DNA from: Terriglobia bacterium
GTDB lineage: Bacteria; Acidobacteriota; Terriglobia; Terriglobales; Acidobacteriaceae
Direction of reading: 5' to 3'
Assembly: GCA_020072845.1 (NCBI GenBank)
Contig: JAIQGF010000007.1
Span: 1-64,000 of the forward strand
Length of the DNA: 64,000 nt
Made by a program: the position numbers and the translations under genes. Positions within the stretch are counted from its first letter, which is position 1. The number at the start of each line of letters is the position of its first letter. Below, piece by piece: positions 1-64,000 of this stretch. Under the pieces are notes generated by a model. It was not told where the DNA came from, did not search any database, and saw only the letters and a list, made by a program, of their open reading frames with translations.

Positions 1-68
1 CGGCCCGGCAAACCTGCCGGGCCGCGCCCGTCCAAAACCGCTGGCGGCGCTTCGGGAGGAGCACGGTC

Positions 69-176
69 ATGTGGCGTGTGATTTATTTCTGGGTGGGGCT
101 TCTGACGGCGCGGTACCTGTTCCGGCGGCGCACCGTGCACATTGACCTGGATCGCCTGCGCAGCGCCGGAATGTAG
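69..176 (+). CDS. small hypothetical protein (35 aa)
   Basis: A 35-residue reading frame follows a strong Shine-Dalgarno sequence (GGAGGA, about 8 nt before the ATG). The product starts with a hydrophobic aromatic stretch (VIYFWVGLL, residues 4-12) and continues with a basic cluster (RRR, 19-21) and a short charged tail, which fits a single-pass or membrane-associated microprotein. The G+C-rich hairpin-like sequence at the window start (CCCGGCAAACCTGCCGGG) lies just upstream. No family is recognised; the evidence is the ribosome binding site and the composition only. Confidence 0.4.
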   Translation: MWRVIYFWVGLLTARYLFRRRTVHIDLDRLRSAGM

Positions 177-185
177 CTCGAGTCG

Positions 186-290
186 GTTGAGCCTCGGCGC
201 TTCGCGCCTCGGTCACGGCTCCCTCGGCTCCGCTCGGGACAAGTTCCGCCGTGACCTACCCAAAAACCGATCTTTAAAACCAGTTTCTAG
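186..290. repeat. right half of a MITE-like repeat (AACTGGTTTC family)
   Basis: The segment shares with 18172-18266 the order: CGGCTCCCTCG, CGGGACA(A/G)GTTCCGCCGTG, CCCAAAAACCGAT, and a terminal AAAACCAGTT. The matching left terminus (AACTGGTTTC...ACATTTTCGCC) is not present here, so this is a truncated or rearranged copy. It fills the spacer between the small ORF and the RibD-like gene. Confidence 0.5.
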
Positions 291-301
291 AAATTCGTAA
301 A

Positions 302-1168
302 CTACTTTTTCCGGAACCTCGAAAACTGGTGGTCCGCCACTCTCCGGCAACTCATCCACCGCCACCACGGTGCATTTTCGAACGTAAATCCAGGCGCGTG
401 AAACGTCGTCGGCCGGTACGGCGACGGGTTCCGCAGGTCCGCCACTGATTTCTCCTGCTCCGGCGGCGCCAGTTGTCCGATCTCGACCGGCGACATGGTC
501 ACGAACTTCTCGTCCACCAAGCCGGCGCGCGACAAGTATCCATACAACGTCGGGCCGCCCTCGCAGAGCAGGTGCTCGACGCCAAGCTCGCGCCGCAGCA
601 GCCCGGCGGCAGCGGTCAAGTCCACGAACTTGTTTTCGCCCGCCACGATCACCCGCACCTGCGGATGGATTTGCTTCTCCGCCAGCCGCTGTGCCCCGGA
701 TTTTGTGGTGACCACCACCGCGTCCACCAGCTCACCGTCGAACACCCGAAAGGCCGACAAGTCCAACCTCGCCGAGCCGGTCACGACAATGTTCATCTCG
801 CGCCGCTTTCCCAGTTTCTGCCGCAAACGCCGCAGTTCCGCGTCCATGATGCGGAACACCGGCCCGCGCGGCCTGCCGCCGAGCTCGGTCTCGTCGAGCA
901 GCGTGTTCGCCCCGACCAGCACGGCGTCGGCATGCGCCCGCAGCAGGTCCATCAGCCAGCGGTCCTGTTGCGAGCGCGCAATGTCGGACCCGGCCGCGTG
1001 CTTGCCCTTGAACGACACGATCCCGTCCAGCGACTGGACGAAATTCGAGTAAATCCACGGCCTGCCCGCCGGCGCCGGGGGAAATCCCAAGCGGCCGTAC
1101 GGCTCGTAGGCCGCATCCTCCACCGCCGCCGGCTCGCCCTCGTCAAACAGGACCTCGAACTTTTGCAT
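302..1168 (-). CDS. RibD C-terminal-domain (dihydrofolate-reductase-like) pyrimidine reductase
   Basis: The 288-aa product has the RibD C-terminal/DHFR-like fold signature: an N-terminal region with GRPWIYSNFVQSLDGIVSFKGK (start of the reductase domain, substrate and NADPH side), DRWLMDLLRAHADAVLVGANTLL, and a late ELGVEHLLCEGGPTLYGYL block typical of the NADPH-binding reductase. Family members reduce the ribosylamino-pyrimidine intermediate of riboflavin synthesis or related pterin-like substrates. The deaminase domain of bifunctional RibD is absent, so this is a stand-alone reductase. The start at MQKFEV was chosen because about 30 residues of an in-frame extension upstream read through a repeat; no clear ribosome binding site is visible. 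Substrate not determinable. Confidence 0.8.
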   Translation of the reverse strand: MQKFEVLFDEGEPAAVEDAAYEPYGRLGFPPAPAGRPWIYSNFVQSLDGIVSFKGKHAAGSDIARSQQDRWLMDLLRAHADAVLVGANTLLDETELGGRPRGPVFRIMDAELRRLRQKLGKRREMNIVVTGSARLDLSAFRVFDGELVDAVVVTTKSGAQRLAEKQIHPQVRVIVAGENKFVDLTAAAGLLRRELGVEHLLCEGGPTLYGYLSRAGLVDEKFVTMSPVEIGQLAPPEQEKSVADLRNPSPYRPTTFHAPGFTFENAPWWRWMSCRRVADHQFSRFRKK

Positions 1169-1245
1169 ACGAAATTGTACGTTGTGAGTAATGAATCCCG
1201 GTTGGAGCGAAGCACAAAGGAAAACAGCCAATCCCAAATTACTAA

Positions 1246-1295
1246 GAACTGGCTTCAAGAATACATTTTCGCCTTACGAAAAATGAAACCGGTTC
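1246..1295. repeat. 50-bp miniature of the AACTGGTTTC repeat family
   Basis: Left end GAACTGGCTTC (1246-1256) and right end GAAACCGGTTC (1285-1295) are imperfect inverted repeats. The left flank continues as ATACATTTTCGCC, as in the 170-bp copy at 18097-18266. Internal sequence is almost absent, so this is a terminal-ends-only derivative. It lies between the RibD-like gene and the P-loop gene. Confidence 0.5.
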
Positions 1296-1298
1296 AAA

Positions 1299-1919
1299 TC
1301 ACGGATGGCGCACCGCCTCCAGCCTCTGACGAACGAACGCAACCACTTCCTCGCTCACGTAGCGCGGCGGCCGCACCCGGAACACCGGCTTCCCCTGGAT
1401 CAGCTTCAGCGACACTCCGCTCCACGCCGGCAGCGCATCCGGCGGCGCGTCGTGCAAAATTACCGCCGATGCCAGGTCCAGGTACTGGCGCGCCGTCGGC
1501 TTGAAGTCCGCCGTGCCGTAATCCAGCACGGTCATATACAAGTCCGGCCGCAGAAACTTCATCACGCTATTGGACTCGACGATCACGTTCTCGGCGCCCG
1601 CCAGCTGTTTCCGCAACGACGGCATTGCTTCCGCCAAATTGCCCTGGCGCGTCCGCACCCACAGCGAGCGCTCCGCCCCCGACACCAGGAAGCGCGACGT
1701 GTCGCTTTCTCCCGACCGGTCGTGCTCTTCCGTGATCGCCCAGGAATGATCGGCGGTGGCGCAATCGCATGGCGCTCCATTCGCCGAGCAAATGCCGTGG
1801 CCATACTGCGTAATCTTGACGGCGGTCCAGTGCCGCTCCGGCATGGCGGCAATCAGCCCTGCCACCACGCTGGTTTTTCCCACGCTTCGGGAATGTCCGC
1901 CAATCACGACAATCGCCAT
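1299..1919 (-). CDS. P-loop NTPase, MobB-like
   Basis: A 206-aa protein starting MAIVVIGGHSRSVGKTS, a Walker A motif (GGHSRSVGKTS, residues 7-17) at the extreme N terminus, as in the MobB/molybdopterin-guanine dinucleotide biosynthesis B fold. The middle contains VIVESNS (residues about 113-119), where related proteins have a Walker B-like strand. A Cys-rich stretch (CSANGAPCDCATADH, about 44-58) could bind metal. MobB-type proteins bind GTP and assist cofactor or metal delivery. The next gene on the same strand is the RibD-like reductase 130 bp downstream. The exact role is not known; it could equally be a small ATPase of the dethiobiotin synthetase fold. Confidence 0.65.
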   Translation of the reverse strand: MAIVVIGGHSRSVGKTSVVAGLIAAMPERHWTAVKITQYGHGICSANGAPCDCATADHSWAITEEHDRSGESDTSRFLVSGAERSLWVRTRQGNLAEAMPSLRKQLAGAENVIVESNSVMKFLRPDLYMTVLDYGTADFKPTARQYLDLASAVILHDAPPDALPAWSGVSLKLIQGKPVFRVRPPRYVSEEVVAFVRQRLEAVRHP

Positions 1920-1930
1920 AATGTGGAAGT

Positions 1931-2013
1931 CTGGTTTCTGGTTTCTAGTTTCTGGTTTCTAGTGGCCCACCGTCGCGGCAGTCTGGAAACTAGAAACCAG
2001 AAACTAAAAACTA
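1931..2013. repeat. heptad-period array with inverted arm
   Basis: Left arm 1931-1962 reads CTGGTTT, CTGGTTT, CTAGTTT, CTGGTTT, CTAG. After a 20-bp spacer the right arm 1983-2013 reads CTGGAAA, CTAGAAA, CCAGAAA, CTAAAAA, CTA. The two arms are reverse complementary, so the spacer can fold into a long hairpin. The right arm ends on the lpxD stop codon. Confidence 0.85.
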
Positions 2014-3003
2014 TTTTTTCGCTAGTCTCGCCAGCACGGCCAGCTCTTTCAAATACTGTTTGATGGGCCTCGCCGGCGTTCCCCAGAAAACGATGCCCTT
2101 GCCGCGGATGACCTTTCCGCTGGGCACGCCGCACTGCGCGCCCAAGATCGTGCCACTCTCGACGGTGACGTGGTCCGCGATCCCCACCTGCCCGGCGACC
2201 ACCACGCCATCTTCGATCACGGCGCTGCCCGAAATCCCTGTCTGCGCCGCGATCACTACATTTTCGCCGATGCGCACGTTATGCCCGACATGCACCAGGT
2301 TGTCCAGCTTGGTGCCGCGCCCGATCACGGTCGCGTCGAGCGCGCCCCGGTCCACCGTGCTGTTGGCGCCGATCTCCACATCGTCGCCAATCTCCAGCCT
2401 GCCGATCTGCGGAAATTTCGTGTACCTGCCGCTCCGCTCATCGCGCACGAATCCGAAACCGTCGCTGCCCAGCACCGCTCCGGCATGCACGATCACGCGG
2501 TCGCCCACGGTCGCGCCGGGATAAATACTGACATTCGACTTGATGTCGCAACCTGTTCCAACGCGCACGCCGGCGCCGATATACGCGCCTGCGCCAATCG
2601 CGGTGTGGTCACCGATGGTGACGTTTTCCGAAACCACCGCATGCGCCCCGACGGCAACTCCCCTGCCCAGCCGCGCGCGCTCATGCACCACCGCGGTTCG
2701 GTGAACCCCCGCCACCGGCCTTTTTTCTGCAGACAACAACTCCGACGCCTTGGCAAACGCCAGCCTCGGCTGCTTCGCGATGAGCAGCGAGTTGTGTGGC
2801 GCTGGTCTCTGACCCGTGTCCGCAAACTCACCCGCAATCACCGCCATTGCTTTCGACCGGAGCGCCGCCGCCAGATGCTTTTCGTTGTCGACGAACACGA
2901 CATCCCGCGCCGTTGCCGACTCGATGCTCGCCACCGAGCCGACCTCAACGTCTGCGCCCACCACCCTCCCGCCGATGTGTTTTGCAATCTCGCTGAGCTT
3001 CAT
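2011..3003 (-). CDS. lpxD: UDP-3-O-(3-hydroxyacyl)glucosamine N-acyltransferase
   Basis: 330 aa, the normal LpxD length. LpxD adds the amide-linked 3-hydroxyacyl chain in the third step of lipid A synthesis in the cytoplasm, using acyl-ACP. The N-terminal uridine-binding domain (about 1-100, with VDNEKHLAAAL and the NSLLIAKQPRLAFAKA segment) is followed by a left-handed beta-helix of hexapeptide repeats (VTIGDHTAIGAGAYIG, then VEIGANSTVDRGA). The catalytic His lies in the VHVGHNVRIG block near residue 240. The start ATG at 3003 is preceded by AAGGA. The LpxL-type gene upstream on the same strand supports a lipid A role. Confidence 0.95.
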   Translation of the reverse strand: MKLSEIAKHIGGRVVGADVEVGSVASIESATARDVVFVDNEKHLAAALRSKAMAVIAGEFADTGQRPAPHNSLLIAKQPRLAFAKASELLSAEKRPVAGVHRTAVVHERARLGRGVAVGAHAVVSENVTIGDHTAIGAGAYIGAGVRVGTGCDIKSNVSIYPGATVGDRVIVHAGAVLGSDGFGFVRDERSGRYTKFPQIGRLEIGDDVEIGANSTVDRGALDATVIGRGTKLDNLVHVGHNVRIGENVVIAAQTGISGSAVIEDGVVVAGQVGIADHVTVESGTILGAQCGVPSGKVIRGKGIVFWGTPARPIKQYLKELAVLARLAKK

Positions 3004-3052
3004 ATTCCTTTCATACAAACGTCAACGCGAGCGACTCCAACTCTTAACCCGT

Positions 3053-3107
3053 GTCATCCCGAGCGAGGACGCGCTGCTTTTGCGCGTCCGAGTCGAGGGA
3101 CCTTGCG
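3053..3107. repeat. dispersed GTCATCCCGAG repeat copy
   Basis: Begins GTCATCCCGAG and ends GAGTCGAGGGACC, with an internal hairpin around GGACGCGC...GCGCGTCC. Similar sequences occur at 29929-29973 and, inverted, at 45281-45335. It lies in the lpxD / lpxL-type spacer. Confidence 0.45.
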
Positions 3108-3111
3108 TTTT

Positions 3112-3178
3112 CAATCGGCAATCGTCAATCGACAATCGGCAATGGCTTTCGGCCTGCTGCCTTGAGCCTGCAGCCTAG
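3112..3178. repeat. heptad-period arrays (two words)
   Basis: 3112-3146 is built of AATCGGC, AATCGTC, AATCGAC, AATCGGC, AATGGCT. It is followed by a second word, GCCTGCT, GCCTTGA, GCCTGCA, GCCTAGT (3152-3178), which runs into the stop codon of the acyltransferase gene. No mirrored arm is seen. Confidence 0.7.
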
Positions 3179-4074
3179 TACAACGGCTGCTCCCCCTCCG
3201 GCCTTGTCTTCCATCTGCGATGCACCCACAACCACTGGTCGGGATATTTCCGCACGTACTCCTCGATCACGCGGGTGAACAACTGCGTGGCGTTGAGCAC
3301 GTCGCGCTCGTCATCGCCGGTTTTCGGCAGCGTCAGCCGCGGCGCAAACGTGATGCGGTATTTTCGCCGCACATCGTCCCAGATGGTGAACGCCGGCACC
3401 ACCGACGAGTCCGTGCGCAACGCCACCCGCGCGATGCCGCTTGCGGCACATGCCGGCACGCCAAAAAAATCCACAAACACGCCCGCCGGCGGGGTCATGT
3501 TCTGGTCCATCAGCAGCCCGACCGTCTCACCCGCGCGCATCGCCGAAATCAGCCCGCGCGCGAAGTCCTGCTTTTCGAAAGTCGAGTTGCCGTGCAACGT
3601 CCGATAGCGCTCGACTAAGCGGTCGAGGTACGGATTGTCCAGCGCGCGAACCACGATCCGCATGGTGTGGCCGTGGATGGAATGAACGAACGACCCGACC
3701 TCCCATCCTCCCAGGTGCGCGGTCAGAAACAGCACGCCCTTGCCACGGCGTTGCGCCGCGTCGAAATTCTCGAAGCCCTCATAGACCGCGACCTGCGCAA
3801 CGTTGTCCCGGGTGTAGCGCGGAAACCGGCAGAACTCCGCCAGTTGCCGGCCCAGCGATACAAACACGCCGCGCACGATCTTCCTTCGCTCGGCGGCCGC
3901 CATTTCCGGATAGGCAATCTCCAGGTTGTGCAACCCCACCTTCCGCAAGCGCCGGTGCAGGTGATACACCGCGCCCGCCAGCATGATCGCCGCCGCGCGC
4001 GCCAGCGAACGCGGCATTGCCCCCAGGATCTTCACCACGGGCCAGACCAGCGCATACTCGAGACGATGGCGCAT
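3175..4074 (-). CDS. lipid A biosynthesis lauroyl-type acyltransferase (LpxL/HtrB family)
   Basis: 299 aa. Members are inner-membrane acyltransferases that add a secondary acyl chain to the Kdo-lipid A precursor. Visible hallmarks are the HxxxxE catalytic motif HLGGWE (His120, Glu125), the downstream GLLMDQNMTPPAGVFVDFFG block that matches the family's MDQ...F(V/F)G(V) region, and an N-terminal hydrophobic anchor (residues 7-35). It sits upstream of lpxD on the same strand with a repeat-filled 170-bp spacer, so co-transcription is possible. The family also contains phosphatidylinositol mannoside acyltransferases; the LpxD neighbour favours lipid A. Confidence 0.88.
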   Translation of the reverse strand: MRHRLEYALVWPVVKILGAMPRSLARAAAIMLAGAVYHLHRRLRKVGLHNLEIAYPEMAAAERRKIVRGVFVSLGRQLAEFCRFPRYTRDNVAQVAVYEGFENFDAAQRRGKGVLFLTAHLGGWEVGSFVHSIHGHTMRIVVRALDNPYLDRLVERYRTLHGNSTFEKQDFARGLISAMRAGETVGLLMDQNMTPPAGVFVDFFGVPACAASGIARVALRTDSSVVPAFTIWDDVRRKYRITFAPRLTLPKTGDDERDVLNATQLFTRVIEEYVRKYPDQWLWVHRRWKTRPEGEQPLY

Positions 4075-4191
4075 TCGAGGGGTGACCGGACGCTAGCACC
4101 CGACCAATTCAGTGTCAAACCGATCCCTACCCCGGTTCGCAACCCGGTGCCCCGACGATTTATCATTATCTTTAGTCAGAGGATGGCATGC

Positions 4192-4755
4192 ATGGTTGCT
4201 TGCAGGTATTGGTGGAAGATAGTTGTCGTTGCCGGCGTCATCGCGCTCCTGACTTCCTGCCGAGCCAGCGCCCCGGGCGGCGCCGAGGCCGCGCTGGTCA
4301 AGGAAATCAAGCAGCAGACCATCGGCGGGAAAGATTGGAAAAATCCGCTGCCCGACACGCCGGAGAACCAGAGAACCGGCGCCGAGCATTTCCAGCATCA
4401 TTGCCAGATTTGTCACGGCCTCGATGGCCACAACACCGGGGTGCCATTCGCCGACACCATGTCGCCCCCGGTCGCCGACCTCGGCGACAAGAGCGTCCAG
4501 GCCTACAGCGACGGCCAGTTGAAATGGATCATCCAGAATGGGATCCGGTTCACCGGCATGCCCGGCTGGACCGGCGTCCTCGACGACAACGAGCAGTGGG
4601 CCATCATTGGCTACATCCGCCACCTGCCCGCGAAGGGTTCGCTCGGTCCGCCGCCGGTCTATCAGGCGGCGGAAGAGGAACACAAGCATGCTGAGGAAGG
4701 CCAGGGCTCACAGCCGCACCAGCACAAGCACGGAGAGCAGGAACATAAGCACTGA
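4192..4755 (+). CDS. monoheme cytochrome c lipoprotein with His-rich C terminus
   Basis: 187 aa. A hydrophobic leader ends in a lipobox-like LLTSC, so the mature protein is probably membrane-anchored and periplasmic. One heme site CQICH is followed by a distal Met region (GIRFTGMPGW), typical of class I cytochrome c with His/Met ligation and of cbb3/CccA-like domains. The last about 27 residues are dominated by His, Glu and Lys (HKHAEE, HQHKHGEQEHKH), an unusual metal-binding-type tail. The start at 4192 was chosen over 4183 because AGAGGA lies 8 nt upstream. Maturation would depend on the Ccm system encoded at 13.7-16.4 kb. Confidence 0.88.
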   Translation: MVACRYWWKIVVVAGVIALLTSCRASAPGGAEAALVKEIKQQTIGGKDWKNPLPDTPENQRTGAEHFQHHCQICHGLDGHNTGVPFADTMSPPVADLGDKSVQAYSDGQLKWIIQNGIRFTGMPGWTGVLDDNEQWAIIGYIRHLPAKGSLGPPPVYQAAEEEHKHAEEGQGSQPHQHKHGEQEHKH

Positions 4756-4760
4756 CGAGG

Positions 4761-4848
4761 GAGTTGGGAGTCAGTAGTTGGGAGTTAGCGGGACGGCATC
4801 CAGGTCATGAATCAACGCCGGCCGCAGAACGCCAACTACTAGCTACTG
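4761..4848. repeat. heptad-period array with partial inverted arm
   Basis: 4762-4788 reads AGTTGGG, AGTCAGT, AGTTGGG, AGTTAGC. A shorter inverted arm, GCCAACTACTAGCTACT, lies at 4830-4846 and overlaps the SYLF gene stop codon. The array fills the convergent spacer between the cytochrome and SYLF genes and may act as a bidirectional stop structure. Confidence 0.7.
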
Positions 4849-5565
4849 TTTTTCCGCCTGCTTTTCCGTCGCCGGCTTGGGCGCTTCCGCCGCTTTCACC
4901 GGCGCGTATTGCCGCAATGTCTCCAGGAAAGGATTGGCATCCGCCGGCGCCGGGTGCACGCCGGTCAGCAGTGCGCGATACGAAATCATGCGCCCGTAGA
5001 AGGCGCGCGTGTCGTCGTGGTCCTGCTTGATCACCGCACCGTTCAGCGTTACTCCGGCAAACACGCCGCGCGCCCGCGAATAGGTCAACACCTGCGCGCG
5101 CATCTTCCAGTCGGTGGCGCCTTCGGCGTGACGGCCCACCGGCCCGGCCGCTACCGACGCATCCGCGCCCAGCTTGAACTTGCTCGACAGCAGGGCCCGC
5201 ATGCCGCGCTCGTTCATGATCACCATCACCAGGTCCACCGCCTGCCCGCCGATCTGGAACCCGAAGCTGCCGCCTTCCACGCGGAAAAACGCGGGCGCGC
5301 TCCAGCCGCTCGAGGTCTTGCAACTCGCCACGCCTTTGCCGTACGACGCACCGACAATGAATCCGCCCTTCAGCATGGAGGGCACCACGGCGACGCACTG
5401 CGACGACCCGAGGATGTCTTCCGGAATGCCCTTGTCGGGCGCGGCCATGATTTCGTTCATCACCGTGCCCGCCTCGCTGACGCGATCCAGCACTTTGTCG
5501 CGATCTTGCGCCCAGCTCAGGGTTGTGAACACACTTAGCAGCAAACCAACCAGGACTTTTTTCAT
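4843..5565 (-). CDS. secreted SYLF-domain (Ysc84/DUF500) lipid-binding protein
   Basis: 240 aa with a classical signal peptide (MKKVLVGLLLSVFTTLSWA, cleavage after SWA) followed by a complete SYLF domain. Its signature blocks are IPEDILGSSQCVAVVPSML, GGFIVGASYGKGVASC, APAFFRVEGGSFGFQIG, DLVMVIMNERG and TYSRARGVFAGVTLNGAVI. SYLF domains bind phosphoinositides in eukaryotes; in bacteria the protein is exported and the ligand is unknown. The Pro/Ala/Lys-rich tail is probably disordered. The start was set at MKKVLVG, preceded by AGAGG about 10 nt upstream. Confidence 0.9.
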   Translation of the reverse strand: MKKVLVGLLLSVFTTLSWAQDRDKVLDRVSEAGTVMNEIMAAPDKGIPEDILGSSQCVAVVPSMLKGGFIVGASYGKGVASCKTSSGWSAPAFFRVEGGSFGFQIGGQAVDLVMVIMNERGMRALLSSKFKLGADASVAAGPVGRHAEGATDWKMRAQVLTYSRARGVFAGVTLNGAVIKQDHDDTRAFYGRMISYRALLTGVHPAPADANPFLETLRQYAPVKAAEAPKPATEKQAEKQ

Positions 5566-5642
5566 GAGCAATGCCTCTCCGTGGCGCACATCCCAATACT
5601 ACAGCTTAGATGCTGCCGGCAGCGGTGGCTTCGCAGGTGCGG

Positions 5643-5681
5643 GAAAATAAAAAAGCCGGGAGCGAGGCCCAGTTCGCTCCC
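5643..5681 (-). terminator. Rho-independent terminator downstream of the response-regulator gene
   Basis: On the minus strand, a GGGAGCGA / TCGCTCCC stem (5674-5681 with 5658-5665) is followed by GGCTTTTTTATTTT (5657 down to 5643). It is positioned to end the transcript of the NarL-type gene. Confidence 0.75.
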
Positions 5682-5695
5682 GACTTCCGTTCGAG

Positions 5696-5730
5696 CCCCG
5701 GGTCGCGGCTTTAGAGTCCGCGACCCGGGG
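5696..5730. terminator. perfect 13-bp stem, second hairpin in the same spacer
   Basis: CCCCGGGTCGCGG (5696-5708) and CCGCGACCCGGGG (5718-5730) are exact inverted repeats with a 9-nt loop. There is no T-run, so this is a strong hairpin of uncertain function just before the terminator. Confidence 0.6.
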
Positions 5731-5878
5731 AATTAACTCCCAGGGTTCTGTGGTAGGTGAGCGCAGTATGCGTCGGGCGTCAGAAGCGCGCAAATCTCGC
5801 CAGTCCGTGTCCTTAAGTAATCCCGCCAGACTTGGTTCACCACTGAGGCCGTGGTGAATTGAATTTCGAGCAGCAGCG

Positions 5879-6532
5879 CTACTTTGTGACTAAAGAGTGC
5901 GTGATGGCATGCACTGACAGGGCGATCCGGTTCTGCACTCCGACCTTGCGCATCAGCTTGGCGACGTGCGCCTTCACCGTGCGCTCTTCGATGCCCAGCG
6001 CCGCCCCAATTTCCTTGTTCGATCGTCCTGCAACCAGCATTTCCAGCACTTCTTTTTCGCGGTCGGTAAAAGTCACGCGTCCCGCCGGGAAAATCCGCCC
6101 CGGCGAGGTCGTAACCCGCTCGATAAAAATGGACAGCACCTTGCGCGGCGCCCAGACCGATCCCTGGTTCACGATGCGAATGGCCATCGCGAACTCCTCC
6201 GGCGTCGCCGCTTCGTCCACGTATCCCTTGGCGCCGGCCGCCACCGCCTTGAGGATGGTTTCGTCGTCCGCGCCCGAACCGCACACCAGCAAGCGCAGGC
6301 CGGGACGTGACGCCTTCAGCCCCGCCATCAGGTCGAACAGGTTCTGTGACCCGTGGCTGCCGAGCATCACCAAGTCCAGATCCGGCTCGGTCGCCACCTT
6401 ATCCAACGGGACCGAGACGATCTCAAATTCGGGTTGGGATTCGAACAACGCGCGAAAACCGATCAGCCGCAGCGGATCGGGCTCAATGACAGCAACGCGG
6501 ATCTTGGGTTTTTTGGCCGCGGCCGCTTTCAT
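5879..6532 (-). CDS. NarL/FixJ-type transcriptional regulator with atypical receiver
   Basis: 217 aa. A receiver-like N-terminal half (about 10-125) is joined to a C-terminal LuxR-type helix-turn-helix (about 150-217: FTDREKEVLEMLVAGRSNKEIGAALGIEERTVKAHVAKLMRKVGV). The acidic pair (Glu17, Asp19) and the conserved Lys in AKGYV (Lys103) are present. The strand that should carry the phosphoacceptor Asp reads DLVMLGSHG, with Gly58 at the expected Asp position. It is therefore probably a pseudo-receiver controlled by ligand or protein contact rather than by phosphorylation. No histidine kinase is adjacent. The start follows AAGGA by 7 nt. Confidence 0.88.
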   Translation of the reverse strand: MKAAAAKKPKIRVAVIEPDPLRLIGFRALFESQPEFEIVSVPLDKVATEPDLDLVMLGSHGSQNLFDLMAGLKASRPGLRLLVCGSGADDETILKAVAAGAKGYVDEAATPEEFAMAIRIVNQGSVWAPRKVLSIFIERVTTSPGRIFPAGRVTFTDREKEVLEMLVAGRSNKEIGAALGIEERTVKAHVAKLMRKVGVQNRIALSVHAITHSLVTK

Positions 6533-6688
6533 ATGTTCATCCTTGTACCTGGCGCGTAGCATACCCTAAATCGGCGAAAGGCCAATGTCCTTCCGGCCAT
6601 GTCCGCTAGTCACAATCCTGGGTCGCTCGCTCGATCGGTTCACGACCAGGACGGACCGACAAACCGATAGATGCCTTTCGGAGGAACG

Positions 6689-7126
6689 ATGAGAAACTTT
6701 TTGCTCGCTATCCTGCTCTCCGCGTCCACGGTCTTCGCCCAGGGCGCTCCCCCGCAAGCCGCCGCCGACCAGCCCTATACCATGGAGTACTACTATAAGG
6801 TTCAATGGGGACACCAGCAGGAATTCCTGCAACTCTTCTTTAAGAACCACTACCCGGTGCTGAAAAAGGGGGTAGAGAGCGGCCGCATCCTTGCTGTCAG
6901 GATCGAAACGCCCGCGAACCACATGACCGAAGACGCCCGCTGGGACTATCGCGTCACGCTCAAATTCAAGAATTCCACCGCCGCCACCACCGCCAATCCC
7001 GGCGAGGAAGCGCTCACCAAGCAGCTCTATCCCGACCAGGAGACCTTCAAGCGCGAGGAACAGCGGCGCTTCGAAATCCTGCTCGCTCACTGGGACCTTC
7101 CCGTCACCGACATCACGCCCAAATAG
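6689..7126 (+). CDS. hypothetical exported protein (145 aa)
   Basis: A signal peptide (MRNFLLAILLSASTVFA, cleavage before QG) precedes a 120-residue mature part rich in aromatic and charged residues (YTMEYYYKVQWGHQQEFLQLFFKNHYPVL). The pattern YKVQWGHQQEFLQLF resembles small dimeric alpha/beta-barrel (ferredoxin-like) folds, but no family is recognised with confidence. A GGAGGA ribosome binding site lies 3 nt before this ATG. It is divergent from the NarL-type gene, so the 156-bp gap probably holds both promoters. Confidence 0.7.
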   Translation: MRNFLLAILLSASTVFAQGAPPQAAADQPYTMEYYYKVQWGHQQEFLQLFFKNHYPVLKKGVESGRILAVRIETPANHMTEDARWDYRVTLKFKNSTAATTANPGEEALTKQLYPDQETFKREEQRRFEILLAHWDLPVTDITPK

Positions 7127-7252
7127 TGGTCGGTTGTCGTGGTCGGTTTTCGGTTATCGGTTATCGGTTATCGGTTATCGGTGAGCGTTTCAGTTCTGAA
7201 GACCGAGAACCGATAACCGATGACGCCACGGCAGCTCTGCGAGAACTGAAAC
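7127..7252. repeat. heptad-period array with two nested inverted arms
   Basis: Left arm: TCGGTTT, then TCGGTTA four times, then TCGGTGA (7143-7184), preceded by looser copies from 7127. Right arm: AGACCGA, GAACCGA, TAACCGA (7200-7220). A second stem outside the loop is GTTTCAGTTCT (7187-7197) with AGAACTGAAAC (7242-7252). The array begins directly after the stop codon of the upstream gene. Confidence 0.85.
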
Positions 7253-7270
7253 TTGTAAAATGTGGTCGTG

Positions 7271-8293
7271 ATGAAACTCGACATCGGCCTGCGCGATTAC
7301 GACCTGCGTACTGTCGCCGACTACGCGCGCCAGATGGAATCCGCCGGCTGCGACTGCCTCTGGTCCTCCGAAACCCAGCACGATCCCTTTCTCCCGCTTG
7401 CCGTCGCCGCCGCCGCCACGTCAAAAATCAAGCTCGGCACCTCCATCGCGGTCGCCTTCCCGCGCAGCCCGATGGTGCTGGCCTACACTGCCTGGGACCT
7501 GCAGAAAGCCTCGGCGGGGCGCTTCATCCTCGGACTCGGCTCGCAGGTAAAGGCGCACAACCAGCGCCGCTTCTCGGTCAAGTTCGAAGCCCCCGGCCCC
7601 AAGCTGCGCGAGGTCGTCCTGGCCCTGCGCGCCATCTGGGACTGCTGGCAAAACGGCACGCCACTCCAGTTCCACGGCCAGTTCTACCAGTTCGATCTGA
7701 TGACGCCTTTCTTCAATCCCGGCCCCATCGCGCACCCCAAGATTCCGGTCTTTATCGCCGGGGTAAACCATTACATGTGCCGCATCGCGGGCGCGGTCTG
7801 CGACGGCCTCCACGTCCACCCCTTCCACACTCCCCAATACCTGCGCGATTACGTTCACCCGGCGGTCAGCGAAGGATTGCGCTCCGGCGGACGCTCCCGC
7901 CCGGACTTCACCTACGCCACCGCCGCGTTTGTCATCGTGGGCGACACGGAACAGGAGCGCGCCCGCAACGCGGAAGCCGTCCGCCGGCAGATTGCGTTCT
8001 ACGCCTCCACCCGCACCTACGAACCGGTGCTGGCCTCGCATGGTTGGGAAGGAATCGCTCCGGAGCTGCACCACAAGTCCCTGCAGGGAGACTGGCAAGG
8101 CATGGCCGCGCTCATCACTGACGAAATGCTCGACATGATTGCCGTCACCGGCACGTGGGAGACGATCGGCCCCAAACTGCGGGAGCGCTACGCCGGGCTG
8201 CTCGACCGCGTCGCGCTCTACCAGCCGTACGAGGTTGCCGTGGACGACACCCGGCTCGCCCGCCTGGCTCAAGAATTGAATTACACTCAGTAA
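7271..8293 (+). CDS. LLM-class flavin-dependent (probably F420) oxidoreductase
   Basis: 340 aa, bacterial luciferase-like TIM barrel. The N-terminal KLDIGLRDYDLRTVADYARQMESAGCDCLWSSETQHDPF block, the KIKLGTSIAVAFPRSPMVLAYTAWDL strand and the GRFILGLGSQVKAHNQRRFS loop are typical of the F420-dependent oxidoreductase subfamily close to methylene-tetrahydromethanopterin reductase-like enzymes. The substrate cannot be named. Start alternatives are GTG at 7262 and ATG at 7271; the ATG matches the family N terminus. No F420 biosynthesis genes are in the window. Confidence 0.85.
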   Translation: MKLDIGLRDYDLRTVADYARQMESAGCDCLWSSETQHDPFLPLAVAAAATSKIKLGTSIAVAFPRSPMVLAYTAWDLQKASAGRFILGLGSQVKAHNQRRFSVKFEAPGPKLREVVLALRAIWDCWQNGTPLQFHGQFYQFDLMTPFFNPGPIAHPKIPVFIAGVNHYMCRIAGAVCDGLHVHPFHTPQYLRDYVHPAVSEGLRSGGRSRPDFTYATAAFVIVGDTEQERARNAEAVRRQIAFYASTRTYEPVLASHGWEGIAPELHHKSLQGDWQGMAALITDEMLDMIAVTGTWETIGPKLRERYAGLLDRVALYQPYEVAVDDTRLARLAQELNYTQ

Positions 8294-8303
8294 GGATTAC
8301 GAC

Positions 8304-8735
8304 ATGCTCAACCACATCCGCCCGCTCGCCGCCGCCGTTCTCGTCCTATCGCTGCTCGCCGCCGCGCAAACCAGCTACACACCGCAATTCAAGGGTGACC
8401 CGGCTCACTCCACCGCCGAGGCCGCCGCGCTTGGCTACATGCGCACCGTCATCTACGCACAGCGCGTCTACTATAAGAAGCACGCCGCCTACGCCACCAC
8501 GCTGCCCGAGCTGGTCGGCTCCAGCTCCTTCACCCGGCGCATGACGAATCCCGACCGCGGCGACTACACCGTCCACTTCACCTCGACCAATGCCGGCAAG
8601 AACTTTTCGCTCTCCCTTGTCCCCAAGCAGTTCGACGCCGCCCACCGCGCCTTCTTCGCCGACGACACTGGGGCCATCCGCGCGGAAAACGACCAGCCCG
8701 CGAGCGTATCGTCGCCGAAACTCAAGGCGGATTGA
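8304..8735 (+). CDS. exported pilin-like small protein
   Basis: 143 aa with a signal peptide (about 1-21). The mature part contains AALGYMRTVIYAQRVYYKKHAAYATTLPELVG, a motif common to pseudopilin/minor-pilin-like proteins (a long helix followed by YxxYATTLxxL), but the usual prepilin peptidase site (G/FTLIE) is missing and is replaced by a standard signal peptide. It starts 10 bp after the oxidoreductase stop and is probably co-transcribed. Function unknown. Confidence 0.7.
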   Translation: MLNHIRPLAAAVLVLSLLAAAQTSYTPQFKGDPAHSTAEAAALGYMRTVIYAQRVYYKKHAAYATTLPELVGSSSFTRRMTNPDRGDYTVHFTSTNAGKNFSLSLVPKQFDAAHRAFFADDTGAIRAENDQPASVSSPKLKAD

Positions 8736-8900
8736 TGTGCGCGGCCGCTTATGCACCGCCGAAGAGTCACCTCAATCGGTAATCGTCAAAACTCCCTCGT
8801 GCTGCGGTATGCCTGTTCCCTGCACTCTAAGGCAACAGCCATCTTGACGTGCGCAGGGAGTCGCGCAAAACTCTTCCAACGCCAGGGGGGAGGCTAAGCC

Positions 8901-9194
8901 GTGAAGCTCTTCGCCACCAAGGAATCCTATCGCGCCGGCGACCGCATTTTCGCCATCCTACAGCGCCCGGACGTCGCGCTCCTGCTCACCTGCGAGGCGC
9001 CTTCGAGTTGGACCGCCATGCTGTTCGACTTCGGCAAGAAACAGGCCGCCGCCGCCGCCCACAATCACCCCTCCATTGCCGAGGCCCAGAAGTACGTGAT
9101 CGCGCAGATGCAGGCGCACTACAAGGTGGCTCCGCCGGAGGTGGAGATCCAATGGCAACAGGCGCTCAACCGGCCCGACATTCTGCAAACCTGA
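8901..9194 (+). CDS. hypothetical protein (97 aa)
   Basis: GTG start preceded by a GGGGGGAGG-type Shine-Dalgarno sequence. The product is soluble and alpha/beta-like (MKLFATKESYRAGDRIFAILQRPDVALLL), with an acidic C-terminal half. No recognised domain. It could continue the transcript of the preceding pair or have its own promoter in the 165-bp gap (8736-8900), where nothing else is evident. Confidence 0.55.
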   Translation: MKLFATKESYRAGDRIFAILQRPDVALLLTCEAPSSWTAMLFDFGKKQAAAAAHNHPSIAEAQKYVIAQMQAHYKVAPPEVEIQWQQALNRPDILQT

Positions 9195-9204
9195 GTTGGA
9201 GAGG

Positions 9205-9648
9205 TTAATTGACGGCCCAGCAGGTCAAGGAATTGCGGTAACGGCGGCAGCGCCAGTTCCAGGTGTGCATGCCCGGATTGAGGTGGACGTATTCGAACAT
9301 GTCGGGGCGCCGCGTCTGGCCCCAGTAGGTCACCGGCCATACCTCGGGCGAAAGTTCCGGGGTTCCCCCGGCCACGCAGCCGAGAAAGATCACGCCGCCA
9401 TCGCTCTCCGGCAGCGCAATGCAGTTGCGCTGTTCGCCGACAGCCCAGTCGGCCCGGCCGAAATATACCGTCGTGTCTTCGCGGTGCGGCACCCAGCCGG
9501 CGCGGTTGGCGGCGCTGGCGACGCCCAGGCTGAGCCCGACGATGACGACGACCGCAACCGCCGCAAGCCTCGCCCTGGCCAAAGCATTCGACTGCGGGGT
9601 CGCGCCGGTATCCGTCGAGCTTGGATTCATGACCGCGCTGGTATCCAT
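9205..9648 (-). CDS. hypothetical single-pass membrane protein
   Basis: 147 aa. After about 25 polar residues there is one hydrophobic segment (LAAVAVVVIVGLSLGVASA), then a periplasmic domain with four Cys (CIALPE, GCVAG, WRCRRY, LTCWAV) that could form two disulfides, and many Trp. No family identified. Alternative start TTG at 9657; ATG at 9648 preferred. It converges with the upstream 97-aa gene with only 10 bp between stops. Confidence 0.55.
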   Translation of the reverse strand: MDTSAVMNPSSTDTGATPQSNALARARLAAVAVVVIVGLSLGVASAANRAGWVPHREDTTVYFGRADWAVGEQRNCIALPESDGGVIFLGCVAGGTPELSPEVWPVTYWGQTRRPDMFEYVHLNPGMHTWNWRCRRYRNSLTCWAVN

Positions 9649-9722
9649 GGATAGCAATTTTAGCGGTGTTACAACGAAAAAAAGAGATTACGTTGGAGCG
9701 TGAACCACGGTGCTCAAGGGAA

Positions 9723-9759
9723 GGCGTCAGGCGTCAGGCTCCAGGCTTCAGGGTCAAGC
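9723..9759. repeat. heptad-period array
   Basis: GGCGTCA, GGCGTCA, GGCTCCA, GGCTTCA, GGGTCAA, in the spacer before the TPR gene. No mirrored arm. The presence of the array argues against using the earlier in-frame GTG (9700) as the start of the next gene. Confidence 0.7.
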
Positions 9760-9798
9760 CGGAATCGGCTAACATCCCCATCACATCGAGGACTCCCG

Positions 9799-11580
9799 TT
9801 GTCATCCGGCAAGCGATTTCCGCGACAGCAGCCGACCTCCGCAAAACGCAGCCCGCAGCGGTGGTGGAATCACGCCTGGTTGCAAGCCGCGGCGCTGATC
9901 GCCATGGCGGTGGTCGTGTACCTGCCCGCTGTGCGCGGCGGCTTCATCTGGGACGACCGCATGTACCTGACGCACAGCACGCTGATGCGCCGCCCGCTTT
10001 GGAGGCTATGGATTGCACCCGAGGCCATCGATTACCTGCCGCTGACGTACACGCTGTACTGGCTGCAATGGCGCATCTGGCACGACAGCGCGATGGCGTT
10101 TCACCTGGTGAACGTGCTTCTGCACGGCGGCGCTGCGGTCATGCTGTGGCGCGTGCTGCGCCGGCTGCAAGTGCGCGGCGCATGGATCGCCGCGGCCATT
10201 TTCGCAGTCCATCCCGTGGGCGCCGAGTCGGTGGCATGGATCGCCGAGGAGAAAAACACGCTGTCGCTGCTGCTGGCGGCAAGCGCGCTGTTGCTGTACC
10301 TGAATTCGGAGGCGCGGCCGCGGCGGTATTGGATGGCAGTCGTCACGTTTGCCATGGCGCTGTTCTCCAAGCCGGCAGTCATCATGTTTCCGGTGATCCT
10401 GCTGCTGCTGGCGTGGTGGAAGCGCGGCGCGATCACGCGCACCGAATACCTGCAGACCGCGCCCTTCTTCGCGTTATCGGCGATTTTTGCGCCGGTAACG
10501 ATCTGGTACCAGAGGCGCTCCATCGGCACGGAACACATTCCGCTCGGCGGGATTGGCGAGCGCTTGGCGCAGGTGACGAAAGCGGCATGGTTTTACCTTT
10601 ATAAACTGCTGCTGCCGCGCGATCTCATGTTCTTCTACACGAGTTGGAAACACAGCGGCCTTGACGGATTCACCGTGGCCGGCATAGTGGCATTGATCGC
10701 GGTCGCGGCCTGTCTGTGGCGCATGTGCGCGCCATGGGGACGCGGGCCGCTGGTCGCGCTGGCATGTTTCGCGGCGCTGCTGTTGCCGGTGCTGGGACTG
10801 TTCGACATGGCGTGGATGCAGTTCGCGCCGGTGGCCGACCATTACCAGTATCCGGCGATGATCGCGGCGATCGCGCTGATCGCTTCAATTTTGGAGAATC
10901 CCCACCCTGTCGCTCCAAGACCGGGAGCGACAAGGGTGGGCCACCCAGCGCGCGTGGCGGCGGTTGCGGCGATCATCGTCGCACTCGGCGCGCTCACCTT
11001 CATGCAGGCTCGGCAATATCGGGACGAAGACACGCTGTGGCGCGCGACCCTCGATCGTAATCCGCAGGCGTGGGCGGCATGGGCGGGACTTGGGCTGACG
11101 GCGAGCGAACGCGGCGATACGGCCACGGCCATTGCCGACCTGAAGCGCGCGGCGGAACTGAATCCGCAATATTCGGCAGTGCACAACAATCTTGGCGCGG
11201 AGTACCAGAAAAACGGAGACGTCGAAGCAGCGATCGCGCAATACGACGCGGCGGTGCGGATCAACCCCAGGCTGGCGGCGGCGCAGTACAACCTGGGCGT
11301 GATGCTGCTGCGGCAAAAGCGGGCGTCGCAAGCGGAGCCCCACCTGGCGCGCGCTGTCGAACTGATGCCCAGCAGCTCGCCGGCCGAGGCCAAGCTGGGT
11401 TCGGCATTGCTGGTGCAGGGCAAGCTGGCGACGGCGGAGCAGCACCTGGCGCGCGCGGCGCGGCTGGATCCGGCAAGCTTTGAAGCGCACGCGTACCTGG
11501 CGGAATGTTTGCGGAAACAAGGGAAGTCCGAACAAGCGTTCGAGGAGTACCAAAAAGCCATTGCGTTGCGAGGACAATAG
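9799..11580 (+). CDS. polytopic membrane protein with C-terminal TPR domain (TMTC/PMT-like)
   Basis: 593 aa. The first about 360 residues hold roughly ten hydrophobic segments, and the loop FIWDDRMYLTHSTLMRRPLWRLW resembles the catalytic first loop (acidic DD) of GT-C mannosyltransferases. The C-terminal about 170 residues contain 34-residue TPR units (NPQAWAAWAGLGLTASERGD, NPQYSAVHNNLGAEYQKNGD, NPRLAAAQYNLGVMLLRQ). This architecture matches TMTC-like or O-mannosyl-type membrane proteins. The TTG start at 9799 has GAGGA 6 nt upstream. A REP-like palindrome (10900-10940) is embedded in frame between two membrane segments. Glycosyl transfer is an inference from architecture. Confidence 0.78.
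   Translation: MSSGKRFPRQQPTSAKRSPQRWWNHAWLQAAALIAMAVVVYLPAVRGGFIWDDRMYLTHSTLMRRPLWRLWIAPEAIDYLPLTYTLYWLQWRIWHDSAMAFHLVNVLLHGGAAVMLWRVLRRLQVRGAWIAAAIFAVHPVGAESVAWIAEEKNTLSLLLAASALLLYLNSEARPRRYWMAVVTFAMALFSKPAVIMFPVILLLLAWWKRGAITRTEYLQTAPFFALSAIFAPVTIWYQRRSIGTEHIPLGGIGERLAQVTKAAWFYLYKLLLPRDLMFFYTSWKHSGLDGFTVAGIVALIAVAACLWRMCAPWGRGPLVALACFAALLLPVLGLFDMAWMQFAPVADHYQYPAMIAAIALIASILENPHPVAPRPGATRVGHPARVAAVAAIIVALGALTFMQARQYRDEDTLWRATLDRNPQAWAAWAGLGLTASERGDTATAIADLKRAAELNPQYSAVHNNLGAEYQKNGDVEAAIAQYDAAVRINPRLAAAQYNLGVMLLRQKRASQAEPHLARAVELMPSSSPAEAKLGSALLVQGKLATAEQHLARAARLDPASFEAHAYLAECLRKQGKSEQAFEEYQKAIALRGQ
10900..10940. repeat. REP-like palindrome inside a coding sequence
   Basis: CCCACCCTGTCGCTCC and GGGAGCGACAAGGGTGGG form the stem. 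The same palindrome core brackets the RAYT gene at 41.4 and 42.0 kb. Here it is translated in frame as about 14 Pro/Arg-rich residues (NPHPVAPRPGATRVG) in a loop of the TPR membrane protein. Confidence 0.8.
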
Positions 11581-11582
11581 AT

Positions 11583-11626
11583 CGTAGTCCGTAGTCCGCG
11601 ATCAGGACTACCGACTACGGACTACC
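11583..11626. repeat. heptad-period array with inverted arm
   Basis: GTAGTCC, GTAGTCC, GCGATCAG then GACTACC, GACTACG, GACTACC. It starts 2 bp after the TPR gene stop and can fold as a hairpin, so it may serve as its terminator. Confidence 0.8.
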
Positions 11627-11629
11627 TGC

Positions 11630-11659
11630 AAAAAACTGCGCCGGCGGTGAGGCCGGCGC
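11630..11659 (-). terminator. Rho-independent terminator of the tetraheme cytochrome gene
   Basis: GCGCCGGC (11638-11645) and GCCGGCGC (11652-11659) form a perfect stem with a 6-nt loop. On the minus strand it is followed by AGTTTTTTG. Confidence 0.8.
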
Positions 11660-11702
11660 GGGAGAGAGTTATCCGAATTCGATCAGCTTGGTTCTGATCG
11701 GA

Positions 11703-12119
11703 TCAGACGTTGGCTTTCTGGTGGCATTCCATGCACTTTCCGGCGGCCGGGGCCTTCTTGCCCTTGGCGTTTTCCGCCATATGGCAATCAATGCAGGTGC
11801 CCTTCTTGGCCATCGGGTCGTGGAACGCGAGTTTGTAGGTGGTCTTCATCGGGGCCACGGCCACCTTGGCGTGGCACTCGCTGCAGGCTTGCGTTTTGCC
11901 GGTGGCAGCTTTCTCCGGCTTGGACGCATGGTGGCAGGTGTCGCACTTGATATTACGGTCGGTTGCGTGAACCTTGTGCATGAACTTCACGCCGCCCGCG
12001 GGATTGCCCTTGAGAATGACCGTATCAGGTGCCGGCTTGTCTGCGGCAAAAGCGGGGCCGCACATAACAAACAACAGGACAAGGCCCAACAGCACAACAA
12101 ACAATCTCGAAATCTTCAC
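11703..12119 (-). CDS. small periplasmic tetraheme cytochrome c (c3/c7 type)
   Basis: 138 aa with signal peptide (VKISRLFVVLLGLVLLFVMCGPAFA). It has four CxxCH heme sites (CDTCHH, CSECH, CIDCH, CMECH) and additional conserved His (KFMHKVHATD, KLAFHDPMA) as distal ligands. This is the class III/c7 pattern: low-potential electron shuttles in the periplasm. The GTG start at 12119 has GAGGAGG just upstream; the earlier ATG would require an unrelated 61-residue extension. It is monocistronic with its own terminator. Redox partner unknown; the Ccm operon at 13.7-16.4 kb would mature it. Confidence 0.88.
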   Translation of the reverse strand: MKISRLFVVLLGLVLLFVMCGPAFAADKPAPDTVILKGNPAGGVKFMHKVHATDRNIKCDTCHHASKPEKAATGKTQACSECHAKVAVAPMKTTYKLAFHDPMAKKGTCIDCHMAENAKGKKAPAAGKCMECHQKANV

Positions 12120-12250
12120 GTCGCCTCCTCGCGAGAAAAACGACAGACGATTACTGCGGAGCGGATTATAGCGGCGGGAGGGCGGGTTTTTCAGTGACCA
12201 AAAAGCGATGTCACGCGCATGCGTGCGCCGGGTCACAGGGGGGAGGACTG

Positions 12251-12341
12251 CCGGTTCTCGGTTTTCGGTTCCCGGCCTATCGGGCGTGCAGCCGTTCGCC
12301 ACAGTTGGGCGCCGACCGACTGACCGATAGACCGAGAGACC
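12251..12341. repeat. heptad/octad-period arrays in opposite orientation
   Basis: 12253-12273: GGTTCTC, GGTTTTC, GGTTCCC. 12313-12340: GACCGACT, GACCGATA, GACCGAGA, GACC (8-bp period). The two are roughly reverse complementary. They lie between the cytochrome promoter region and the RRM gene stop. Confidence 0.65.
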
Positions 12342-12346
12342 CGCTC

Positions 12347-12712
12347 TTAGTAACTGCGGCCGTAACCACCACCGCCGCCACCACCACCGTAGCCGCCGCG
12401 TCCGCCGCCGCCGCCGCCGCGTCCACCACGGCCGCCGCCACCGCCACCACCGCCAGGGCCGCGTTCCGGCTTGGGACGGGCTTCGCTGACGTTCAAGTTG
12501 CGTCCGCCGACGTTGGTGCCGTTAATACCGGCGACGGCTTTCTCGGCTTCGGCGTCGTTGGTCATCTCGACGAAGGCGAAGCCGCGGGGCTGTCCGGTGT
12601 CGCGGTCGCGAATCATGTTGACGCGCTCGACCGTGCCATAGCCCTCGAAGATCTGGCGCAGTTCTTCCTCGCTGGTCCTGAAATCAAGGTTGCCCACGTA
12701 AATGTTCTTCAT
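12347..12712 (-). CDS. glycine-rich RRM RNA-binding protein
   Basis: 121 aa. One RNA recognition motif (residues 1-80) with RNP2 (IYVGNL, 4-9) and RNP1 (RGFAFVEM, 43-50), then a Gly/Arg/Tyr-rich tail (about 85-121) made of G-runs broken by R and Y. This is the layout of bacterial and cyanobacterial Rbp proteins, often cold-induced RNA chaperones. The 5' region to the next gene is 239 bp, long enough for a regulated leader. Tail simplicity is due to GGN codons, not to an inserted element. Confidence 0.93.
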   Translation of the reverse strand: MKNIYVGNLDFRTSEEELRQIFEGYGTVERVNMIRDRDTGQPRGFAFVEMTNDAEAEKAVAGINGTNVGGRNLNVSEARPKPERGPGGGGGGGGRGGRGGGGGGRGGYGGGGGGGGYGRSY

Positions 12713-12951
12713 ATTGTCCTCGCGGTTGAGGTCTGTTGATTGGGGGCTTGCTCGGAAGCAGCGAAGGCAGTGCCGAGTGCGGCTCGCGATCTCTAGACCG
12801 AAGTAGCGGTACCTCGCCCTCTACAGGCGGAACAAGACTACCATTTCGACGGCTTCCGCGCAGGTTCTGGCAAAACTTTTTCGCGAGCCGGCAGTGCCCT
12901 TCTGGTTATTAGAACGGTCGCCATGCGCACCCTGTGCTAGCCTCGACACGG

Positions 12952-13683
12952 ATGGACGTTTCCGCAACTACACGCGCCAAGGGAGCGGCTGCTGTCGCTG
13001 AACCGCGGATGGTGCGCGTGCCCGATGGCTGGTTCTGGATGGGCAGCGACGCGGGCCTGGACTGCGAGCGTCCGCGGCATCGGGCATGGGTTGATGGCTT
13101 TGAGATGGCGGCCACGCAGGTGACGAACCGGGAGTATGGGCGATTCCTGACGGCCACGGGTCAGAGACCCGTGCCACACATGCTCGACCCGAATTTCAAT
13201 GATCCCGCGCAGCCGGTCGTGGCGGTGTCATGGTTCGAGGCGGCGGCGTATTGCGAATGGCTGAGCGCGGCGGCGGGGCAGCAGTACCGCTTGCCGACTG
13301 AGGCGGAGTGGGAATGGGCGGCACGCGGAGGCGTGGACGACATGCCGTATCCGTGGGGTGATGAGCCGCCGCAGTCACGTCCGGGATATGGCGACAGGTG
13401 GAAGACGGGGCCGGAGCGGGTGGGGCGGAGCGAGCCGAATGGATTCGGCCTGCACGAGATGTGCGAGAACGTCCACGAGTGGTGCAGCGACTGGTTCGAC
13501 CCGTCCTACTACTTCAGTTCGCCGGAACGAAATCCGCGCGGACCGGAGAGCGGAATGCGGCGGGCATCGCGCGGCGGATCGTGGAGGCACCACGTCAAGA
13601 ATTCCAAGTGCTACACACGGTCGAGCATCCCGCCTGAGTTTCAGTATGTGGATTACGGGTTTCGGGTGGTGCGGAGTCGGTAG
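12952..13683 (+). CDS. formylglycine-generating-enzyme-like (SUMF/EgtB-type) protein
   Basis: 243 aa with the FGE-sulfatase fold: MVRVPDGWFWMGSDAG, ATQVTNREYGRFL, PVVAVSWFEAAAYCEWLS, RLPTEAEWEWAARGG, YPWGDEPP, NGFGLHEMCENVHEWCSDWF, ASRGGSWRHH, YGFRVV. True FGE uses two Cys near the C terminus to activate oxygen. Here the comparable stretch (KNSKCYTRSS) keeps only one Cys, which by spacing to GFR aligns with a non-catalytic position. A different reaction or a structural role is therefore likely. The start codon is uncertain because no ribosome binding site is visible. No sulfatase gene is nearby. Confidence 0.85.
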   Translation: MDVSATTRAKGAAAVAEPRMVRVPDGWFWMGSDAGLDCERPRHRAWVDGFEMAATQVTNREYGRFLTATGQRPVPHMLDPNFNDPAQPVVAVSWFEAAAYCEWLSAAAGQQYRLPTEAEWEWAARGGVDDMPYPWGDEPPQSRPGYGDRWKTGPERVGRSEPNGFGLHEMCENVHEWCSDWFDPSYYFSSPERNPRGPESGMRRASRGGSWRHHVKNSKCYTRSSIPPEFQYVDYGFRVVRSR

Positions 13684-13711
13684 TCGGTAATCCGGAGTCG
13701 TCAATCGGTTA
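13672..13711. repeat. heptad-period array overlapping a stop codon
   Basis: GGAGTCG, GTAGTCG, GTAATCC, GGAGTCG, TCAATCG, GTTACTA. The last coding codons and the TAG of the FGE-like gene are inside the first two heptads; the array ends at the ccmD-like stop. Confidence 0.75.
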
Positions 13712-13831
13712 CTAGCTGCGGTTGAGATCGTCGATGTCGTCGCGCAGGCGCTGGTACCCGCGGGTGAGGATTACCAGGTAAACGATGTGTATCGCCCAAG
13801 CGGCGCCGTAGGCGGCGTAAACCCACTTCAT
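13712..13831 (-). CDS. ccmD: CcmD-like small heme-export membrane protein
   Basis: 39 aa: one membrane helix (YAAYGAAWAIHIVYLVIL) followed by a basic/acidic tail (TRGYQRLRDDIDDL). CcmD is a small protein that helps release holo-CcmE from the CcmABC complex. Its ATG overlaps the ccmC stop (ATGA), which indicates translational coupling. Assignment is by position, size and topology, since the sequence is poorly conserved in the family. Confidence 0.75.
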   Translation of the reverse strand: MKWVYAAYGAAWAIHIVYLVILTRGYQRLRDDIDDLNRS

Positions 13832-14526
13832 CGCGAGGCCCCTTTCGCGCCGGCAATGGCCTTCATGGCGTGCGCTTCTTCCACCTGCTGACGCAGGCGT
13901 TCGAGGCGGTAACGAAGCCAGATCACCAGAAATGCGAGCGCCAGGAATCCGCACCAGTTGATCAGCAGCGCGTGCATCATGCGCGGATCAATGCCGGAGC
14001 CTTCGCCGCCGCCGATGACCGGCTGCGGATGCTGGGTGCGGAACCAGCGGATCGCCATGTAAACGAACACCACGTCCACGGCGCCGAAGACGGCGAGCAC
14101 GGAGGCCAGCACCGGATTCTGTCCGGCGGTGGAGTAGCGCCGCAAAAGCAGATAGCTGACGTAGATGAGCCAAAGGACGAGCGTGGAGGTGAGGCGCGCG
14201 TCCCAGGTCCACCAGATACCCCAGATCGGCTTCGCCCAGATCGGCCCGGTGACAAGCACGATGGTGGTAAAGACGACGCCGACTTCGGCGGTGGTGAGCG
14301 CGACGGCATCAGCCTTGGGGTCACGCGAGGCGAGATACCAGATGGAAGCGGCGAGGTTAGCGAAGAAGCAGAGGAACGCCGTCCAGGCCGAGGGCACGTG
14401 GTAGTAGAAAATCCGCTGCGCATCGCCCATGGTCATTTCCCTGGGAGCGACGATGAGCCCCTGGTAAAGGCCGTAGGAGAGCAGCGCGAGCGTGGCGAGG
14501 GCGAGGATGGAGAAGGTCGATTTCAT
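13828..14526 (-). CDS. ccmC: heme exporter protein C
   Basis: 232 aa, six membrane segments. CcmC presents heme to CcmE on the periplasmic side. Visible are the Trp-rich motif WGIWWTWDARLT (102-113) and the two conserved His that flank it (YYHVPSAW at 43 and MMHALLINW near 190), all diagnostic for CcmC. It overlaps ccmB by ATGA at 14523-14526 and ccmD at the other end. Confidence 0.95.
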   Translation of the reverse strand: MKSTFSILALATLALLSYGLYQGLIVAPREMTMGDAQRIFYYHVPSAWTAFLCFFANLAASIWYLASRDPKADAVALTTAEVGVVFTTIVLVTGPIWAKPIWGIWWTWDARLTSTLVLWLIYVSYLLLRRYSTAGQNPVLASVLAVFGAVDVVFVYMAIRWFRTQHPQPVIGGGEGSGIDPRMMHALLINWCGFLALAFLVIWLRYRLERLRQQVEEAHAMKAIAGAKGASR

Positions 14527-15236
14527 TCCGCGTGCAAGACCGTCTCGAAGAGAAGGTATCCGATGATGGTGAACACTATATCGTACACGGCGAGGAAGAC
14601 GAGCGGGAGATAGGGAGAGTTGTCGCCGGTCAGGATGGCGGTGGTGCCCGCAACCATGGCCAGCAGCGCGGGAATCGAGATGGGGAACAGCAACAGCGGG
14701 AGCATGACTTCGCGGCTGCGGGTGCGGATGGACATGGCGGCGAAGAACGTGCCGTTGACCACCAGCGCCCATGTGCCCAGGACGGAAGCGATGACGAGTT
14801 GATAGGCGGGACCGACGCTGCGCAGATTGTAGAAGACGACGAACAGCGGCGTCATCACGGCTTCCAGGATGATGACGAAGAGGAAATTGCCGATGGCCTT
14901 GGCAAGAAACAGCGATTCGGCGGGCGCCGGCGAGACGCGGTAGGCATCGAGCGCTTGATTGCGCAGCTCGCGCGCCCAGGTCTGATTGAGCGCTACCACC
15001 GCAGCGAACAGCAGCGCCACCCACACCAGCCCGCCGGCAATGCGGCGCGACTCTTCGGCGGTGAGGTCGAAGGAGAAGCTGAAGATCACCACCACCAGCA
15101 GGGCGAAAAACAGCATGGAGTTGATGGCGTCCTTGGAGCGCCACTCCAGGCGCATGTCCTTGGCGAGGGTGACGCGCAAAATATCGAAGAACGCGGGAGT
15201 CTGCGCGCGGCGGGGCGCGATGGCGGAGGCGCTCAT
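14523..15236 (-). CDS. ccmB: heme exporter protein B (ABC permease)
   Basis: 237 aa with six membrane helices. CcmB is the permease partner of CcmA. Characteristic features are the early RLEWRSKDAINSMLFFALLVVVIFSF and the ARELRNQALDAYRVSPAPAESLFLAKAIGNF loop, which is the conserved cytoplasmic loop contacting the ATPase. Stop and start overlap with ccmC (ATGA), and the start overlaps the ccmA end. Confidence 0.95.
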   Translation of the reverse strand: MSASAIAPRRAQTPAFFDILRVTLAKDMRLEWRSKDAINSMLFFALLVVVIFSFSFDLTAEESRRIAGGLVWVALLFAAVVALNQTWARELRNQALDAYRVSPAPAESLFLAKAIGNFLFVIILEAVMTPLFVVFYNLRSVGPAYQLVIASVLGTWALVVNGTFFAAMSIRTRSREVMLPLLLFPISIPALLAMVAGTTAILTGDNSPYLPLVFLAVYDIVFTIIGYLLFETVLHAE

Positions 15237-15913
15237 CGCGGCACCGCCGAATGCACGCGGTCGCGGGCAACGATTTGTCCGGCGTTCATGGTGACCGCCT
15301 CGTCGGCGACGCCCTCCAACAGCGCCGGCTGGTGAGTAACGACGAAGACAGTCTTGCCCGCGTCACGCATGGCGGCGAGCAGACGGACCATCTCGCGCGC
15401 CGAGGCGATGTCCACGTTGGAAAATGGTTCGTCGAGAAGGACGATGGCCGGGTCGTTGAGAATGGCGCGGGCGAGGGAAAGGCGCTGCCGCATGCCCTGG
15501 GAATACTGCCCGACGCGGCGCGGAAGATCGGGATCGAGACCGACAGCACGCATGACCTGGTCGCAACGCTGGCCGCCGCGGATGCCGTAGAGTCGGGCGA
15601 AATAGCGGAGGTTCTCCAGGCCGTCCATTTCGTCATAGAGCAGCGGCGCGTGCGCCATGTAACCGATTTCGGCGGCGACAGAACGCAGGTCCGGCGAACC
15701 CAGCACGGTGACTGCGCCGCGGGAAGGACGCATCAGCCCGGCAATGGCGCGCAGCAGCGTGGACTTCCCTGCTCCGTTGTCGCCCAGCACGAGATAGAGG
15801 CGGCCGGGCGCGAACTCGGCGCTCACGCTGCGCAGGGCGGCGAAGCGGCCAAACAGTTTCGTGACCTCGGTGAGGACGATGGCGGGCGCGAGTTGGGTGT
15901 CAGTCTGGGTCAG
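15233..15913 (-). CDS. ccmA: heme exporter ATP-binding protein A
   Basis: About 226 aa. It has a complete ABC ATPase domain: Walker A GDNGAGKST, signature SQGMRQRLSLARA, Walker B AIVLLDEPF, and the switch His in VVTHQ. CcmA powers release of heme-loaded CcmE. No ATG, GTG or TTG lies in frame between the ccmE stop region and the conserved start of the domain; CTG at 15913 is the best candidate, so the start is uncertain. The gene ends overlapping the ccmB ATG. Confidence 0.9.
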   Translation of the reverse strand: MTQTDTQLAPAIVLTEVTKLFGRFAALRSVSAEFAPGRLYLVLGDNGAGKSTLLRAIAGLMRPSRGAVTVLGSPDLRSVAAEIGYMAHAPLLYDEMDGLENLRYFARLYGIRGGQRCDQVMRAVGLDPDLPRRVGQYSQGMRQRLSLARAILNDPAIVLLDEPFSNVDIASAREMVRLLAAMRDAGKTVFVVTHQPALLEGVADEAVTMNAGQIVARDRVHSAVPR

Positions 15914-15924
15914 TCGCGAAGATT

Positions 15925-16431
15925 CTACTGCGCGAGACCGGTGGTCGTCGCGGTTCCGGCCTGGGCTTTCTGCAGCGGCTTGGCCGGCGCGTTCGTCGGC
16001 TGCGTTCCGGGCGTGCCGGGTTGATCGGGCGCGGGCGCGTACTTGGAGGCGCACTTGGCCTGGAGCTGGTTGGCGTGGAAAACGCCGTCGCGGCCAAAGC
16101 GGCCCTCGGCCATGGCCTGCGAGTCGTCCTTAAAGGTGTCCGGCGGGGCCTCGGTCCCGTTGTAAACCACGGGAAGGGTGAGCTCGTCTTCCTTGAGCGC
16201 GAATTCGACGCGCGAACCCTGGCGCTTGATGGTGCCGGGTACAACGTTGCCGGCGACGCGCAGCCGCTTGGCGTAGCGGCTGTCGTTCATCTCGCGCAGC
16301 TCCTTGATGGTGACGTAGTAGCTCTTGCTCTGCTGCACGCCGGTGAAGGCCAGGTAACCCAGGGAGACCACGACAACGGCGATGGCAACGCCGAAACGGA
16401 TATACGTCAACCGATTTTTCATCTCAAGCAT
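15925..16431 (-). CDS. ccmE: cytochrome c maturation heme chaperone, Cys-type CcmE
   Basis: 168 aa. An N-terminal anchor (YIRFGVAIAVVVVSLGYLAFTG) is followed by the OB-fold (SYYVTIKEL, KRLRVAGNVVPGTIKR, VEFALKEDELTLPVVYNGTEAPPDTFKDDSQAMAEGRF). The usual heme-binding HxxxY motif is replaced by CxxxY (Cys127, Tyr131 in LQAKCASKY). CxxxY CcmE proteins are known from sulfate reducers and archaea with modified Ccm systems. An Ala/Pro/Thr-rich tail of about 35 residues is probably disordered. First gene of ccmEABCD. ATG at 16422 is an alternative start. Confidence 0.9.
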   Translation of the reverse strand: MLEMKNRLTYIRFGVAIAVVVVSLGYLAFTGVQQSKSYYVTIKELREMNDSRYAKRLRVAGNVVPGTIKRQGSRVEFALKEDELTLPVVYNGTEAPPDTFKDDSQAMAEGRFGRDGVFHANQLQAKCASKYAPAPDQPGTPGTQPTNAPAKPLQKAQAGTATTTGLAQ

Positions 16432-16529
16432 AGGCCCCCACTCAGCCAACTTTACCCGTAGCGGAATCTCCGGTCAACATCACAGAAGGCTGTGACCGGG
16501 GTGGCGGCGGCAGGAAGCGAGCCGCGGGG

Positions 16530-18031
<1,502 letters not shown>

Positions 18032-18096
18032 TCGTCAGTCTTCAGTCTTCAGTCTTCAGTCTTCAGTCGTCAGGAAACGCATTCCTGCCGGCGAAC

Positions 18097-18266
18097 TAGA
18101 ACTGGTTTCCAAATACATTTTCGCCCCGGGAATAATGTCCCTCAGGGGCTAAAGCCCCCTATTTTGCGGCTTCGAGCGGCGCGGCTCCCTCGCCCTTCGA
18201 CTTCGCTCAGGGTCGGGACAGGTTCCGCCGTGCCCCCCCAAAACCGATTTTTGAAACCAGTTCTAA
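18097..18266. mobile_element. MITE-like element with 13-bp perfect inverted ends
   Basis: Ends TAGAACTGGTTTC (18097-18109) and GAAACCAGTTCTA (18254-18266) are exact inverted repeats. The 170-bp interior is non-coding and contains GGGGCTAAAGCCCC and a CCCTTCGACTTCGCTCAGGG hairpin. Related partial copies are at 186-290 and 1246-1295. No transposase gene with such ends is in the window. Confidence 0.7.
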
Positions 18267-18326
18267 CTACTCAGACGGCAACAAAAGCAGTCTTCTGCCG
18301 TCGGCCCACTGTCGTCTGAAAAACGA

Positions 18327-18351
18327 GAAGCCGCGTAGATTCCGCGGCTTC
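18327..18351. terminator. hairpin, possible terminator
   Basis: GAAGCCGCG (18327-18335) and CGCGGCTTC (18343-18351) with a 7-nt loop. No clear T-run on either side, so its termination role is uncertain. Confidence 0.4.
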
Positions 18352-18457
18352 CGGCGTTTCCTGACGACTGAAGACTGACGACTGAAGACTGACGACTGAC
18401 GACTGAAGACTGACGGCTGAAGACCATTTAATTGCACTGCCGCAACGACGGCGCCGA

Positions 18458-18652
18458 TCAATGCGCCTTGTACGAGCGTCTCCACTTGGCGTGCAGCCAC
18501 ATGAGGATGCCGAGGGCGCAAATCTCCAGCGGGCCGAACGTCAGTTCCGTCGCGTATGCCGGGAGCATGCTGGTGGCGGTAACCCTGACCGCCCAGATCA
18601 CTCCAGCCGCGGCGATCAGGCTCCCGATCCGCTCTTCACCGTGAATACCCAT
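18458..18652 (-). CDS. small hypothetical membrane protein (64 aa)
   Basis: Two hydrophobic segments (SLIAAAGVIWAVRVTATSML and LTFGPLEICALGILMWL) separated by a short loop, with a basic C terminus (HAKWRRSYKAH). A GAGGG sequence precedes the ATG. No family recognised. It lies on the same strand as, and just downstream of, the transketolase genes. Confidence 0.5.
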   Translation of the reverse strand: MGIHGEERIGSLIAAAGVIWAVRVTATSMLPAYATELTFGPLEICALGILMWLHAKWRRSYKAH

Positions 18653-18714
18653 CCCTCGAACCTAGCAGCCGGGTTCCGGGAAAGCTACGTCACATTCGTG
18701 CGATGGACTTTGGT

Positions 18715-19680
18715 TTATTTGCGCTTCAGGACGCGTTTCACGGCAGTGACGATGTACGGCGCGGTCAGCCCGTACTTCTCCATCAACTGGTCGGGCGTGC
18801 CGGATTCGGCGTAGGTGTTCTGAATGCCGACAAACTCCATCGGCACGGGGTGCGAGGCGGCGGCCGATTTTGCCACCTGCGCGCCGAGGCCGCCGTCGAG
18901 CAGATGCTCCTCGGCGGTGACGATGGCGCCACACTCGCGGGCCGCGCCGGCGACAGCTTCGTCGTCGAGCGGCTTGATGGTGTGCATGTCGAGGACGCGC
19001 GCCGAGACGCCTTCGGCTTCCAGTTGCGCCTGCGCCTGCAGGGCGTAGCCGACTTCAAGGCCGCAGGCAATGATGGCGACGTCGCGGCCGTTGCCGTGCT
19101 GTTTCGCCTTGCCGATTTCGAACTTGTCATCGGCGGTGTAGAGGATGGGCGTCTTCGGCCGTCCGGTGCGCATGTAGCAGGGACCGCTCCATTCGGCCAT
19201 GCGATGCACCAGGGCGCGTGCGCAGAATTCGTCGGATGGAACCAGCACGACAAAACCGGCCAGGCCGCAGGCCAGCGCGATGTCTTCGACGGCCATCTGG
19301 CTGGGGCCATCCTCGCCAATGGAAATGCCGCCGTGCGAGCCCACGAACTTGGCGTTGACTTGCGGATACGCGACCGACATGCGCAACTGGTCGTAGCCCT
19401 TGTCCATGAGGAACACGGCGAACGACGAGGCAAAGGGAATTTTTCCGTTGAGCGCCAGGCCGCCCGCCATGCCGACCATGTTGGCCTCGGCGATGCCGAT
19501 GGTGAAGAAGCGGTCGGGAAATTCCTTGCCGAACTTCGCGCTGAAAGTGGATTTGGCGAGGTCGGCGTCGAGGGCAACCACGTTGGGGTTGGCGCGGCCC
19601 AACTCCACCAGCGCCTGTCCGTAGGCCTCGCGCGTGGCGACGCCCATCTTCAACTCGAAGTTGCTGCTCGTGGTCTTCAC
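18715..19680 (-). CDS. transketolase C-terminal subunit (pyrimidine and C-terminal domains)
   Basis: 321 aa. Contains the transketolase pyrimidine-binding domain (ATREAYGQALVELG, DADLAKST, DRFFTIGIAEANMVGMAGGLAL, with the catalytic-pair Glu in GIAEAN) and the C-terminal domain (AIIACGLEVGYALQAQ, VTAEEHLLDGGLG). It completes the TPP site of the N-terminal subunit. The GTG start at 19680 overlaps the stop of the upstream gene (GTGA), a coupled pair giving a heterotetrameric enzyme of the pentose phosphate pathway or a DXS-like reaction. Confidence 0.92.
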   Translation of the reverse strand: MKTTSSNFELKMGVATREAYGQALVELGRANPNVVALDADLAKSTFSAKFGKEFPDRFFTIGIAEANMVGMAGGLALNGKIPFASSFAVFLMDKGYDQLRMSVAYPQVNAKFVGSHGGISIGEDGPSQMAVEDIALACGLAGFVVLVPSDEFCARALVHRMAEWSGPCYMRTGRPKTPILYTADDKFEIGKAKQHGNGRDVAIIACGLEVGYALQAQAQLEAEGVSARVLDMHTIKPLDDEAVAGAARECGAIVTAEEHLLDGGLGAQVAKSAAASHPVPMEFVGIQNTYAESGTPDQLMEKYGLTAPYIVTAVKRVLKRK

Positions 19681-20516
19681 CGCCCGTTGGCCTCCAATTC
19701 CTTCAGTGCCGCCTCGACCTGCTCTTTTTTGGGCGCGACGCCGTGCCACTCAGGATTATTTTCCATGAACGAGACGCCCTTGCCCTTGATCGTTGTGGCG
19801 ATCACCGCCGTGGGCCGCGAGGTCAGGCCGGCGCGCGCTTGCTGGAGCGCATCAATGCACTGCTCCAGGTCGTGTCCGTCAATTTCGATCACATTCCAGT
19901 TAAACGAGCGGAATTTGCCGGCGACGGGCGCGGGATCGAGGATGTCGACCAGGAAACCATCGAGTTGCTGCTGGTTGTAGTCCACGATGACGGTCAGGTT
20001 CGACAGGCGGTGAAAACCGGCGTACATGGCGGCTTCCCAGATCTGGCCTTCCTGAATTTCGCCGTCGCCGACCATGACGAAGGTGTGCCAGTCGCGCTTG
20101 TCCAGGCGCGCTGCCAGCGCCATGCCGATGCCGATAGAAATTCCCTGCCCCAGCGATCCGGTGGAGGCTTCCAGGATGGGCAGCATGCGCTTGTCGGGAT
20201 GGCCTTGCAGCGGCGAACCCAGTTTGCGCAGCGTGGTCAGCAGCGCAGGGTCGAGATAGCCGGCCTCGGCCAGCGTGGCGTAGAGCACCGGAACGCCGTG
20301 GCCCTTGGAGAGCAGGAAGCGGTCGCGGTCGGGCCAGTCGGGACGATTGCGGTCGTGCCGCATCACGCGGAAATAGAGCGCAACCAGCAATTCCACCGCG
20401 GAGAGCGATCCGCCCGGGTGCCCGCTGCCGGCGGCGCCGATCATCTTGACGATGTCAATGCGAATGCGGTTGGCGATCTGCTTCAGGCCGGTGAGCGGCG
20501 CCACCAGGGTGCTCAT
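19677..20516 (-). CDS. transketolase N-terminal subunit (TPP-binding domain)
   Basis: 279 aa. TPP/Mg-binding motif GDGEIQEGQIWEAAMYAGFHRLSNLTVIVDYNQQQLDG (GDG...NxN-like, about 145-182), and the substrate-side His blocks AAGSGHPGGSLSAVELLVALYF and LSKGHGVPVLYATLAEAGYL. Half-length transketolases of this type are common in archaea and several bacterial phyla. Start at MSTLVAPL; an upstream in-frame ATG is less likely. Coupled to the C-terminal subunit by a 4-nt overlap. Confidence 0.93.
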   Translation of the reverse strand: MSTLVAPLTGLKQIANRIRIDIVKMIGAAGSGHPGGSLSAVELLVALYFRVMRHDRNRPDWPDRDRFLLSKGHGVPVLYATLAEAGYLDPALLTTLRKLGSPLQGHPDKRMLPILEASTGSLGQGISIGIGMALAARLDKRDWHTFVMVGDGEIQEGQIWEAAMYAGFHRLSNLTVIVDYNQQQLDGFLVDILDPAPVAGKFRSFNWNVIEIDGHDLEQCIDALQQARAGLTSRPTAVIATTIKGKGVSFMENNPEWHGVAPKKEQVEAALKELEANGR

Positions 20517-20731
20517 GAACGGGCTTTCTCCCCGGCGGCGACACGCAACCGCGCCTGACAAACGGCTCCGAGCACTTCACGCGCAGAACGATAAGTTTTC
20601 ACGGCAGTACCTGCACGAAGGGAATGGAGCAAGTTTATCTGCGCAGATTTGCCGGGTCAATGAACCATTAGCAGGTTTGGCGGTTGTGCTGGTGTCCAGA
20701 CGATGCTTTCTTTCTTGGCCATAGCGCGAAT

Positions 20732-21637
20732 CTACGCCGGCGAAGGCGCCTTCACCTGGGTCGCGAGGGCCGCCGTTTCCGGACGTGGAAACCACTGCTG
20801 GATCGCCGGCAGCGCGGCGCGGGCCGCCTGTTCTCCGGCGCGGATCAGTTCCGTCGCGCGGTCGAAGCCGTCGTAGCTGAAGCCGCGCACGTCGGGCTGG
20901 ACAATGACGTCGGCCGCGGCTTCCCACAACCCGCACATCCTCGATTGCGCGATGGAAAAGCACTGCCCGATGACGTCGAAGACGTGCCGCGGGCCGTCCC
21001 CGTTCACCCAGTGCGCGCTCAGGTAACCGGCAATGACGCGCTGCGCCCCCATTTCGCGCAACGGGACGGTGGGGACGGCGTGGGCGAGCATCCCGTCCAC
21101 CAGCAGGCGCCCGTTGATGTTGACCGGCAGGAACATGCCCGGATAGGCACAACTGGCGCGCACCGCGTCCACCAAATTGCCGGAGCGGAAGACCACGCCT
21201 TCGCCGCTGGTGAAGTCGGTGGCCGCCACCGCCAGCGGTATTTTCAGCTCCTCAAAGGTGCGGCACCTCAACATCTTGTTGAGGAACCGCGCCATGCGGT
21301 CGTTGCTGGCGAAGCCGTAGCGCGAAAGCGTCCAGCGCGCAAAATCCTTGAAGCGAACCTGGGCGGCGATCTCCTCCAGTTCCCGGGCGGAGATGCCGCT
21401 GCAATAGGCTGCGCCGATGACCGAGCCGACGCTGGTGCCGGCGATGAAATTGACGGGAATTCCTTCTTCTTCCAGGACCTTGAGGATGCCGATATGCGCC
21501 AGGCCGCGGGCGAAGCCGCCCCCAAGCGCAAGTCCGACGGTCGGTGTTTCCGGCGCTGCCGGGGCGAGCGGGACATCTGAAATGCGTTGCAGCCCGCGAG
21601 CAAACGCGCGCACCGAACGCGCTATTTTGTTTAGCAT
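20732..21637 (-). CDS. patatin-like phospholipase (RssA-type)
   Basis: 301 aa. The oxyanion motif GGGFARGLAHIG (39-50), the nucleophile GxSxG (GTSVG, Ser69) and the dyad Asp in LLVDGML (about 180) are all present, so catalysis is expected. RssA-like patatins hydrolyse phospholipids or thioesters in the cytoplasm or at the membrane. No signal peptide is obvious. It is divergent from the Nudix gene; the 153-bp spacer has no other feature visible. Upstream gap to the transketolase start (20517-20731) holds at most a 21-codon ORF. Confidence 0.9.
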   Translation of the reverse strand: MLNKIARSVRAFARGLQRISDVPLAPAAPETPTVGLALGGGFARGLAHIGILKVLEEEGIPVNFIAGTSVGSVIGAAYCSGISARELEEIAAQVRFKDFARWTLSRYGFASNDRMARFLNKMLRCRTFEELKIPLAVAATDFTSGEGVVFRSGNLVDAVRASCAYPGMFLPVNINGRLLVDGMLAHAVPTVPLREMGAQRVIAGYLSAHWVNGDGPRHVFDVIGQCFSIAQSRMCGLWEAAADVIVQPDVRGFSYDGFDRATELIRAGEQAARAALPAIQQWFPRPETAALATQVKAPSPA

Positions 21638-21790
21638 ACCGTGCCTAATTCCACATCCGGCCCCACGCGGAAGTTACATTCGGTATGATGCCCGGTTCTG
21701 CAATTGATGATGAAGCAGTGGCCCTGGCCACGCTAGGTTACGGTAGTCACGGCGAACGCATTTCCAGGTAACTAAAGGCGGCCTTTCCGC

Positions 21791-22270
21791 ATGGAGCGCG
21801 AATATTCGGCTGGAGGCGTGGTCCTCCGCCGCAGGCAGGAGCGGTGGTGGGTGGCGGTCATCGAGCCGCAGGGCAGGCGGAAACCGGGCACTCCGGGGAA
21901 CGCTCCCGCCACCGTGCTCGCGCTTCCCAAGGGCAACGTAGACAAAGGCGAAAAGCCGGAAGAAACGGCGGTGCGCGAGGTGCGCGAAGAAACCGGCGTC
22001 GAAGCCAGCCTGGTCGCCAAACTCAGCGACATCAAGTACATCTACGTGCGCTCCTGGGGCGACCGCCGGCGCGTATTCAAAGTCGTGAGCTTTTTCCTGC
22101 TGCGGTACCGCAGCGGGCGCATCGGGCAGATTACGCCGGCCATGCGCCGCGAAGTGCGGCAAGCCATGTGGCTGCCGCTGGACGAGGCCTCGCAAAAACT
22201 CAGCTACCGCGGCGAGCGCGACGTGGTGAAGCTGGCGCAGGAATACCTCAAGGCGCATCCGGAACTTTAG
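21791..22270 (+). CDS. Nudix hydrolase
   Basis: 159 aa. Complete Nudix box at 48-70 (GNVDKGEKPEETAVREVREETGV). N-terminal REYSAGGVVLRR and the middle KYIYVRSWGDRRRVFKVVSFFLLRY are typical for diadenosine polyphosphate or (p)ppNpp-type Nudix enzymes that cleave nucleoside diphosphates linked to other groups. Substrate not predictable. Transcribed away from the patatin gene; a terminator lies about 200 bp downstream. Confidence 0.92.
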   Translation: MEREYSAGGVVLRRRQERWWVAVIEPQGRRKPGTPGNAPATVLALPKGNVDKGEKPEETAVREVREETGVEASLVAKLSDIKYIYVRSWGDRRRVFKVVSFFLLRYRSGRIGQITPAMRREVRQAMWLPLDEASQKLSYRGERDVVKLAQEYLKAHPEL

Positions 22271-22468
22271 AGCGAGGCAAAGGTGCCGCAGACGCCGCAC
22301 CCCGGCGCAGTCCCAATTCGGAACGCGTCACAAACGCTGGTGACGGGTGCACTTGCCGCTGGCGCCCACTCTGTGCTAACCGAACTCATCTCCTAAGTGT
22401 AGGACAGGCAAGGATTTATCTTGACGCCGGGAGAGCCCTCCGCTAGGCTCAACACAACTAATAGAAAA

Positions 22469-22523
22469 GGGCGCGCCGTTGCCATCCTCACCCCACATCT
22501 ACGCGGCGCGCCCGAATTTTTTT
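22469..22523 (+). terminator. hairpin with T-run upstream of the fad block
   Basis: GGGCGCGCCG (22469-22478) pairs with CGGCGCGCCC (22503-22512) and is followed by GAATTTTTTTG. It could terminate the Nudix transcript or act as an attenuator in the long leader of the fadB-type gene. The rest of the 22271-22653 gap shows no gene. Confidence 0.65.
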
Positions 22524-22653
22524 GTGGGGTAAATTCCCGCAAAAATCGTGTCCCAGAAGGGCAGAATTTCTTTCGCCTGGAAGCCGGCCGCGTCACAGGC
22601 TGGCGGCGATTCAAGCTGCTATATTGTCGCGTGGACCTCCAGGGATTTCTGCC

Positions 22654-25077
22654 ATGATCAAACGAATTGATAGAGTCGCTGTCCTCGGCGCCGGGACCAT
22701 GGGCGCACGCATTGCGGCGCAGCTGGCCAACGCCGGCGTTCCCTCGTTCCTGCTGGATATCGTGGTGCCCGATGCCGATGGCGACGCGCGCAACCATGTC
22801 GCCGCCGCCGGGCTGCAGGCCGCGCGCAAGTCCAAGCCCGCGGCATTCTTCGAACCGTCGCTGGCGCACTTGATCACCATCGGCAACTTCGACGACAACA
22901 TGAAATTTGTCGCCGAATCCAACTGGGTGATCGAGGCGGTGGTGGAAGACCTCGACATCAAGCGCACGCTGCTGAAGAAGGTGGAAGCCGCCCGCCGTCC
23001 CGGCACGATTGTCACCACCAATACCAGCGGCCTGCCGGTCGGCAAAATCGCCGAGGGCTTCAGTGACGACTTCCGCCGCCACTGGTTCGGCACCCACTTT
23101 TTCAACCCGCCGCGCTACATGCGCCTGCTGGAGATCATTCCCACGTCCGACAGCGATCCCGCGGCGGTGGAGGCCATCTCGCATTTCTGCGACGTGCGGC
23201 TCGGCAAAGGGATCGTGACCGCCAAGGACACGCCCAACTTCATCGCCAACCGCATCGGCACATTCTCCGCGCTCAACGTGATGCGCCTGATGCAGGAAAT
23301 GGATCTCACCATCGAGGAAGTGGACGCGCTCACCGGCAGCGCCGTCGGCTGGCCGAAGATGGGCACCTTCCGCCTGGCCGACATGGTCGGGCTCGACATC
23401 CTGGGTCACGTCGTTTCCAACATGACCACCAACCTGACGGACGAGCGCAGCGATCTCCAGCTTCCCGATTTCTTCAAGGCCATGGTGGAGCGCAAATGGC
23501 TCGGCGACAAGACCAAGGGCGGTTTTTACAAGAAGGCAAAAGGCGCTGACGGCGAGGAGCGCCTGGGCCTCGATTGGAAGACGCTGGAGTACCGGCCGCG
23601 CCAGAAGGCGAAATTCCCCACCCTGGAAATGGCGAAGCAAATCGAGGATACGCCGCAGCGCCTGCGCACCTTGCTCGGTATGGATAACGCAGGCGGCGGT
23701 CCGCAGAAGGGCGACCGTGCCGGGCCGTTTCTGTGGTCGGTGCTTTCCGATCTGTGGACGTATTCGGCCAACCGCATCGGCGAAATCTGCGATTCGCTGG
23801 TGGAGATCGATCGTGCCATGGGCATGGGCTTCAACTGGGAGCTGGGACCATTCGCACTGTGGGACGCCGCCGGCGTCGAAGCCACGGTGGCGCGCATGAA
23901 GAAAGAGGGCCGGCCGGTGGCGGCCAATGTCGAGCGCCTGCTCGCTTCCGGCAAGAAGACGTGGTACAGCGACGCCATCGGCGCGCCTTCGGGCGTTGCC
24001 TACTTTGACGTCGCCGCCGCCAGCTACAAGGACCAGCAGGTCTCGCCGGGAATCTGGTCGGTGCAGGTGGCAAAAAAATCCGGCGGCGTGGTCAAGAAGA
24101 ACCCGGGCGCGACGCTGATAGACCTGGGCGATGGCGTGGGCTGCATCGAATTCCACACCAAGATGAACGCCATCGGCGGCGACATCCTCCAACTGGTCAT
24201 GCAATCGTTAAAGCCCGGCGGCCCCGGCGACAACTTCGACGCCTTCGTCATCACCAACGATGGCCAGCATTTTTCTGCCGGCGCCAACATCATGCTGTTG
24301 CTGATGGCCATCCAGGAGGAGGAGTGGGACGAGATTGACATGATCATCCGGCAGTTCCAGGGGATGACGCAGGCAATCAAGTTCTCGCCGAAACCCGTGG
24401 TGGTCGCGCCTTTCGGCATGACCCTGGGCGGCGGCTGCGAAGTTTCGCTGCACGGCGCGGCGCGCCATCCGCACGCCGAACTCTACATGGGGCTGGTGGA
24501 AGTTGGAGTTGGCCTGCTGCCCGGCGGCGGCGGCTGCAAAGAGATGACGCTGCGCGCGGTGGACGCGGCGGCATCCATCCGCCCCGAAGGCCGCGGCGAG
24601 TCGGTGGAATTCATGGAGGCGATCAAGAAGGCGTTTGAGACGGTCGCGATGGCGAAGGTTTCGACATCGGCGGCTGAAGCGCGCGCCTTCGGCTTCCTCT
24701 CCAGCGGCGATCAGGTGACCATGAACCGCGAGCGCGTGCTCGCCGACGCCAAGGCGCACGTAGTAGAACTCCTGCGATCCTATAAACCGCCGCGCCCTCG
24801 CACCGACATTCCCGCGCCGGGCGAGAGCATTTTGGCGACCTTGAAGCTCGGCGTCCATCTAATGCGTCAGGCGGAGTACGTCAGCGACCACGAAGTGAAA
24901 ATCGGAAACAAGGTTGCCGAGGTGCTGTGCGGAGGCGCCGTGACGCCCGGCACGCCGGTGAGCGAGCAGTATCTGCTCGACTTGGAGCGCGAGGCTTTCA
25001 AATCGCTCTGCGGCGAGAAGAAGACGCAGGAGAGGATTGCGTTCACGCTGAAGACGGGGAAACCGCTGAGGAACTAA
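22654..25077 (+). CDS. 3-hydroxyacyl-CoA dehydrogenase / enoyl-CoA hydratase fusion (FadN type)
   Basis: 807 aa. The N-terminal NAD-binding Rossmann domain (VAVLGAGTMGARIAAQLA, 9-26) is followed by the dehydrogenase domains (FGTHFFNPPRYMRLLEI, VTAKDTPNFIANRIG). The last third is crotonase-like (NDGQHFSAGANIMLLL, GMTLGGGCEVSLHGA, GLVEVGVGLLPGGGG), with both Glu positions of the hydratase. The order (dehydrogenase first) is that of Bacillus FadN, the reverse of E. coli FadB. It catalyses hydration and NAD-dependent oxidation in beta-oxidation. Start at MIKRIDRVAV. It leads a block with the thiolase remnant and the acyl-CoA dehydrogenase. Confidence 0.94.
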   Translation: MIKRIDRVAVLGAGTMGARIAAQLANAGVPSFLLDIVVPDADGDARNHVAAAGLQAARKSKPAAFFEPSLAHLITIGNFDDNMKFVAESNWVIEAVVEDLDIKRTLLKKVEAARRPGTIVTTNTSGLPVGKIAEGFSDDFRRHWFGTHFFNPPRYMRLLEIIPTSDSDPAAVEAISHFCDVRLGKGIVTAKDTPNFIANRIGTFSALNVMRLMQEMDLTIEEVDALTGSAVGWPKMGTFRLADMVGLDILGHVVSNMTTNLTDERSDLQLPDFFKAMVERKWLGDKTKGGFYKKAKGADGEERLGLDWKTLEYRPRQKAKFPTLEMAKQIEDTPQRLRTLLGMDNAGGGPQKGDRAGPFLWSVLSDLWTYSANRIGEICDSLVEIDRAMGMGFNWELGPFALWDAAGVEATVARMKKEGRPVAANVERLLASGKKTWYSDAIGAPSGVAYFDVAAASYKDQQVSPGIWSVQVAKKSGGVVKKNPGATLIDLGDGVGCIEFHTKMNAIGGDILQLVMQSLKPGGPGDNFDAFVITNDGQHFSAGANIMLLLMAIQEEEWDEIDMIIRQFQGMTQAIKFSPKPVVVAPFGMTLGGGCEVSLHGAARHPHAELYMGLVEVGVGLLPGGGGCKEMTLRAVDAAASIRPEGRGESVEFMEAIKKAFETVAMAKVSTSAAEARAFGFLSSGDQVTMNRERVLADAKAHVVELLRSYKPPRPRTDIPAPGESILATLKLGVHLMRQAEYVSDHEVKIGNKVAEVLCGGAVTPGTPVSEQYLLDLEREAFKSLCGEKKTQERIAFTLKTGKPLRN

Positions 25078-25130
25078 AGCGTCGATGGCCGGCGGTCGAT
25101 GGTCCCGTCGATGGATTCGTGAATTAGCGA

Positions 25131-25439
25131 ATGTTTCTAACGAGGAAGATTATTCGCGCGCTCAATAACCGGCTTCTCGGCGGGCCGGACGAATTCCGCC
25201 GCGAAGCTCAACACGCGCGCAAGCAAATCGCGAAGTGGCGTCACCGCCGCCCGAAGCGCCGGCTGACCTCACGCGTGATGCAGGACGCGCTGATTGAAAC
25301 CTGGAACCAGTTGCACGGCTTTAAGGAATGGCGCAAGGTCGAGGTTGATCTCGCGGTCGTAGCCGATCGCATCACGCGCCGCTCGCACCGCATGCGCTCG
25401 CGTAAATCGCAAGAGAGGCCCCGCTTCGGGTGGTTTTGA
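25131..25439 (+). CDS. hypothetical basic protein (102 aa), doubtful
   Basis: Very Arg/Lys-rich (RREAQHARKQIAKWRHRRPKRRLTSR), mostly helical, no recognised domain. It sits between two fad genes and has no clear ribosome binding site. The composition could result from the G+C-rich sequence alone, so the gene is uncertain. Confidence 0.3.
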   Translation: MFLTRKIIRALNNRLLGGPDEFRREAQHARKQIAKWRHRRPKRRLTSRVMQDALIETWNQLHGFKEWRKVEVDLAVVADRITRRSHRMRSRKSQERPRFGWF

Positions 25440-25461
25440 GTCTGGGATCGAACAACCGCAA

Positions 25462-25493
25462 GCTGATGGCTGAGAGCTGAAAGCTGAGAGCTT
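25462..25493. repeat. heptad-period array abutting a start codon
   Basis: GCTGATG, GCTGAGA, GCTGAAA, GCTGAGA, GCTTTAT. The last heptad runs into the ATG (25495) of the thiolase, so the array occupies the ribosome-binding region. Confidence 0.7.
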
Positions 25494-25494
25494 T

Positions 25495-26578
25495 ATGAGA
25501 GAAGTCGTCATCGCATCTTCCGTCCGCACGCCTGTGGGCAAAGCCTACAAGGGAACGCTGCGCGCCACGCGTCCCGACGAACTCGGCGCCATCGCCATTC
25601 GCGGCGCGCTCGACCGCCTGCCGCAACTCGATCCCAAAGAGATCGAGGACGTCATCATGGGCTGCGCCATGCCCGAGGCCGAGCAGGGCATGAACGTCGC
25701 CCGCATCGCCTCGTTGCGCGCCGGCCTGCCGGTGGAATGTTCGGCGATGACGGTCAACCGCTTCTGCTCCTCCGGACTGCAGGCGAAAGGTCTCGGCCAA
25801 TCCGTGGCTGGTGGCGAATTATCCCGACGCGTATCTCTCCATGGGCCTGACCGCCGAGCGCCTGGCCAAGCGCTTCGGCGTGACCCGCGAAATGTCGGAC
25901 GAGTTCTCGCTCAACTCGCACAAGAAAGCGCTGGCGGCGATCGAGGCGGGCCGCTTCGAGGAAGAAATCGTGCCCGTGCCGGTGAGCTTCACCACGCCGA
26001 ACGGCTCGAAGCCCAAACGCCAGGAAATTCTTTTCAAAGTTGACGAAGGCCCGCGCGCCGACACCTCGATGGAAGTGCTGGGATCGCTGAAAGCCGCGTT
26101 CCACGCGCATGGCATCGTCACCGCCGGAAACTCCTCGCAGATGTCCGACGGCGCCGCCGCCGCGGTGGTCATGTCCGCGGAACGGGCCAAGCAGCTCGGC
26201 ATCAAGCCCCTGGCTCGCTTTGTTGCGTTCGCCACTGCCGGTGCCAAGCCGGAGGAGATGGGCGTGGGGCCGGTCTACGCCATTCCCAAGGCACTCAAAA
26301 TCGCAGGGCTCACACTGTCGGATATCGACGTTGTTGAATTGAACGAAGCCTTTGCCGCGCAGGCGCTCTGCGTCATCCAGGAAACAGGGCTGGACCCTGC
26401 GCGCGTGAATCCCAACGGCGGCGCGGTGGCGCTCGGGCATCCCCTGGGCTGCACCGGCGCAAAATTGACGGCCACCATCATCCGCGAACTCAAGCGCCGC
26501 AACGGACGCTACGGCATGGTGACCATGTGCGTCGGCGGCGGCATGGGCGCGGCAGGAATTTTCGAGAACATCACCTAG
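25495..26578 (+). pseudogene. acetyl-CoA acyltransferase (thiolase), disrupted by an internal deletion and frame change
   Basis: Residues 1-96 in frame 1 are a normal thiolase N terminus ([16 protein letters not shown], ending in the nucleophile block [11 protein letters not shown], Cys91). The conserved continuation resumes in another frame at about 25800 with [20 protein letters not shown] and runs to the C terminus with the catalytic NEAF, GGAVALGHPLGCTG and CVGGGMGAAG motifs. The roughly 35 residues normally between these blocks, including the GG(A/T)ESMS loop, are missing, and the join changes frame. This is either a real pseudogene or an assembly deletion. An intact ATG (25811) would give only the truncated C-terminal part. 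The stop codon lies at the edge of the GxxExxY cassette. Confidence 0.85.
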
Positions 26579-27025
26579 CCACAGAGGACACAGAGGAAAG
26601 ACAATGCAGGTCAACGAGGTCACCCGGGCCATAATTACCGCAGCGATGAAGGTGCACACCGCGCTCGGGCCGGGGCTGTTGGAAAATGCCTACAAAGTCT
26701 GCCTCGCCCATGAACTCCGGAAGTCCGGCCTGAACGTCCGTACTGAAGTTGAGCTCCCGGTAACATATGACGGCGTGCTCGTCGAACTGGGATACCGAAT
26801 TGATATGCTCGTGGAAGAATTGGTTGTGGTTGAGTTGAAATGCGTGGATTCATTCAGTTCTCTACATGAAGCTCAGTTGCTCTCGTATCTCAAGCTCAGT
26901 AACAAGAATGTCGGGCTCCTCATCAATTTCCAGACGGCTCATTTGAAGGATGGAATTAGACGGCTTGTCTACGGACGTGGTTGGGACCGGCCCTGCCATT
27001 TCTTCCTCTGTGACCTCTGTGGCTA
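26576..27025. mobile_element. putative mobile cassette carrying GxxExxY, bounded by ~24-bp inverted repeats
   Basis: The left end 26576-26600 starts TAGCCACAGAGGACACAGAG; the right end 27002-27025 is its reverse complement with one mismatch and one indel. The left end includes the thiolase stop codon and supplies the AGAGGA ribosome binding site of the enclosed gene; the right end supplies the gene's last codons and stop. Gene-less elements with related ends are at 28840-28941 and 30270-30410. No target-site duplication could be defined. Confidence 0.6.
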
Positions 27026-27026
27026 A
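26604..27026 (+). CDS. GxxExxY-family protein (PD-(D/E)XK nuclease-like)
   Basis: 140 aa. The name-giving motif GLLENAY (residues 24-30) follows the typical helix EVTRAIITAAMKVHTALGPG. The core has YRIDMLVEELVVVELKC, with Asp and ExK arranged as in PD-(D/E)XK nucleases, and SYLKLSNKNVGLLINF near the end. The family is widespread and multi-copy with unknown activity. Its codon use and lower G+C contrast with the fad genes on both sides, which it interrupts. AGAGGA lies 6 nt upstream of the ATG, inside the left terminal repeat. The final residues (HFFLCDLCG) are encoded by the right repeat. Confidence 0.88.
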   Translation: MQVNEVTRAIITAAMKVHTALGPGLLENAYKVCLAHELRKSGLNVRTEVELPVTYDGVLVELGYRIDMLVEELVVVELKCVDSFSSLHEAQLLSYLKLSNKNVGLLINFQTAHLKDGIRRLVYGRGWDRPCHFFLCDLCG

Positions 27027-27045
27027 GAATTAGGAAGGGTTAACC

Positions 27046-28833
<1,788 letters not shown>

Positions 28834-28839
28834 TGCTGA

Positions 28840-28941
28840 TTTACCACGGAGACACGGAGGCACGGAGATTCATCTTCGATGCCTCCGTTTTGATTGCCCT
28901 GCCGCGCCTGCGCTGGGGACTCTCTGTCCTCTGTGGTTAAC
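28840..28941. mobile_element. gene-less element with CCACAGAGG-type inverted ends
   Basis: Left end TTTACCACGGAGACACGGAG (28840-28859); right end, read inverted, GTTAACCACAGAGGACAGAG (28941 down to 28922). The interior (about 60 bp) is non-coding. The right end contains the TTAA that is the stop codon of the minus-strand gene. Same family of ends as the GxxExxY cassette. Confidence 0.55.
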
Positions 28942-29191
28942 TCTTCGTCTGCAGCTCCAGCATCACGCTCTGCACTAACTCTTTCGCGTCCGTCAGTTGC
29001 TTCATGATGATCTGGATGTCCATCACCGGCTTGCCCGGCCAGCGCTGGCTCTGGCAATACACGCCATGTTGCCCGACGAACGCCATCGCGTCGGTGATCA
29101 GGTCCATGGTCACCGCCAGCCGCCCGCGCGGAATCCCCATCATGAATTCGTACTTTTCCAGTTCTTCCCGCTTTTCCTCGAAAACCGACAT
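28937..29191 (-). CDS. hypothetical protein (84 aa)
   Basis: Soluble, mainly helical: EEKREELEKYEFMMGIPRGRLAVTMDLITDAMAFVGQHGVY, then KPVMDIQIIMKQLTDAKELVQSVMLEL. No known domain. The C-terminal codon and TAA stop fall in the repeat end at 28937-28941. The region upstream is shared with the divergent DUF2911 gene. Confidence 0.6.
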   Translation of the reverse strand: MSVFEEKREELEKYEFMMGIPRGRLAVTMDLITDAMAFVGQHGVYCQSQRWPGKPVMDIQIIMKQLTDAKELVQSVMLELQTKS

Positions 29192-29291
29192 CCGGTGATT
29201 GTACGGGAAGCGCCGCACATAGAGTGTCACCGGCCGGCAGGTTTCCGCATCTATGCACTCAGCACTCAAATTTTGAAGTTCTGGAGGAAAC

Positions 29292-29855
29292 ATGAAGCGT
29301 CCCACCCTGTATGGAATTGCGGCCTGCGCGCTGATGCTGGCGGTTGTTTTTCTGGCGGCGCAGAGCAGCGCGCAACAAGACAAATCCGCGCGTCCCAGCC
29401 CGCCGGGAACCGCGACCTTCGCGTTCGCTGACGGCAAGACGATCACTATCGATTACAGCCGCCCGAAAATTCGCAACCGAAAGATCTACGGCGGCCTGGT
29501 CCCGTACGGCGAAGTGTGGCGCGCCGGCGCGAACGAAGCCACCTCGTTTGTCACGCAGTCGAATTTGCAGGTCGGCGGAACCACGGTGCCCGCGGGCAGC
29601 TACACGCTGTTCATTCTCCCGCAGCAGAGCGGTCCGTGGAGGCTGATCGTCAGCAAAAAGACCGGCGAGTGGGGAATTCCCTACCCCGGCGAGCAGAATG
29701 ATTTTGCGCGCATCAATATGAAAACAGCGGCGACGCCCGCGGCGGTCCAGGACTTCACCATCTCCTTCGACAAGCGCGGCCCCAACGCGGGCGTGATGAA
29801 GTTCGATTGGGAGAACACGAGTGCGTCGGTAGATTTTAGTCAGGCGAATAAATAG
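29292..29855 (+). CDS. DUF2911 exported protein
   Basis: 187 aa with a signal peptide (about 1-28, cleavage after SSA). The mature part has the DUF2911 pattern: ITIDYSRPKIRNRKIYGGLVPYGEVWRAGANEATSF, VPAGSYTLFILPQQSGPWRLIVSKKTGEWG, and a final FTISFD...FDWENTSASVDF. Common in Bacteroidota and Acidobacteriota, function unknown, probably periplasmic or surface. GGAGGAAAC before the ATG is a strong ribosome binding site. Confidence 0.9.
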   Translation: MKRPTLYGIAACALMLAVVFLAAQSSAQQDKSARPSPPGTATFAFADGKTITIDYSRPKIRNRKIYGGLVPYGEVWRAGANEATSFVTQSNLQVGGTTVPAGSYTLFILPQQSGPWRLIVSKKTGEWGIPYPGEQNDFARINMKTAATPAAVQDFTISFDKRGPNAGVMKFDWENTSASVDFSQANK

Positions 29856-29890
29856 GTTCTCGGTTATCGGTTTTCGGTGGTCCGCAGTAG
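29855..29890. repeat. heptad-period array
   Basis: GTTCTCG, GTTATCG, GTTTTCG, GTGGTCC, GCAGTAG, directly after the DUF2911 stop codon. The words resemble those at 7143-7184 and 45183-45217. Confidence 0.7.
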
Positions 29891-29928
29891 TTAAGTGAGT
29901 TTCGGCCTCGGCTGACTACCCCAACCGG

Positions 29929-29973
29929 CGTCATCCTGAGCTCGTGCGGGCTTCGCCAGCCCAGAATCCATGC
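29929..29973. repeat. dispersed GTCATCCTGAG repeat copy
   Basis: CGTCATCCTGAGCTCG, then CGGGCTTCGCCAGCCC and AGAATCCATG. It resembles the copy at 3053-3107. The rest of the 29891-30109 spacer shows no gene. Confidence 0.4.
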
Positions 29974-30109
29974 TTTTCCTTGTGACACTCGCCCGCAGGT
30001 GCGGAAAATCCGCTTTCCCATTTCTGCCTTCGCGACCGAGTTTGCCGTCCATGGCAGTTGCGTCCAGTCCAGCCCCTGACTAGAATTTCTTCTACACCCG
30101 GAGGTGCCC

Positions 30110-30274
30110 ATGCCCCGGTACGAATTCTTCTGCGAGGACTGCCAAAAAGAGTTCGAGACAATCCTTACCCTGGCCGAATACGAAAAGGGCCAGGTCAAAT
30201 GTCCGAAATGCGGCGGCAAACACGTCCACCAGGAAGCTACGGCGTTTTTCGCCGTGACCTCGAAGAAATCTTAA
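30110..30274 (+). CDS. FmdB-family zinc-ribbon protein
   Basis: 54 aa, too short for most gene callers. MPRYEFFCEDCQKEFE and CPKCGGKHV form the FmdB/CxxC-zinc-ribbon (two CxxC pairs, Cys8/11 and Cys31/34). FmdB-like proteins are small regulatory or metal-binding proteins of unknown target. GGAGGT lies 4 nt before the ATG. The stop TAA is part of a TTAACCACAGAGG repeat end. A second member is at 41129-41320. Confidence 0.85.
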   Translation: MPRYEFFCEDCQKEFETILTLAEYEKGQVKCPKCGGKHVHQEATAFFAVTSKKS

Positions 30275-30410
30275 CCACAGAGGACGCAGAGGCACACGGA
30301 GGACGCAGAACTGGAAGGATTGTGTCCGGTTCAAAAATAAAGGCTGAACCCTGCGGTTCAGCCTTTTGAATTGAAGACCTCTGCGAGCTCTGTGCCCTCT
30401 GTGGCTAATC
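30270..30410. mobile_element. gene-less element with CCACAGAGG-type inverted ends
   Basis: Left end CTTAACCACAGAGGACGCAG (30270-30289) and right end, inverted, GATTAGCCACAGAGGGCACA (30410 down to 30391). The interior holds a strong terminator hairpin (30339-30366) and no reading frame. The left end overlaps the FmdB-like stop codon. Confidence 0.55.
30339..30366. terminator. bidirectional terminator hairpin
   Basis: AAAGGCTGAAC and GTTCAGCCTTT form an 11-bp perfect stem with a 5-nt loop; T or A runs flank both sides. It sits between the convergent FmdB-like and gcvPB genes, inside the CCACAGAGG element. Confidence 0.75.
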
Positions 30411-30422
30411 GCCTCTTGCCGA

Positions 30423-31913
30423 TTACGCCGGCGGTTTCCAGCGCAGGATCGGTTGCCGCGCCGCCCTGGTTTCGTCCAGCCGTGCGATGCGCGTTGTGTG
30501 CGGCGCGTTCAGCACAACCTCGGGAGTGTTCTCGCATTCCTCGGCGATGCTTTTCATCGCATCAATGAATAAGTCCAACTCCTCCAGCGACTCACTCTCC
30601 GTTGGCTCGATCATCAGCGCGCCATGCACGATCATCGGGAACGACACCGTGTACGGGTGGAATCCGTAATCGATCAATCGCTTCGCGATGTCGCCGGTCT
30701 TGATGCCCTTCGCCGCCTGCTTGTGCTCGCTGAACACCACCTCGTGCATGCTCGGGGTCGAGTACGGCAGGTCGTAGACGCCCTCGAGCTTTTTCCGGAT
30801 GTAATTGGCGTTGACCACCGCGTCCTCGGTGGTCTGCAGCAGGCCGTCGCGCCCGTTGGCCATGATGTACGCCAGCGCGCGCACGTGCATGCCGAAGTTG
30901 CCGTAAAACGCGCGCACCCGGCCGATGGACTGCGGCCGGTCGTAATCGAAGCCGAGCAACCCGTCGGGCTTCGTCACCACCACCGGCACTGGCAGGAACG
31001 GCTCGAGAATTTTCTTGCACGCCACCGGACCCGATCCCGGCCCGCCGCCGCCGTGGGGTGTCGAGAACGTCTTGTGCAGGTTCAGGTGCATCACGTCCAC
31101 GCCGAAATCGCCGGGCCGCACCTTGCCGACCAGGGCATTCATGTTGGCGCCGTCCATGTACAGCAGCCCGCCCTTGCGGTGGATGATGTCGGCGACTTTG
31201 TGGACCTCCTGCTCGAACACTCCCAGCGTGTTCGGGTTGGTCACCATCAGCGCCGCCACATCCTCGTTCATCTGCGCTTCCAGCGACGGAATGTCCACCA
31301 TGCCGCGTGCATTCGACTTCAGGTTCTCCACCTCATAGCCCGCGATCGCCGCCGTCGCCGGATTGGTGCCGTGCGCGGAATCGGGAATCAAAATCTTTTT
31401 CCGCGGATTGCCCTTCGACTGCAGGTAGGCGCGCGCCAGCAGGATGCCGGTCAGCTCGCCATGCGCGCCCGCCGCCGGCTGCAGCGTGATCGCCTCCATC
31501 CCGCAGATTTCCATCAGCGTCTTGCGCAACGCCTGCAGGATCACCAGCGCGCCCTGCGACACCTTCTCCGGCTGGTACGGGTGTGCGTTCGCCAGCCCGT
31601 CCAGGCGCGCCACGATCTCGTTGATCCGCGGGTTGTACTTCATGGTGCACGAACCGAGCGGATACAGCCCGGTGTCCACGCCGTAGTTCCACGTCGAGAT
31701 GCGCGTGAAGTGCCGGATGATTTCGATCTCGCTGACCTCGGGCATGTTCCCCAGGTCGGCGCGCGCGGCGTTGCCCAATAGCTTCGCGGGATTCACGTCG
31801 GGAACGTCGAGCTCGGGCAGCTTGTACCCCTTCTTCCCGGGCGACGACTTCTCGAAGATCAGGCCTTCATTCTGGTTCACGTGGGTGGTGGCCTTCTTGA
31901 TTTTGCCGCTCAT
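30423..31913 (-). CDS. gcvPB: glycine dehydrogenase (decarboxylating) subunit 2
   Basis: 496 aa, second half of the P-protein. It carries the PLP Lys in [18 protein letters not shown] (Lys281) and conserved [19 protein letters not shown] and [10 protein letters not shown]. With GcvPA it decarboxylates glycine and passes the aminomethyl group to lipoylated GcvH. It overlaps gcvPA by ATGA (31910-31913). The order in transcription is gcvT, gcvH, gcvPA, gcvPB. The split P-protein is typical of Firmicutes, Thermotogae and Acidobacteriota. Confidence 0.97.
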
Positions 31914-33238
31914 CGCGCCACCCCCTTCGCCGCCGCGTCAATCGCAATTTTGCGCGTCAACTCCGTGCAGCACCACAGCGACGCATTCCCCAGCTCGGGA
32001 TAGAACTTCTTCAACGGGAATCCGCCGATGATTTTCTGTTCGAGCATGCGGTCATTCAGCGCCTTGGGATCCTCGCCGGTTTGCACCACGAATTCGTTGA
32101 ACCGCGGCGCGCCCTGGAACAGCACTTTGGCCGTCCTGCCGAACTGCTCCACCGCGTACGCCGTTTTCGCCAGGTTGTGAGTCGCGAGTTCCTTCAGCCC
32201 CTCGCGCCCGTACACGGTCATGAAGATGGTCGCCATCAGCGCGATCAGCGCCTGGTTGGTGCAGATGTTGGAAGTCGCTTTTTCGCGCCGGATGTGCTGC
32301 TCGCGGGTGGCAAGCGTCAGCACGAAACCGCGATTGCCGCGCTTGTCCACCGTTTGGCCGACCAGCCGGCCCGGCATCTGGCGGACGAACTTTTCCTTGG
32401 TCGCGATCACGCCCGCGTACGGCCCGCCAAAGCTGAGGGGAACGCCGAAGGACTGCGCCTCCATGGCCACGACGTCCGCCTCGGTGGGCGGCTTGACGAT
32501 GCCCAGCGAGACTGCCTCGGCGATGGCCACCACCAGCAGCGCGCCCTTGCGATGCGCGATCTCGGCGACCGCGGCCACGTCTTCGATGGTGCCGAAGAAA
32601 TTGGGCGACTGGATCAGCACGCACGCCGTGCCGTCGGTGACCGCCTTCTCCAGGGCAGCCGTGTTCAACCGCCCGGTATCGAGGAACGGGACCTCCGCGA
32701 TCGGCATACCCTGGTTCTTGGCGTAGCTGGCCAGCACTTCGCGGTATTCCGGGTGTACGCTGCGCGCCACTACCGCTCCTTTCCGGCCGGTCACGCGCGC
32801 AGCCATCATTACCGCCTCGGTCGCGGCGGTCGAGCCGTCGTACATCGAGGCGTTTGCCACCTCCATGCCAGTCAGCTCGCAGACCATCGTCTGGAATTCG
32901 AAGATCGCCTGCAGAGTGCCTTGCGAGATTTCCGGCTGGTACGGAGTGTAGGCGGTGAAGAACTCGCCGCGCGAGATCAGCATGTCAATCAGGACCGGGC
33001 GGTAGTGGTGGTAGGCGCCGGCGCCCAGGAAATTGGCGTAGCCGGACGCAGCGGTTTCGGCCGCGCGCTGCCGGTACCAGTCCAGGATGTCGGCTTCCGC
33101 CATCGAAGGCGCAATATCCAGCTCGCGTTTCAGCCGGTATTCCGCCGGAATGGGAGCAAAAAGCTCGTCGACGGAGCGGATGCCGATTTCGCGCAGCATC
33201 AGCTCCCGGTCTGTTGGGGACTTCGGAAGATAGCGCAT
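31910..33238 (-). CDS. gcvPA: glycine dehydrogenase (decarboxylating) subunit 1
   Basis: 442 aa, N-terminal half of P-protein: [87 protein letters not shown] and [31 protein letters not shown] are all family signatures. It forms an alpha2beta2 enzyme with GcvPB. The 4-nt overlap with gcvPB indicates coupling; upstream is a 180-bp spacer with nested repeats before gcvH. Confidence 0.97.
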
Positions 33239-33241
33239 AGG

Positions 33242-33382
33242 AATTTGTAATCGGGTAATTTGTAATTGGTAATTTGATGAGCGGTTGCCCCACCCTTATC
33301 TCGCCCGGGTTTGGCGAGATGGGGTGGGGATTTTCCATGGAGCACCCACCCATTTACCAATTACAAATTACCAATTACAAAT
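33242..33382. repeat. heptad-array arms flanking a nested REP-like palindrome
   Basis: Left arm 33243-33275: AATTTGT, AATCGGGT, AATTTGT, AATTGGT, AATTTGA. Right arm 33353-33383: ATTTACC, AATTACA, AATTACC, AATTACA, AAT. The arms are reverse complementary and enclose the palindrome 33288-33329. The whole structure lies inside the gcv operon, between gcvH and gcvPA. Confidence 0.85.
33288..33329. repeat. REP-like palindrome
   Basis: CCCCACCCTTATCTCGCC and GGCGAGATGGGGTGGGG, loop CGGGTTT. Same outer CCCCACCCT / GGGTGGGG arms as the copies flanking the RAYT gene; the inner GTCGCTCC is replaced by ATCTCGCC with compensating changes on the other side. Confidence 0.75.
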
Positions 33383-33418
33383 CCGCAGCACTTCTATTGT
33401 GCTATCAGCCGTGCTAAA

Positions 33419-33808
33419 TCAGTGCCCCGCTTCCTCGGCGACGAATTTCTCGTAATCGGCGGCGGAAAGCAGCTTCGTCACCTCCGACGGATTGCTGAGC
33501 TTCACCTTCACCATCCAGGCGCCGTGCGGATCGGCATTGATTTTTTCGGGCGCAGTTGCCAGGTCCGCGTTGACCTCGGCCACCGTGCCGGAGGCCGGCG
33601 CATAAATGTCCGAGACCGCCTTCACTGACTCCACCGTGCCCAGGCTCTTGCCCTGCGTCAGCGTCGCCCCGGGCTTGGGCAGCTCGACGAACACGATGTC
33701 GCCCAGCGCCTTCTGCGCGTGGTCGGTGATTCCGATTACGCCGGTATCGCCTACCACCTTGATCCACTCGTGCTCTTTGGTATATTTCAAATCCGCCGGA
33801 TAGGCCAT
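33419..33808 (-). CDS. gcvH: glycine cleavage system H protein
   Basis: 129 aa, normal length. The lipoyl attachment Lys63 lies in GTVESVKAVSD. HEWIKV and IGITDHAQKALGDIVFVELP are conserved. GcvH shuttles the aminomethyl group from GcvP to GcvT and is re-oxidised by dihydrolipoamide dehydrogenase, whose gene is not in the window. Spacers to gcvT (122 bp) and gcvPA (180 bp) are both filled by repeats. Confidence 0.97.
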   Translation of the reverse strand: MAYPADLKYTKEHEWIKVVGDTGVIGITDHAQKALGDIVFVELPKPGATLTQGKSLGTVESVKAVSDIYAPASGTVAEVNADLATAPEKINADPHGAWMVKVKLSNPSEVTKLLSAADYEKFVAEEAGH

Positions 33809-33842
33809 CGTTCGCTCCAGAAATCAATCTCGCCAGCAAAAT

Positions 33843-33923
33843 TTATGATTGAGTGATTTGTGATTGAGTGATTTGCCTTCGACCCGTCCGGAATCACCAA
33901 ATCGCAAATCACTAAATCACCAA
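33843..33923. repeat. heptad/octad-period array with inverted arm
   Basis: Left arm: ATTTATG, ATTGAGTG, ATTTGTG, ATTGAGTG, ATTTGCC (alternating 7 and 8 bp). Right arm: AATCACC, AAATCGC, AAATCACT, AAATCACC. The arms can pair. It fills the gcvT-gcvH spacer. Confidence 0.8.
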
Positions 33924-33930
33924 TGCCGCA

Positions 33931-35079
33931 CTAATCCTTTTTCCGCGGAGGCCGCTTGTAAAACGGCGTCGGCACCACCTTCGCCTTCACTGCCTGACCG
34001 CGAATTTCCACCGCGACCACCGTGTCCAGCTTTGACAGTGACGGCGGCACGTAGGCCAGCGCGATGTTCTTCTTCAAGAACGGCTCATACGAGCCGCTGG
34101 TCACGTATCCGATCTGCTTGCCCGCGTCGTCCAGCACCTTGTAACCATCGCGTCCGATGCCGCGCTCGATCATCTCCAACCCGACCAGCGTGCGCGTGAT
34201 CCCCTCGGCCTGCTGGCGCTCCAGCGACCCGCGCCCGATGAACTCGCCCTTGTCCATCTTCAGCCACCGGTCCAGGCCCGCTTCCCACACCGTGATGGAA
34301 TCCGAAATCTCGTGTCCGTACAGCGCCAGCTTGCCTTCCAGCCGCAGGGTGTTGCGCGCGCCCAGGCCGCATGGCAGGAGGTTGAATTCCTTGCCCGCGG
34401 CCATCACTTCATTCCACACCCGCTCGCTGGTAGCTTCGTCGCTGGGCACGTAGATCTCGAAGCCGTCCTCGGCGGTGTAGCCGGTGCGCGCGATCAGCGT
34501 GTCTTTCAGCCCGCACACCGTGCCGCGCGTAAACCAGTAGAACTTCACCTTCGACAGGTCGGCGTCGGTCAGCTTCTGCAGCACGTCCACGCCGCGCGGG
34601 CCCTGGATGGCAATCTGGGTGAAGTCATCGCTCAGGTGCTCGACTTGGCAGTCGAAGGAACGGGTGTTCTCGCGCACCCACGCGATGTCCTTCTCGCGCG
34701 TTCCGGCGTTGATCACAAAGTAGAAGTCGCTTTCGCCGAAGCGGTGGACGATCACGTCATCCACAAACGTACCCTGGGGATACAGCATCGCCGAATACTG
34801 GCATTGCCCGAGCTGCAGCTTCGACGCGTCGTTCATCGTGATGTGCTGCACCGCCGCCAGCGCCTGCCGGCCGGAGACTCGGATGTCGCCCATGTGGCTG
34901 ACGTCGAAAATTCCTACTCCCGAGCGCACTGCCAGATGTTCCGCGATCAAGCCTTTCGGGTACTCCACCGGCATGTCCCATCCGTTGAAGTCCACCATCT
35001 TCGCGCCCATCTTGCGGTGGACCGCGTTCAGTGCCGTCTTGCGAACCTTTGCGGTTGAAACGTCGGACGAGGAAGACAC
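33931..35079 (-). CDS. gcvT: aminomethyltransferase (glycine cleavage T protein)
   Basis: 382 aa. GcvT transfers methylene to tetrahydrofolate and releases ammonia. Conserved blocks: KMVDFNGWDMPVEYP, VGIFDVSHMGDIRVSG, VDDVIVHRFGESDFYFVINAGT (folate site), GYTAEDGFEIYVP, LPCGLGARNTLRLEGKLALYGHEI and a final YVPPSLSKLDT. First gene of the gcvT-H-PA-PB set. The sequence upstream (35080-35240) has no recognisable glycine riboswitch. ATG positions 28 residues downstream are less likely. Confidence 0.97.
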   Translation of the reverse strand: MSSSSDVSTAKVRKTALNAVHRKMGAKMVDFNGWDMPVEYPKGLIAEHLAVRSGVGIFDVSHMGDIRVSGRQALAAVQHITMNDASKLQLGQCQYSAMLYPQGTFVDDVIVHRFGESDFYFVINAGTREKDIAWVRENTRSFDCQVEHLSDDFTQIAIQGPRGVDVLQKLTDADLSKVKFYWFTRGTVCGLKDTLIARTGYTAEDGFEIYVPSDEATSERVWNEVMAAGKEFNLLPCGLGARNTLRLEGKLALYGHEISDSITVWEAGLDRWLKMDKGEFIGRGSLERQQAEGITRTLVGLEMIERGIGRDGYKVLDDAGKQIGYVTSGSYEPFLKKNIALAYVPPSLSKLDTVVAVEIRGQAVKAKVVPTPFYKRPPRKKD

Positions 35080-35243
35080 GCTATCTCTCTCCCGGGCCTC
35101 TAACGGGGCGGATGACGAGCGATGAACGCGCTAAGGTATCACGCGCTCTGGGACGGGTCAAACACCAGTTCGGATTCATTTTGGAACTTGGCGGCCGTAC
35201 CTCCGCCCTTCTCACGCGGCCGGTTTCGCGCTACATTCACGCC

Positions 35244-35411
35244 ATGGCAGAAACATTTCGCTGCACCCTCTGCGACCAGGAAGAGTCTCGCTGCCAGTGC
35301 GACAAGTACTGCTTCATGTGCCAGGGCGGCCACGACGTCCGCCTCTGCCAGGACGGCATGTACTACTGCCAGGAATGCCGCGAAGCTTGTGACCTGCAGC
35401 CGCAGGCGTGA
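35244..35411 (+). CDS. Cys-rich zinc-ribbon microprotein (55 aa)
   Basis: MAETFRCTLCDQEESRCQCDKYCFMCQGGHDVRLCQDGMYYCQECREACDL contains ten Cys arranged as CxxC, CxC, CxxC, C, CxxC, C, consistent with two zinc knuckles. No known family is recalled, though similar proteins occur in Acidobacteriota. Its stop overlaps the start of the deaminase gene (TGATG), so the two are translationally coupled and may work together. Confidence 0.7.
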   Translation: MAETFRCTLCDQEESRCQCDKYCFMCQGGHDVRLCQDGMYYCQECREACDLQPQA

Positions 35412-35860
35412 TGCCGCCGATGATTGACGACGAACTGCTGCAAGCGGCTATCTCACAAGCCCGGCTCGGCCTGGCCGAAGGCGGCCTGCCCATCGGCTCC
35501 GTGCTCGCCGATGCCGAGGGACGCATCGTCGCTGGCGGCCACAACCTCCGCGTCCAGACCGGCGATCCCACCGCCCACGCCGAAGTCGTCTGCTTGCGCA
35601 ACGCCGGACGCCGCCGCGACTGGCCGCAGCTCACCCTGGTCTCGACGCTCAGCCCGTGCGTCATGTGCACCGGCGCCAGCCTGTTGTTCCGCATCCCGCG
35701 GGTCATCATCGGCGAGAACCGCAATTTCCGGGGCGCGGAAGATTTGTTTCGGGAGCGCGGCGTGATTCTGAAAGTGATGGACGATCCCGAGTGCATCGAG
35801 CTGATGCGCTCCTTCATCGCCGCCCATCCTGATCTTTGGAACGAAGATATTGGCGTCTGA
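35411..35860 (+). CDS. cytosine-deaminase-like nucleobase deaminase
   Basis: 149 aa, CDA fold. Zinc site HAE (His56, Glu58) and SPCVMC (Cys83, Cys86). The C-terminal WNEDIG and the GENRNFRGAEDLFRERGV block are close to the yeast Fcy1-type cytosine deaminase, rather than to guanine deaminase or TadA. Likely reaction: cytosine to uracil in pyrimidine salvage. The ATG overlaps the previous stop, so expression is linked to the Cys-rich microprotein. Confidence 0.88.
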   Translation: MPPMIDDELLQAAISQARLGLAEGGLPIGSVLADAEGRIVAGGHNLRVQTGDPTAHAEVVCLRNAGRRRDWPQLTLVSTLSPCVMCTGASLLFRIPRVIIGENRNFRGAEDLFRERGVILKVMDDPECIELMRSFIAAHPDLWNEDIGV

Positions 35861-35889
35861 AATTTCGTACTGAAGTGTGAGCCGGCAGC

Positions 35890-36252
35890 CTACGAAGCCT
35901 GCGCCGCCTCCGAAAACCCCGCCAACGCCTCGGCGAGCGTCGCAAACGTCGGCACGATCACGCTCATCCGCGTCAGTTGCAGCGTCTGGTCCACCACACC
36001 CGTCGCCCCGGCAAGCCGCAATTCTCCGCCCGCCCCTTTCACTTTCCCGGAGCACATCACCATGATGCCGACGCCGCTGCTGTCCATGTACTTCACCTTG
36101 GAAAGGTCGAAAACGATCCTGGTTTGCTTGCCGCGCACCAGCTCATCCACATCGGACTCGATCTGCTGGCAATCACGGCCCAGCGTGATCCGCCCCGTCA
36201 TCGCCAGCACGACAATATTTCCAACCGCCTTCTTCTCGATTTCCAGGATCAT
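35890..36252 (-). CDS. STAS-domain anti-sigma factor antagonist
   Basis: 120 aa, SpoIIAA/RsbV type. The phosphorylatable Ser motif DSSGVG (Ser58) and the strand IVFDLSKVKYM are conserved. Such proteins bind and inactivate an anti-sigma kinase when unphosphorylated. Neither the kinase nor a sigma factor is adjacent. The start was set at MILEIEKKAVG, since the preceding residues extend into the divergent region. Confidence 0.9.
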   Translation of the reverse strand: MILEIEKKAVGNIVVLAMTGRITLGRDCQQIESDVDELVRGKQTRIVFDLSKVKYMDSSGVGIMVMCSGKVKGAGGELRLAGATGVVDQTLQLTRMSVIVPTFATLAEALAGFSEAAQAS

Positions 36253-36426
36253 GATTTTCTCCGCGCGGTCGCGCCCCCACACCGCCTCGGCATGCTATGC
36301 CGCGACTGCCAACTCGTCAACGCCTGCGCTGCCTGTTGTACGCATTCTCGGCACTTGTCGTGGCGAGCGCCGCGAGGAATCTGCATTTCCCCGAGACTCG
36401 CGTACAATTCCCTCGCCCCCCACGCC

Positions 36427-37038
36427 ATGGATGCCGAATTAACCGTCGAACTCGCGGCTGGCGATCCCACGCTCGCCATTCCCTGGTCCTCCGACGACGG
36501 CCGCCTGCGCTACCATGACCTCAAGCGCCGCCCCGACCTGCTCCTCTATGTTGACGAGGCCAGCCGGTACCAGGAACTCGCCGAGTTCCTCGTCCAGATC
36601 AACTTGCCTGCCTCGCTGCTGCAATCCGCCAAGTGCGACGCCTGGTACAGCACCGAACTCAGCGAGCCGGAAGCCATCTACGGCGCTGCCGGCAAATTCG
36701 TCTCCTACGTGGATGTCTTCTTCGCCGCCGGCGGCCCGCGCTTCTCCTTCGACCAGCACGAGGAATTCGCCCGCCGCCTGATCAAGCTCCTGGGCCGTGC
36801 GCCGCAGATCTCCGCCGCCGCCGAGTTCATCGTCCGCCGCTGCTACTACGAGAACGCCGGCGAAAGCGGTGGGGCCGAACCGGCGAGCCACCGCGAGGGC
36901 TTTTACTTCACCTTTTACTTGTCGGCTTACGGCGACGACGAGCCCGACGCCCGCAAACGCTGGGGCATCGCCCTCAAGCTCATCGGCAACGCCATACTTC
37001 AGCTCTCCGTCGCCCGCCAGGTTACGGCTGCGGAATAA
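36427..37038 (+). CDS. hypothetical protein (203 aa)
   Basis: Soluble alpha/beta protein: MDAELTVELAAGDPTLAIPWSSDDGRLRYHDLKRRPDLLLYVDEA at the N terminus, ELSEPEAIYGAAGKFVSYVDVFF in the middle. Conserved Asp/Glu and Tyr occur but no known motif. It could be a polysaccharide- or nucleotide-processing homologue; no function assigned. It is divergent from the STAS gene, with 174 bp between. Confidence 0.65.
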   Translation: MDAELTVELAAGDPTLAIPWSSDDGRLRYHDLKRRPDLLLYVDEASRYQELAEFLVQINLPASLLQSAKCDAWYSTELSEPEAIYGAAGKFVSYVDVFFAAGGPRFSFDQHEEFARRLIKLLGRAPQISAAAEFIVRRCYYENAGESGGAEPASHREGFYFTFYLSAYGDDEPDARKRWGIALKLIGNAILQLSVARQVTAAE

Positions 37039-37150
37039 TTGAAATCGGAAGCAAGCTGTAAGAATCAAGGAGCGATACCAGGAAGTCAGGACCGGCCAGG
37101 CGAAAGCCGAAGGGCGACCGCCGATAGTTACTTGCAAACCGCTCCCGTTC

Positions 37151-37190
37151 GTCTTACTTCTTACTGCTGACCTTCTCTCGTCTGACTTTC
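37151..37190. repeat. degenerate heptad-period array
   Basis: CTTACTT, CTTACTG, CTGACCT, TCTCTCG, TCTGACT, just before the GGAGG ribosome binding site of the next gene. Related to the words at 37720-37759. Confidence 0.45.
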
Positions 37191-37200
37191 CGGAGGTTCC

Positions 37201-37581
37201 ATGGACGCGGACTCGGTTTCCGTTTCGGTTCGGCTGCAAAGCGCCACCAGTGAGTTGCACGAGGTTGAAACGTTGCTGGCTTCAGCCGATCTCGATGCCC
37301 GTATTCTTTCCGACTTCCGCGACGCCGTGAACCGGGTGCGCACCACGGCCTGGGCTACACAGCAGTACGCCGAGACCAAAGACACCGAGCGCGATCCCTC
37401 CAAGGTTCTTTCCATGCTCGCCGGAGAACGCGTCCGCGCTGCCTACCAGCTTTGCCGCGCCATCGGCCAGGACCTGGGCCGGCCCGACCTCCGCTTCCAA
37501 CCCGGCCAACTCCTTCAACTCCGTTCCGCTGCCCAGGACCTGTTGCAGCGCTTGAATGCCGTCATCGGCGACGGAAAGTGA
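37201..37581 (+). CDS. hypothetical helical protein (126 aa)
   Basis: Predicted all-helical (SATSELHEVETLLASADLDARILSDFRDAVNRVRTTAWATQQYAE). GGAGG lies 6 nt upstream of the ATG. Four-helix-bundle-like periodicity but no recognised family. The following 37582-37889 region holds only repeats and a tRNA fragment. Confidence 0.65.
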   Translation: MDADSVSVSVRLQSATSELHEVETLLASADLDARILSDFRDAVNRVRTTAWATQQYAETKDTERDPSKVLSMLAGERVRAAYQLCRAIGQDLGRPDLRFQPGQLLQLRSAAQDLLQRLNAVIGDGK

Positions 37582-37613
37582 TTGCGGAGCAGTGCGCGGA
37601 ACTGAGGCGGGGA

Positions 37614-37759
37614 GGAAGTCAGAATTGAGAATTCAGAATTAAGAAGTAAGAATTAAGAAGTGGGAATTGAGAAGCAAGAATTTAAGAGGTCAGAACCACG
37701 AAGTCAGAATCCCGTGGTTTTGCCAATTCTTACTTCTTACTTCTGACTTCTGACTTTGA
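37614..37759. repeat. long heptad-period array with inverted arm
   Basis: Left arm: AAGTCAG, AATTGAG, AATTCAG, AATTAAG, AAGTAAG, AATTAAG, AAGTGGG, AATTGAG, AAGCAAG, AATTTAAG, AGGTCAG, AACCACG, AAGTCAG. Right arm: AATTCTT, ACTTCTT, ACTTCTG, ACTTCTG, ACTTTGA. At about 13 units it is the longest array in the window and can pair with its right arm. Confidence 0.88.
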
Positions 37760-37761
37760 AG

Positions 37762-37785
37762 TGGCGGGCCCGGCGTGACTCGAAC
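37762..37785 (-). repeat. duplicate of the tRNA-Arg 3' end (24 bp), att-like
   Basis: The 24 bp TGGCGGGCCCGG + CGTGACTCGAAC are identical to 37890-37913, which is CCA, acceptor and T-arm of the tRNA gene. Identity stops abruptly at 37786. A direct repeat of a tRNA 3' end is the hallmark of an integration site; here the interval is only 104 bp and carries no gene. Confidence 0.7.
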
Positions 37786-37889
37786 TTGAGCCGCTTAGCA
37801 GGCGTGACGCCGCGCCGAGCGCAGCGAAGCGCGTCGGAGAGCCTGCTGGCGAAATCCTGAGCCGCAGGCGAAGGAACTCTTGAAAAACA

Positions 37890-37966
37890 TGGCGGGCCCG
37901 GCGTGACTCGAACACGCGACCCTCTGCTTAGAAGGCAGATGCTCTATCCGGCTGAGCTACGGGCCC
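37890..37966 (-). tRNA. tRNA-Arg (anticodon TCT)
   Basis: 77 nt with encoded CCA. Acceptor GGGCCCG / CGGGCCC, anticodon loop CTTCTAA (anticodon TCT), and T-arm GCGTGTTCGAGTCACGC all fold normally. Its last 24 nt are repeated at 37762-37785. Confidence 0.96.
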
Positions 37967-38055
37967 CGCTCATTATTGTACCCGGACTAGCCTCGGCGCT
38001 CACCCCACAGCCTCCGGCCCGTATCTCACTATCCACCGGTGGCGGCGGCAGGTTC

Positions 38056-38424
38056 TTAGGGTCTTCCCTGCCTTGAGTCTTGCCGAAGCGGAACCGTGCC
38101 AGGCGGGACTGCGCCACCTGTCGTCGTTCCCCGCAGACGCTGTACGCGGCGCTCCATCCCGTTCAGCACCACCCGCCACGTGTCAATCTCCAGTTCGAAC
38201 TGGTGCTTAAGCGGCGTCTGTGTGGTCTGCACGAACGCCAGGTTCATCTCCATTTGCCGCACCAGCGACTGCATCCGGGCGATGTCGTTGGTCAGGGCCT
38301 GGAGCTCCTGCTGGTCCACCGACGCCACCGGCGGACGACTCTCGCGCTTTTCCGTTGGCGCCTGCGCTACCGCCATCATCGCCACCATGCAAATTATCAC
38401 CACGCGCATCGTCATTATTCTCAT
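38056..38424 (-). CDS. hypothetical exported coiled-coil protein (122 aa)
   Basis: Signal peptide (MRVVIICMVAMMAVAQA) followed by an amphipathic helix (QQELQALTNDIARMQSLVRQMEMNLAFVQ) and a Gly/Pro-rich tail. Probably periplasmic; no domain recognised. GGGAG upstream supports the first ATG. Confidence 0.55.
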   Translation of the reverse strand: MRIMTMRVVIICMVAMMAVAQAPTEKRESRPPVASVDQQELQALTNDIARMQSLVRQMEMNLAFVQTTQTPLKHQFELEIDTWRVVLNGMERRVQRLRGTTTGGAVPPGTVPLRQDSRQGRP

Positions 38425-38429
38425 TTCTC

Positions 38430-38541
38430 ACTCCCGACTCGGGACTCGCGACTCGCGACTCGCATCTCGAAACTCGCAACCGGCATCTACTGCTCAGTGG
38501 CCCCTCCGGCCTGAGGACTGAAGACTGGAGACTGATGACTA
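38430..38541. repeat. heptad-period arrays (two words)
   Basis: 38436-38484: GACTCGG, GACTCGC, GACTCGC, GACTCGC, ATCTCGA, AACTCGC, AACCGGC. 38516-38541: GACTGAA, GACTGGA, GACTGAT, GACTACA. The second ends at the start of the decayed cupin-like gene. Confidence 0.8.
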
Positions 38542-38724
38542 CAAGGAGTCTACACGCCGCCCGCACCTGCTTCTTGGTCCTCGCCGTGACCGCCGCCGCG
38601 CCCGCATGCCGCCCGTGTCACCATCAATCTCCGCCCCGGCGAGGCCCGCTGGCTCCCCGCCGGGCTGCACAAGCTGCGCAACACCGGCGCCACCCCCGCC
38701 CGCTACGTGACCCTTGAGTTTTGA
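38535..38724 (+). pseudogene. decayed exported cupin-like protein
   Basis: Frame 1 gives a signal-peptide-like start (MTTRSLHAARTCFLVLAVTAAAPA). From about 38611 a different frame gives RVTINLRPGEARWLPAGLHKLRNTGATPARYVTLEF with a stop at 38722-38724, which resembles the C-terminal strands of a small cupin (PGE...WxPAGxH...NTGxxPARYVTLEF). A +1 frameshift and loss of the central part are inferred. No gene is seen in 38725-38962. Confidence 0.5.
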
Positions 38725-38962
38725 AGAAGAAAAAACGGTGGCGATGCGAAGCGGCTCACTCTGTGTAGTCGAACACTTCCGGATGCGGAATAGGTGATGA
38801 GTGTTCTCGACCGTTACCGCTTTGCCATTGTCCGGATAGGCCGTCATACGGCCGGAACCATGGCGAGCGTCGCCAGAACTGTGCGCGGACAGCTGCGAAT
38901 CGTTCGTCGGTCAGGACCGGAAGGCCGCAAGCATCGTGGGATGTTGTCCTAAGTTATGATCC

Positions 38963-39265
38963 TCACGCGTGAACGGGAGCTACCTGGTGAATCCGCCGTA
39001 CACGGATTTGCTTCTCACGCTTGCGGGTCTGGGCGATGTCATAGGAGGCTTGCATCCGCATGAGCGTGTCCATCTTCACTCCGAAAGCTTTCTCAATGCG
39101 GAGCGCCATATCGCCCGAAAGGTCAGCCTTGCCGTTTAGCAGGCTGGACAACGCGGGCCGGGAAACCTGAAGCGCGGTAGCCGCAGCCGTTACCGACAGG
39201 CCCGCAGGCCGGATGATTTCCGTCCGGATGAAATCCCCGGGATGAGGCGGGTTCTTCATGGGCAT
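38963..39265 (-). CDS. higA: HigA-type antitoxin (Xre HTH)
   Basis: 100 aa. NPPHPGDFIRTEIIRPAGLSVTAAATALQVSRPALSSLLNGKADLSGDMALRIEKAFGV is the VapI/HigA helix-turn-helix motif. It neutralises HigB and represses the operon. AAGGAG lies 8 nt before the ATG. It is downstream of the toxin gene, 19 bp away, the normal toxin-first order for higBA. Confidence 0.95.
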   Translation of the reverse strand: MPMKNPPHPGDFIRTEIIRPAGLSVTAAATALQVSRPALSSLLNGKADLSGDMALRIEKAFGVKMDTLMRMQASYDIAQTRKREKQIRVRRIHQVAPVHA

Positions 39266-39284
39266 GAGGCTTACTCCTTCTATC

Positions 39285-39575
39285 CTAGTGGTAGTCTTCC
39301 AGGTTTAAGTCGCAGATTTCGTACTCTGCGATGTCGATACGGAACGTCAGCCGGCGGTTACGGGTAACGCTGAGGCTCCATGTGGCCTTGCGGTCGCCGG
39401 TCAATGTGTGCGTCTTCCACGCTGGGAACGAGCGTAATTCCTCGGGGTCCTGCATATCATCGAGGAATGCCAGCATCTTGCGGAGCTTATCCACCGTATC
39501 AGGCGGAACGCCTCTCGCGATGTCCTCCGTGTAGAGCTTTTTCAGCCCCTTATGCACGAAGTTCCTTATTTTCAC
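39285..39575 (-). CDS. higB: HigB-type toxin (RelE-like mRNA interferase)
   Basis: 96 aa. VKIRNFVHKGLKKLYTEDIARGVPPDTVDKLRKMLAFLDDMQDPEELRSFPAWKTHTLTGDRKATWSLSVTRNRRLTFRI is a complete HigB/RelE-fold chain of normal length. It cleaves mRNA at the ribosome. The GTG start was chosen because the usual family start (xIxxFxHKGL) is directly there; an upstream extension reads into the REP-like element at 39632-39716. Confidence 0.93.
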   Translation of the reverse strand: MKIRNFVHKGLKKLYTEDIARGVPPDTVDKLRKMLAFLDDMQDPEELRSFPAWKTHTLTGDRKATWSLSVTRNRRLTFRIDIAEYEICDLNLEDYH

Positions 39576-39631
39576 CTGACAGACTGTAGCCCGTCGCTTA
39601 ACACTTGTCAACACACCATGCCAGCGCGCTT

Positions 39632-39716
39632 GGGGGCTGGCCCGCCCTTTCCCGCAACACCAATCTCGCGGTTGCCCCACCCTTGGCGCTCCCGGGTTTG
39701 GAGCGAGAGGGTGGGG
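39632..39716. repeat. REP-like compound element (outer arm + palindrome)
   Basis: GGGGGCTGGCCCGCCCTTTC (39631-39650) followed by CCCCACCCTTGGCGCTCC...GGAGCGAGAGGGTGGGG (39675-39716). Same order and spacing as the left flank of the RAYT gene (41361-41445). It lies just upstream of higB. Confidence 0.8.
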
Positions 39717-39759
39717 ATTTTGTCACACTCATCTGTGACTAAACCCTATTGACAGCGTT

Positions 39760-40015
39760 AACCAACTTCTTACAATGTAGGCAGCCGGATAGTCCGGCAC
39801 ACATCTGGGCTGCAAGGGCGGGCGACCTCCTTGCGGCCCTATATATTGTGGTCAGGTGTGGTCTTAGCTCTTTGACAACACTATATATTCGGTATTCCAG
39901 AAAACTCGGACGTAAGTTATTGATTCTACGTTCGACATCCTCGGTAACCGGGCGATTTCGCCGGGATACCGATGCGTAAGTTGTTTATTCTAATATGACG
40001 ACCGAGAAAACAGGG
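39760..40015. other. A+T-richer non-coding island with direct repeats
   Basis: The direct repeat CGTAAGTTATTGATTCTA / CGTAAGTTGTTTATTCTA (39911-39928 and 39975-39992) flanks a hairpin-like CGGTAACCGGGCGA...TCGCCGGGATACCG. CTATATATT occurs twice (39838 and 39879 region). No reading frame is convincing. Composition differs from the surrounding high-GC genes, so it may be acquired DNA. Confidence 0.5.
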
Positions 40016-40042
40016 GGGAGGGGGGTGGCTGCCGTCTAAGGT

Positions 40043-41062
40043 TTACTGATTGGTAATTTCGTGGAAGAACTCAATGATCTGGCGCTCTGCCCATCGGCCG
40101 TCCGAGCCGCTGTCCTCGCCTACAAACGCGCAATGTCCGCCGTGCTCGGTTTCGATGAAGCGCACCTGCGGGTTCGCCGCCAGCGCCGCCCGCGATTCGG
40201 GGAGGATGCGCACGAACGGGTCGTCCTGGGCGTGGATCACCAGCGTCGGCACCGCGATCCTTGGCACCAGCGGCGACGAGCTGGCGCGCCGGTAATAATC
40301 GTCAGCGCCGGTGAAGCCGCAGTAGCGCGCCGTCACTTGATCGTCGAAATCGCGCAGGCTGCGCATGGCGCGCAATCCGGGACGCCGAAAAATTTCAGGA
40401 AACAGCCGCGCCTTGCGTCCAACGCTCTGCCACAACGACAGCAGGAAGCGCCATTCGTAAATGCGGTTCGACCAGCGATGCAGTTCGGCGGCGCTCGCCG
40501 CCAGGTCCATGCCGGGACAAATCGCGGCGAAGGCCTTCACCTCGCGCGGCGCGGCGCTGCCCCACTCGCCGGCGAGCTTCAGCACCAGGTTGCCGCCCAT
40601 GGAAAAGCCGGCGATGGCGATCTGCGGCAGATGGTCCTTGGAGATGAGCTCGTTCACCACCGCGCCGACGTCGCCGGAGAGCCCGGAATGGTAGAGCGTA
40701 GGAGCAAGCTGCTCGGTGCCGCCGCAGTTGCGCACGTTCATGCGGACCACGTTCATGCCCGCCAGCCACGCCTTGCTGCCGGTGCCGATCACGTACGTGG
40801 ATTCGCTCGAGCCTTCCAGGCCGTGCACGATCACGACGGTCAGCGCACGGTCCTTTTGCCAGTGGCAGTCGCAGCGCACCTGCACGCCGTCGGCGACGGT
40901 GAAGAAGCGGCGTTCGGGCTCGGGCAGCAGGTTACGGCGCGGCAGGAAATGGCCGGCGAGGGTCTGGATGTGGCCGCCGCGCAGGCCGCGCCGCGGCACG
41001 AAATCATCGCGCCCGCGTGTGGGCGGCGGAGTTCCAGCGTTGTTGGATTCTTGCGCGGGCAC
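40043..41062 (-). CDS. YheT-family alpha/beta hydrolase
   Basis: 339 aa. The family signature RRGLRGGHIQTLAG is at the N terminus; the nucleophile elbow GFSMGG gives Ser154; the Asp and His are in VIHAQDDPFV and EHGGHCAFVG. YheT proteins (UPF0017/EMB8-like) are predicted esterases or acyltransferases acting on membrane-related lipids. Cytoplasmic. Its start is 67 bp from the divergent FmdB-like gene. Confidence 0.92.
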   Translation of the reverse strand: MPAQESNNAGTPPPTRGRDDFVPRRGLRGGHIQTLAGHFLPRRNLLPEPERRFFTVADGVQVRCDCHWQKDRALTVVIVHGLEGSSESTYVIGTGSKAWLAGMNVVRMNVRNCGGTEQLAPTLYHSGLSGDVGAVVNELISKDHLPQIAIAGFSMGGNLVLKLAGEWGSAAPREVKAFAAICPGMDLAASAAELHRWSNRIYEWRFLLSLWQSVGRKARLFPEIFRRPGLRAMRSLRDFDDQVTARYCGFTGADDYYRRASSSPLVPRIAVPTLVIHAQDDPFVRILPESRAALAANPQVRFIETEHGGHCAFVGEDSGSDGRWAERQIIEFFHEITNQ

Positions 41063-41128
41063 TTATAATTAATAGATGTAACGGACGAGGACAATTCTGC
41101 GTTTTTGCTAGTGCGAGCGCAATTCACT

Positions 41129-41320
41129 ATGCCCATCTTTGAATACATCTGCAAGGACTGCAAGAAGCCCTTCGAGGCGCTGATCATGGGTTCGCGCCAG
41201 GCCGAATGCCCGAGCTGCCATGGCCGCAACCTGGCGCAGCAGTTTTCGGTCTTCGCCGCCGGCGCGCCCCACTCCGGCGCTCCCGCCACGGCCGCGTGCG
41301 GCGCCAGCCCCTCCACTTGA
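41129..41320 (+). CDS. FmdB-family zinc-ribbon protein
   Basis: 63 aa. MPIFEYICKDCKKPFEALIMGSRQAECPSCHGRNL contains two CxxC pairs (Cys8/11 and Cys28/31) in the FmdB zinc-ribbon frame. The C-terminal half is Ala/Gly/Ser-rich. Paralogue of 30110-30274. It is followed by the left repeat of the RAYT unit. Confidence 0.85.
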   Translation: MPIFEYICKDCKKPFEALIMGSRQAECPSCHGRNLAQQFSVFAAGAPHSGAPATAACGASPST

Positions 41321-41360
41321 GGGCTCTCCCGCGGGCCGGGCGCCTGCTGCGTGGAATAAA

Positions 41361-41445
41361 GGGGGCTGGCCCACCCTTTCCGTCAGAAACAAATCCTGAG
41401 GTTGCCCCACCCTTGTCGCTCCCGATTTTGGAGCGACAGGGTGGG
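41361..41445. repeat. left REP-like compound repeat of the RAYT unit
   Basis: Outer arm GGGGGCTGGCCCACCCTTTC (41361-41380) and inner palindrome CCCCACCCTTGTCGCTCC / GGAGCGACAGGGTGGG (41405-41445). The right flank at 42036-42120 is the same pair in inverted orientation. Confidence 0.85.
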
Positions 41446-41500
41446 CATTTTCCGTCCTACATCACAGACACCGACCCTGATCGAGCGTTAGCCTCGTGGC

Positions 41501-42130
41501 ATGCCTTGGGGGCTGAAGCGTTACCAGCAGGCGCGCTGCCTGCACTTCATCACCTTCAGTTGTTACCGGCGCGAGCCGCTGCTGGCGACACCGCAGTCGC
41601 GGGACACCTTCGAAGCGGAACTGGAGCGGGTGCGGCGTTGGTACGGCTTTTACGTGAGCGGCTATGTGGTCATGCCCGAGCACGTGCATCTGCTGGTCAG
41701 CGAGCCGGAGCGGAAGCAGCTTTCGGTGGCGATCCAGATGTTGAAGCAGACGGTGTCGCGCAAGTTGCGCCGGCCCGGTGAGCGTCAGTTCTGGCAAACC
41801 CGCTACTATGACTTTCCCGTTTCCAGCGAGAAGAACCGCGTTGAGAAGCTGCATTACATACATTTCAATCCGGTCAAACGCGCCCTGGTGAAACGGCCCG
41901 ATGACTGGAAGTGGAGCAGTTTTCTTCATATCGCGACTGGGTGCGAGGTGGTAGTGGAAAATCGAGTCGCAGTGGACGGCGCGCAAGCGAGAGCGCATGG
42001 GCAATGCCTTACGGGTGGTGCGCCGTCAGGAACTACCCCACCCTGTCGCTCTAAGCCCAGGAGCGACAAGGGTGGGGCAACCCCAACAGTAGTTGCGGAG
42101 GAAAGGGTGGGCCAGCCCCCTTCCGATTAA
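41501..42130 (+). CDS. REP-associated tyrosine transposase (RAYT, Y1/IS200-like)
   Basis: 209 aa. HUH motif HVHLLV (His61, His63) after GYVVMPE, the helix LSVAIQMLKQTVSRKL, QFWQTRYYDFPV and the conserved block KLHYIHFNPVKRALV (candidate nucleophile Tyr118) are the signatures of TnpA-REP. Such enzymes nick REP hairpins and are thought to spread them. The last about 30 residues are encoded by the right REP-like repeat and are not conserved. The gene is bracketed by inverted REP-like repeats, so it forms a self-contained unit. Confidence 0.92.
   Translation: MPWGLKRYQQARCLHFITFSCYRREPLLATPQSRDTFEAELERVRRWYGFYVSGYVVMPEHVHLLVSEPERKQLSVAIQMLKQTVSRKLRRPGERQFWQTRYYDFPVSSEKNRVEKLHYIHFNPVKRALVKRPDDWKWSSFLHIATGCEVVVENRVAVDGAQARAHGQCLTGGAPSGTTPPCRSKPRSDKGGATPTVVAEERVGQPPSD
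42036..42120. repeat. right REP-like compound repeat of the RAYT unit
   Basis: Inner palindrome CCCCACCCTGTCGCTC / GAGCGACAAGGGTGGGG (42036-42077) and outer arm GAAAGGGTGGGCCAGCCCCC (42101-42120). It is the inverse of 41361-41445 and overlaps the 3' end of the RAYT reading frame. Confidence 0.85.
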
Positions 42131-42216
42131 GCGGGGTTTCATTTGTTCGCGGATCGAGTGCGTTCATGAGGAATTTTTCTCACAGGTAATTCAATCGCGG
42201 CTGCCTGCAGCAGGCG

Positions 42217-43797
42217 TTATCTTGCACGGTCATGCTGGCCGGGAGGGACGGGTTTCGGCCCGGTAATTAAATCGAAGTTGTCCGTGCGGAAAGGCGTGAC
42301 GGGGAGGCCGTCGTTTGAGAAGAGGTTGCACGCCGGATTGTCCGCCCAGGCGTAACGGACCGCGATGGGCTTTTCGACCTGCTCGCTCCACAACTCGACA
42401 GTGTTGCCGTCGAGAATCCTGCCCGTGGCCGGGTGCCATACTTTGTCCGGGCCGCAAATCGCGAAGCCGCGGGGTTCTTCAACATCAAAGGGCCGAAGTC
42501 GGCTGCCAAAACAATCGAAGGTAATCGTCGCCTTGTTCCCGGTGATAACGACACTCTTAAACTCGGGACTGCGATACGGCAATTTCATTCCGTAGTCCTT
42601 GACCAAGGCCCAGCGCACGAGGCGGGCGGCCACGTCATGCTTGTTGCGCGGGTGAATATTCTTGCCCTCACCAAGGTCGATGATGACGGCTTGGCCGGTA
42701 TTCGGCAATAGCATCGTTTTTGTCTGTGCCTCGCGGAGTTCCGCCCAGGCGCCGGGGTCGGGTCGCTCCGCTTTGTAGGCGGCCAGTTGCACCCAGTAGA
42801 ACGGGAAGTCTCCCTGCCCCCACTCTCTACGCCACTGCTCGATCAGGAAGGGGAAGAGGCTGGCGTATTCGTAAGACCGACCCGCATTGGCATTGGTCTC
42901 GCCCTGATACCAGATCACGCCCCTGAGTCCGTAACCGAGGGTCGGATGCACGACGCCTGCGAAAATATTGCCGGGCCGGGCATTGCCGGCGAGCCACTGC
43001 TGGGGCGAGAAGGGAGCGCGCGGCGGGGACTTCTTTTCCGCCTTCGCCTTTTCCTCGGCGGCTTTCCACGCCGTCATGGCGCGCTCGAAATCAGCCTTTC
43101 CTTTCTCGGACTGGAGTTCCGCCTCATGCTTTACCGTCGAGTCCATGAGCGGCTTGAAACGCGGGTCTTTTTCGAGCGACGCGCGACGTACCCAGGCTTC
43201 GGCGGCCGAGCCGCCCCACGCGTTGTCAATGAGACCCACCGGCACGTTGAGGATTTCGTGGAGGTAACGTCCAAAGAAAAAGCCCACCGCGCTGAACTTC
43301 CGAGCCGAGTCGGGCGTAGACGCTTGCCACTCGCCCTTGAAGTCATTCTGCAATTCCTGCGTGCCGACGCGCGGCACTGTGATGAGACGGATATTCGGCA
43401 GGTCCGACCGGGCGGCCTCAAGATCGCCGGTCCAGTCGTCGGCGAGAGTAAAGACCATGTTTGACTGGCCGGAGCACATCCACACTTCGCCGATGAGCAC
43501 GTCCTTTATCTCGCGCTTGGTGGAGCCGACAACGGTGAGCGTCTGGGGCGCGGCGTTGGCGGGCAGCGGCGCGAGCTTCACCGTCCACTTGCCGTCGTTG
43601 CCGGCCGTCGTGGAATAGGTTTGGCCGGCGAAGGACACGGTGATCTTCGTGCCGGGCGTGTCCCAGCCCCAGATGGGATTGGACTGCTTTTGTTGCAGAA
43701 CCATGTGGTCGCTGATGATGGCCGGAAGTCTAAGTTCCGCACGCAGAACGGTAACCCAGGCGAGCATCAGAAGGAGAACGGATAATCGTTTTATCAT
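42217..43797 (-). CDS. exported sialate O-acetylesterase family protein
   Basis: 526 aa with signal peptide (MIKRLSVLLLMLAWVTVLRA). SGNH hydrolase: nucleophile block GQSNM (Ser112), oxyanion residue in NAWGGSAAEAW, and GVIWYQGETNA with the conserved Gly/Asn positions; late DLGEGKNIHPRNKHDVAARL carries the Asp/His pair. The family removes acetyl groups from sialic acid and other carbohydrates in plant or host glycans. It has lower G+C than neighbours, stands alone next to the RAYT unit, and resembles Verrucomicrobia/Planctomycetes enzymes, suggesting horizontal acquisition. Periplasmic or exported. Confidence 0.9.
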   Translation of the reverse strand: MIKRLSVLLLMLAWVTVLRAELRLPAIISDHMVLQQKQSNPIWGWDTPGTKITVSFAGQTYSTTAGNDGKWTVKLAPLPANAAPQTLTVVGSTKREIKDVLIGEVWMCSGQSNMVFTLADDWTGDLEAARSDLPNIRLITVPRVGTQELQNDFKGEWQASTPDSARKFSAVGFFFGRYLHEILNVPVGLIDNAWGGSAAEAWVRRASLEKDPRFKPLMDSTVKHEAELQSEKGKADFERAMTAWKAAEEKAKAEKKSPPRAPFSPQQWLAGNARPGNIFAGVVHPTLGYGLRGVIWYQGETNANAGRSYEYASLFPFLIEQWRREWGQGDFPFYWVQLAAYKAERPDPGAWAELREAQTKTMLLPNTGQAVIIDLGEGKNIHPRNKHDVAARLVRWALVKDYGMKLPYRSPEFKSVVITGNKATITFDCFGSRLRPFDVEEPRGFAICGPDKVWHPATGRILDGNTVELWSEQVEKPIAVRYAWADNPACNLFSNDGLPVTPFRTDNFDLITGPKPVPPGQHDRAR

Positions 43798-43933
43798 GTC
43801 AGTGAATGTCCGAGGTTGGGAAGAACTGGAAAACTTCTAGGATGTTTTTGGTTCCTGGGTTGTCTTCTTTAGTTTCAATCGATTAGTTTGTCAAGTCCAA
43901 AAGCGTACAATCGCGTTTGTCCTCCGAATACGC

Positions 43934-43975
43934 TTCAACATTAAACTAGTTTCTGAATCTTCCTTGAACGTTAAA
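43934..43975. promoter_or_regulatory. two candidate MarR operators upstream of pirin
   Basis: TTCAACATTAAA (43934-43945) and TTGAACGTTAAA (43964-43975). A third match, TTCAATATTAAA, precedes the marR gene (45228-45239). The shared form TTSAAYRTTAAA is roughly palindromic, as expected for a MarR dimer. The surrounding 43798-43993 spacer is A+T-rich and has no gene. Confidence 0.5.
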
Positions 43976-44000
43976 GCATCTCATCGGCAGGAGAGTGCTC

Positions 44001-44708
44001 ATGATCACCCTTCGTCCCGCAGCCGAGCGCGGCCATTTCGATCACGGATGGCTGAACACCTATCACACCTTTTCCTTCGCCGATTACCACGATCCCCGGC
44101 ACACCCACTTCCGCGGCCTGCGCGTGATCAACGAGGACACGGTCCAGCCCGGCGGCGGTTTCGGCACCCACCCGCACCGCGACATGGAGATCATCACTTA
44201 TATCCTGCAAGGCGCGCTGGCGCACAAGGACAGCATGGGGACTGGCTCGACCATCGTTCCCGGCGATGTGCAGCGCATGAGCGCCGGAACCGGAGTGCTG
44301 CACAGCGAGTTCAACCACTCGCGCGACGAGTTGGTGCACCTGCTGCAGATCTGGATTTTCCCCAGCGAGCGCGGTTTGAAGCCCAGCTACGAGCAGAAGA
44401 CGTTCGCCGCGGAAGAGAAGTTGAACCGCCTGCGCCTGGTCGCGTCGCCGGACGCCAGCGACGGATCGGTCATCCTGCATTCCGACGCGCGGGTTTACGG
44501 CTCGCTGCTCGAGCCCGGAGCGAGCGTGGAGCACGCATTGGCGCAGGGACGCGGCGCCTGGATCCAGGTGGTCACCGGCGCGATCGAGGTGAACGGAAAG
44601 CGGCTTGCGGCAGGCGACGGCGCAGGCATCGAAGACGAGCAGTTGCTGACGATCACGGGACGCGCGGAGTCAGCATCGTCGGAGTTTCTGCTGTTCGATC
44701 TTGCCTGA
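44001..44708 (+). CDS. pirin-family protein (quercetinase-like)
   Basis: 235 aa, bicupin. Metal site HPHRDMEIITYILQG (His59, His61) with the matching GTGVLHSEFNH block (His103, Glu105) in the N-terminal cupin. The start RPAAERGHFDHGWLNTYHTFSFADYHDP is the YhhW/pirin signature. Members bind iron or copper and some cleave quercetin. AGGAG lies 6 nt before this ATG. It converges on the marR gene with a 39-nt 3' overlap. Confidence 0.93.
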   Translation: MITLRPAAERGHFDHGWLNTYHTFSFADYHDPRHTHFRGLRVINEDTVQPGGGFGTHPHRDMEIITYILQGALAHKDSMGTGSTIVPGDVQRMSAGTGVLHSEFNHSRDELVHLLQIWIFPSERGLKPSYEQKTFAAEEKLNRLRLVASPDASDGSVILHSDARVYGSLLEPGASVEHALAQGRGAWIQVVTGAIEVNGKRLAAGDGAGIEDEQLLTITGRAESASSEFLLFDLA

Positions 44709-45176
44709 TGACTTGCGGTTGTCGGTGCGCGCGGCGACCGTGGTGCCGAGTTTGCGGGAGAGCGCCGCGAGCGATTTCTGCTCGGCGGGAGAGAGCGCGG
44801 ACATAGCCGCAACGATGCGCTCGACGTGCTGCGGAAAGACCTGCGCGATGAGTTTTCTTCCCTTCTCCGTAATCGAAACCAGGTAGAAACGCTTGTCGGC
44901 GGCCTGACGCGTGCGCGTGACGAGGCCGCGTTTTTGCAGGTTGCCGGCCACCATGGTGAGATTGCCGCCGGTCTTCAGGAGCTTGCGGGCGAGTTCGCCG
45001 AGGCACAGCGGACCGATGTGGTAGAGCGCTTCCAGCACGCCAAACTGGCTGGGCGTGAGGCCGGCGGATTCCAGTTGCGACATGAGGAATGAATCCACGG
45101 TATCGGCGGCGCGCAGCAGCTTGACGTAGGCGTCAAGCGCGCGTTCCTGCCGGGCGGCGCCGTGGAAGTGTTTCAT
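44670..45176 (-). CDS. MarR-family transcriptional regulator
   Basis: 168 aa. Winged helix: ESAGLTPSQFGVLEALYHIGPLCLGELARKLLKTGGNLTMVAGNLQKRGLVTRTRQAADKRFYLVSITEKGRKLI matches the MarR DNA-binding core with the DxR-type wing (AADKRFY). Such regulators sense phenolics or oxidants. The neighbour is pirin, and TTCAATATTAAA-like sites lie before both genes, so it probably controls pirin and itself. The last 13 codons overlap the convergent pirin 3' end. Confidence 0.92.
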   Translation of the reverse strand: MKHFHGAARQERALDAYVKLLRAADTVDSFLMSQLESAGLTPSQFGVLEALYHIGPLCLGELARKLLKTGGNLTMVAGNLQKRGLVTRTRQAADKRFYLVSITEKGRKLIAQVFPQHVERIVAAMSALSPAEQKSLAALSRKLGTTVAARTDNRKSSGKIEQQKLRRC

Positions 45177-45180
45177 GGGA

Positions 45181-45222
45181 GGTTCTCGGTCTTCGGTCCT
45201 CGGTTTTCGGTTTTCTGGTATT
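45181..45222. repeat. heptad-period array
   Basis: GTTCTCG, GTCTTCG, GTCCTCG, GTTTTCG, GTTTTCT, between the marR start codon and its candidate operator, so it would lie in the marR leader. Confidence 0.7.
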
Positions 45223-45227
45223 GGTAC

Positions 45228-45239
45228 TTCAATATTAAA
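45228..45239. promoter_or_regulatory. candidate MarR operator upstream of marR
   Basis: TTCAATATTAAA matches the pair found upstream of pirin (43934-43945, 43964-43975). It lies about 52 bp before the marR start codon. Confidence 0.45.
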
Positions 45240-45280
45240 TCATTTGGCCGGTAAGAGGAAATGCACAGATATCCTGACTC

Positions 45281-45377
45281 GTGCCCCTTCGACTTCGCTC
45301 CGGGCAGGCTCCACCAGCCGCGAACTCGGGATGACATCCCTTTAGAAATCCCACACATTTTAGAAATCCCAGACATG
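45281..45377. repeat. inverted GTCATCCCGAG-type repeat and an 18-bp tandem
   Basis: 45281-45335 read on the minus strand starts GTCATCCCGAG and ends AGCGAAGTCGAAGGGGC. It is followed by a tandem pair TTAGAAATCCCACACATT / TTAGAAATCCCAGACATG (45342-45377). Confidence 0.45.
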
Positions 45378-45402
45378 ACAGTTTAGAGGCGCATGCGAAA
45401 GG

Positions 45403-46269
45403 TCAGCGGCGTTCGTGCAAGACGACTTCGCTTTCGCGCAGCGGAAGCGGGGCGCGTCGCCAGAAGAGCTGCCGGACGAAGAACATGACCAGCAGCACGG
45501 CGCCGAAGGTGCACACGATGGTGGCGCCGGTGGGAAGATCGAACCAGACGGAGCAGTAGCATCCCAAGGCGGAGACCAGCGTGCCCATGGTCCAGCCGAT
45601 GGCGAGGCGCGGGCCGATCCTGTCGGCGAAGAGCATGGCGCCGACCGAGGGAACGATCAGATAGCAAAACACCAGCAGCACGCCGGCAATGGCGACGGAC
45701 GAGGTCACGACAAATCCGAACGAGGCGTAGAAAAGAAAATCCCACAGGCCGATGGAGATGCCGGATCGCTCGGCCATTTTCGGGTCGGTGGAGATGAGCA
45801 GGAACTTGCGGCGGAAGATGTAATGAAACAGGCCGATGGCGCCGTAGAGCACGGCGGTCTTGATGACTTCCAGGCGCGAGACGGCGAGGATGTTGCCGAC
45901 GAGCATGTCCTTGAGGTGCTCGGTTTCGCCGGTCGCCTTGCTCATGGCGAGGATGGCGGCGGCGGAAGCGACGGCGTAGGTGATGCCGATGAAGGCTTCC
46001 AGCGGGATGCGCCCGCGATGGGCACGCACCAGGGCGAAGATGCCGGCGCCCAGAAAGGTGAAGGCGAGGCTGATCCAGTAGGCGCCGCTGCCGTGCGGGT
46101 CCATGCCGGCGAGAATGGCGATGGTGGCGCCGAGGGCGGCGATCTGGGCGAGCGCGAGGTCAACAAAGATGACGCCGCGCTCCACCACGTGCACGCCGAG
46201 GTAGGCGTGAATGCCAGTCAGAATGAGGCTGGCGATGAACGGCAAGATCAAGAACGAAAGCAGCAGCAT
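45403..46269 (-). CDS. ZnuB-type metal ABC transporter permease
   Basis: 288 aa, about eight membrane helices. IHAYLGVHVVERGVIFVDLALAQIAALG and SVAIAGVLLVFCYLIVPSVGAMLFA are the ABC-3 permease signatures. It would import Zn, Mn or Fe with the binding protein encoded next to it. No ATPase gene is present in the cluster. Confidence 0.93.
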   Translation of the reverse strand: MLLLSFLILPFIASLILTGIHAYLGVHVVERGVIFVDLALAQIAALGATIAILAGMDPHGSGAYWISLAFTFLGAGIFALVRAHRGRIPLEAFIGITYAVASAAAILAMSKATGETEHLKDMLVGNILAVSRLEVIKTAVLYGAIGLFHYIFRRKFLLISTDPKMAERSGISIGLWDFLFYASFGFVVTSSVAIAGVLLVFCYLIVPSVGAMLFADRIGPRLAIGWTMGTLVSALGCYCSVWFDLPTGATIVCTFGAVLLVMFFVRQLFWRRAPLPLRESEVVLHERR

Positions 46270-46285
46270 CCAGTGGTCTCCGAAA

Positions 46286-47209
46286 CTATTTGGTGGCGTT
46301 GAATGCCTTGGTCAACAATCCGATATCGTAATCGAACAGCTTGAAATAATTGTCAACGCCCTTTTCGCCGCCGGTGGAAGGTAGTAACACCAGCACCTGG
46401 GCGCCGGTTTCACGACCGATGCTCTGCGGAGTCTTGAGATCGAAATAAGGCTCGATCAACTCGATCTTCACATTGTCGCGTTTCATCAACTGGATGATCT
46501 CGATGGTGTGCTGCGGCGTAGGCGGAATGCCCGGCCGCGGTTCAATGTAGCCGACGACGTTGAGTCCGAAGTGCTTGGCGAAGTTGGTCCAGGAGGTGTG
46601 ATAGGTGACAACCTTGCGGCCGCGATAGGGCTTCATCTGGTCGTCCCAGTTTTTTTCGGCGGCGGTAAGGCGCTTGTCGAAATCGGTGAAGCGCTGCTGG
46701 AAGTAGCTGCTGTTCTGCGGATCGAGTTCGCCCAACTTGGCGGCGATGCCCTTGGCGACGCGGCGGCCATTGTCGGGATCGAGCCAGTAGTGCGGGTTTC
46801 CGAGGGGATGGACGTCGCCCATGGCACGCGTGATCTGCCCGGTTGGCTTCTCCAGGATCTCGGCAAACTGCGATGCATCGAGGTAACCCGGCGCTCCCAC
46901 CTGGACGCGCGGGTTGCCGCTCTGGGTGATGAGCGGCGGCAGCCAGCCGATTTCCAATTCCAGGCCGACGCTGATGAGCAGGTCGGCCTGGCGCAGCTTA
47001 AGCAGGAAGCTGGGCTTGGCTTCGACAAAGTGGGGATCCTGATATCCCTTGGCGATGGATTCGACGCTGATGCGGTCACCGCCGACTTCCTGCGCCAACG
47101 CGGCGAGATCGGTGGTGGAGGTGACCACGTTGAGTTTCTTGGCGGACGCAAGCGGCGCGGCGAGGAAGGCCAGCGCCAGCAGCGCAATCATCGTTCTAAA
47201 AACCTTCAC
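46286..47209 (-). CDS. metal-binding periplasmic lipoprotein/binding protein (ZnuA/TroA family)
   Basis: 307 aa with signal peptide (about 1-23). A-I family features: VVTSTTDLAALAQEVGGDRISVESIAKGYQDPHFVEAKPS (first His ligand), GNPHYWLDPDNGRRVAKGIA (second His), VVTYHTSWTNFAKHFGL (third His), and PYFDLKTPQSIGRETGAQVLVLLPSTGGEKG (Asp side). There is no His-rich loop, as in Mn-specific members, so the metal is uncertain. The gene lies 16 bp from the permease, same strand. Confidence 0.93.
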   Translation of the reverse strand: MKVFRTMIALLALAFLAAPLASAKKLNVVTSTTDLAALAQEVGGDRISVESIAKGYQDPHFVEAKPSFLLKLRQADLLISVGLELEIGWLPPLITQSGNPRVQVGAPGYLDASQFAEILEKPTGQITRAMGDVHPLGNPHYWLDPDNGRRVAKGIAAKLGELDPQNSSYFQQRFTDFDKRLTAAEKNWDDQMKPYRGRKVVTYHTSWTNFAKHFGLNVVGYIEPRPGIPPTPQHTIEIIQLMKRDNVKIELIEPYFDLKTPQSIGRETGAQVLVLLPSTGGEKGVDNYFKLFDYDIGLLTKAFNATK

Positions 47210-47218
47210 ACATTCCTC

Positions 47219-48454
47219 CTAAAACGGATGGGCGCCGTGCGCGCCCAGGGAAAACTGCAGTTGCATCAAGAATTCGTGCGCGTCGAAGTGTTCGGCGTAG
47301 CGGGTGAGCCGGTACTGGCCGCGAAGCTGGCTGAATTCGCTGGGCCAGTAGGTCAAAACGAGCGACGCGCCGCTGTCGGTGAGAGCGGCATCGCGGGCGC
47401 GGTCGGAACGGTCGTAGCGCGCGCCGGCGAACCAACGGCGTCCCAACTGGTAGTCGCCCGAGGCGTAGAAACCGAAGGAGCGCTGCAAGCGCGGCAATTG
47501 CTGGCGTTGGCTCCAGATGAACTCGCTGCGTCCGACAAAGGAGTGATAAATGGAGCGGCGCAGCGGCTTCCAGCGCAGAGTGGCGTCAACGCCGTAGAGC
47601 TGCGTAAGGTAGCTGCTGCCAAGGTCGTTGTGGCCGCGCGCGTAGGAAGCGCCAATATCGAGATTGGTGGACTCGGTGAGGTCGCGATAGCTGCGGAGAT
47701 GGGCGACGGCGCTGACGTCGCTGCGCTGGCTGGAGGCAAAGATGTCGGCAGAGTCGCCGCGGAAGATCTGCCCGGTGGCCTCCAGGAAAAGGCCCTTGGG
47801 CGCAGGCAGAATGCGGGTGAGCGAGAGGCCGGCGTCGTTGATGCCGTCTTCGCCGCCGAGCAGGCTGTTGGTGACCAGCGGGCGATCAGTCCAGGGCAGC
47901 ACGTGGTTGTGGAGGGTGTTCACTTTTCCGAAAGCGGCACGCATCTTGCCGCCGCGCAGCACGAATCCGGCGGGCAGTGCGGTAAAGGTGATGTAGCCCT
48001 CTTCGAGGTTCACGCCCTCTTCACCGAAAGAAATGAAAAAGTCGCCGCGGGCGTAGGGGTCGATGATGGCCTGCAAGCCGACCTCGGATTCATGCATTTG
48101 GAATGCGGGCGTCGGAACCATGGGATTGTGGCCCATGGAGCCGAGAAAATCGCCGATGACACTGATGTCGGGATTCAGCGCCTTGGCTGCCGCCGAAGCT
48201 CCACCATATACCGGCAACGAGCCCGCCTGCTGGACGGCGCTGGCGGCAGAGACGGCGCCAAGTTCCGGAGCAGGCGGCGCCGGGGCCGATGATTGCTGCT
48301 GAGCCTGCAGCATGCGCACCTGGCCTTCGAGGGCGATGATGCGCTCCTCCAGCGCCTTGATGCGGTCTTCCTGGCTCTGCTGGGCGCGAGCAGGCGGGGA
48401 AACCGCTCCGAGAAACAACGTCAGAAGCACAAGACCCGAAACTCGATCGCGCAT
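47219..48454 (-). CDS. outer-membrane porin-like protein paired with the metal transporter
   Basis: 411 aa with signal peptide (MRDRVSGLVLLTLFLGAVSPPARA). A short coiled coil (EDRIKALEERIIALEGQVRMLQAQQ, about 28-52) is followed by a beta-rich C-terminal domain ending in F (LMQLQFSLGAHGAHPF), the usual outer-membrane signature. Such OprO/P-like proteins often accompany zinc systems. It is the first of three co-directional genes; the next starts 9 bp away. AGGAGG lies 9 nt before the ATG. Confidence 0.83.
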   Translation of the reverse strand: MRDRVSGLVLLTLFLGAVSPPARAQQSQEDRIKALEERIIALEGQVRMLQAQQQSSAPAPPAPELGAVSAASAVQQAGSLPVYGGASAAAKALNPDISVIGDFLGSMGHNPMVPTPAFQMHESEVGLQAIIDPYARGDFFISFGEEGVNLEEGYITFTALPAGFVLRGGKMRAAFGKVNTLHNHVLPWTDRPLVTNSLLGGEDGINDAGLSLTRILPAPKGLFLEATGQIFRGDSADIFASSQRSDVSAVAHLRSYRDLTESTNLDIGASYARGHNDLGSSYLTQLYGVDATLRWKPLRRSIYHSFVGRSEFIWSQRQQLPRLQRSFGFYASGDYQLGRRWFAGARYDRSDRARDAALTDSGASLVLTYWPSEFSQLRGQYRLTRYAEHFDAHEFLMQLQFSLGAHGAHPF

Positions 48455-48557
48455 GGGTTGGAACCTCCTGCCTGCAAAACAAAACAAGGGCCGCCGATTT
48501 CCGCGAAATCGGACACGTTCCGGCACGTCAGCACCGGGATGGAAATGCCGAGGAGGT

Positions 48558-48896
48558 CTAAACCTGGGGTGGGGGCCGGGTGTAGAGGACGAGCGTCGCA
48601 GCCGATTCGTAGGACCTGATTTGTTCCGGGGGCAACGGCGCCGTGCAAGTGAAGCGTGGAATGGGCGTCGCAGGACCCGCGCTGATGGTCGCCGGAAGAT
48701 GAGCCGCCAGGCACAACAGGCAGTGATGCGGCGTCAGGGGAGCGCTCTCCAGCGGGCCGACGGAGCGGTGGACGTGAATGGCGTCGTAGCTGCTGACGCA
48801 CATCAGAAGCAGGCACACCATGGCGGCAAGGCTGACTGGGCGCGGCTTGAGCCGCGTTGTCAGCGAGACCCGCGTAGGTCGTGTAATCCTCACCAA
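48558..48896 (-). CDS. small metal-cluster-associated protein (DUF2946-like)
   Basis: About 112 aa. One hydrophobic segment (VSLAAMVCLLLMCVSS) is followed by HVH and HHCLLC, a His/Cys motif that could bind metal, and a Pro-rich tail. Small proteins of this kind are found beside outer-membrane metal uptake genes. The start codon is uncertain (GTG or TTG). It lies upstream of the porin on the same strand, 103 bp away. Confidence 0.6.
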   Translation of the reverse strand: MVRITRPTRVSLTTRLKPRPVSLAAMVCLLLMCVSSYDAIHVHRSVGPLESAPLTPHHCLLCLAAHLPATISAGPATPIPRFTCTAPLPPEQIRSYESAATLVLYTRPPPQV

Positions 48897-49032
48897 AGGT
48901 ATTGTAAACCCTCACGTCCAGAACAAGTTCTGAGCCGGCGGGTGGCACAAGAGATGCGCCCAGCGGGAGAAAGTTTCGCGGGATCTGTCGCGGAGGACGC
49001 GGAGGAACATTTCATGTGCTAGGCTGCCGGGC

Positions 49033-50229
49033 ATGGAGCCGGCGCCAAGGCGGGCGAAGCAGTTGATCAGCGGCAAGGCGGAGCGGTTTACCGAGTCGGT
49101 GATCCGCGAGATGACGCGCCAGGCAATGATGCACGGCGCGATCAACCTGGCGCAGGGATTTCCCGACTTCGCCGCGCCGGAGGAGATCAAGCGCGCGGCG
49201 CAGGAGGCGATCGCCGCCGACATCAATCAGTACGCGATTACCTGGGGAGCGAAGCCGCTGCGGGAAGCGATCGCGCGGCAGATGGAGAAGTGGCAAGGCA
49301 TCGCGGTGGATGCGGAGCGCGAGATCACGGTGTGCTGCGGATCCACCGAGGCGATGATCGCGTCGCTGCTGGCGATTACCAATCCCGGCGACGAGGTGGT
49401 GATCTTCGAACCGTTTTACGAAAACTACGGGCCGGACACGATCCTGTCGGGCGCGCAGCCGCGGTTTGTGAAGCTGCATCCTCCGGAGGGCGAGGGCGAG
49501 TGGCACTTCGACGAGCGCGAACTGCGGGCGGCGTTCAACCGCAAGACCAAGGCGATCGTTGTCAACACGCCGAACAACCCGACGGGCAAGGTGTTCACGC
49601 GGGCCGAGATGGAAACCATCCGCGATCTGTGCGTCGAGCACGACGCGCTGGCGATCACCGACGAAATCTACGAGCACATCCTCTACGACGGCGCGGAACA
49701 CATCGCGATGGCGCGGCTGGACGGCATGCGCGCGCGGACGATCACCATCAACGGCATGTCGAAGACGTACAGCGTGACGGGATGGCGCGTGGGGTGGGCG
49801 GTGGCATCGCCGGTGCTGACGAACGCGATCCGCAAAGTACACGACTTCCTGACGGTGGGGGCCGCGGCGCCGTTGCAGGCGGCGGGGGCGGTGGCGCTGA
49901 GCTTGCCGGAGTCGTATTACGAGCACCTGGCGAGGTCGTATCGCGCGCGGCGGGACCGGCTGCTGCCCGCGCTACAGCAGGCGGGATTCAAGGTGTTTGT
50001 GCCGCGGGGCGCGTACTACATCATGACCGACATCGAGGGGTTCGGGTTCGAGGACGACGTGCGCTTTGCGCAGCACCTGGTGAAGGAGGTCGGCGTGGCC
50101 GTCGTGCCGGGATCGAGCTTCTACAGCGATCCGCGTGACGGCGCGCGGCAGGTGCGATTCGCGTTTTGCAAGCGCGATGAAACGCTGGACGCGGCAGCGG
50201 AGCGGCTGAGAAGAATTGGAAATTTGTAA
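49033..50229 (+). CDS. class I/II aminotransferase (KAT/methionine aminotransferase-like)
   Basis: 398 aa. PLP Lys244 in NGMSKTYSVTGWRVG, Asn182 in NTPNNPTGKVF, Tyr and Asp in ITDEIYEHILY, and Arg in the C-terminal RFAFCKRDE. The FPDFAAPEEIKRAA start and YAITWGAKPLREAIA are like YbdL/kynurenine aminotransferases acting on Met, Phe or Kyn. It is monocistronic, with the C terminus running into a heptad array. Confidence 0.93.
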   Translation: MEPAPRRAKQLISGKAERFTESVIREMTRQAMMHGAINLAQGFPDFAAPEEIKRAAQEAIAADINQYAITWGAKPLREAIARQMEKWQGIAVDAEREITVCCGSTEAMIASLLAITNPGDEVVIFEPFYENYGPDTILSGAQPRFVKLHPPEGEGEWHFDERELRAAFNRKTKAIVVNTPNNPTGKVFTRAEMETIRDLCVEHDALAITDEIYEHILYDGAEHIAMARLDGMRARTITINGMSKTYSVTGWRVGWAVASPVLTNAIRKVHDFLTVGAAAPLQAAGAVALSLPESYYEHLARSYRARRDRLLPALQQAGFKVFVPRGAYYIMTDIEGFGFEDDVRFAQHLVKEVGVAVVPGSSFYSDPRDGARQVRFAFCKRDETLDAAAERLRRIGNL

Positions 50230-50304
50230 TTGGTAATTTGTAATTTGTGATTGGTAGTTGGTAGTCCGGATTCCGCGCTACGGGCTACCGACTACGGGTT
50301 ACCC
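50220..50304. repeat. heptad-period array with changing words
   Basis: AATTTGT, AATTGGT, AATTTGT, AATTTGT, GATTGGT, AGTTGGT, AGTCCGG, ATTCCGC, GCTACGG, GCTACCG, ACTACGG, GTTACCC. Two word families are fused while the 7-bp phase is kept for 12 units; the last part can fold back on AGTCCGG. Confidence 0.85.
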
Positions 50305-50334
50305 GTGCGCCGCCTCGCTGAAATCCTCTTAATC

Positions 50335-50931
50335 CTAATTGGTCACTCGCGACTGCGGCGTCGCGTTGGTTCCATCCCACCTGCGCATGACATCGAGGTG
50401 GAGATCGAACTGATCGAGCGCACGCATGGCGAGGTGGTTGATCATCTCGTCGAGCGACTGGGGATGGTTGTAGAAGGCGGGCACGGGCGGAAAGATCACC
50501 ACGCCCATGCGCGAGAGCTTGAGCATGTTCTCCAGGTGAATGTCGTTGAGTGGGGCTTCGCGGACGAGGAGCACGAGTTTGCGGCGCTCCTTGAGAGTGA
50601 CGTCGGCGGCGCGATGGATGAGATTGTCGCCATGGCCATGGGCGATGCAGGCCAGCGTGTTCATGGTGCAGGGCGCGATCACCATGCCGAGCGTGACCAA
50701 GGAACCGCTGGAGATGGCGGCGCCCTGGTCGCCGATGGGATAGGCGTGAGTCGCCATCGCCTGGACCTGCTCGACGGTGTAGTCGGTTTCCTCGGCGAGG
50801 GTGCGCGCGCCCCAGCGGCTGATGACAACGTGAGTGTCAACATCGGTGCCCTGCAACAGTTGCAGGATGCGGACGCCAAAGATGGTTCCGGTGGCGCCGG
50901 TGATGGCGACGATCAGGTTGCGGCGTTGCAT
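50335..50931 (-). CDS. ubiX: flavin prenyltransferase UbiX/Pad1
   Basis: 198 aa. NLIVAITGATGTIFGVRILQLL (FMN-binding start), SSGSLVTLGMVIAPCTMNTLACIAHG and VTLKERRKLVLLVREAPLNDIHLENMLKLSRMGVVIFPPVPAFY are signatures. It makes prenylated FMN for the UbiD family of decarboxylases, used in ubiquinone or menaquinone synthesis. No ubiD is in the window. Stop and neighbours are separated by the heptad array. Confidence 0.95.
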   Translation of the reverse strand: MQRRNLIVAITGATGTIFGVRILQLLQGTDVDTHVVISRWGARTLAEETDYTVEQVQAMATHAYPIGDQGAAISSGSLVTLGMVIAPCTMNTLACIAHGHGDNLIHRAADVTLKERRKLVLLVREAPLNDIHLENMLKLSRMGVVIFPPVPAFYNHPQSLDEMINHLAMRALDQFDLHLDVMRRWDGTNATPQSRVTN

Positions 50932-50952
50932 AGGGCTTCCGGGATTCGCGAA

Positions 50953-51029
50953 TGGTCGGGGCGACAGGATTTGAACCTGTGACCCCCTGCGCCCAAGGCA
51001 GGTGCGCTACCAGGCTGCGCTACGCCCCG
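50953..51029 (-). tRNA. tRNA-Pro (anticodon TGG)
   Basis: 77 nt with encoded CCA; acceptor CGGGGCG / CGCCCCG, anticodon loop CTTGGGC (TGG), T-arm CACAGGTTCAAATCCTGTG. All arms pair normally. Divergent from the 2H phosphoesterase. Confidence 0.95.
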
Positions 51030-51108
51030 ACTCTGTTTAATTATAACTGCGCGGCGCTCCTGGGGGCCGCGCGCGGAGCGGACAGCCACAGGGCCGGAGG
51101 ACAGGGCA

Positions 51109-51114
51109 TATAAT
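51109..51114 (+). promoter_or_regulatory. -10 element very close to a start codon
   Basis: TATAAT lies only 11 bp before the ATG at 51126, and no ribosome binding site is visible between them. This suggests a leaderless or very short-leader mRNA. Confidence 0.45.
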
Positions 51115-51125
51115 GCTGCGCAGCC

Positions 51126-51674
51126 ATGGCCCCTCCGCAATATGCCTTGGTCGCGTATGTGAAGAGTCCGGTCGGCGGCTTCGTCGAAGGGCTGCGGCAC
51201 GAGTTTCACCCGACCCAGGCGCATCTGCCGGCCCACCTCAGCATTCTCCCGCCGCGCATCCTGCAGGGCTCGGAAGCGGAGGCGCTGGCAAGCCTGGAGC
51301 GCGCCTGCCGGGATGTGGACCCGTTTGAGATCGTGCTCGGCGAGGTCGCGACTTTCATGCCGGTGACACCGACAGTTTTCATCCGGGTCGCCCACGCCGC
51401 GTATCGCATGCGCGAGTTGCACGATCGCTTGAACGTGGGAGTACTGAACGCCGAGGAGCAGTGGCCCTACATGCCGCACCTGACGATCTTCCGCATGGAT
51501 TCAGTGGAGCAGGCGGGGCCGGCACTGGAGGAAGCCCGCCGCCGCTGGGACAATTACCGCGATTCGCGGCGCGTCTTGATTGAACAGGCGACATTCGTGC
51601 GCGAAGCCGGCGCCAATCGCTGGATGGACCTGGCGCCGGTGCCGCTGGGCCGGCGTCTTGCCACTACCAGCTAA
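51126..51674 (+). CDS. 2H phosphoesterase superfamily protein (2'-5' RNA ligase-like)
   Basis: 182 aa. Two HxS/T motifs: HLS (His37-Ser39) and HLT (His118-Thr120), the catalytic pair of 2H phosphoesterases. They hydrolyse or ligate 2',3'-cyclic or 2'-5' phosphodiester bonds in RNA. The C-terminal FVREAGANRWMDLAPVPLG is not diagnostic. The natural substrate is unknown. Ends 34 bp before tRNA-His. Confidence 0.85.
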   Translation: MAPPQYALVAYVKSPVGGFVEGLRHEFHPTQAHLPAHLSILPPRILQGSEAEALASLERACRDVDPFEIVLGEVATFMPVTPTVFIRVAHAAYRMRELHDRLNVGVLNAEEQWPYMPHLTIFRMDSVEQAGPALEEARRRWDNYRDSRRVLIEQATFVREAGANRWMDLAPVPLGRRLATTS

Positions 51675-51692
51675 TCGCTGAAATTGCCCTGC

Positions 51693-51698
51693 TATAAT
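51693..51698 (+). promoter_or_regulatory. -10 element for tRNA-His
   Basis: TATAAT 10 bp before the 5' end of the tRNA. The -35 region overlaps the stop of the preceding gene and is weak. Confidence 0.5.
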
Positions 51699-51708
51699 CG
51701 TAGTTTGC

Positions 51709-51785
51709 GGTGGGAGTAGCTCAACTGGCAGAGCACCGGACTGTGGCTCCGGACGTTGTGGGTTCGATTCCCATCTCCCACCCCA
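51709..51785 (+). tRNA. tRNA-His (anticodon GTG)
   Basis: 77 nt including an encoded G at -1 opposite C73 and encoded CCA. Acceptor GTGGGAG / CTCCCAC, anticodon loop CTGTGGC, T-arm TGTGGGTTCGATTCCCATC. The G-1 is the His-specific identity element. Confidence 0.96.
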
Positions 51786-51831
51786 GCATCTCATTGAGCC
51801 ACAAGGGAAATGCCCGATTCTAAGGGGCAAT

Positions 51832-51853
51832 AAGGGCAGCGTCGGCTGCCCTT
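51832..51853 (+). terminator. terminator after tRNA-His
   Basis: AAGGGCAGC and GCTGCCCTT form a perfect 9-bp stem with a GTCG loop, followed by T residues (CCCTTTCG). Confidence 0.6.
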
Positions 51854-51905
51854 TCGAGTTGACGGGGACCAAAATGCTGACCACCTTCCCCACCGATTCC
51901 CTGTT

Positions 51906-52020
51906 CTATGCCGCCGAGCCCTGAACTTGGACGTACAGCGTGGTCGAGACATCGGCGCAGCGCAGCACCTTCTGGCTCACTTTGAGTGTTGCAGCGGCCG
52001 CGCCTAGCGCGCGTGTTGCC
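51906..52020 (-). pseudogene. C-terminal remnant of a tyrosine recombinase (integrase)
   Basis: The last about 30 codons read LKVSQKVLRCADVSTTLYV, which fits the terminal helix of phage-type integrases (K-V-x-Q-x-L-R-H-A-x-V-S-T-T-L). The His is replaced by Cys and the catalytic Tyr spacing is disturbed; no recombinase body is found upstream. It lies 120 bp from the tRNA-His 3' end, the usual integrase position next to an att site. Assignment rests on a short motif only. Confidence 0.45.
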
Positions 52021-53557
52021 ATACACATGTCCCTTCTTCGGCGTCGCGGAAGACCACGGAAGAGGGTGTCACCTGCGCGCAGTTCGCTCCGGTTGCCAGG
52101 TAGTAATTGACGGGATAGGTCAGCGGCTGGGGCGGGGTCCAGTGAAGCGATTCCGACAATCGCGTATCCGCTTCGCTGGTCGGCATCACGTGTTGGCGTG
52201 CGAAGTCGGCCCAGTACACCTTGTTGTGGGTGAAGATTGGCAGGATCTCCATCATCGGTCGAGGCGCAATCACGACCGAGTCGGACGGCGTATTCTCCTG
52301 TAGCCATGCCAGGGTCCGCGGCATGCACCAGCTCAGCGCCCAACTCTCCGGGTGCGCAGCGACTTGGCTGCGCAGCCGCACGTAATCCACCAGGTGTTGC
52401 GTTGTCGCAAATCCGATCAGGAGAGCAAAAATCGAGGTGATCACGACTTTGTGGATGCGGAGTTGCGCGAGCAATGCAACCCCCATAATCGCCCATAGCG
52501 GGTTCAGCGAATCGGTGAAGTGGTACGCCTGGATCTGGCGGTTGGTGACTACGTTTTGCAGCTGCAGCGGCACGCTAGCGGCGAAAAATGCGAACAAGAA
52601 CAGAAACACTTGCGACCGGCGCCGCAACATCCAGGCCAGGACAGCACACGCGATGCAAAGCGCAAGGTGAGGCAAGACATTGTCTTCAAGCCGGCGCCCG
52701 GGCGTCATCGTGTAGGTCGGCCACCGGCGCAGTGTTTCCTGGACGATAGGATTTGCTGCGTTGCGAACTGTCCGAATCACGAAGGGTAGCGCAACTATGG
52801 CGCTGACGGCCGCCATGACTGCCATAGCGCGGCGCTGCCCGCCTTGGCTGACGAACACCAATGCAATAATTCCCGCCCAAAGCACGGCCCAGTAGAAAAT
52901 TGGCGTGTAAAAGATGGCGCCTACGGCAAGGCCGGCTACGATCGCGCGGAAGCGTGTCGGCCGTTGCCAGCAGACAGCGACAGCACCTAATGCAGCGAGA
53001 TAGAGCGTCGTGTGAAATCCGGCACTGAGGAACCGAGCATAACGCAAGAACGACGCCAATCCCGGCCGGTGGATACGCAGCATGAGCAGCGAGGGCGCCA
53101 GAACGGTGAGCAGTCCCGCGAGTGCGGCCAGCGCCGGCGGGAACTCGAACACCCAACAGATCCACACAACACCCAGGAATATCGCAGCCGGCTGCAAGAT
53201 GCGGAAGGCTGCCGCGATCCTCACGACATCCCAATGCAGAGCTCGTCCGGCTAGTGCAACCATCCGTTCCGACAATTCCGGCATGAACTTAGGCGCGTTC
53301 TCGTGTCCCGCGACATAGGGATTCCCGAGTGTGTCGCCACGCATCGCGGCCGCGGTGCGCACCATGTAAATTTGGTCATCGATGCGGAAGATCGGCAGAA
53401 TTTTCCCGGTCTGCGCGATGGAAAGCAGATGAGGGAGCGCGTACACCAGGCACACCAAGGCGAGCGCTGCCCAAATGACGGCTTGGGATTGTTTGTGCAC
53501 GGGAGATAACGAGGAGTGCGTGGATTGCCTTGCCACGGAAGCAGTCATAGCTCTCAT
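52004..53557 (-). CDS. polytopic membrane protein, glycosyltransferase-like (GT-C)
   Basis: 517 aa, about 11 membrane helices. The first periplasmic loop carries RIDDQIYMVRTAAAMRGDTLGNPY, with an acidic DD typical of GT-C enzymes, and the C-terminal domain is soluble (WLQENTPSDSVVIAPRPMMEILP). It lacks closer family signatures. Last gene of the co-directional glycan cluster; next to the integrase remnant. Confidence 0.7.
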   Translation of the reverse strand: MRAMTASVARQSTHSSLSPVHKQSQAVIWAALALVCLVYALPHLLSIAQTGKILPIFRIDDQIYMVRTAAAMRGDTLGNPYVAGHENAPKFMPELSERMVALAGRALHWDVVRIAAAFRILQPAAIFLGVVWICWVFEFPPALAALAGLLTVLAPSLLMLRIHRPGLASFLRYARFLSAGFHTTLYLAALGAVAVCWQRPTRFRAIVAGLAVGAIFYTPIFYWAVLWAGIIALVFVSQGGQRRAMAVMAAVSAIVALPFVIRTVRNAANPIVQETLRRWPTYTMTPGRRLEDNVLPHLALCIACAVLAWMLRRRSQVFLFLFAFFAASVPLQLQNVVTNRQIQAYHFTDSLNPLWAIMGVALLAQLRIHKVVITSIFALLIGFATTQHLVDYVRLRSQVAAHPESWALSWCMPRTLAWLQENTPSDSVVIAPRPMMEILPIFTHNKVYWADFARQHVMPTSEADTRLSESLHWTPPQPLTYPVNYYLATGANCAQVTPSSVVFRDAEEGTCVWQHAR

Positions 53558-53565
53558 TTAGCGCA

Positions 53566-54972
53566 TTACCTTGGAACTAGTGCATTGCCCTGGCACGTGC
53601 GAGCGCTCCAGGAATCCGCACCGGATGCGGTGAAACGGGTATCCGACGGCGCCGAAAACCGGGTTGGACTTGCCGGCGGCGACTTACTTGCGCAATCGGC
53701 AACATTTGTAGAGTTCGTCCCTAAAGCGGCAATTAACAACCAAACCAATGCGAGAAGCGCCCATCCCTGGTGGGGTAAGATGACCGACTGCCACCACCAC
53801 GACGTAGCCACGTTGCCCGGAATTCGTCCCTGCATTGTCGCTCCACCCAAGAAAGCACCCGTCGGAAACATGAATGCGAGCAGACAAATCAGGGATGCCG
53901 CGGCAACGCGACATCGAGTGATCAGAAATTGTGGCAACGCCCAAACTATTGCCAGGACGAGCAGTCCGGCATCGTACGTGCGGTGGTACGCCGGGAGCAA
54001 CGATATCGCCGATATTCCTGCCAAAGCCAGGAGACGCTGATGGGTATTCCTGAGGACCAAAATTCCCCAAATGGCCAGCGCTATCGAGAACATCAACCAT
54101 GCGAATAGGTTTGCCGCGGTACGGCTGTGCAGCACTGCATAGGACGGCATTTGCAAGTTGATCAGGTGGAAACGATTTGGACCGAGGGCGTAGTCGTGCA
54201 CGGAACCTGGCTGGAACCAGTACTGAGCGTTGCTCTCGAGCGCTTGAGCCCACGCGGGATGCAGTCTCTGAATGCGGAGCAACCCGACACCGGCGAAAAT
54301 TGCACCTGTAAAGGTAGCGGAAATCCATATCCGATGTTCTCTGGCGAGCACAAAAAAAAGCAGCAGGAAGATGACCAGTTGCGGCTTCAGCGCCGCCGCA
54401 CTTCCGAGTATCGTGCCGGCAAGGACCGGATGGTGTACACGAACCCAGACCGCGGCAACAACCAGCGCAGCAACCGAGAAACTGATCTGGCCAGTAGCAA
54501 AACCTGTGTGCAGAGGAGCAAACCCCAAGACGACCGCCAATGGTATCAGCCGTGCCTCCTTGGACAGTGTGCCTGCCCCCATTTGCCACACCGCAACACA
54601 CAACAGGATGGCAGCGGCGCAGTTTATCGCGACCCACACATGCAGTGCTTGGGGCCAGTTGAGCCACGCGATTGTGGCCAGCAGGGGCAATGCAGTGGGA
54701 GGATACATGGGCGCCAAACGCGACGATGAAGGCCGACCGGAAGCTGACTGCCACACCTCTGCGACTGTGGTTGAATCATAGGGATTGCCTCCGGCGAGCC
54801 ATGCTCTCGCGCTAACGTAAGGCTCAACGAAATCGTTGTAGTCAGACCGTGCAAGGAGGCGCAAAGGCCCGCGCACAATGAAAAGAGCGGCTGATGCGAG
54901 CACCAGAATCAATAACGGGAGCTGCGCGCGCTGTAGAAAATGGGGCAACAAATTCTTAAACGCGAACCTCAA
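53566..54972 (-). CDS. GT87-type membrane glycosyltransferase (DUF2029)
   Basis: 468 aa, about 12 membrane segments. The start ...RSDYNDFVEPYVSARAWLAGGNPYDSTTV and MYPPTALPLLATIAWLNWPQAL is the GT87/DUF2029 signature with the catalytic Asp/Tyr loop; ALKPQLVIFLLLFF follows. These enzymes use polyprenyl-phosphate-linked sugars, often mannose. Its start overlaps the end of the previous gene (ATGA). Confidence 0.88.
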   Translation of the reverse strand: MRFAFKNLLPHFLQRAQLPLLILVLASAALFIVRGPLRLLARSDYNDFVEPYVSARAWLAGGNPYDSTTVAEVWQSASGRPSSSRLAPMYPPTALPLLATIAWLNWPQALHVWVAINCAAAILLCVAVWQMGAGTLSKEARLIPLAVVLGFAPLHTGFATGQISFSVAALVVAAVWVRVHHPVLAGTILGSAAALKPQLVIFLLLFFVLAREHRIWISATFTGAIFAGVGLLRIQRLHPAWAQALESNAQYWFQPGSVHDYALGPNRFHLINLQMPSYAVLHSRTAANLFAWLMFSIALAIWGILVLRNTHQRLLALAGISAISLLPAYHRTYDAGLLVLAIVWALPQFLITRCRVAAASLICLLAFMFPTGAFLGGATMQGRIPGNVATSWWWQSVILPHQGWALLALVWLLIAALGTNSTNVADCASKSPPASPTRFSAPSDTRFTASGADSWSARTCQGNALVPR

Positions 54973-56564
54973 ATGCGGTCATTCGCGGGTACGGGTTGGC
55001 TGCGCGGTCGGATCAGCGGAACGCGCGATGGTCGAATCCGCCCCGCCGCGACCGCCGGCGCGAAACGGCGCGCTCTCATATAGGGCAGGCGCGCAGCGTT
55101 CCGATTGCGAACGACTGCCACGGGGGCCAAAACGACAAATGTCAGAAAAAATTGCTGCACGATTCCGCCAAGGTATTGCGCCATTTGCGATTCCATGGCG
55201 ACAAAGCCCGGCAGCAGCGCCATGCCGAGACCCTTCATCAGCACGCCGGCGTCGCGAGACAGCAGCAAAGCCGAGATGCAATCCAGTGCCACGCCGACAA
55301 GGGCCATGACGAAAGCGGCACCAATCCAGCCGAAGCTGATATAGCCTTCCGCCAATACTCCCACCGCAATCGACACCGAGTCGAGATTGCGTTCCGACGT
55401 CATCCCGTAGGTGACCTGATAATAACGGTTGGCATCGTTCACCGTCGGCTTTTCCTTCCAGATGGCCCGCGGAATGAGCGTGTAGGCCATGTAGGCATAC
55501 ATCGTCCAGCCCTGGTAAGGCACAATGGACGGCGTCAGATCCATAACGTTGGCGGTTTGCTGCAACAAAGAAAAGCGGCCCATGGATCCATAAACCTGCC
55601 GGCGGACAGCCTCGGGGTCCGAATCCGACAAGACGCCTTTCCATTTTTGTTGAGACATTGAAATCCAATCCGAGGCCCGAGAAACGTCGCCGGATTGGCT
55701 GTCCCTGCCCCAATACGTCGCCCGGAACTGCTCCTTGGCGGGCTGCAAAAATAGTATGTACGCGAATACGACCAGCAGGACTGCTTTCGGAATCGTGAAG
55801 CGAGTATCGAGCAGGACACACCCGGTCACCATGATGATGGCGGCACCGGTTCCCAACCACCCGGTGGCCATGCCGAACAGAAAAGTGCCGATAACAAAGA
55901 AGACCAGCAGTGCGCGTTCGTAGAGCGGTACCCAGCGCATGAGGCTGCGCCGCAGCAGGATGGCGTACGCGACCAGGGGAAGGGTACCGCGCAGGATGGC
56001 AAATACCTGACGGAACGAACCTCCAAGCATGCCGCCAAGAGTGGGGAAGTAGCGCAATGAAACCCCGAACAGCATCGCGGCCATGAGGTACTTGGGCGAC
56101 GCGGTCGAGTCGCGCAGATCAAGCGTGGGTATGGTGCGTAGCCGGCGCCCGACACCGAGATGCATCCCGAAATAAAGGGACACGATTCCGAGCAAAGCGA
56201 GTAACTGTGCTCGGAGGATTCCTTCAGCGGAGACGAAGCCTCCGGCAAAACGCCAGCTCTCTTCCCGGCTCCAAAACAGCGGCAGGCCGTACGCCAGCCA
56301 GAACATAGCGGCGATAATGGCAAAAAACGGAAAATCCTTCTCCGCCGGCGGCTTTGCTTTCCAGGAGACCCAGGAGGCCCACGCAATCTGCAACAGCACA
56401 AAAGAAAGCACTGTTTGCACGAGGGTAGGAGAACCGGCGCCGGTTAGCGAGGCGAAGGCTGTAACCAGGACAGGAAAAGCCAAATAGTGGAGCAGTTGGG
56501 CGGCGTCATCGCGCGTCCGGATATTACCTTGCGGCCGTCCGACTGGAATGTGGCGCAATGGCAT
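54969..56564 (-). CDS. Wzy-like polysaccharide polymerase candidate
   Basis: 531 aa, 11-12 membrane helices with a long periplasmic loop (about 300-390: RATYWGRDSQSGDVSRASDWISMSQQKWKG). Topology and position among glycosyltransferases fit an O-antigen/EPS polymerase, which joins repeat units in the periplasm. The sequence gives no unambiguous Wzy motif, so this is an inference from context. Coupled to the GT87 gene by a 4-nt overlap. Confidence 0.65.
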   Translation of the reverse strand: MPLRHIPVGRPQGNIRTRDDAAQLLHYLAFPVLVTAFASLTGAGSPTLVQTVLSFVLLQIAWASWVSWKAKPPAEKDFPFFAIIAAMFWLAYGLPLFWSREESWRFAGGFVSAEGILRAQLLALLGIVSLYFGMHLGVGRRLRTIPTLDLRDSTASPKYLMAAMLFGVSLRYFPTLGGMLGGSFRQVFAILRGTLPLVAYAILLRRSLMRWVPLYERALLVFFVIGTFLFGMATGWLGTGAAIIMVTGCVLLDTRFTIPKAVLLVVFAYILFLQPAKEQFRATYWGRDSQSGDVSRASDWISMSQQKWKGVLSDSDPEAVRRQVYGSMGRFSLLQQTANVMDLTPSIVPYQGWTMYAYMAYTLIPRAIWKEKPTVNDANRYYQVTYGMTSERNLDSVSIAVGVLAEGYISFGWIGAAFVMALVGVALDCISALLLSRDAGVLMKGLGMALLPGFVAMESQMAQYLGGIVQQFFLTFVVLAPVAVVRNRNAARLPYMRARRFAPAVAAGRIRPSRVPLIRPRSQPVPANDRI

Positions 56565-56589
56565 GTTGAAAGTTCTCTGCGATCAAACA

Positions 56590-57036
56590 TCAAGCCGGGG
56601 CCCGCGTTGCGTATTCACTTTTGTGCCGCTGCTGATGAATTTTTACGATGTTAGCATAGCTGCCGCCGGTTATAGCCCACGATAAAGAATGGCGTATCCA
56701 TTCGTGCATGTCCAAGAACACGGTGCTCACGCACCTCAATACCTGCGAAACAGCCGTAAGATTCTGGCACTTGTCGCGGCGCCGCTGAATGCGAGCAATC
56801 CATTCGCCGTCGCAGATGGCGAGGCGCCCCGAGGGGAATGGATCGACGGAATACACCCGGCGCACGCCGCGCCGCGCCGCCGCGCAGGAAGTCTTACCCT
56901 CGTAGCAGCCGATTTCGACGAATACCTGGGCGCCCTCCAGGTGGCGGAGAAGGAGTTCGGTTTCGGCCGCGGTGAGTTGCGAGGATTGTTCGTCCAGTCC
57001 GACGGCAACACGGAGAAAGTGAAGCAGAGCATTCAT
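56590..57036 (-). CDS. truncated SAM-dependent methyltransferase
   Basis: 148 aa. LLRHLEGAQVFVEIGCYEGKTSCAAARRGVRRVYSVDPF is a class I methyltransferase motif I-II region. The remainder (GEWIARIQRRRDKCQNLTAVSQVL...) does not match the expected domain and the protein is about 70 residues shorter than relatives, so a C-terminal frameshift or truncation is likely. The ATG overlaps the stop of the preceding gene (ATGA). Confidence 0.55.
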   Translation of the reverse strand: MNALLHFLRVAVGLDEQSSQLTAAETELLLRHLEGAQVFVEIGCYEGKTSCAAARRGVRRVYSVDPFPSGRLAICDGEWIARIQRRRDKCQNLTAVSQVLRCVSTVFLDMHEWIRHSLSWAITGGSYANIVKIHQQRHKSEYATRAPA

Positions 57037-59507
57037 GGTTGCAGCCATTCCAGCCAGCGCTTCCGGACGGTGGCGTCTGCGTAATGTGTTTCGTACTTTT
57101 CGCGGGCACCGCGCGCCAGGCGCTCGCGAAGCGGTGGATCGTCCAGAAGAGCGCGAATGCCATCGGCCAGCGCCGCCGCGCTCTCCGAATCGCATACCCA
57201 TCCGGTGCGGCCATGGTCAACGATCTCCGGCAAAACACCACTGCGAAAGCATACCGCCGGGACGCCCTTGGCCATGGCTTCGACCACCGAGCGGCCAAAC
57301 GACTCGCCATATCGCGACGGTGGAGTGGGATAGATCTGTATCTCCGCGAACCGCATGAGGCCGACGACATCCTCCCGAAATCCCCAGAGTTGCACCATTT
57401 CGTCCAGGCCACGCGAGGAAATATCCGCCCGCAGCCTGGCTTCATCGGCGCATCCGCCAAAAATGTGCAGGGCTAGATCGGGATGATCCGGCGCCAGCAT
57501 CTTCACCGCATCCAGCAAGAGGTCCGTGCCTTTGTGGTGAGACACCTGCCCCACAAAGAAAAGGTTGCGCTTGCCCGCAAATTGCCGCCGCACATCGGCA
57601 CTTTCACTCTCGCCCTGGCTCGTGTCAGTGCGAATGGAGAGGGCCGCGTTACGCTTATGCCGCAGGGCCGGGTTGCCGGCCAGCGTAATCTGCATTCCCG
57701 ACTCGGTGTTATGGATTGCGTCGGTGACGATTCGGTACGCCCAGCGTTCCACGGACGTCGGCTTCGGCGCCAGTTCGTGAAAGTGGACTAGAACACGGCG
57801 TCCGCTCAGCCGAAACCAAAGGGCCGGCAGCAGTGCCAAGCCAAGATGGTTTGCCGAAGGAAGGTAGATGGCATCCTGTCCCCGCGCTGCCCGAAGAGAG
57901 TCCATATTGCCCCGAACGAACGCCCAGAACATCCGCAAGAGGTGCGCGGCGCCGGCCGGCTTTGCCAGCCTCGGCCAGCCTTGCCAGTCGCTCAGGAACG
58001 TGTGGGCCAACTGCCGCCGTTTGATCTCCCGCAATACCGGCAAATCGAGGCGGTGCGCGGTGTAGGTCATCAGGAAAAGCGGCTCGACCTCAGGCCGGAG
58101 CAGGTCAAAGGTCTCAATCGTCGCTCGTTCCATGCCGTAGAGGGATACGTCGTTGAAGATAATCAGAACTCGAAACGTCCTGGGTTGCACGGCATTGCGA
58201 AGCGATGGGTTTGGCACCCGTTCGCGGAGCTGTCCCTGCTGCTGCACCAGGCGCGCAATGCAAGCCAGGAACTCGCGCTGCTGGCGCAGGATGTCGTGGT
58301 TTTCGGCGAACACCTGCAAACTTCGGGCCGCCAGCCGTTGCCGGTGCTCCGGTGAAGTCGCCAAGCGCACCAGTGCCGCAGCCAGCAGGTCTTTGCTTGG
58401 GCAATCCACCAACTCGGCAAACCCGCCCTCGCGCGCATAAGGCACGACGCCGCTTTGCGGAGGCGCACAAATCAGGACAGGCTTCCCTGCCGCCAGATAT
58501 TCGGCCAACTTCGATGGAAACGACGTCTGCACGACTCTCAAATGCGCGTCATCGAACGAATACGGCAAATAGAGCACATCGGCCTGGCGCAAAGCGGCCT
58601 GCACTTCCGGCTGCGGCGCCCAGCCATGCGCGTGAACCCGCTCATCGTCCCACCCGGATTGTCGCAGGTACTTCGGCAATGCTCCGTAGAGGTCCAGCGA
58701 CCACTTGATTCCCGACAACGCCGGCGATTGCAGCGCCTTCACCAGCAAGTCAATACTCGGGACGGTCACATCCGTCATCGTGCCCGCGTATGCGACCCGC
58801 AACGTGTCGCGCGCGCTACCCGGGTCTCCACTTGCCGGCTGCGCTTCCGATGCCGGCAATTGCACCTCCGACTCCACGCCGTACTCTTGCCGCAGCGCTT
58901 GCTGCATCCCCGGGGACACCGCGTAAATCTGGGTCGCGCCGCGCAAGACCCGGCGATAGCACCAGCGCGCCGCTGCGCTCGGCACCCACATCCGCGACCG
59001 CATGGAGTCAATCCAGTCATCGTGAACGACCAGGACGAAGGGCACGCGGGCCAGGCGCGCCGCCACTGCCGCTGCCAGGAAGAACATGTTGTGGGCAACG
59101 CTCAGCACCGCCGCGATGCGGTACCGGCGAATCACCCACCAGCAGTAAACGGCCAGCACCGGCAACAACGCCGGCTCCAGCAGTTGTTTCAGCCGGCCCA
59201 GCCCCCATCGTCCAGTGTTGCTGGTTTGGGGAAACGACAGGTGATGACAGTCGAGGCGGCCGCTTTGAAAGCGTTTCAGGAAGTGAGAGCCCGCCAGCAC
59301 ATGCAGCTTGTCGTTGGCATAACCCTTCAGCAACCGAGCCATCAGGATGGGTCCGGCAGTCGCATCGCACGGCGGAAATTCGAAAACGAATAGCAGTGCC
59401 GGCGCGCTCTGAGTCTCCTGGGTGGCCGGCAAACTGCTCTCGGGAGAACTGACCACGGGTCGCTGCCCCGACTTTTCCGTGGAAGTTTGCTGGGGGACGG
59501 TTGGCAT
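57033..59507 (-). CDS. fused two-domain GT4-type glycosyltransferase
   Basis: 824 aa with two GT-B glycosyltransferase units in one chain. First unit (about 40-425): VLLFVFEFPPCDATAGPILMARLLKG and LYLPYSFDDAHLRVVQTSFPSKLAEYLAAGKPVLICAPP. Second unit (about 445-824): FFVGQVSHHKGTDLLLDAV and PPSRYGESFGRSVVEAMAKGVPAVCFRSG (EX7E-type). The fusion suggests two successive sugar additions by a single protein, in the cytoplasm. The N-terminal 35 residues are polar and probably disordered. Confidence 0.88.
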   Translation of the reverse strand: MPTVPQQTSTEKSGQRPVVSSPESSLPATQETQSAPALLFVFEFPPCDATAGPILMARLLKGYANDKLHVLAGSHFLKRFQSGRLDCHHLSFPQTSNTGRWGLGRLKQLLEPALLPVLAVYCWWVIRRYRIAAVLSVAHNMFFLAAAVAARLARVPFVLVVHDDWIDSMRSRMWVPSAAARWCYRRVLRGATQIYAVSPGMQQALRQEYGVESEVQLPASEAQPASGDPGSARDTLRVAYAGTMTDVTVPSIDLLVKALQSPALSGIKWSLDLYGALPKYLRQSGWDDERVHAHGWAPQPEVQAALRQADVLYLPYSFDDAHLRVVQTSFPSKLAEYLAAGKPVLICAPPQSGVVPYAREGGFAELVDCPSKDLLAAALVRLATSPEHRQRLAARSLQVFAENHDILRQQREFLACIARLVQQQGQLRERVPNPSLRNAVQPRTFRVLIIFNDVSLYGMERATIETFDLLRPEVEPLFLMTYTAHRLDLPVLREIKRRQLAHTFLSDWQGWPRLAKPAGAAHLLRMFWAFVRGNMDSLRAARGQDAIYLPSANHLGLALLPALWFRLSGRRVLVHFHELAPKPTSVERWAYRIVTDAIHNTESGMQITLAGNPALRHKRNAALSIRTDTSQGESESADVRRQFAGKRNLFFVGQVSHHKGTDLLLDAVKMLAPDHPDLALHIFGGCADEARLRADISSRGLDEMVQLWGFREDVVGLMRFAEIQIYPTPPSRYGESFGRSVVEAMAKGVPAVCFRSGVLPEIVDHGRTGWVCDSESAAALADGIRALLDDPPLRERLARGAREKYETHYADATVRKRWLEWLQP

Positions 59508-59516
59508 CAGGAAATC

Positions 59517-60572
59517 TCAGGCCGTAACGGCCCGCACGCTTGGCGTCACGAACTGTAGCAAGATTTCCTCCAGCGGCACCTGGATACGCCATTGGGGGTA
59601 GTCGGTCTGAAACCGCCCCAGGTCGCTGATGTAGCAGATGTGGTCGCCGACCCGGTTCTTGTCCACGTATTCTGTGGTCAACTTCTTCCCGAACAGGTCG
59701 CCCAGCCGGGCGATCGCCTCGATGATGGAAATCGAATTGGCTCTCCCGCCGCCCAGGTTGTACACCGCGGCGCAGCGCGGCGACTGGTAGAAGGCGAAGA
59801 ACGCGTCGCACACGTCCTGCGAGTGGATGTTGTCGCGCACCTGCTTGCCTTTGTAGCCGTAGACGCGGTACGCACGGTCTTCGCGAAAGCAGCGCGCCAG
59901 GTACGCCAGGAAGCCGTGCAACTCCGCGCTGGAATGGTTGGGTCCCGTCAAACATCCGCCGCGGAAGCATACGGTCGGCATGTTGAAATACCGCCCGTAT
60001 TCCTGCACGACCAGGTCGGCCGCCGCTTTGGATGCGCCAAACAGGCTGTGCAGCGTGGCATCAATGCGGCACGACTCGCTGATGCCATTCCAGTCTTCCG
60101 GGCGCGCATACTCCCAGCGCGTCTCCAGCTCGTTCAGCGGCAGCTCGTTGGGCGCATCGCCATAAACCTTGTTCGTGCTCATGAAGATAAACGGCGATTG
60201 CGCGCAGAACTGGCGCGTCGCCTCCAACAGGATCAGCGTGCCGGTGGCGTTGATCTCGAAATCGTCGAACGGGCGGTCCTTTGCGAGGTCGTGCGAGGGC
60301 TGAGCGGCGCAATGGATCAGCAGCGCCGGCCGCAATTGCTTCACCAGGTCGAGGATTCGGCCGCGGTCGCGGATGTCCAGCTCGTGATGTTCGAAATGAT
60401 GGCAGGTGTCGCGCAACCGCTTCAGGTTCCACGAGGTGTCGCCATCCGGCCCGAAAAACGACATGCGCATGTTGTTATCAATGCCGTGGACGCGCCATCC
60501 CAGCCGGTCAAAATAACTGACACATTCCGAACCAATCAAGCCCGAAGAGCCTGTTATCAACACCGAATTCAT
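59517..60572 (-). CDS. NAD-dependent sugar epimerase (CDP-paratose 2-epimerase-like)
   Basis: 351 aa, extended SDR. NAD motif TGSSGLIGSE (7-16); AAQPSHDLAKDRPFDDFEINATGTLILLEA; the catalytic YxxxK position reads FGASK (Phe178, Lys182), that is, Phe instead of Tyr. RGGCLTGPNHSSAELHGFLAYLARC is the CDP-paratose/tyvelose epimerase signature. It would supply an activated deoxysugar for the cluster. The missing Tyr should be checked; close relatives often show the same. Confidence 0.85.
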   Translation of the reverse strand: MNSVLITGSSGLIGSECVSYFDRLGWRVHGIDNNMRMSFFGPDGDTSWNLKRLRDTCHHFEHHELDIRDRGRILDLVKQLRPALLIHCAAQPSHDLAKDRPFDDFEINATGTLILLEATRQFCAQSPFIFMSTNKVYGDAPNELPLNELETRWEYARPEDWNGISESCRIDATLHSLFGASKAAADLVVQEYGRYFNMPTVCFRGGCLTGPNHSSAELHGFLAYLARCFREDRAYRVYGYKGKQVRDNIHSQDVCDAFFAFYQSPRCAAVYNLGGGRANSISIIEAIARLGDLFGKKLTTEYVDKNRVGDHICYISDLGRFQTDYPQWRIQVPLEEILLQFVTPSVRAVTA

Positions 60573-60611
60573 GTTGCCGCCTTGCTGGAGGAAATGGTTC
60601 AGATTGTAAGC

Positions 60612-61505
60612 TCAAATTATGAGCTTGGTGGTTAACGTCCAAGCGCCGCCGCGGCCGGAATGGACCCAGACCTTTGCTGGAAACAACACTCCTGACGAGG
60701 TCGCCCGCGGCACCCGTTTCAGTAACGGAACCACGCGCCACGCCAGGTTGCGGCGCAGCCACGATTGCGTCCGACCATACGGAATTCCGCCGTACCGACT
60801 GAGGATGGCGCCGCATTCCTCGCGGTATTCCTTTGCATACCGGTCCGTGTTCTGGTTCTTGCGGAAACGGAATCCTCCCAGCAGCGCGCGCACTCCATAC
60901 AGTTCCGCGTGCTGATAAAACCGCGCCCAGAGCTCGAAGTCGAACGCCAGCGGTACCGACGTGTCTAAATACGCCCCGGCCCGGTCCCACAGCGACCGCC
61001 GCCAGAACGTGGACTCCTGCTGGATCGCTCCGCGCGTGTACACATCCCCGCCTGGCAGGTTTGCCCCGCGCAAGAACGAATCGCGATTAAACCCATGCAG
61101 TTCTTTAACCAGCACCGCCTGACCATTCTCGTTCCACGCCGCCGGCATTGTGGTGGCCAACCACTCCACCTCCGGATGCTGCGAGAAAATCTCTGCCACC
61201 GTGGAAAATGCTCCCGGCAGGTACATGTCATCGCTGCTCAGCCACGCCATGATTTCGCCGGTCGAGCGCTGCAGTCCTTCTTGAATCGCATAGACGTGAC
61301 CCTTGTCCGGCCGTGACGTCCACCACGCCAATTGCTTTTCGTACTTGCGGATGATCTCCACGCTACCGTCAGTCGAGGCGGCGTCAATCACCATGAATTC
61401 GAGGTTGGGATAGTTCTGCCCCAAAACCGAGGCAATCGTCTGCTCCAAGTATTCCGCCCCGTTGAAATTGGGCGTCACCACGGAGATCTTGGGGGGACGG
61501 TCCAT
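60612..61505 (-). CDS. family 2 glycosyltransferase
   Basis: 297 aa, GT-A fold: KISVVTPNFNGAEYLEQTIASVLGQNYPNLEFMVIDAASTDGS (7-49), metal motif SSDDMYLPGAF (Asp92, Asp93), then AFDFELWARFYQHAELY. WcaA-like; transfers a sugar from a nucleotide donor on the cytoplasmic side. The 3' end has no overlap with the epimerase. Confidence 0.93.
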   Translation of the reverse strand: MDRPPKISVVTPNFNGAEYLEQTIASVLGQNYPNLEFMVIDAASTDGSVEIIRKYEKQLAWWTSRPDKGHVYAIQEGLQRSTGEIMAWLSSDDMYLPGAFSTVAEIFSQHPEVEWLATTMPAAWNENGQAVLVKELHGFNRDSFLRGANLPGGDVYTRGAIQQESTFWRRSLWDRAGAYLDTSVPLAFDFELWARFYQHAELYGVRALLGGFRFRKNQNTDRYAKEYREECGAILSRYGGIPYGRTQSWLRRNLAWRVVPLLKRVPRATSSGVLFPAKVWVHSGRGGAWTLTTKLII

Positions 61506-61637
61506 CCGTTTACCGGTTCACCGCCGGCCGTGAGCGCAACGCCGCCAGTGCCTCCGGGATGTTGTTATGACGCAGCAAGGCCGCTCTCTGCGCGGGCGTC
61601 GCGGCGCAATGGCTTTGCCGAAATATCCCGCTCTCTT

Positions 61638-62531
61638 TCATTGGGGAAACCTGATTCGACCAGCCAGGTCACTCACGTGCCCAGGCTTCAACGCCAATAC
61701 GTCGTCGTACTCGATCCGTTCGGTCCGCGGACACTGTGCCAAGCGGTATCCGCCTTCGCTCCGTTGGATCGAGTAAACCTTGTACCCGTACGACACCATC
61801 AGGTCCCAGGTCTCTGCCGCAGTTGTCCCCAGCCCGCGCGCGGTCCAGTCGGACAGTTCGCAGAACAGGACCGGTGCGCCGGCGCCGGTGAACAGTTCCT
61901 TGCCACCGAGCAGCACCAACTGCTCGGCTCCCTCGACGTCCAGCTTCATGACATCCACCCGCCGAACTTGCTTCTCCGCGAGAAAGCAATCGAGCGTGCG
62001 GCAGGTCACCTGCTCGACGTGCGAAACGTGGCCGACTGCCGCTTCATGGGTCACCGTTCCAACGGAGTTGCATCCGCCGTAAGCCGGTTCGCAGACGTTT
62101 AAGGAAATCGTTCCGTCGGCGTTGCTGAGGGCCACACGGAACAACTCGACATTCTGCAATCCATTGCGCTCGATCGCTCTCCGCGCACGCTTCCAATCCC
62201 GCTCCGAGGGTTCGAACGCCAGCACGCGCCCCGTCGCCCCGACCAGTTTGGCCGCCAGCACCGTGTACAGTCCAAGGTTTGCTCCCACATCAATGAAGGT
62301 CATTCCCGGTGCGAGGACATCCTGCATTGCTCGCCGCACGGCGCCTTCGAAATCGAGATACAGCAGGTGTCGCGAGAGTTCTTCCGCAGGATAAAGGTAC
62401 ACGCCCGCGCCATCGAGCAATGGTTGGAATACGGTGAGGCCGCAACGCCACCTCATCCGCCGGTATTGCAAGAAAGGATCTTGCAGCGCGCGCATCAACA
62501 CGCCGCCTGCGCGCCTCACGAATGACGCCAT
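61638..62531 (-). CDS. FkbM-family methyltransferase
   Basis: 297 aa. SAM motif I TFIDVGANLGLYTVLAAKLVG (about 78-98), acidic loop in RVLAFEPSERDWKRARRAI, the FkbM signature VDVMKLDVEGAEQLVLLGG. These enzymes O-methylate sugars in polysaccharides. The start overlaps the following upstream gene by 16 nt. Confidence 0.92.
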   Translation of the reverse strand: MASFVRRAGGVLMRALQDPFLQYRRMRWRCGLTVFQPLLDGAGVYLYPAEELSRHLLYLDFEGAVRRAMQDVLAPGMTFIDVGANLGLYTVLAAKLVGATGRVLAFEPSERDWKRARRAIERNGLQNVELFRVALSNADGTISLNVCEPAYGGCNSVGTVTHEAAVGHVSHVEQVTCRTLDCFLAEKQVRRVDVMKLDVEGAEQLVLLGGKELFTGAGAPVLFCELSDWTARGLGTTAAETWDLMVSYGYKVYSIQRSEGGYRLAQCPRTERIEYDDVLALKPGHVSDLAGRIRFPQ

Positions 62532-63766
62532 CGAAGTCCTCTGTCCTTTGCCGTTCTGTCGGCCGTTTGTCGGGATGCCAGAAAACGTATATACCTTCCG
62601 GCGACTGCGCTTTGCGGCGTGTCACTGATCACCTGCAAACTGAATCCTCTGCTGCAGAAGAACCTCTGCAGATCCTGCTTGTCAAACAGATAGCTGAAGG
62701 TGTTGATGCCTGAGGTCGAAAGGGTTGTGGGTTCTTCGTATGTCTTGGCCCGGTATTCATCTCCCTCATATCGCAATACTGTCCACGGTCCTGCGGGCAT
62801 GTCGTCGGTGGCACAAAATCCGCCGAGGAATACGTGGTCGGAAAGGGAGATCAGGTTCTCCAGGAAGATGAACGGCGCAATGCTGTGGTAGTAAACGCCG
62901 TGGGCGAATACCAGATCGTAGCGTCCGTAGGTACGGCCGCTGACGTTGTGGAAGTCATCCATAATGACCTTCACTCCGTGCCATGCGAAGGCCTGCGCCG
63001 CAGCCATAGTCTTGGCCGCATTTTCTCCCCGTGCTTCCACACAATCTACTTGCGCCGCTCCCAATTTCAGGATGGCCGCCGTCTGCGCCCCTTCCAAGGG
63101 TCCGAATTCGATCACTCTTTTCCCCTTGAGCGGCAGGAGCCGGTCCAATTCACGAAACGGGGAAACCGCCGGCGCTTCCTCGTACGGCGTAATCCCGTAC
63201 AGTTCACGCCCGAGATAGAAACCCACCAGGTCATTCAGCGAAGTCACTGCGTAATCAACTCTCGCCATCAGCGCCGTAACCTGGGTGAAGGGCAGCAACA
63301 ATTGAGTGATCACAGCGATCCGGGAACCGACGGCTGTTTGCAGCTTTGCCACGGTTTTCCAGTGCTCGTCGGTCATCGGGATCCGCGCTATCAACACTAA
63401 TCCCGGCGCCGCCGGCGGCGCGTCTTGCCAGTCCCAATTCACAATCTGCGGCGTAATACCCGGACACCGTGAGGGCAACTGCCACGAATCGAGGAGTGCT
63501 TTATCGCCCAGGATGGTGATTTCATTGCATTCCTGACGCGCCAGTTGGAACGCAACCAGGTCGCCGACGCAACCGGCGTTAAATAGTTCCTCGAGGCCGA
63601 TGTAATGCGGCGCCAGCGTCGTTGGCTCCTGCCGCTCCTGCCGCCGCGCCGTCAATGCCTGCCCAATGCGTTTGAAGTTGTGTTCCGGGCTCTCGCGATA
63701 CAGGGCGCGCCCCGCGCGTCGGATGAATTGCACCACCTCGGATTGCCTCCAGTTGGAAATCGCCAT
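62516..63766 (-). CDS. SAM-dependent methyltransferase (416 aa)
   Basis: C-terminal class I domain with motif I KRVIEFGPLEGAQTAAILKLGAAQVDCVEAR (about 216-246) and YDLVFAHGVYYHSIAPFIFLENL (motif post-II), preceded by about 210 residues without a recognised domain that may bind the glycan acceptor. Translationally coupled to the FkbM gene by a 16-nt overlap. Likely a sugar methyltransferase. Confidence 0.85.
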   Translation of the reverse strand: MAISNWRQSEVVQFIRRAGRALYRESPEHNFKRIGQALTARRQERQEPTTLAPHYIGLEELFNAGCVGDLVAFQLARQECNEITILGDKALLDSWQLPSRCPGITPQIVNWDWQDAPPAAPGLVLIARIPMTDEHWKTVAKLQTAVGSRIAVITQLLLPFTQVTALMARVDYAVTSLNDLVGFYLGRELYGITPYEEAPAVSPFRELDRLLPLKGKRVIEFGPLEGAQTAAILKLGAAQVDCVEARGENAAKTMAAAQAFAWHGVKVIMDDFHNVSGRTYGRYDLVFAHGVYYHSIAPFIFLENLISLSDHVFLGGFCATDDMPAGPWTVLRYEGDEYRAKTYEEPTTLSTSGINTFSYLFDKQDLQRFFCSRGFSLQVISDTPQSAVAGRYIRFLASRQTADRTAKDRGLRWRHS

Positions 63767-63802
63767 CTTACTTATTCATGGCGTCAGTCGCACTGTATCA
63801 CT

Positions 63803-64000
63803 TCAATCCTGACCTGCCGCTGGGCCATCGAAGGTTGCACAGAACGCACGCGCTTGCAGACCCACATTTCCGAACCATCCTCCCTCGAGCTTGCGGGCCC
63901 CATACACCGGCGTCTCCACCACCGTGAAGCGGAACATGGCGGGCACAAACTCGTACTTCAGCTCCCGGACGTCCCGCAACTGCACCTCCAGGTCGTAAGC
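63803..64000 (-). CDS. partial gene, C-terminal part only
   Basis: 65 codons plus stop; the gene begins beyond the window end. LRDVRELKYEFVPAMFRFTVVETPVYGARKLEGGWFGNVGLQ is beta-rich and could be the C-terminal substrate-binding domain of a Wzt-like ABC transporter ATPase, which would fit the surface glycan cluster, but this is a weak suggestion. Confidence 0.6.
   Translation of the reverse strand, partial: AYDLEVQLRDVRELKYEFVPAMFRFTVVETPVYGARKLEGGWFGNVGLQARAFCATFDGPAAGQD

Follow-up and report, generated by a model that had tools for sequence, protein, structure and literature searches.

A gene for a REP-associated tyrosine transposase (RAYT, HUH/Y1) that is bracketed by inverted palindromes raises the question of whether gene and palindromes form a mobile pair and, if so, where the copies have gone. 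We addressed this question for a locus within a 64,000-nucleotide stretch of DNA (the window; bases 1 to 64000 of contig 7 in a 4.23-Mb soil Acidobacteriota genome of 27 contigs), which an earlier note had read as a REP/RAYT system. The frame at 41501 to 42130 (+) scored 113.7 bits against NCBIfam NF047646 (REP_Tyr_transpos; curated cutoff, 80) and aligned to E. coli TnpAREP 4er8 (E = 1 × 10−11), with matching PEH-H, WQ, and YI--NPVK stretches. This score, together with HUH, WQ, and Y motifs (PEHVH, WQTRYYDFPVSS, and YIHFNP), places the gene among the RAYTs, the identity that the note had proposed. Classification as an IS200 equivalog, and hence IS200/IS605 membership, was rejected, since the frame reached 36.8 bits against a cutoff of 55 for the NCBIfam IS200 equivalog while exceeding that for REP_Tyr_transpos. 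Named relatives of the RAYT were all from Acidobacteriota (metagenome-assembled genomes and isolates).

The gene lies between inverted compound ends, each consisting of a 23-nt outer arm (GGGGCTGGCCCACCCTTTCC) and a 54-nt bulged palindrome. On the left, the outer arm AAGGGGGCTGGCCCACCCTTTCC (41359 to 41381, +) precedes a palindromic unit whose GGTTG foot faces outward (41400 to 41453, +; covariance model R1, E = 2.2 × 10−21); on the right, the unit is inverted (42029 to 42082, −; E = 7.4 × 10−20) and is followed by the second outer arm (42100 to 42122, −). The two outer arms are 100% complementary over 23 nt, and the 84-nt arms flanking the RAYT are 75% complementary, confirming the layout first noticed here. 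The right unit overlaps the 3′ end of the RAYT frame, such that the conserved domain (approximately residues 1 to 153) is followed by a C-terminal tail read in part from the repeat. In a paralogue on contig 9 (87% identical), the repeat falls in a different reading frame, indicating that the tail of the window RAYT is not conserved. The paralogous locus (contig 9, 181121 to 183841) holds several units within 3 kb, including an 81-nt unit upstream and a 54-nt unit downstream with different inner stems. A search for palindromes adjoining this genome's more distant RAYT-like genes found them at one fragment only (contig 2, 219035 to 219154), which lies about 100 nt from a 43-nt palindrome of a related family (219255 to 219297); the two are perhaps another RAYT/repeat pair.

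The window contains five palindromes in total (10901 to 10940, 33289 to 33328, 39676 to 39715, 41406 to 41445, and 42037 to 42076). Their shared pattern, CCCACCC-N18-48-GGGTGGG, has 5 occurrences in the window, compared to a mean of 0.01 and a maximum of 1 in 200 first-order Markov samples. Three of the units, recovered by the covariance model, are outside the RAYT locus, at sites that the note had listed as lacking a transposase. The unit at 33283 to 33336 (+) is a spacer copy with the stem ATCTCGCC. The spacer unit at 39670 to 39723 (+) has no RAYT but has an outer arm of its own (GGGGCTGGCCCGCCCTTTCC; 39633 to 39652, +), and the unit at 10893 to 10946 (−) lies inside a gene (9886 to 11577, +), where it is read in frame as SILENPHPVAPRPGATRVGHPAR. 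This host is a 638-amino-acid open frame for a membrane protein with PMT_2 and TPR repeats. Adjacent to the solo compound unit, two small adjoining frames (38963 to 39680, −) resemble by eye a HigB-type toxin and a HigA-type antitoxin, and the long frame of the putative toxin starts inside the compound unit (39633 to 39723).

Alignment of copies defined a conserved unit of 54 nt, GGTTGCCCCACCCT-T-stem-CGGGTTT-stem-AGGGTGGGGATTTTCC, in which conservation begins sharply at GGTTG and stops sharply at TTTTCC. The foot, the basal stem, and the unpaired T are nearly fixed, and the inner stem varies in a compensatory manner: double-sided changes were counted in 26 cells among 20 copies, compared to 9.0 in shuffled alignments (0 of 500 as high), and slid versions of the test gave 0 to 4 double-sided cells. 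The GTCGCTCC/GGAGCGAC stem that had been taken to characterize the repeat is therefore present, but as one stem variant and not as its fixed part. A longer form of 78 nt carries 24 extra apical nucleotides. Read from the sequence, the unit consensus contains no stop codon in any of the six frames. A conserved tetranucleotide had also been anticipated at the foot of the stem, and one exists; it is GTTG, within a foot that reads GGTTG in 63 of 83 copies and GGGTG in the other 20, rather than the canonical 5′ GT[AG]G of the GTAG superfamily. RAYT subclass 2.6 and class 3 are reported to have REPs that lack GT[AG]G (PMC6006769).

Across the whole genome, the CCCACCC-N18-48-GGGTGGG pattern occurred at 29 places, compared to 1 for a reversed control pattern. 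A search with the covariance model, built from 20 copies, returned 55 matches at E ≤ 1 × 10−6, one of which was the opposite strand of another; the resulting 54 distinct places are a lower bound, as the best candidates alone were scored. Some weaker places fall in a shorter related family of 43 to 48 nt. The repeat is thus not confined to the five sites of the window, and it is overrepresented in spacers, a test that the note had proposed (30 of 60 places outside genes versus 101 of 600 random window positions, or 50% versus 17%; P = 3 × 10−8). With a bulged hairpin, multiple dispersed copies, and a cognate RAYT carrying the repeat inverted at both flanks, the family resembles REPs; given its foot, we file it as REP-like rather than as a GTAG REP. 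Location also departs from that of a simple extragenic REP: despite the enrichment in spacers, 24 of the 60 places are within genes and in frame. The earlier interpretation is, in sum, partly supported.

To compare intragenic location across genera, we used the same codon-model gene caller and matched flanking control positions throughout. In addition to the 24 of 60 places in the window's genome, units were intragenic in 7 of 20 places in the same-genus genome G002 and 8 of 20 in G001, so that about 40% of sampled copies in this genus lie in a host reading frame. In other genera, the counts were 1 of 17 and 2 of 30 (pooled, 39 of 100 versus 3 of 47; P = 2.5 × 10−5). Control positions were intragenic at similar rates in all groups (62 to 75%), indicating that the gene caller is not the cause of the contrast. 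Hosts identified with Pfam or NCBIfam included valS (valine-tRNA ligase; two units), mutL (two units), prmC, rlmN, kdsA (KDO-8-phosphate synthase), ilvB (acetolactate synthase), pyrF (orotidine-phosphate decarboxylase), and parB, as well as genes for a pseudouridine synthase with an S4 domain (RluB), a UbiA-family protein, a heptosyltransferase, an M16 peptidase, a helicase, and a lipase maturation factor. Several of these genes are normally essential, and no second copy of comparable score was found in the same genome for ValS, PrmC, MutL, RlmN, KdsA, IlvB, or the pseudouridine synthase. In ValS, translation through the insert would give the stretch ENPHPVSPNPGETRVGQP; in KdsA, the unit separates SVQLP from SGGQ, at a point where the closest homologue of known structure has ten fewer residues.

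These data bear on whether the repeats could be ordinary extragenic REPs, with the intragenic places being false gene calls. Half of the places are indeed in spacers, above chance, and nearly all copies elsewhere in Acidobacteriota are in spacers; nevertheless, the frames that hold units belong to named, conserved proteins that match their families on either side of the insert, same-genus orthologues exist without it, and the reading frame is strongly biased, making this explanation very improbable. The bias is as follows. Each strand of the unit has one frame free of Cys and Trp, encoding ENPHPVSPNPGETRVGQ on one strand and a 17-residue peptide on the other, and 30 of the 39 intragenic copies use it, compared to an expected one third (P = 3 × 10−8). 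For sites supported by orthologues, the count is 15 of 19 (P = 6 × 10−5). Selection on the inserted peptide would be the simplest reading; alternatively, the insertion step may prefer a codon phase. The occurrence of units midway in single-copy core genes, and in both orientations, likewise weighs against the units being intrinsic terminators or RNA hairpins retained for a regulatory role. The hairpin is GC rich and is followed by GATTTT in one orientation, as a terminator would be; however, no Rfam family was matched (tRNAs alone were found), and we give a regulatory origin hardly any credence.

Insertion history was examined at orthologous sites in G001, G002, and a third same-genus genome, G003, among which species divergence blurs exact insertion junctions. 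The valS units are absent in all three, and in G002 the second valS site is shorter by about 48 nt, a length divisible by three. The kdsA unit is common to the window's genome and G002 only, and the prmC and heptosyltransferase units are common to the window's genome, G001, and G002. Insertions therefore vary among species, and both old and young ones exist. At rluB and at contig 11, position 198706, the site holds the 54-nt form in the window's genome and the 78-nt form in a same-genus genome. G003 yielded no unit at E ≤ 1 × 10−6, no RAYT match at E ≤ 1 × 10−15, and no unit at 18 compared orthologous sites, some of which hold other sequence; the genome without the RAYT thus has no units. G001, with 68 units, has matches to the window RAYT that are 60 to 67% identical or are fragments, one with stops. 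The gene may have been lost from G001 or may be missing from its assembly.

Other kinds of repeat were observed at some of these sites. In G001, the valS region carries in-frame stretches resembling tandem repeats (GTCGACG and GTCAGGA units) at the two loops that hold palindromes in the window's genome, indicating that repeats of several types can be accommodated in these loops. At the ctaB/UbiA site of G001, a shorter palindrome, GGGTGGCCCACCCTTTCGCCCGGTTTTGGCGAAGGGTGGG, seems to have inserted into a portion of a 54-nt unit close to the gene start, giving a nested insertion. At one mutL site in G001 and G002, a palindrome of a different family (CCCACATCTGCC...GGCAGAT) occupies the position that holds the 78-nt unit in the window's genome; a relative of this palindrome occurs in the latter genome at contig 9, position 150482.

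If the units are mobile, is the RAYT responsible? About 35 related acidobacterial RAYT loci have inverted palindromes with a GGKTG (GG[GT]TG) foot facing outward and varying stems, and several retain the outer arm GGGGCTGGCCC. RAYTs whose residue equivalent to E. coli A102 is Pro pair with a GGTTG foot, and those with Asn there pair with GGGTG. The Pro types form one supported clade on the tree, so this pairing represents a single co-change; we therefore rejected counting it as many independent cases for statistical proof. Spread by another enzyme, or recombination or gene conversion among copies, with the RAYT being just another landing site, would account for the 68 units of G001 in the absence of a clearly intact RAYT of this clade. 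It would also fit the weak association of RAYT relatives and units across the family (P of about 0.04, lost at some cutoffs), and the 54- and 78-nt forms at the same site are as conversion or deletion could give. In contrast, many RAYT loci retain their cognate inverted flanks, the type of foot tracks the RAYT clade, and the valS units are at new sites that share no homology with other copies. We therefore regard RAYT-independent spread as improbable, although less so than false gene calls or regulatory hairpins. We infer from the linkage, the matching of feet, and the unit-free G003 genome that the RAYT moves the units.

We consider a REPtron-like system, in which the RAYT spreads 54- and 78-nt units that are tolerated in genes when in frame, to be the probable explanation. 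By analogy with TnpAREP (PMC6006769), the RAYT would be a single-strand HUH nuclease. It would most likely recognize the GGTTG (GTTG) foot and the basal stem CCCCACCCT/AGGGTGGGG of the 54-nt bulged hairpin when DNA is single stranded and, on the same analogy, would cleave beside the hairpin, allowing copies to spread. Each unit would enter as a self-contained cassette of 18 or 26 codons; because it is free of stops in all six frames, landing in a gene need not kill the host gene. Copies would then persist in tolerant loops, read as Pro/Gly-rich peptide lacking Cys and Trp.

The locus shares with REP/RAYT systems (REPtrons, including E. coli TnpAREP) a RAYT, inverted bulged flanking hairpins, dispersed copies, and a conserved 5′ foot (PMC6006769, PMC3733652). 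It differs in that the foot is GTTG (or of GGTG/GTGG type) rather than GT[AG]G, in its compound outer arm, and in the intragenic share of copies in this genus. It also differs at residues E100, H101, and R104, which in E. coli TnpAREP are involved in reading the guide (PMC6006769) and which are D, F, and S here by alignment to 4er8. The TIRtrons/TIRYTs of Acidobacteria likewise have tyrosine transposases with long inverted repeats, some of them repeated in the genome (Koribacter versatilis ORF1552) (Di Nocera et al. 2013, PMC3733652). However, as judged by the reported motif rather than by the sequences in its figures, their GGGGWSAS does not fit GGGGCTGG, and the available part of that report describes no intragenic copies for Acidobacteria. 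Intragenic REPs as such are already known: RAYT-type repeats have been described in frame in genes of several genera, including Opitutus terrae, among them repair, tRNA, and RNA modification genes (PMC3733652), and REPs also lie inside tnpAREP of subclass 2.4 (PMC6006769). The present case is distinguished by another sequence family with a noncanonical foot, compound ends, an in-frame apical module, unit-free orthologous sites, frame bias, and a genus-specific move into genes that contrasts with sister genera. A literature drawn mostly from outside subscription journals yielded no description of this repeat family, nor of REPs inside genes in Acidobacteria.

In occupying conserved protein genes in frame, the units are like the Rickettsia palindromic elements (RPEs), which are tolerated in the same way (PMC2229807). 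The likeness is one of behavior, and we claim no sequence relation: RPEs are 105 to 146 bp and Rickettsia specific, so units of 54 or 78 nt in Acidobacteriota do not belong to them (PMC2229807). The review of RPEs names no mobilizer for them (PMC2229807), whereas here an RPE-like repeat is accompanied by a cognate transposase as candidate mobilizer, by species of one genus that do or do not carry each insertion, and by sister genera in which the repeats are kept out of genes. Two questions thereby become testable, namely whether a RAYT can insert a cassette into coding sequence and what determines the choice of spacer or gene. In addition, the units are natural in-frame linkers marking insertion-tolerant loops of enzymes that include ValS, MutL, and KdsA. 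Within the Pro-type clade, RAYTs of the window's genus have S where others have W (DFPVSS versus DFPVWS). On a bolder reading, which we offer tentatively and hold to be possible rather than probable, a RAYT/REP pair shifted from spacers into single-copy core genes as in-frame linkers, making these Rickettsia-type coding palindromes with an identified mobilizer, and the DFPVSS change may have altered target choice. Our verdict on the locus is that of a RAYT with REP-like repeats and a noncanonical foot, behaving like the palindromic elements of Rickettsia.
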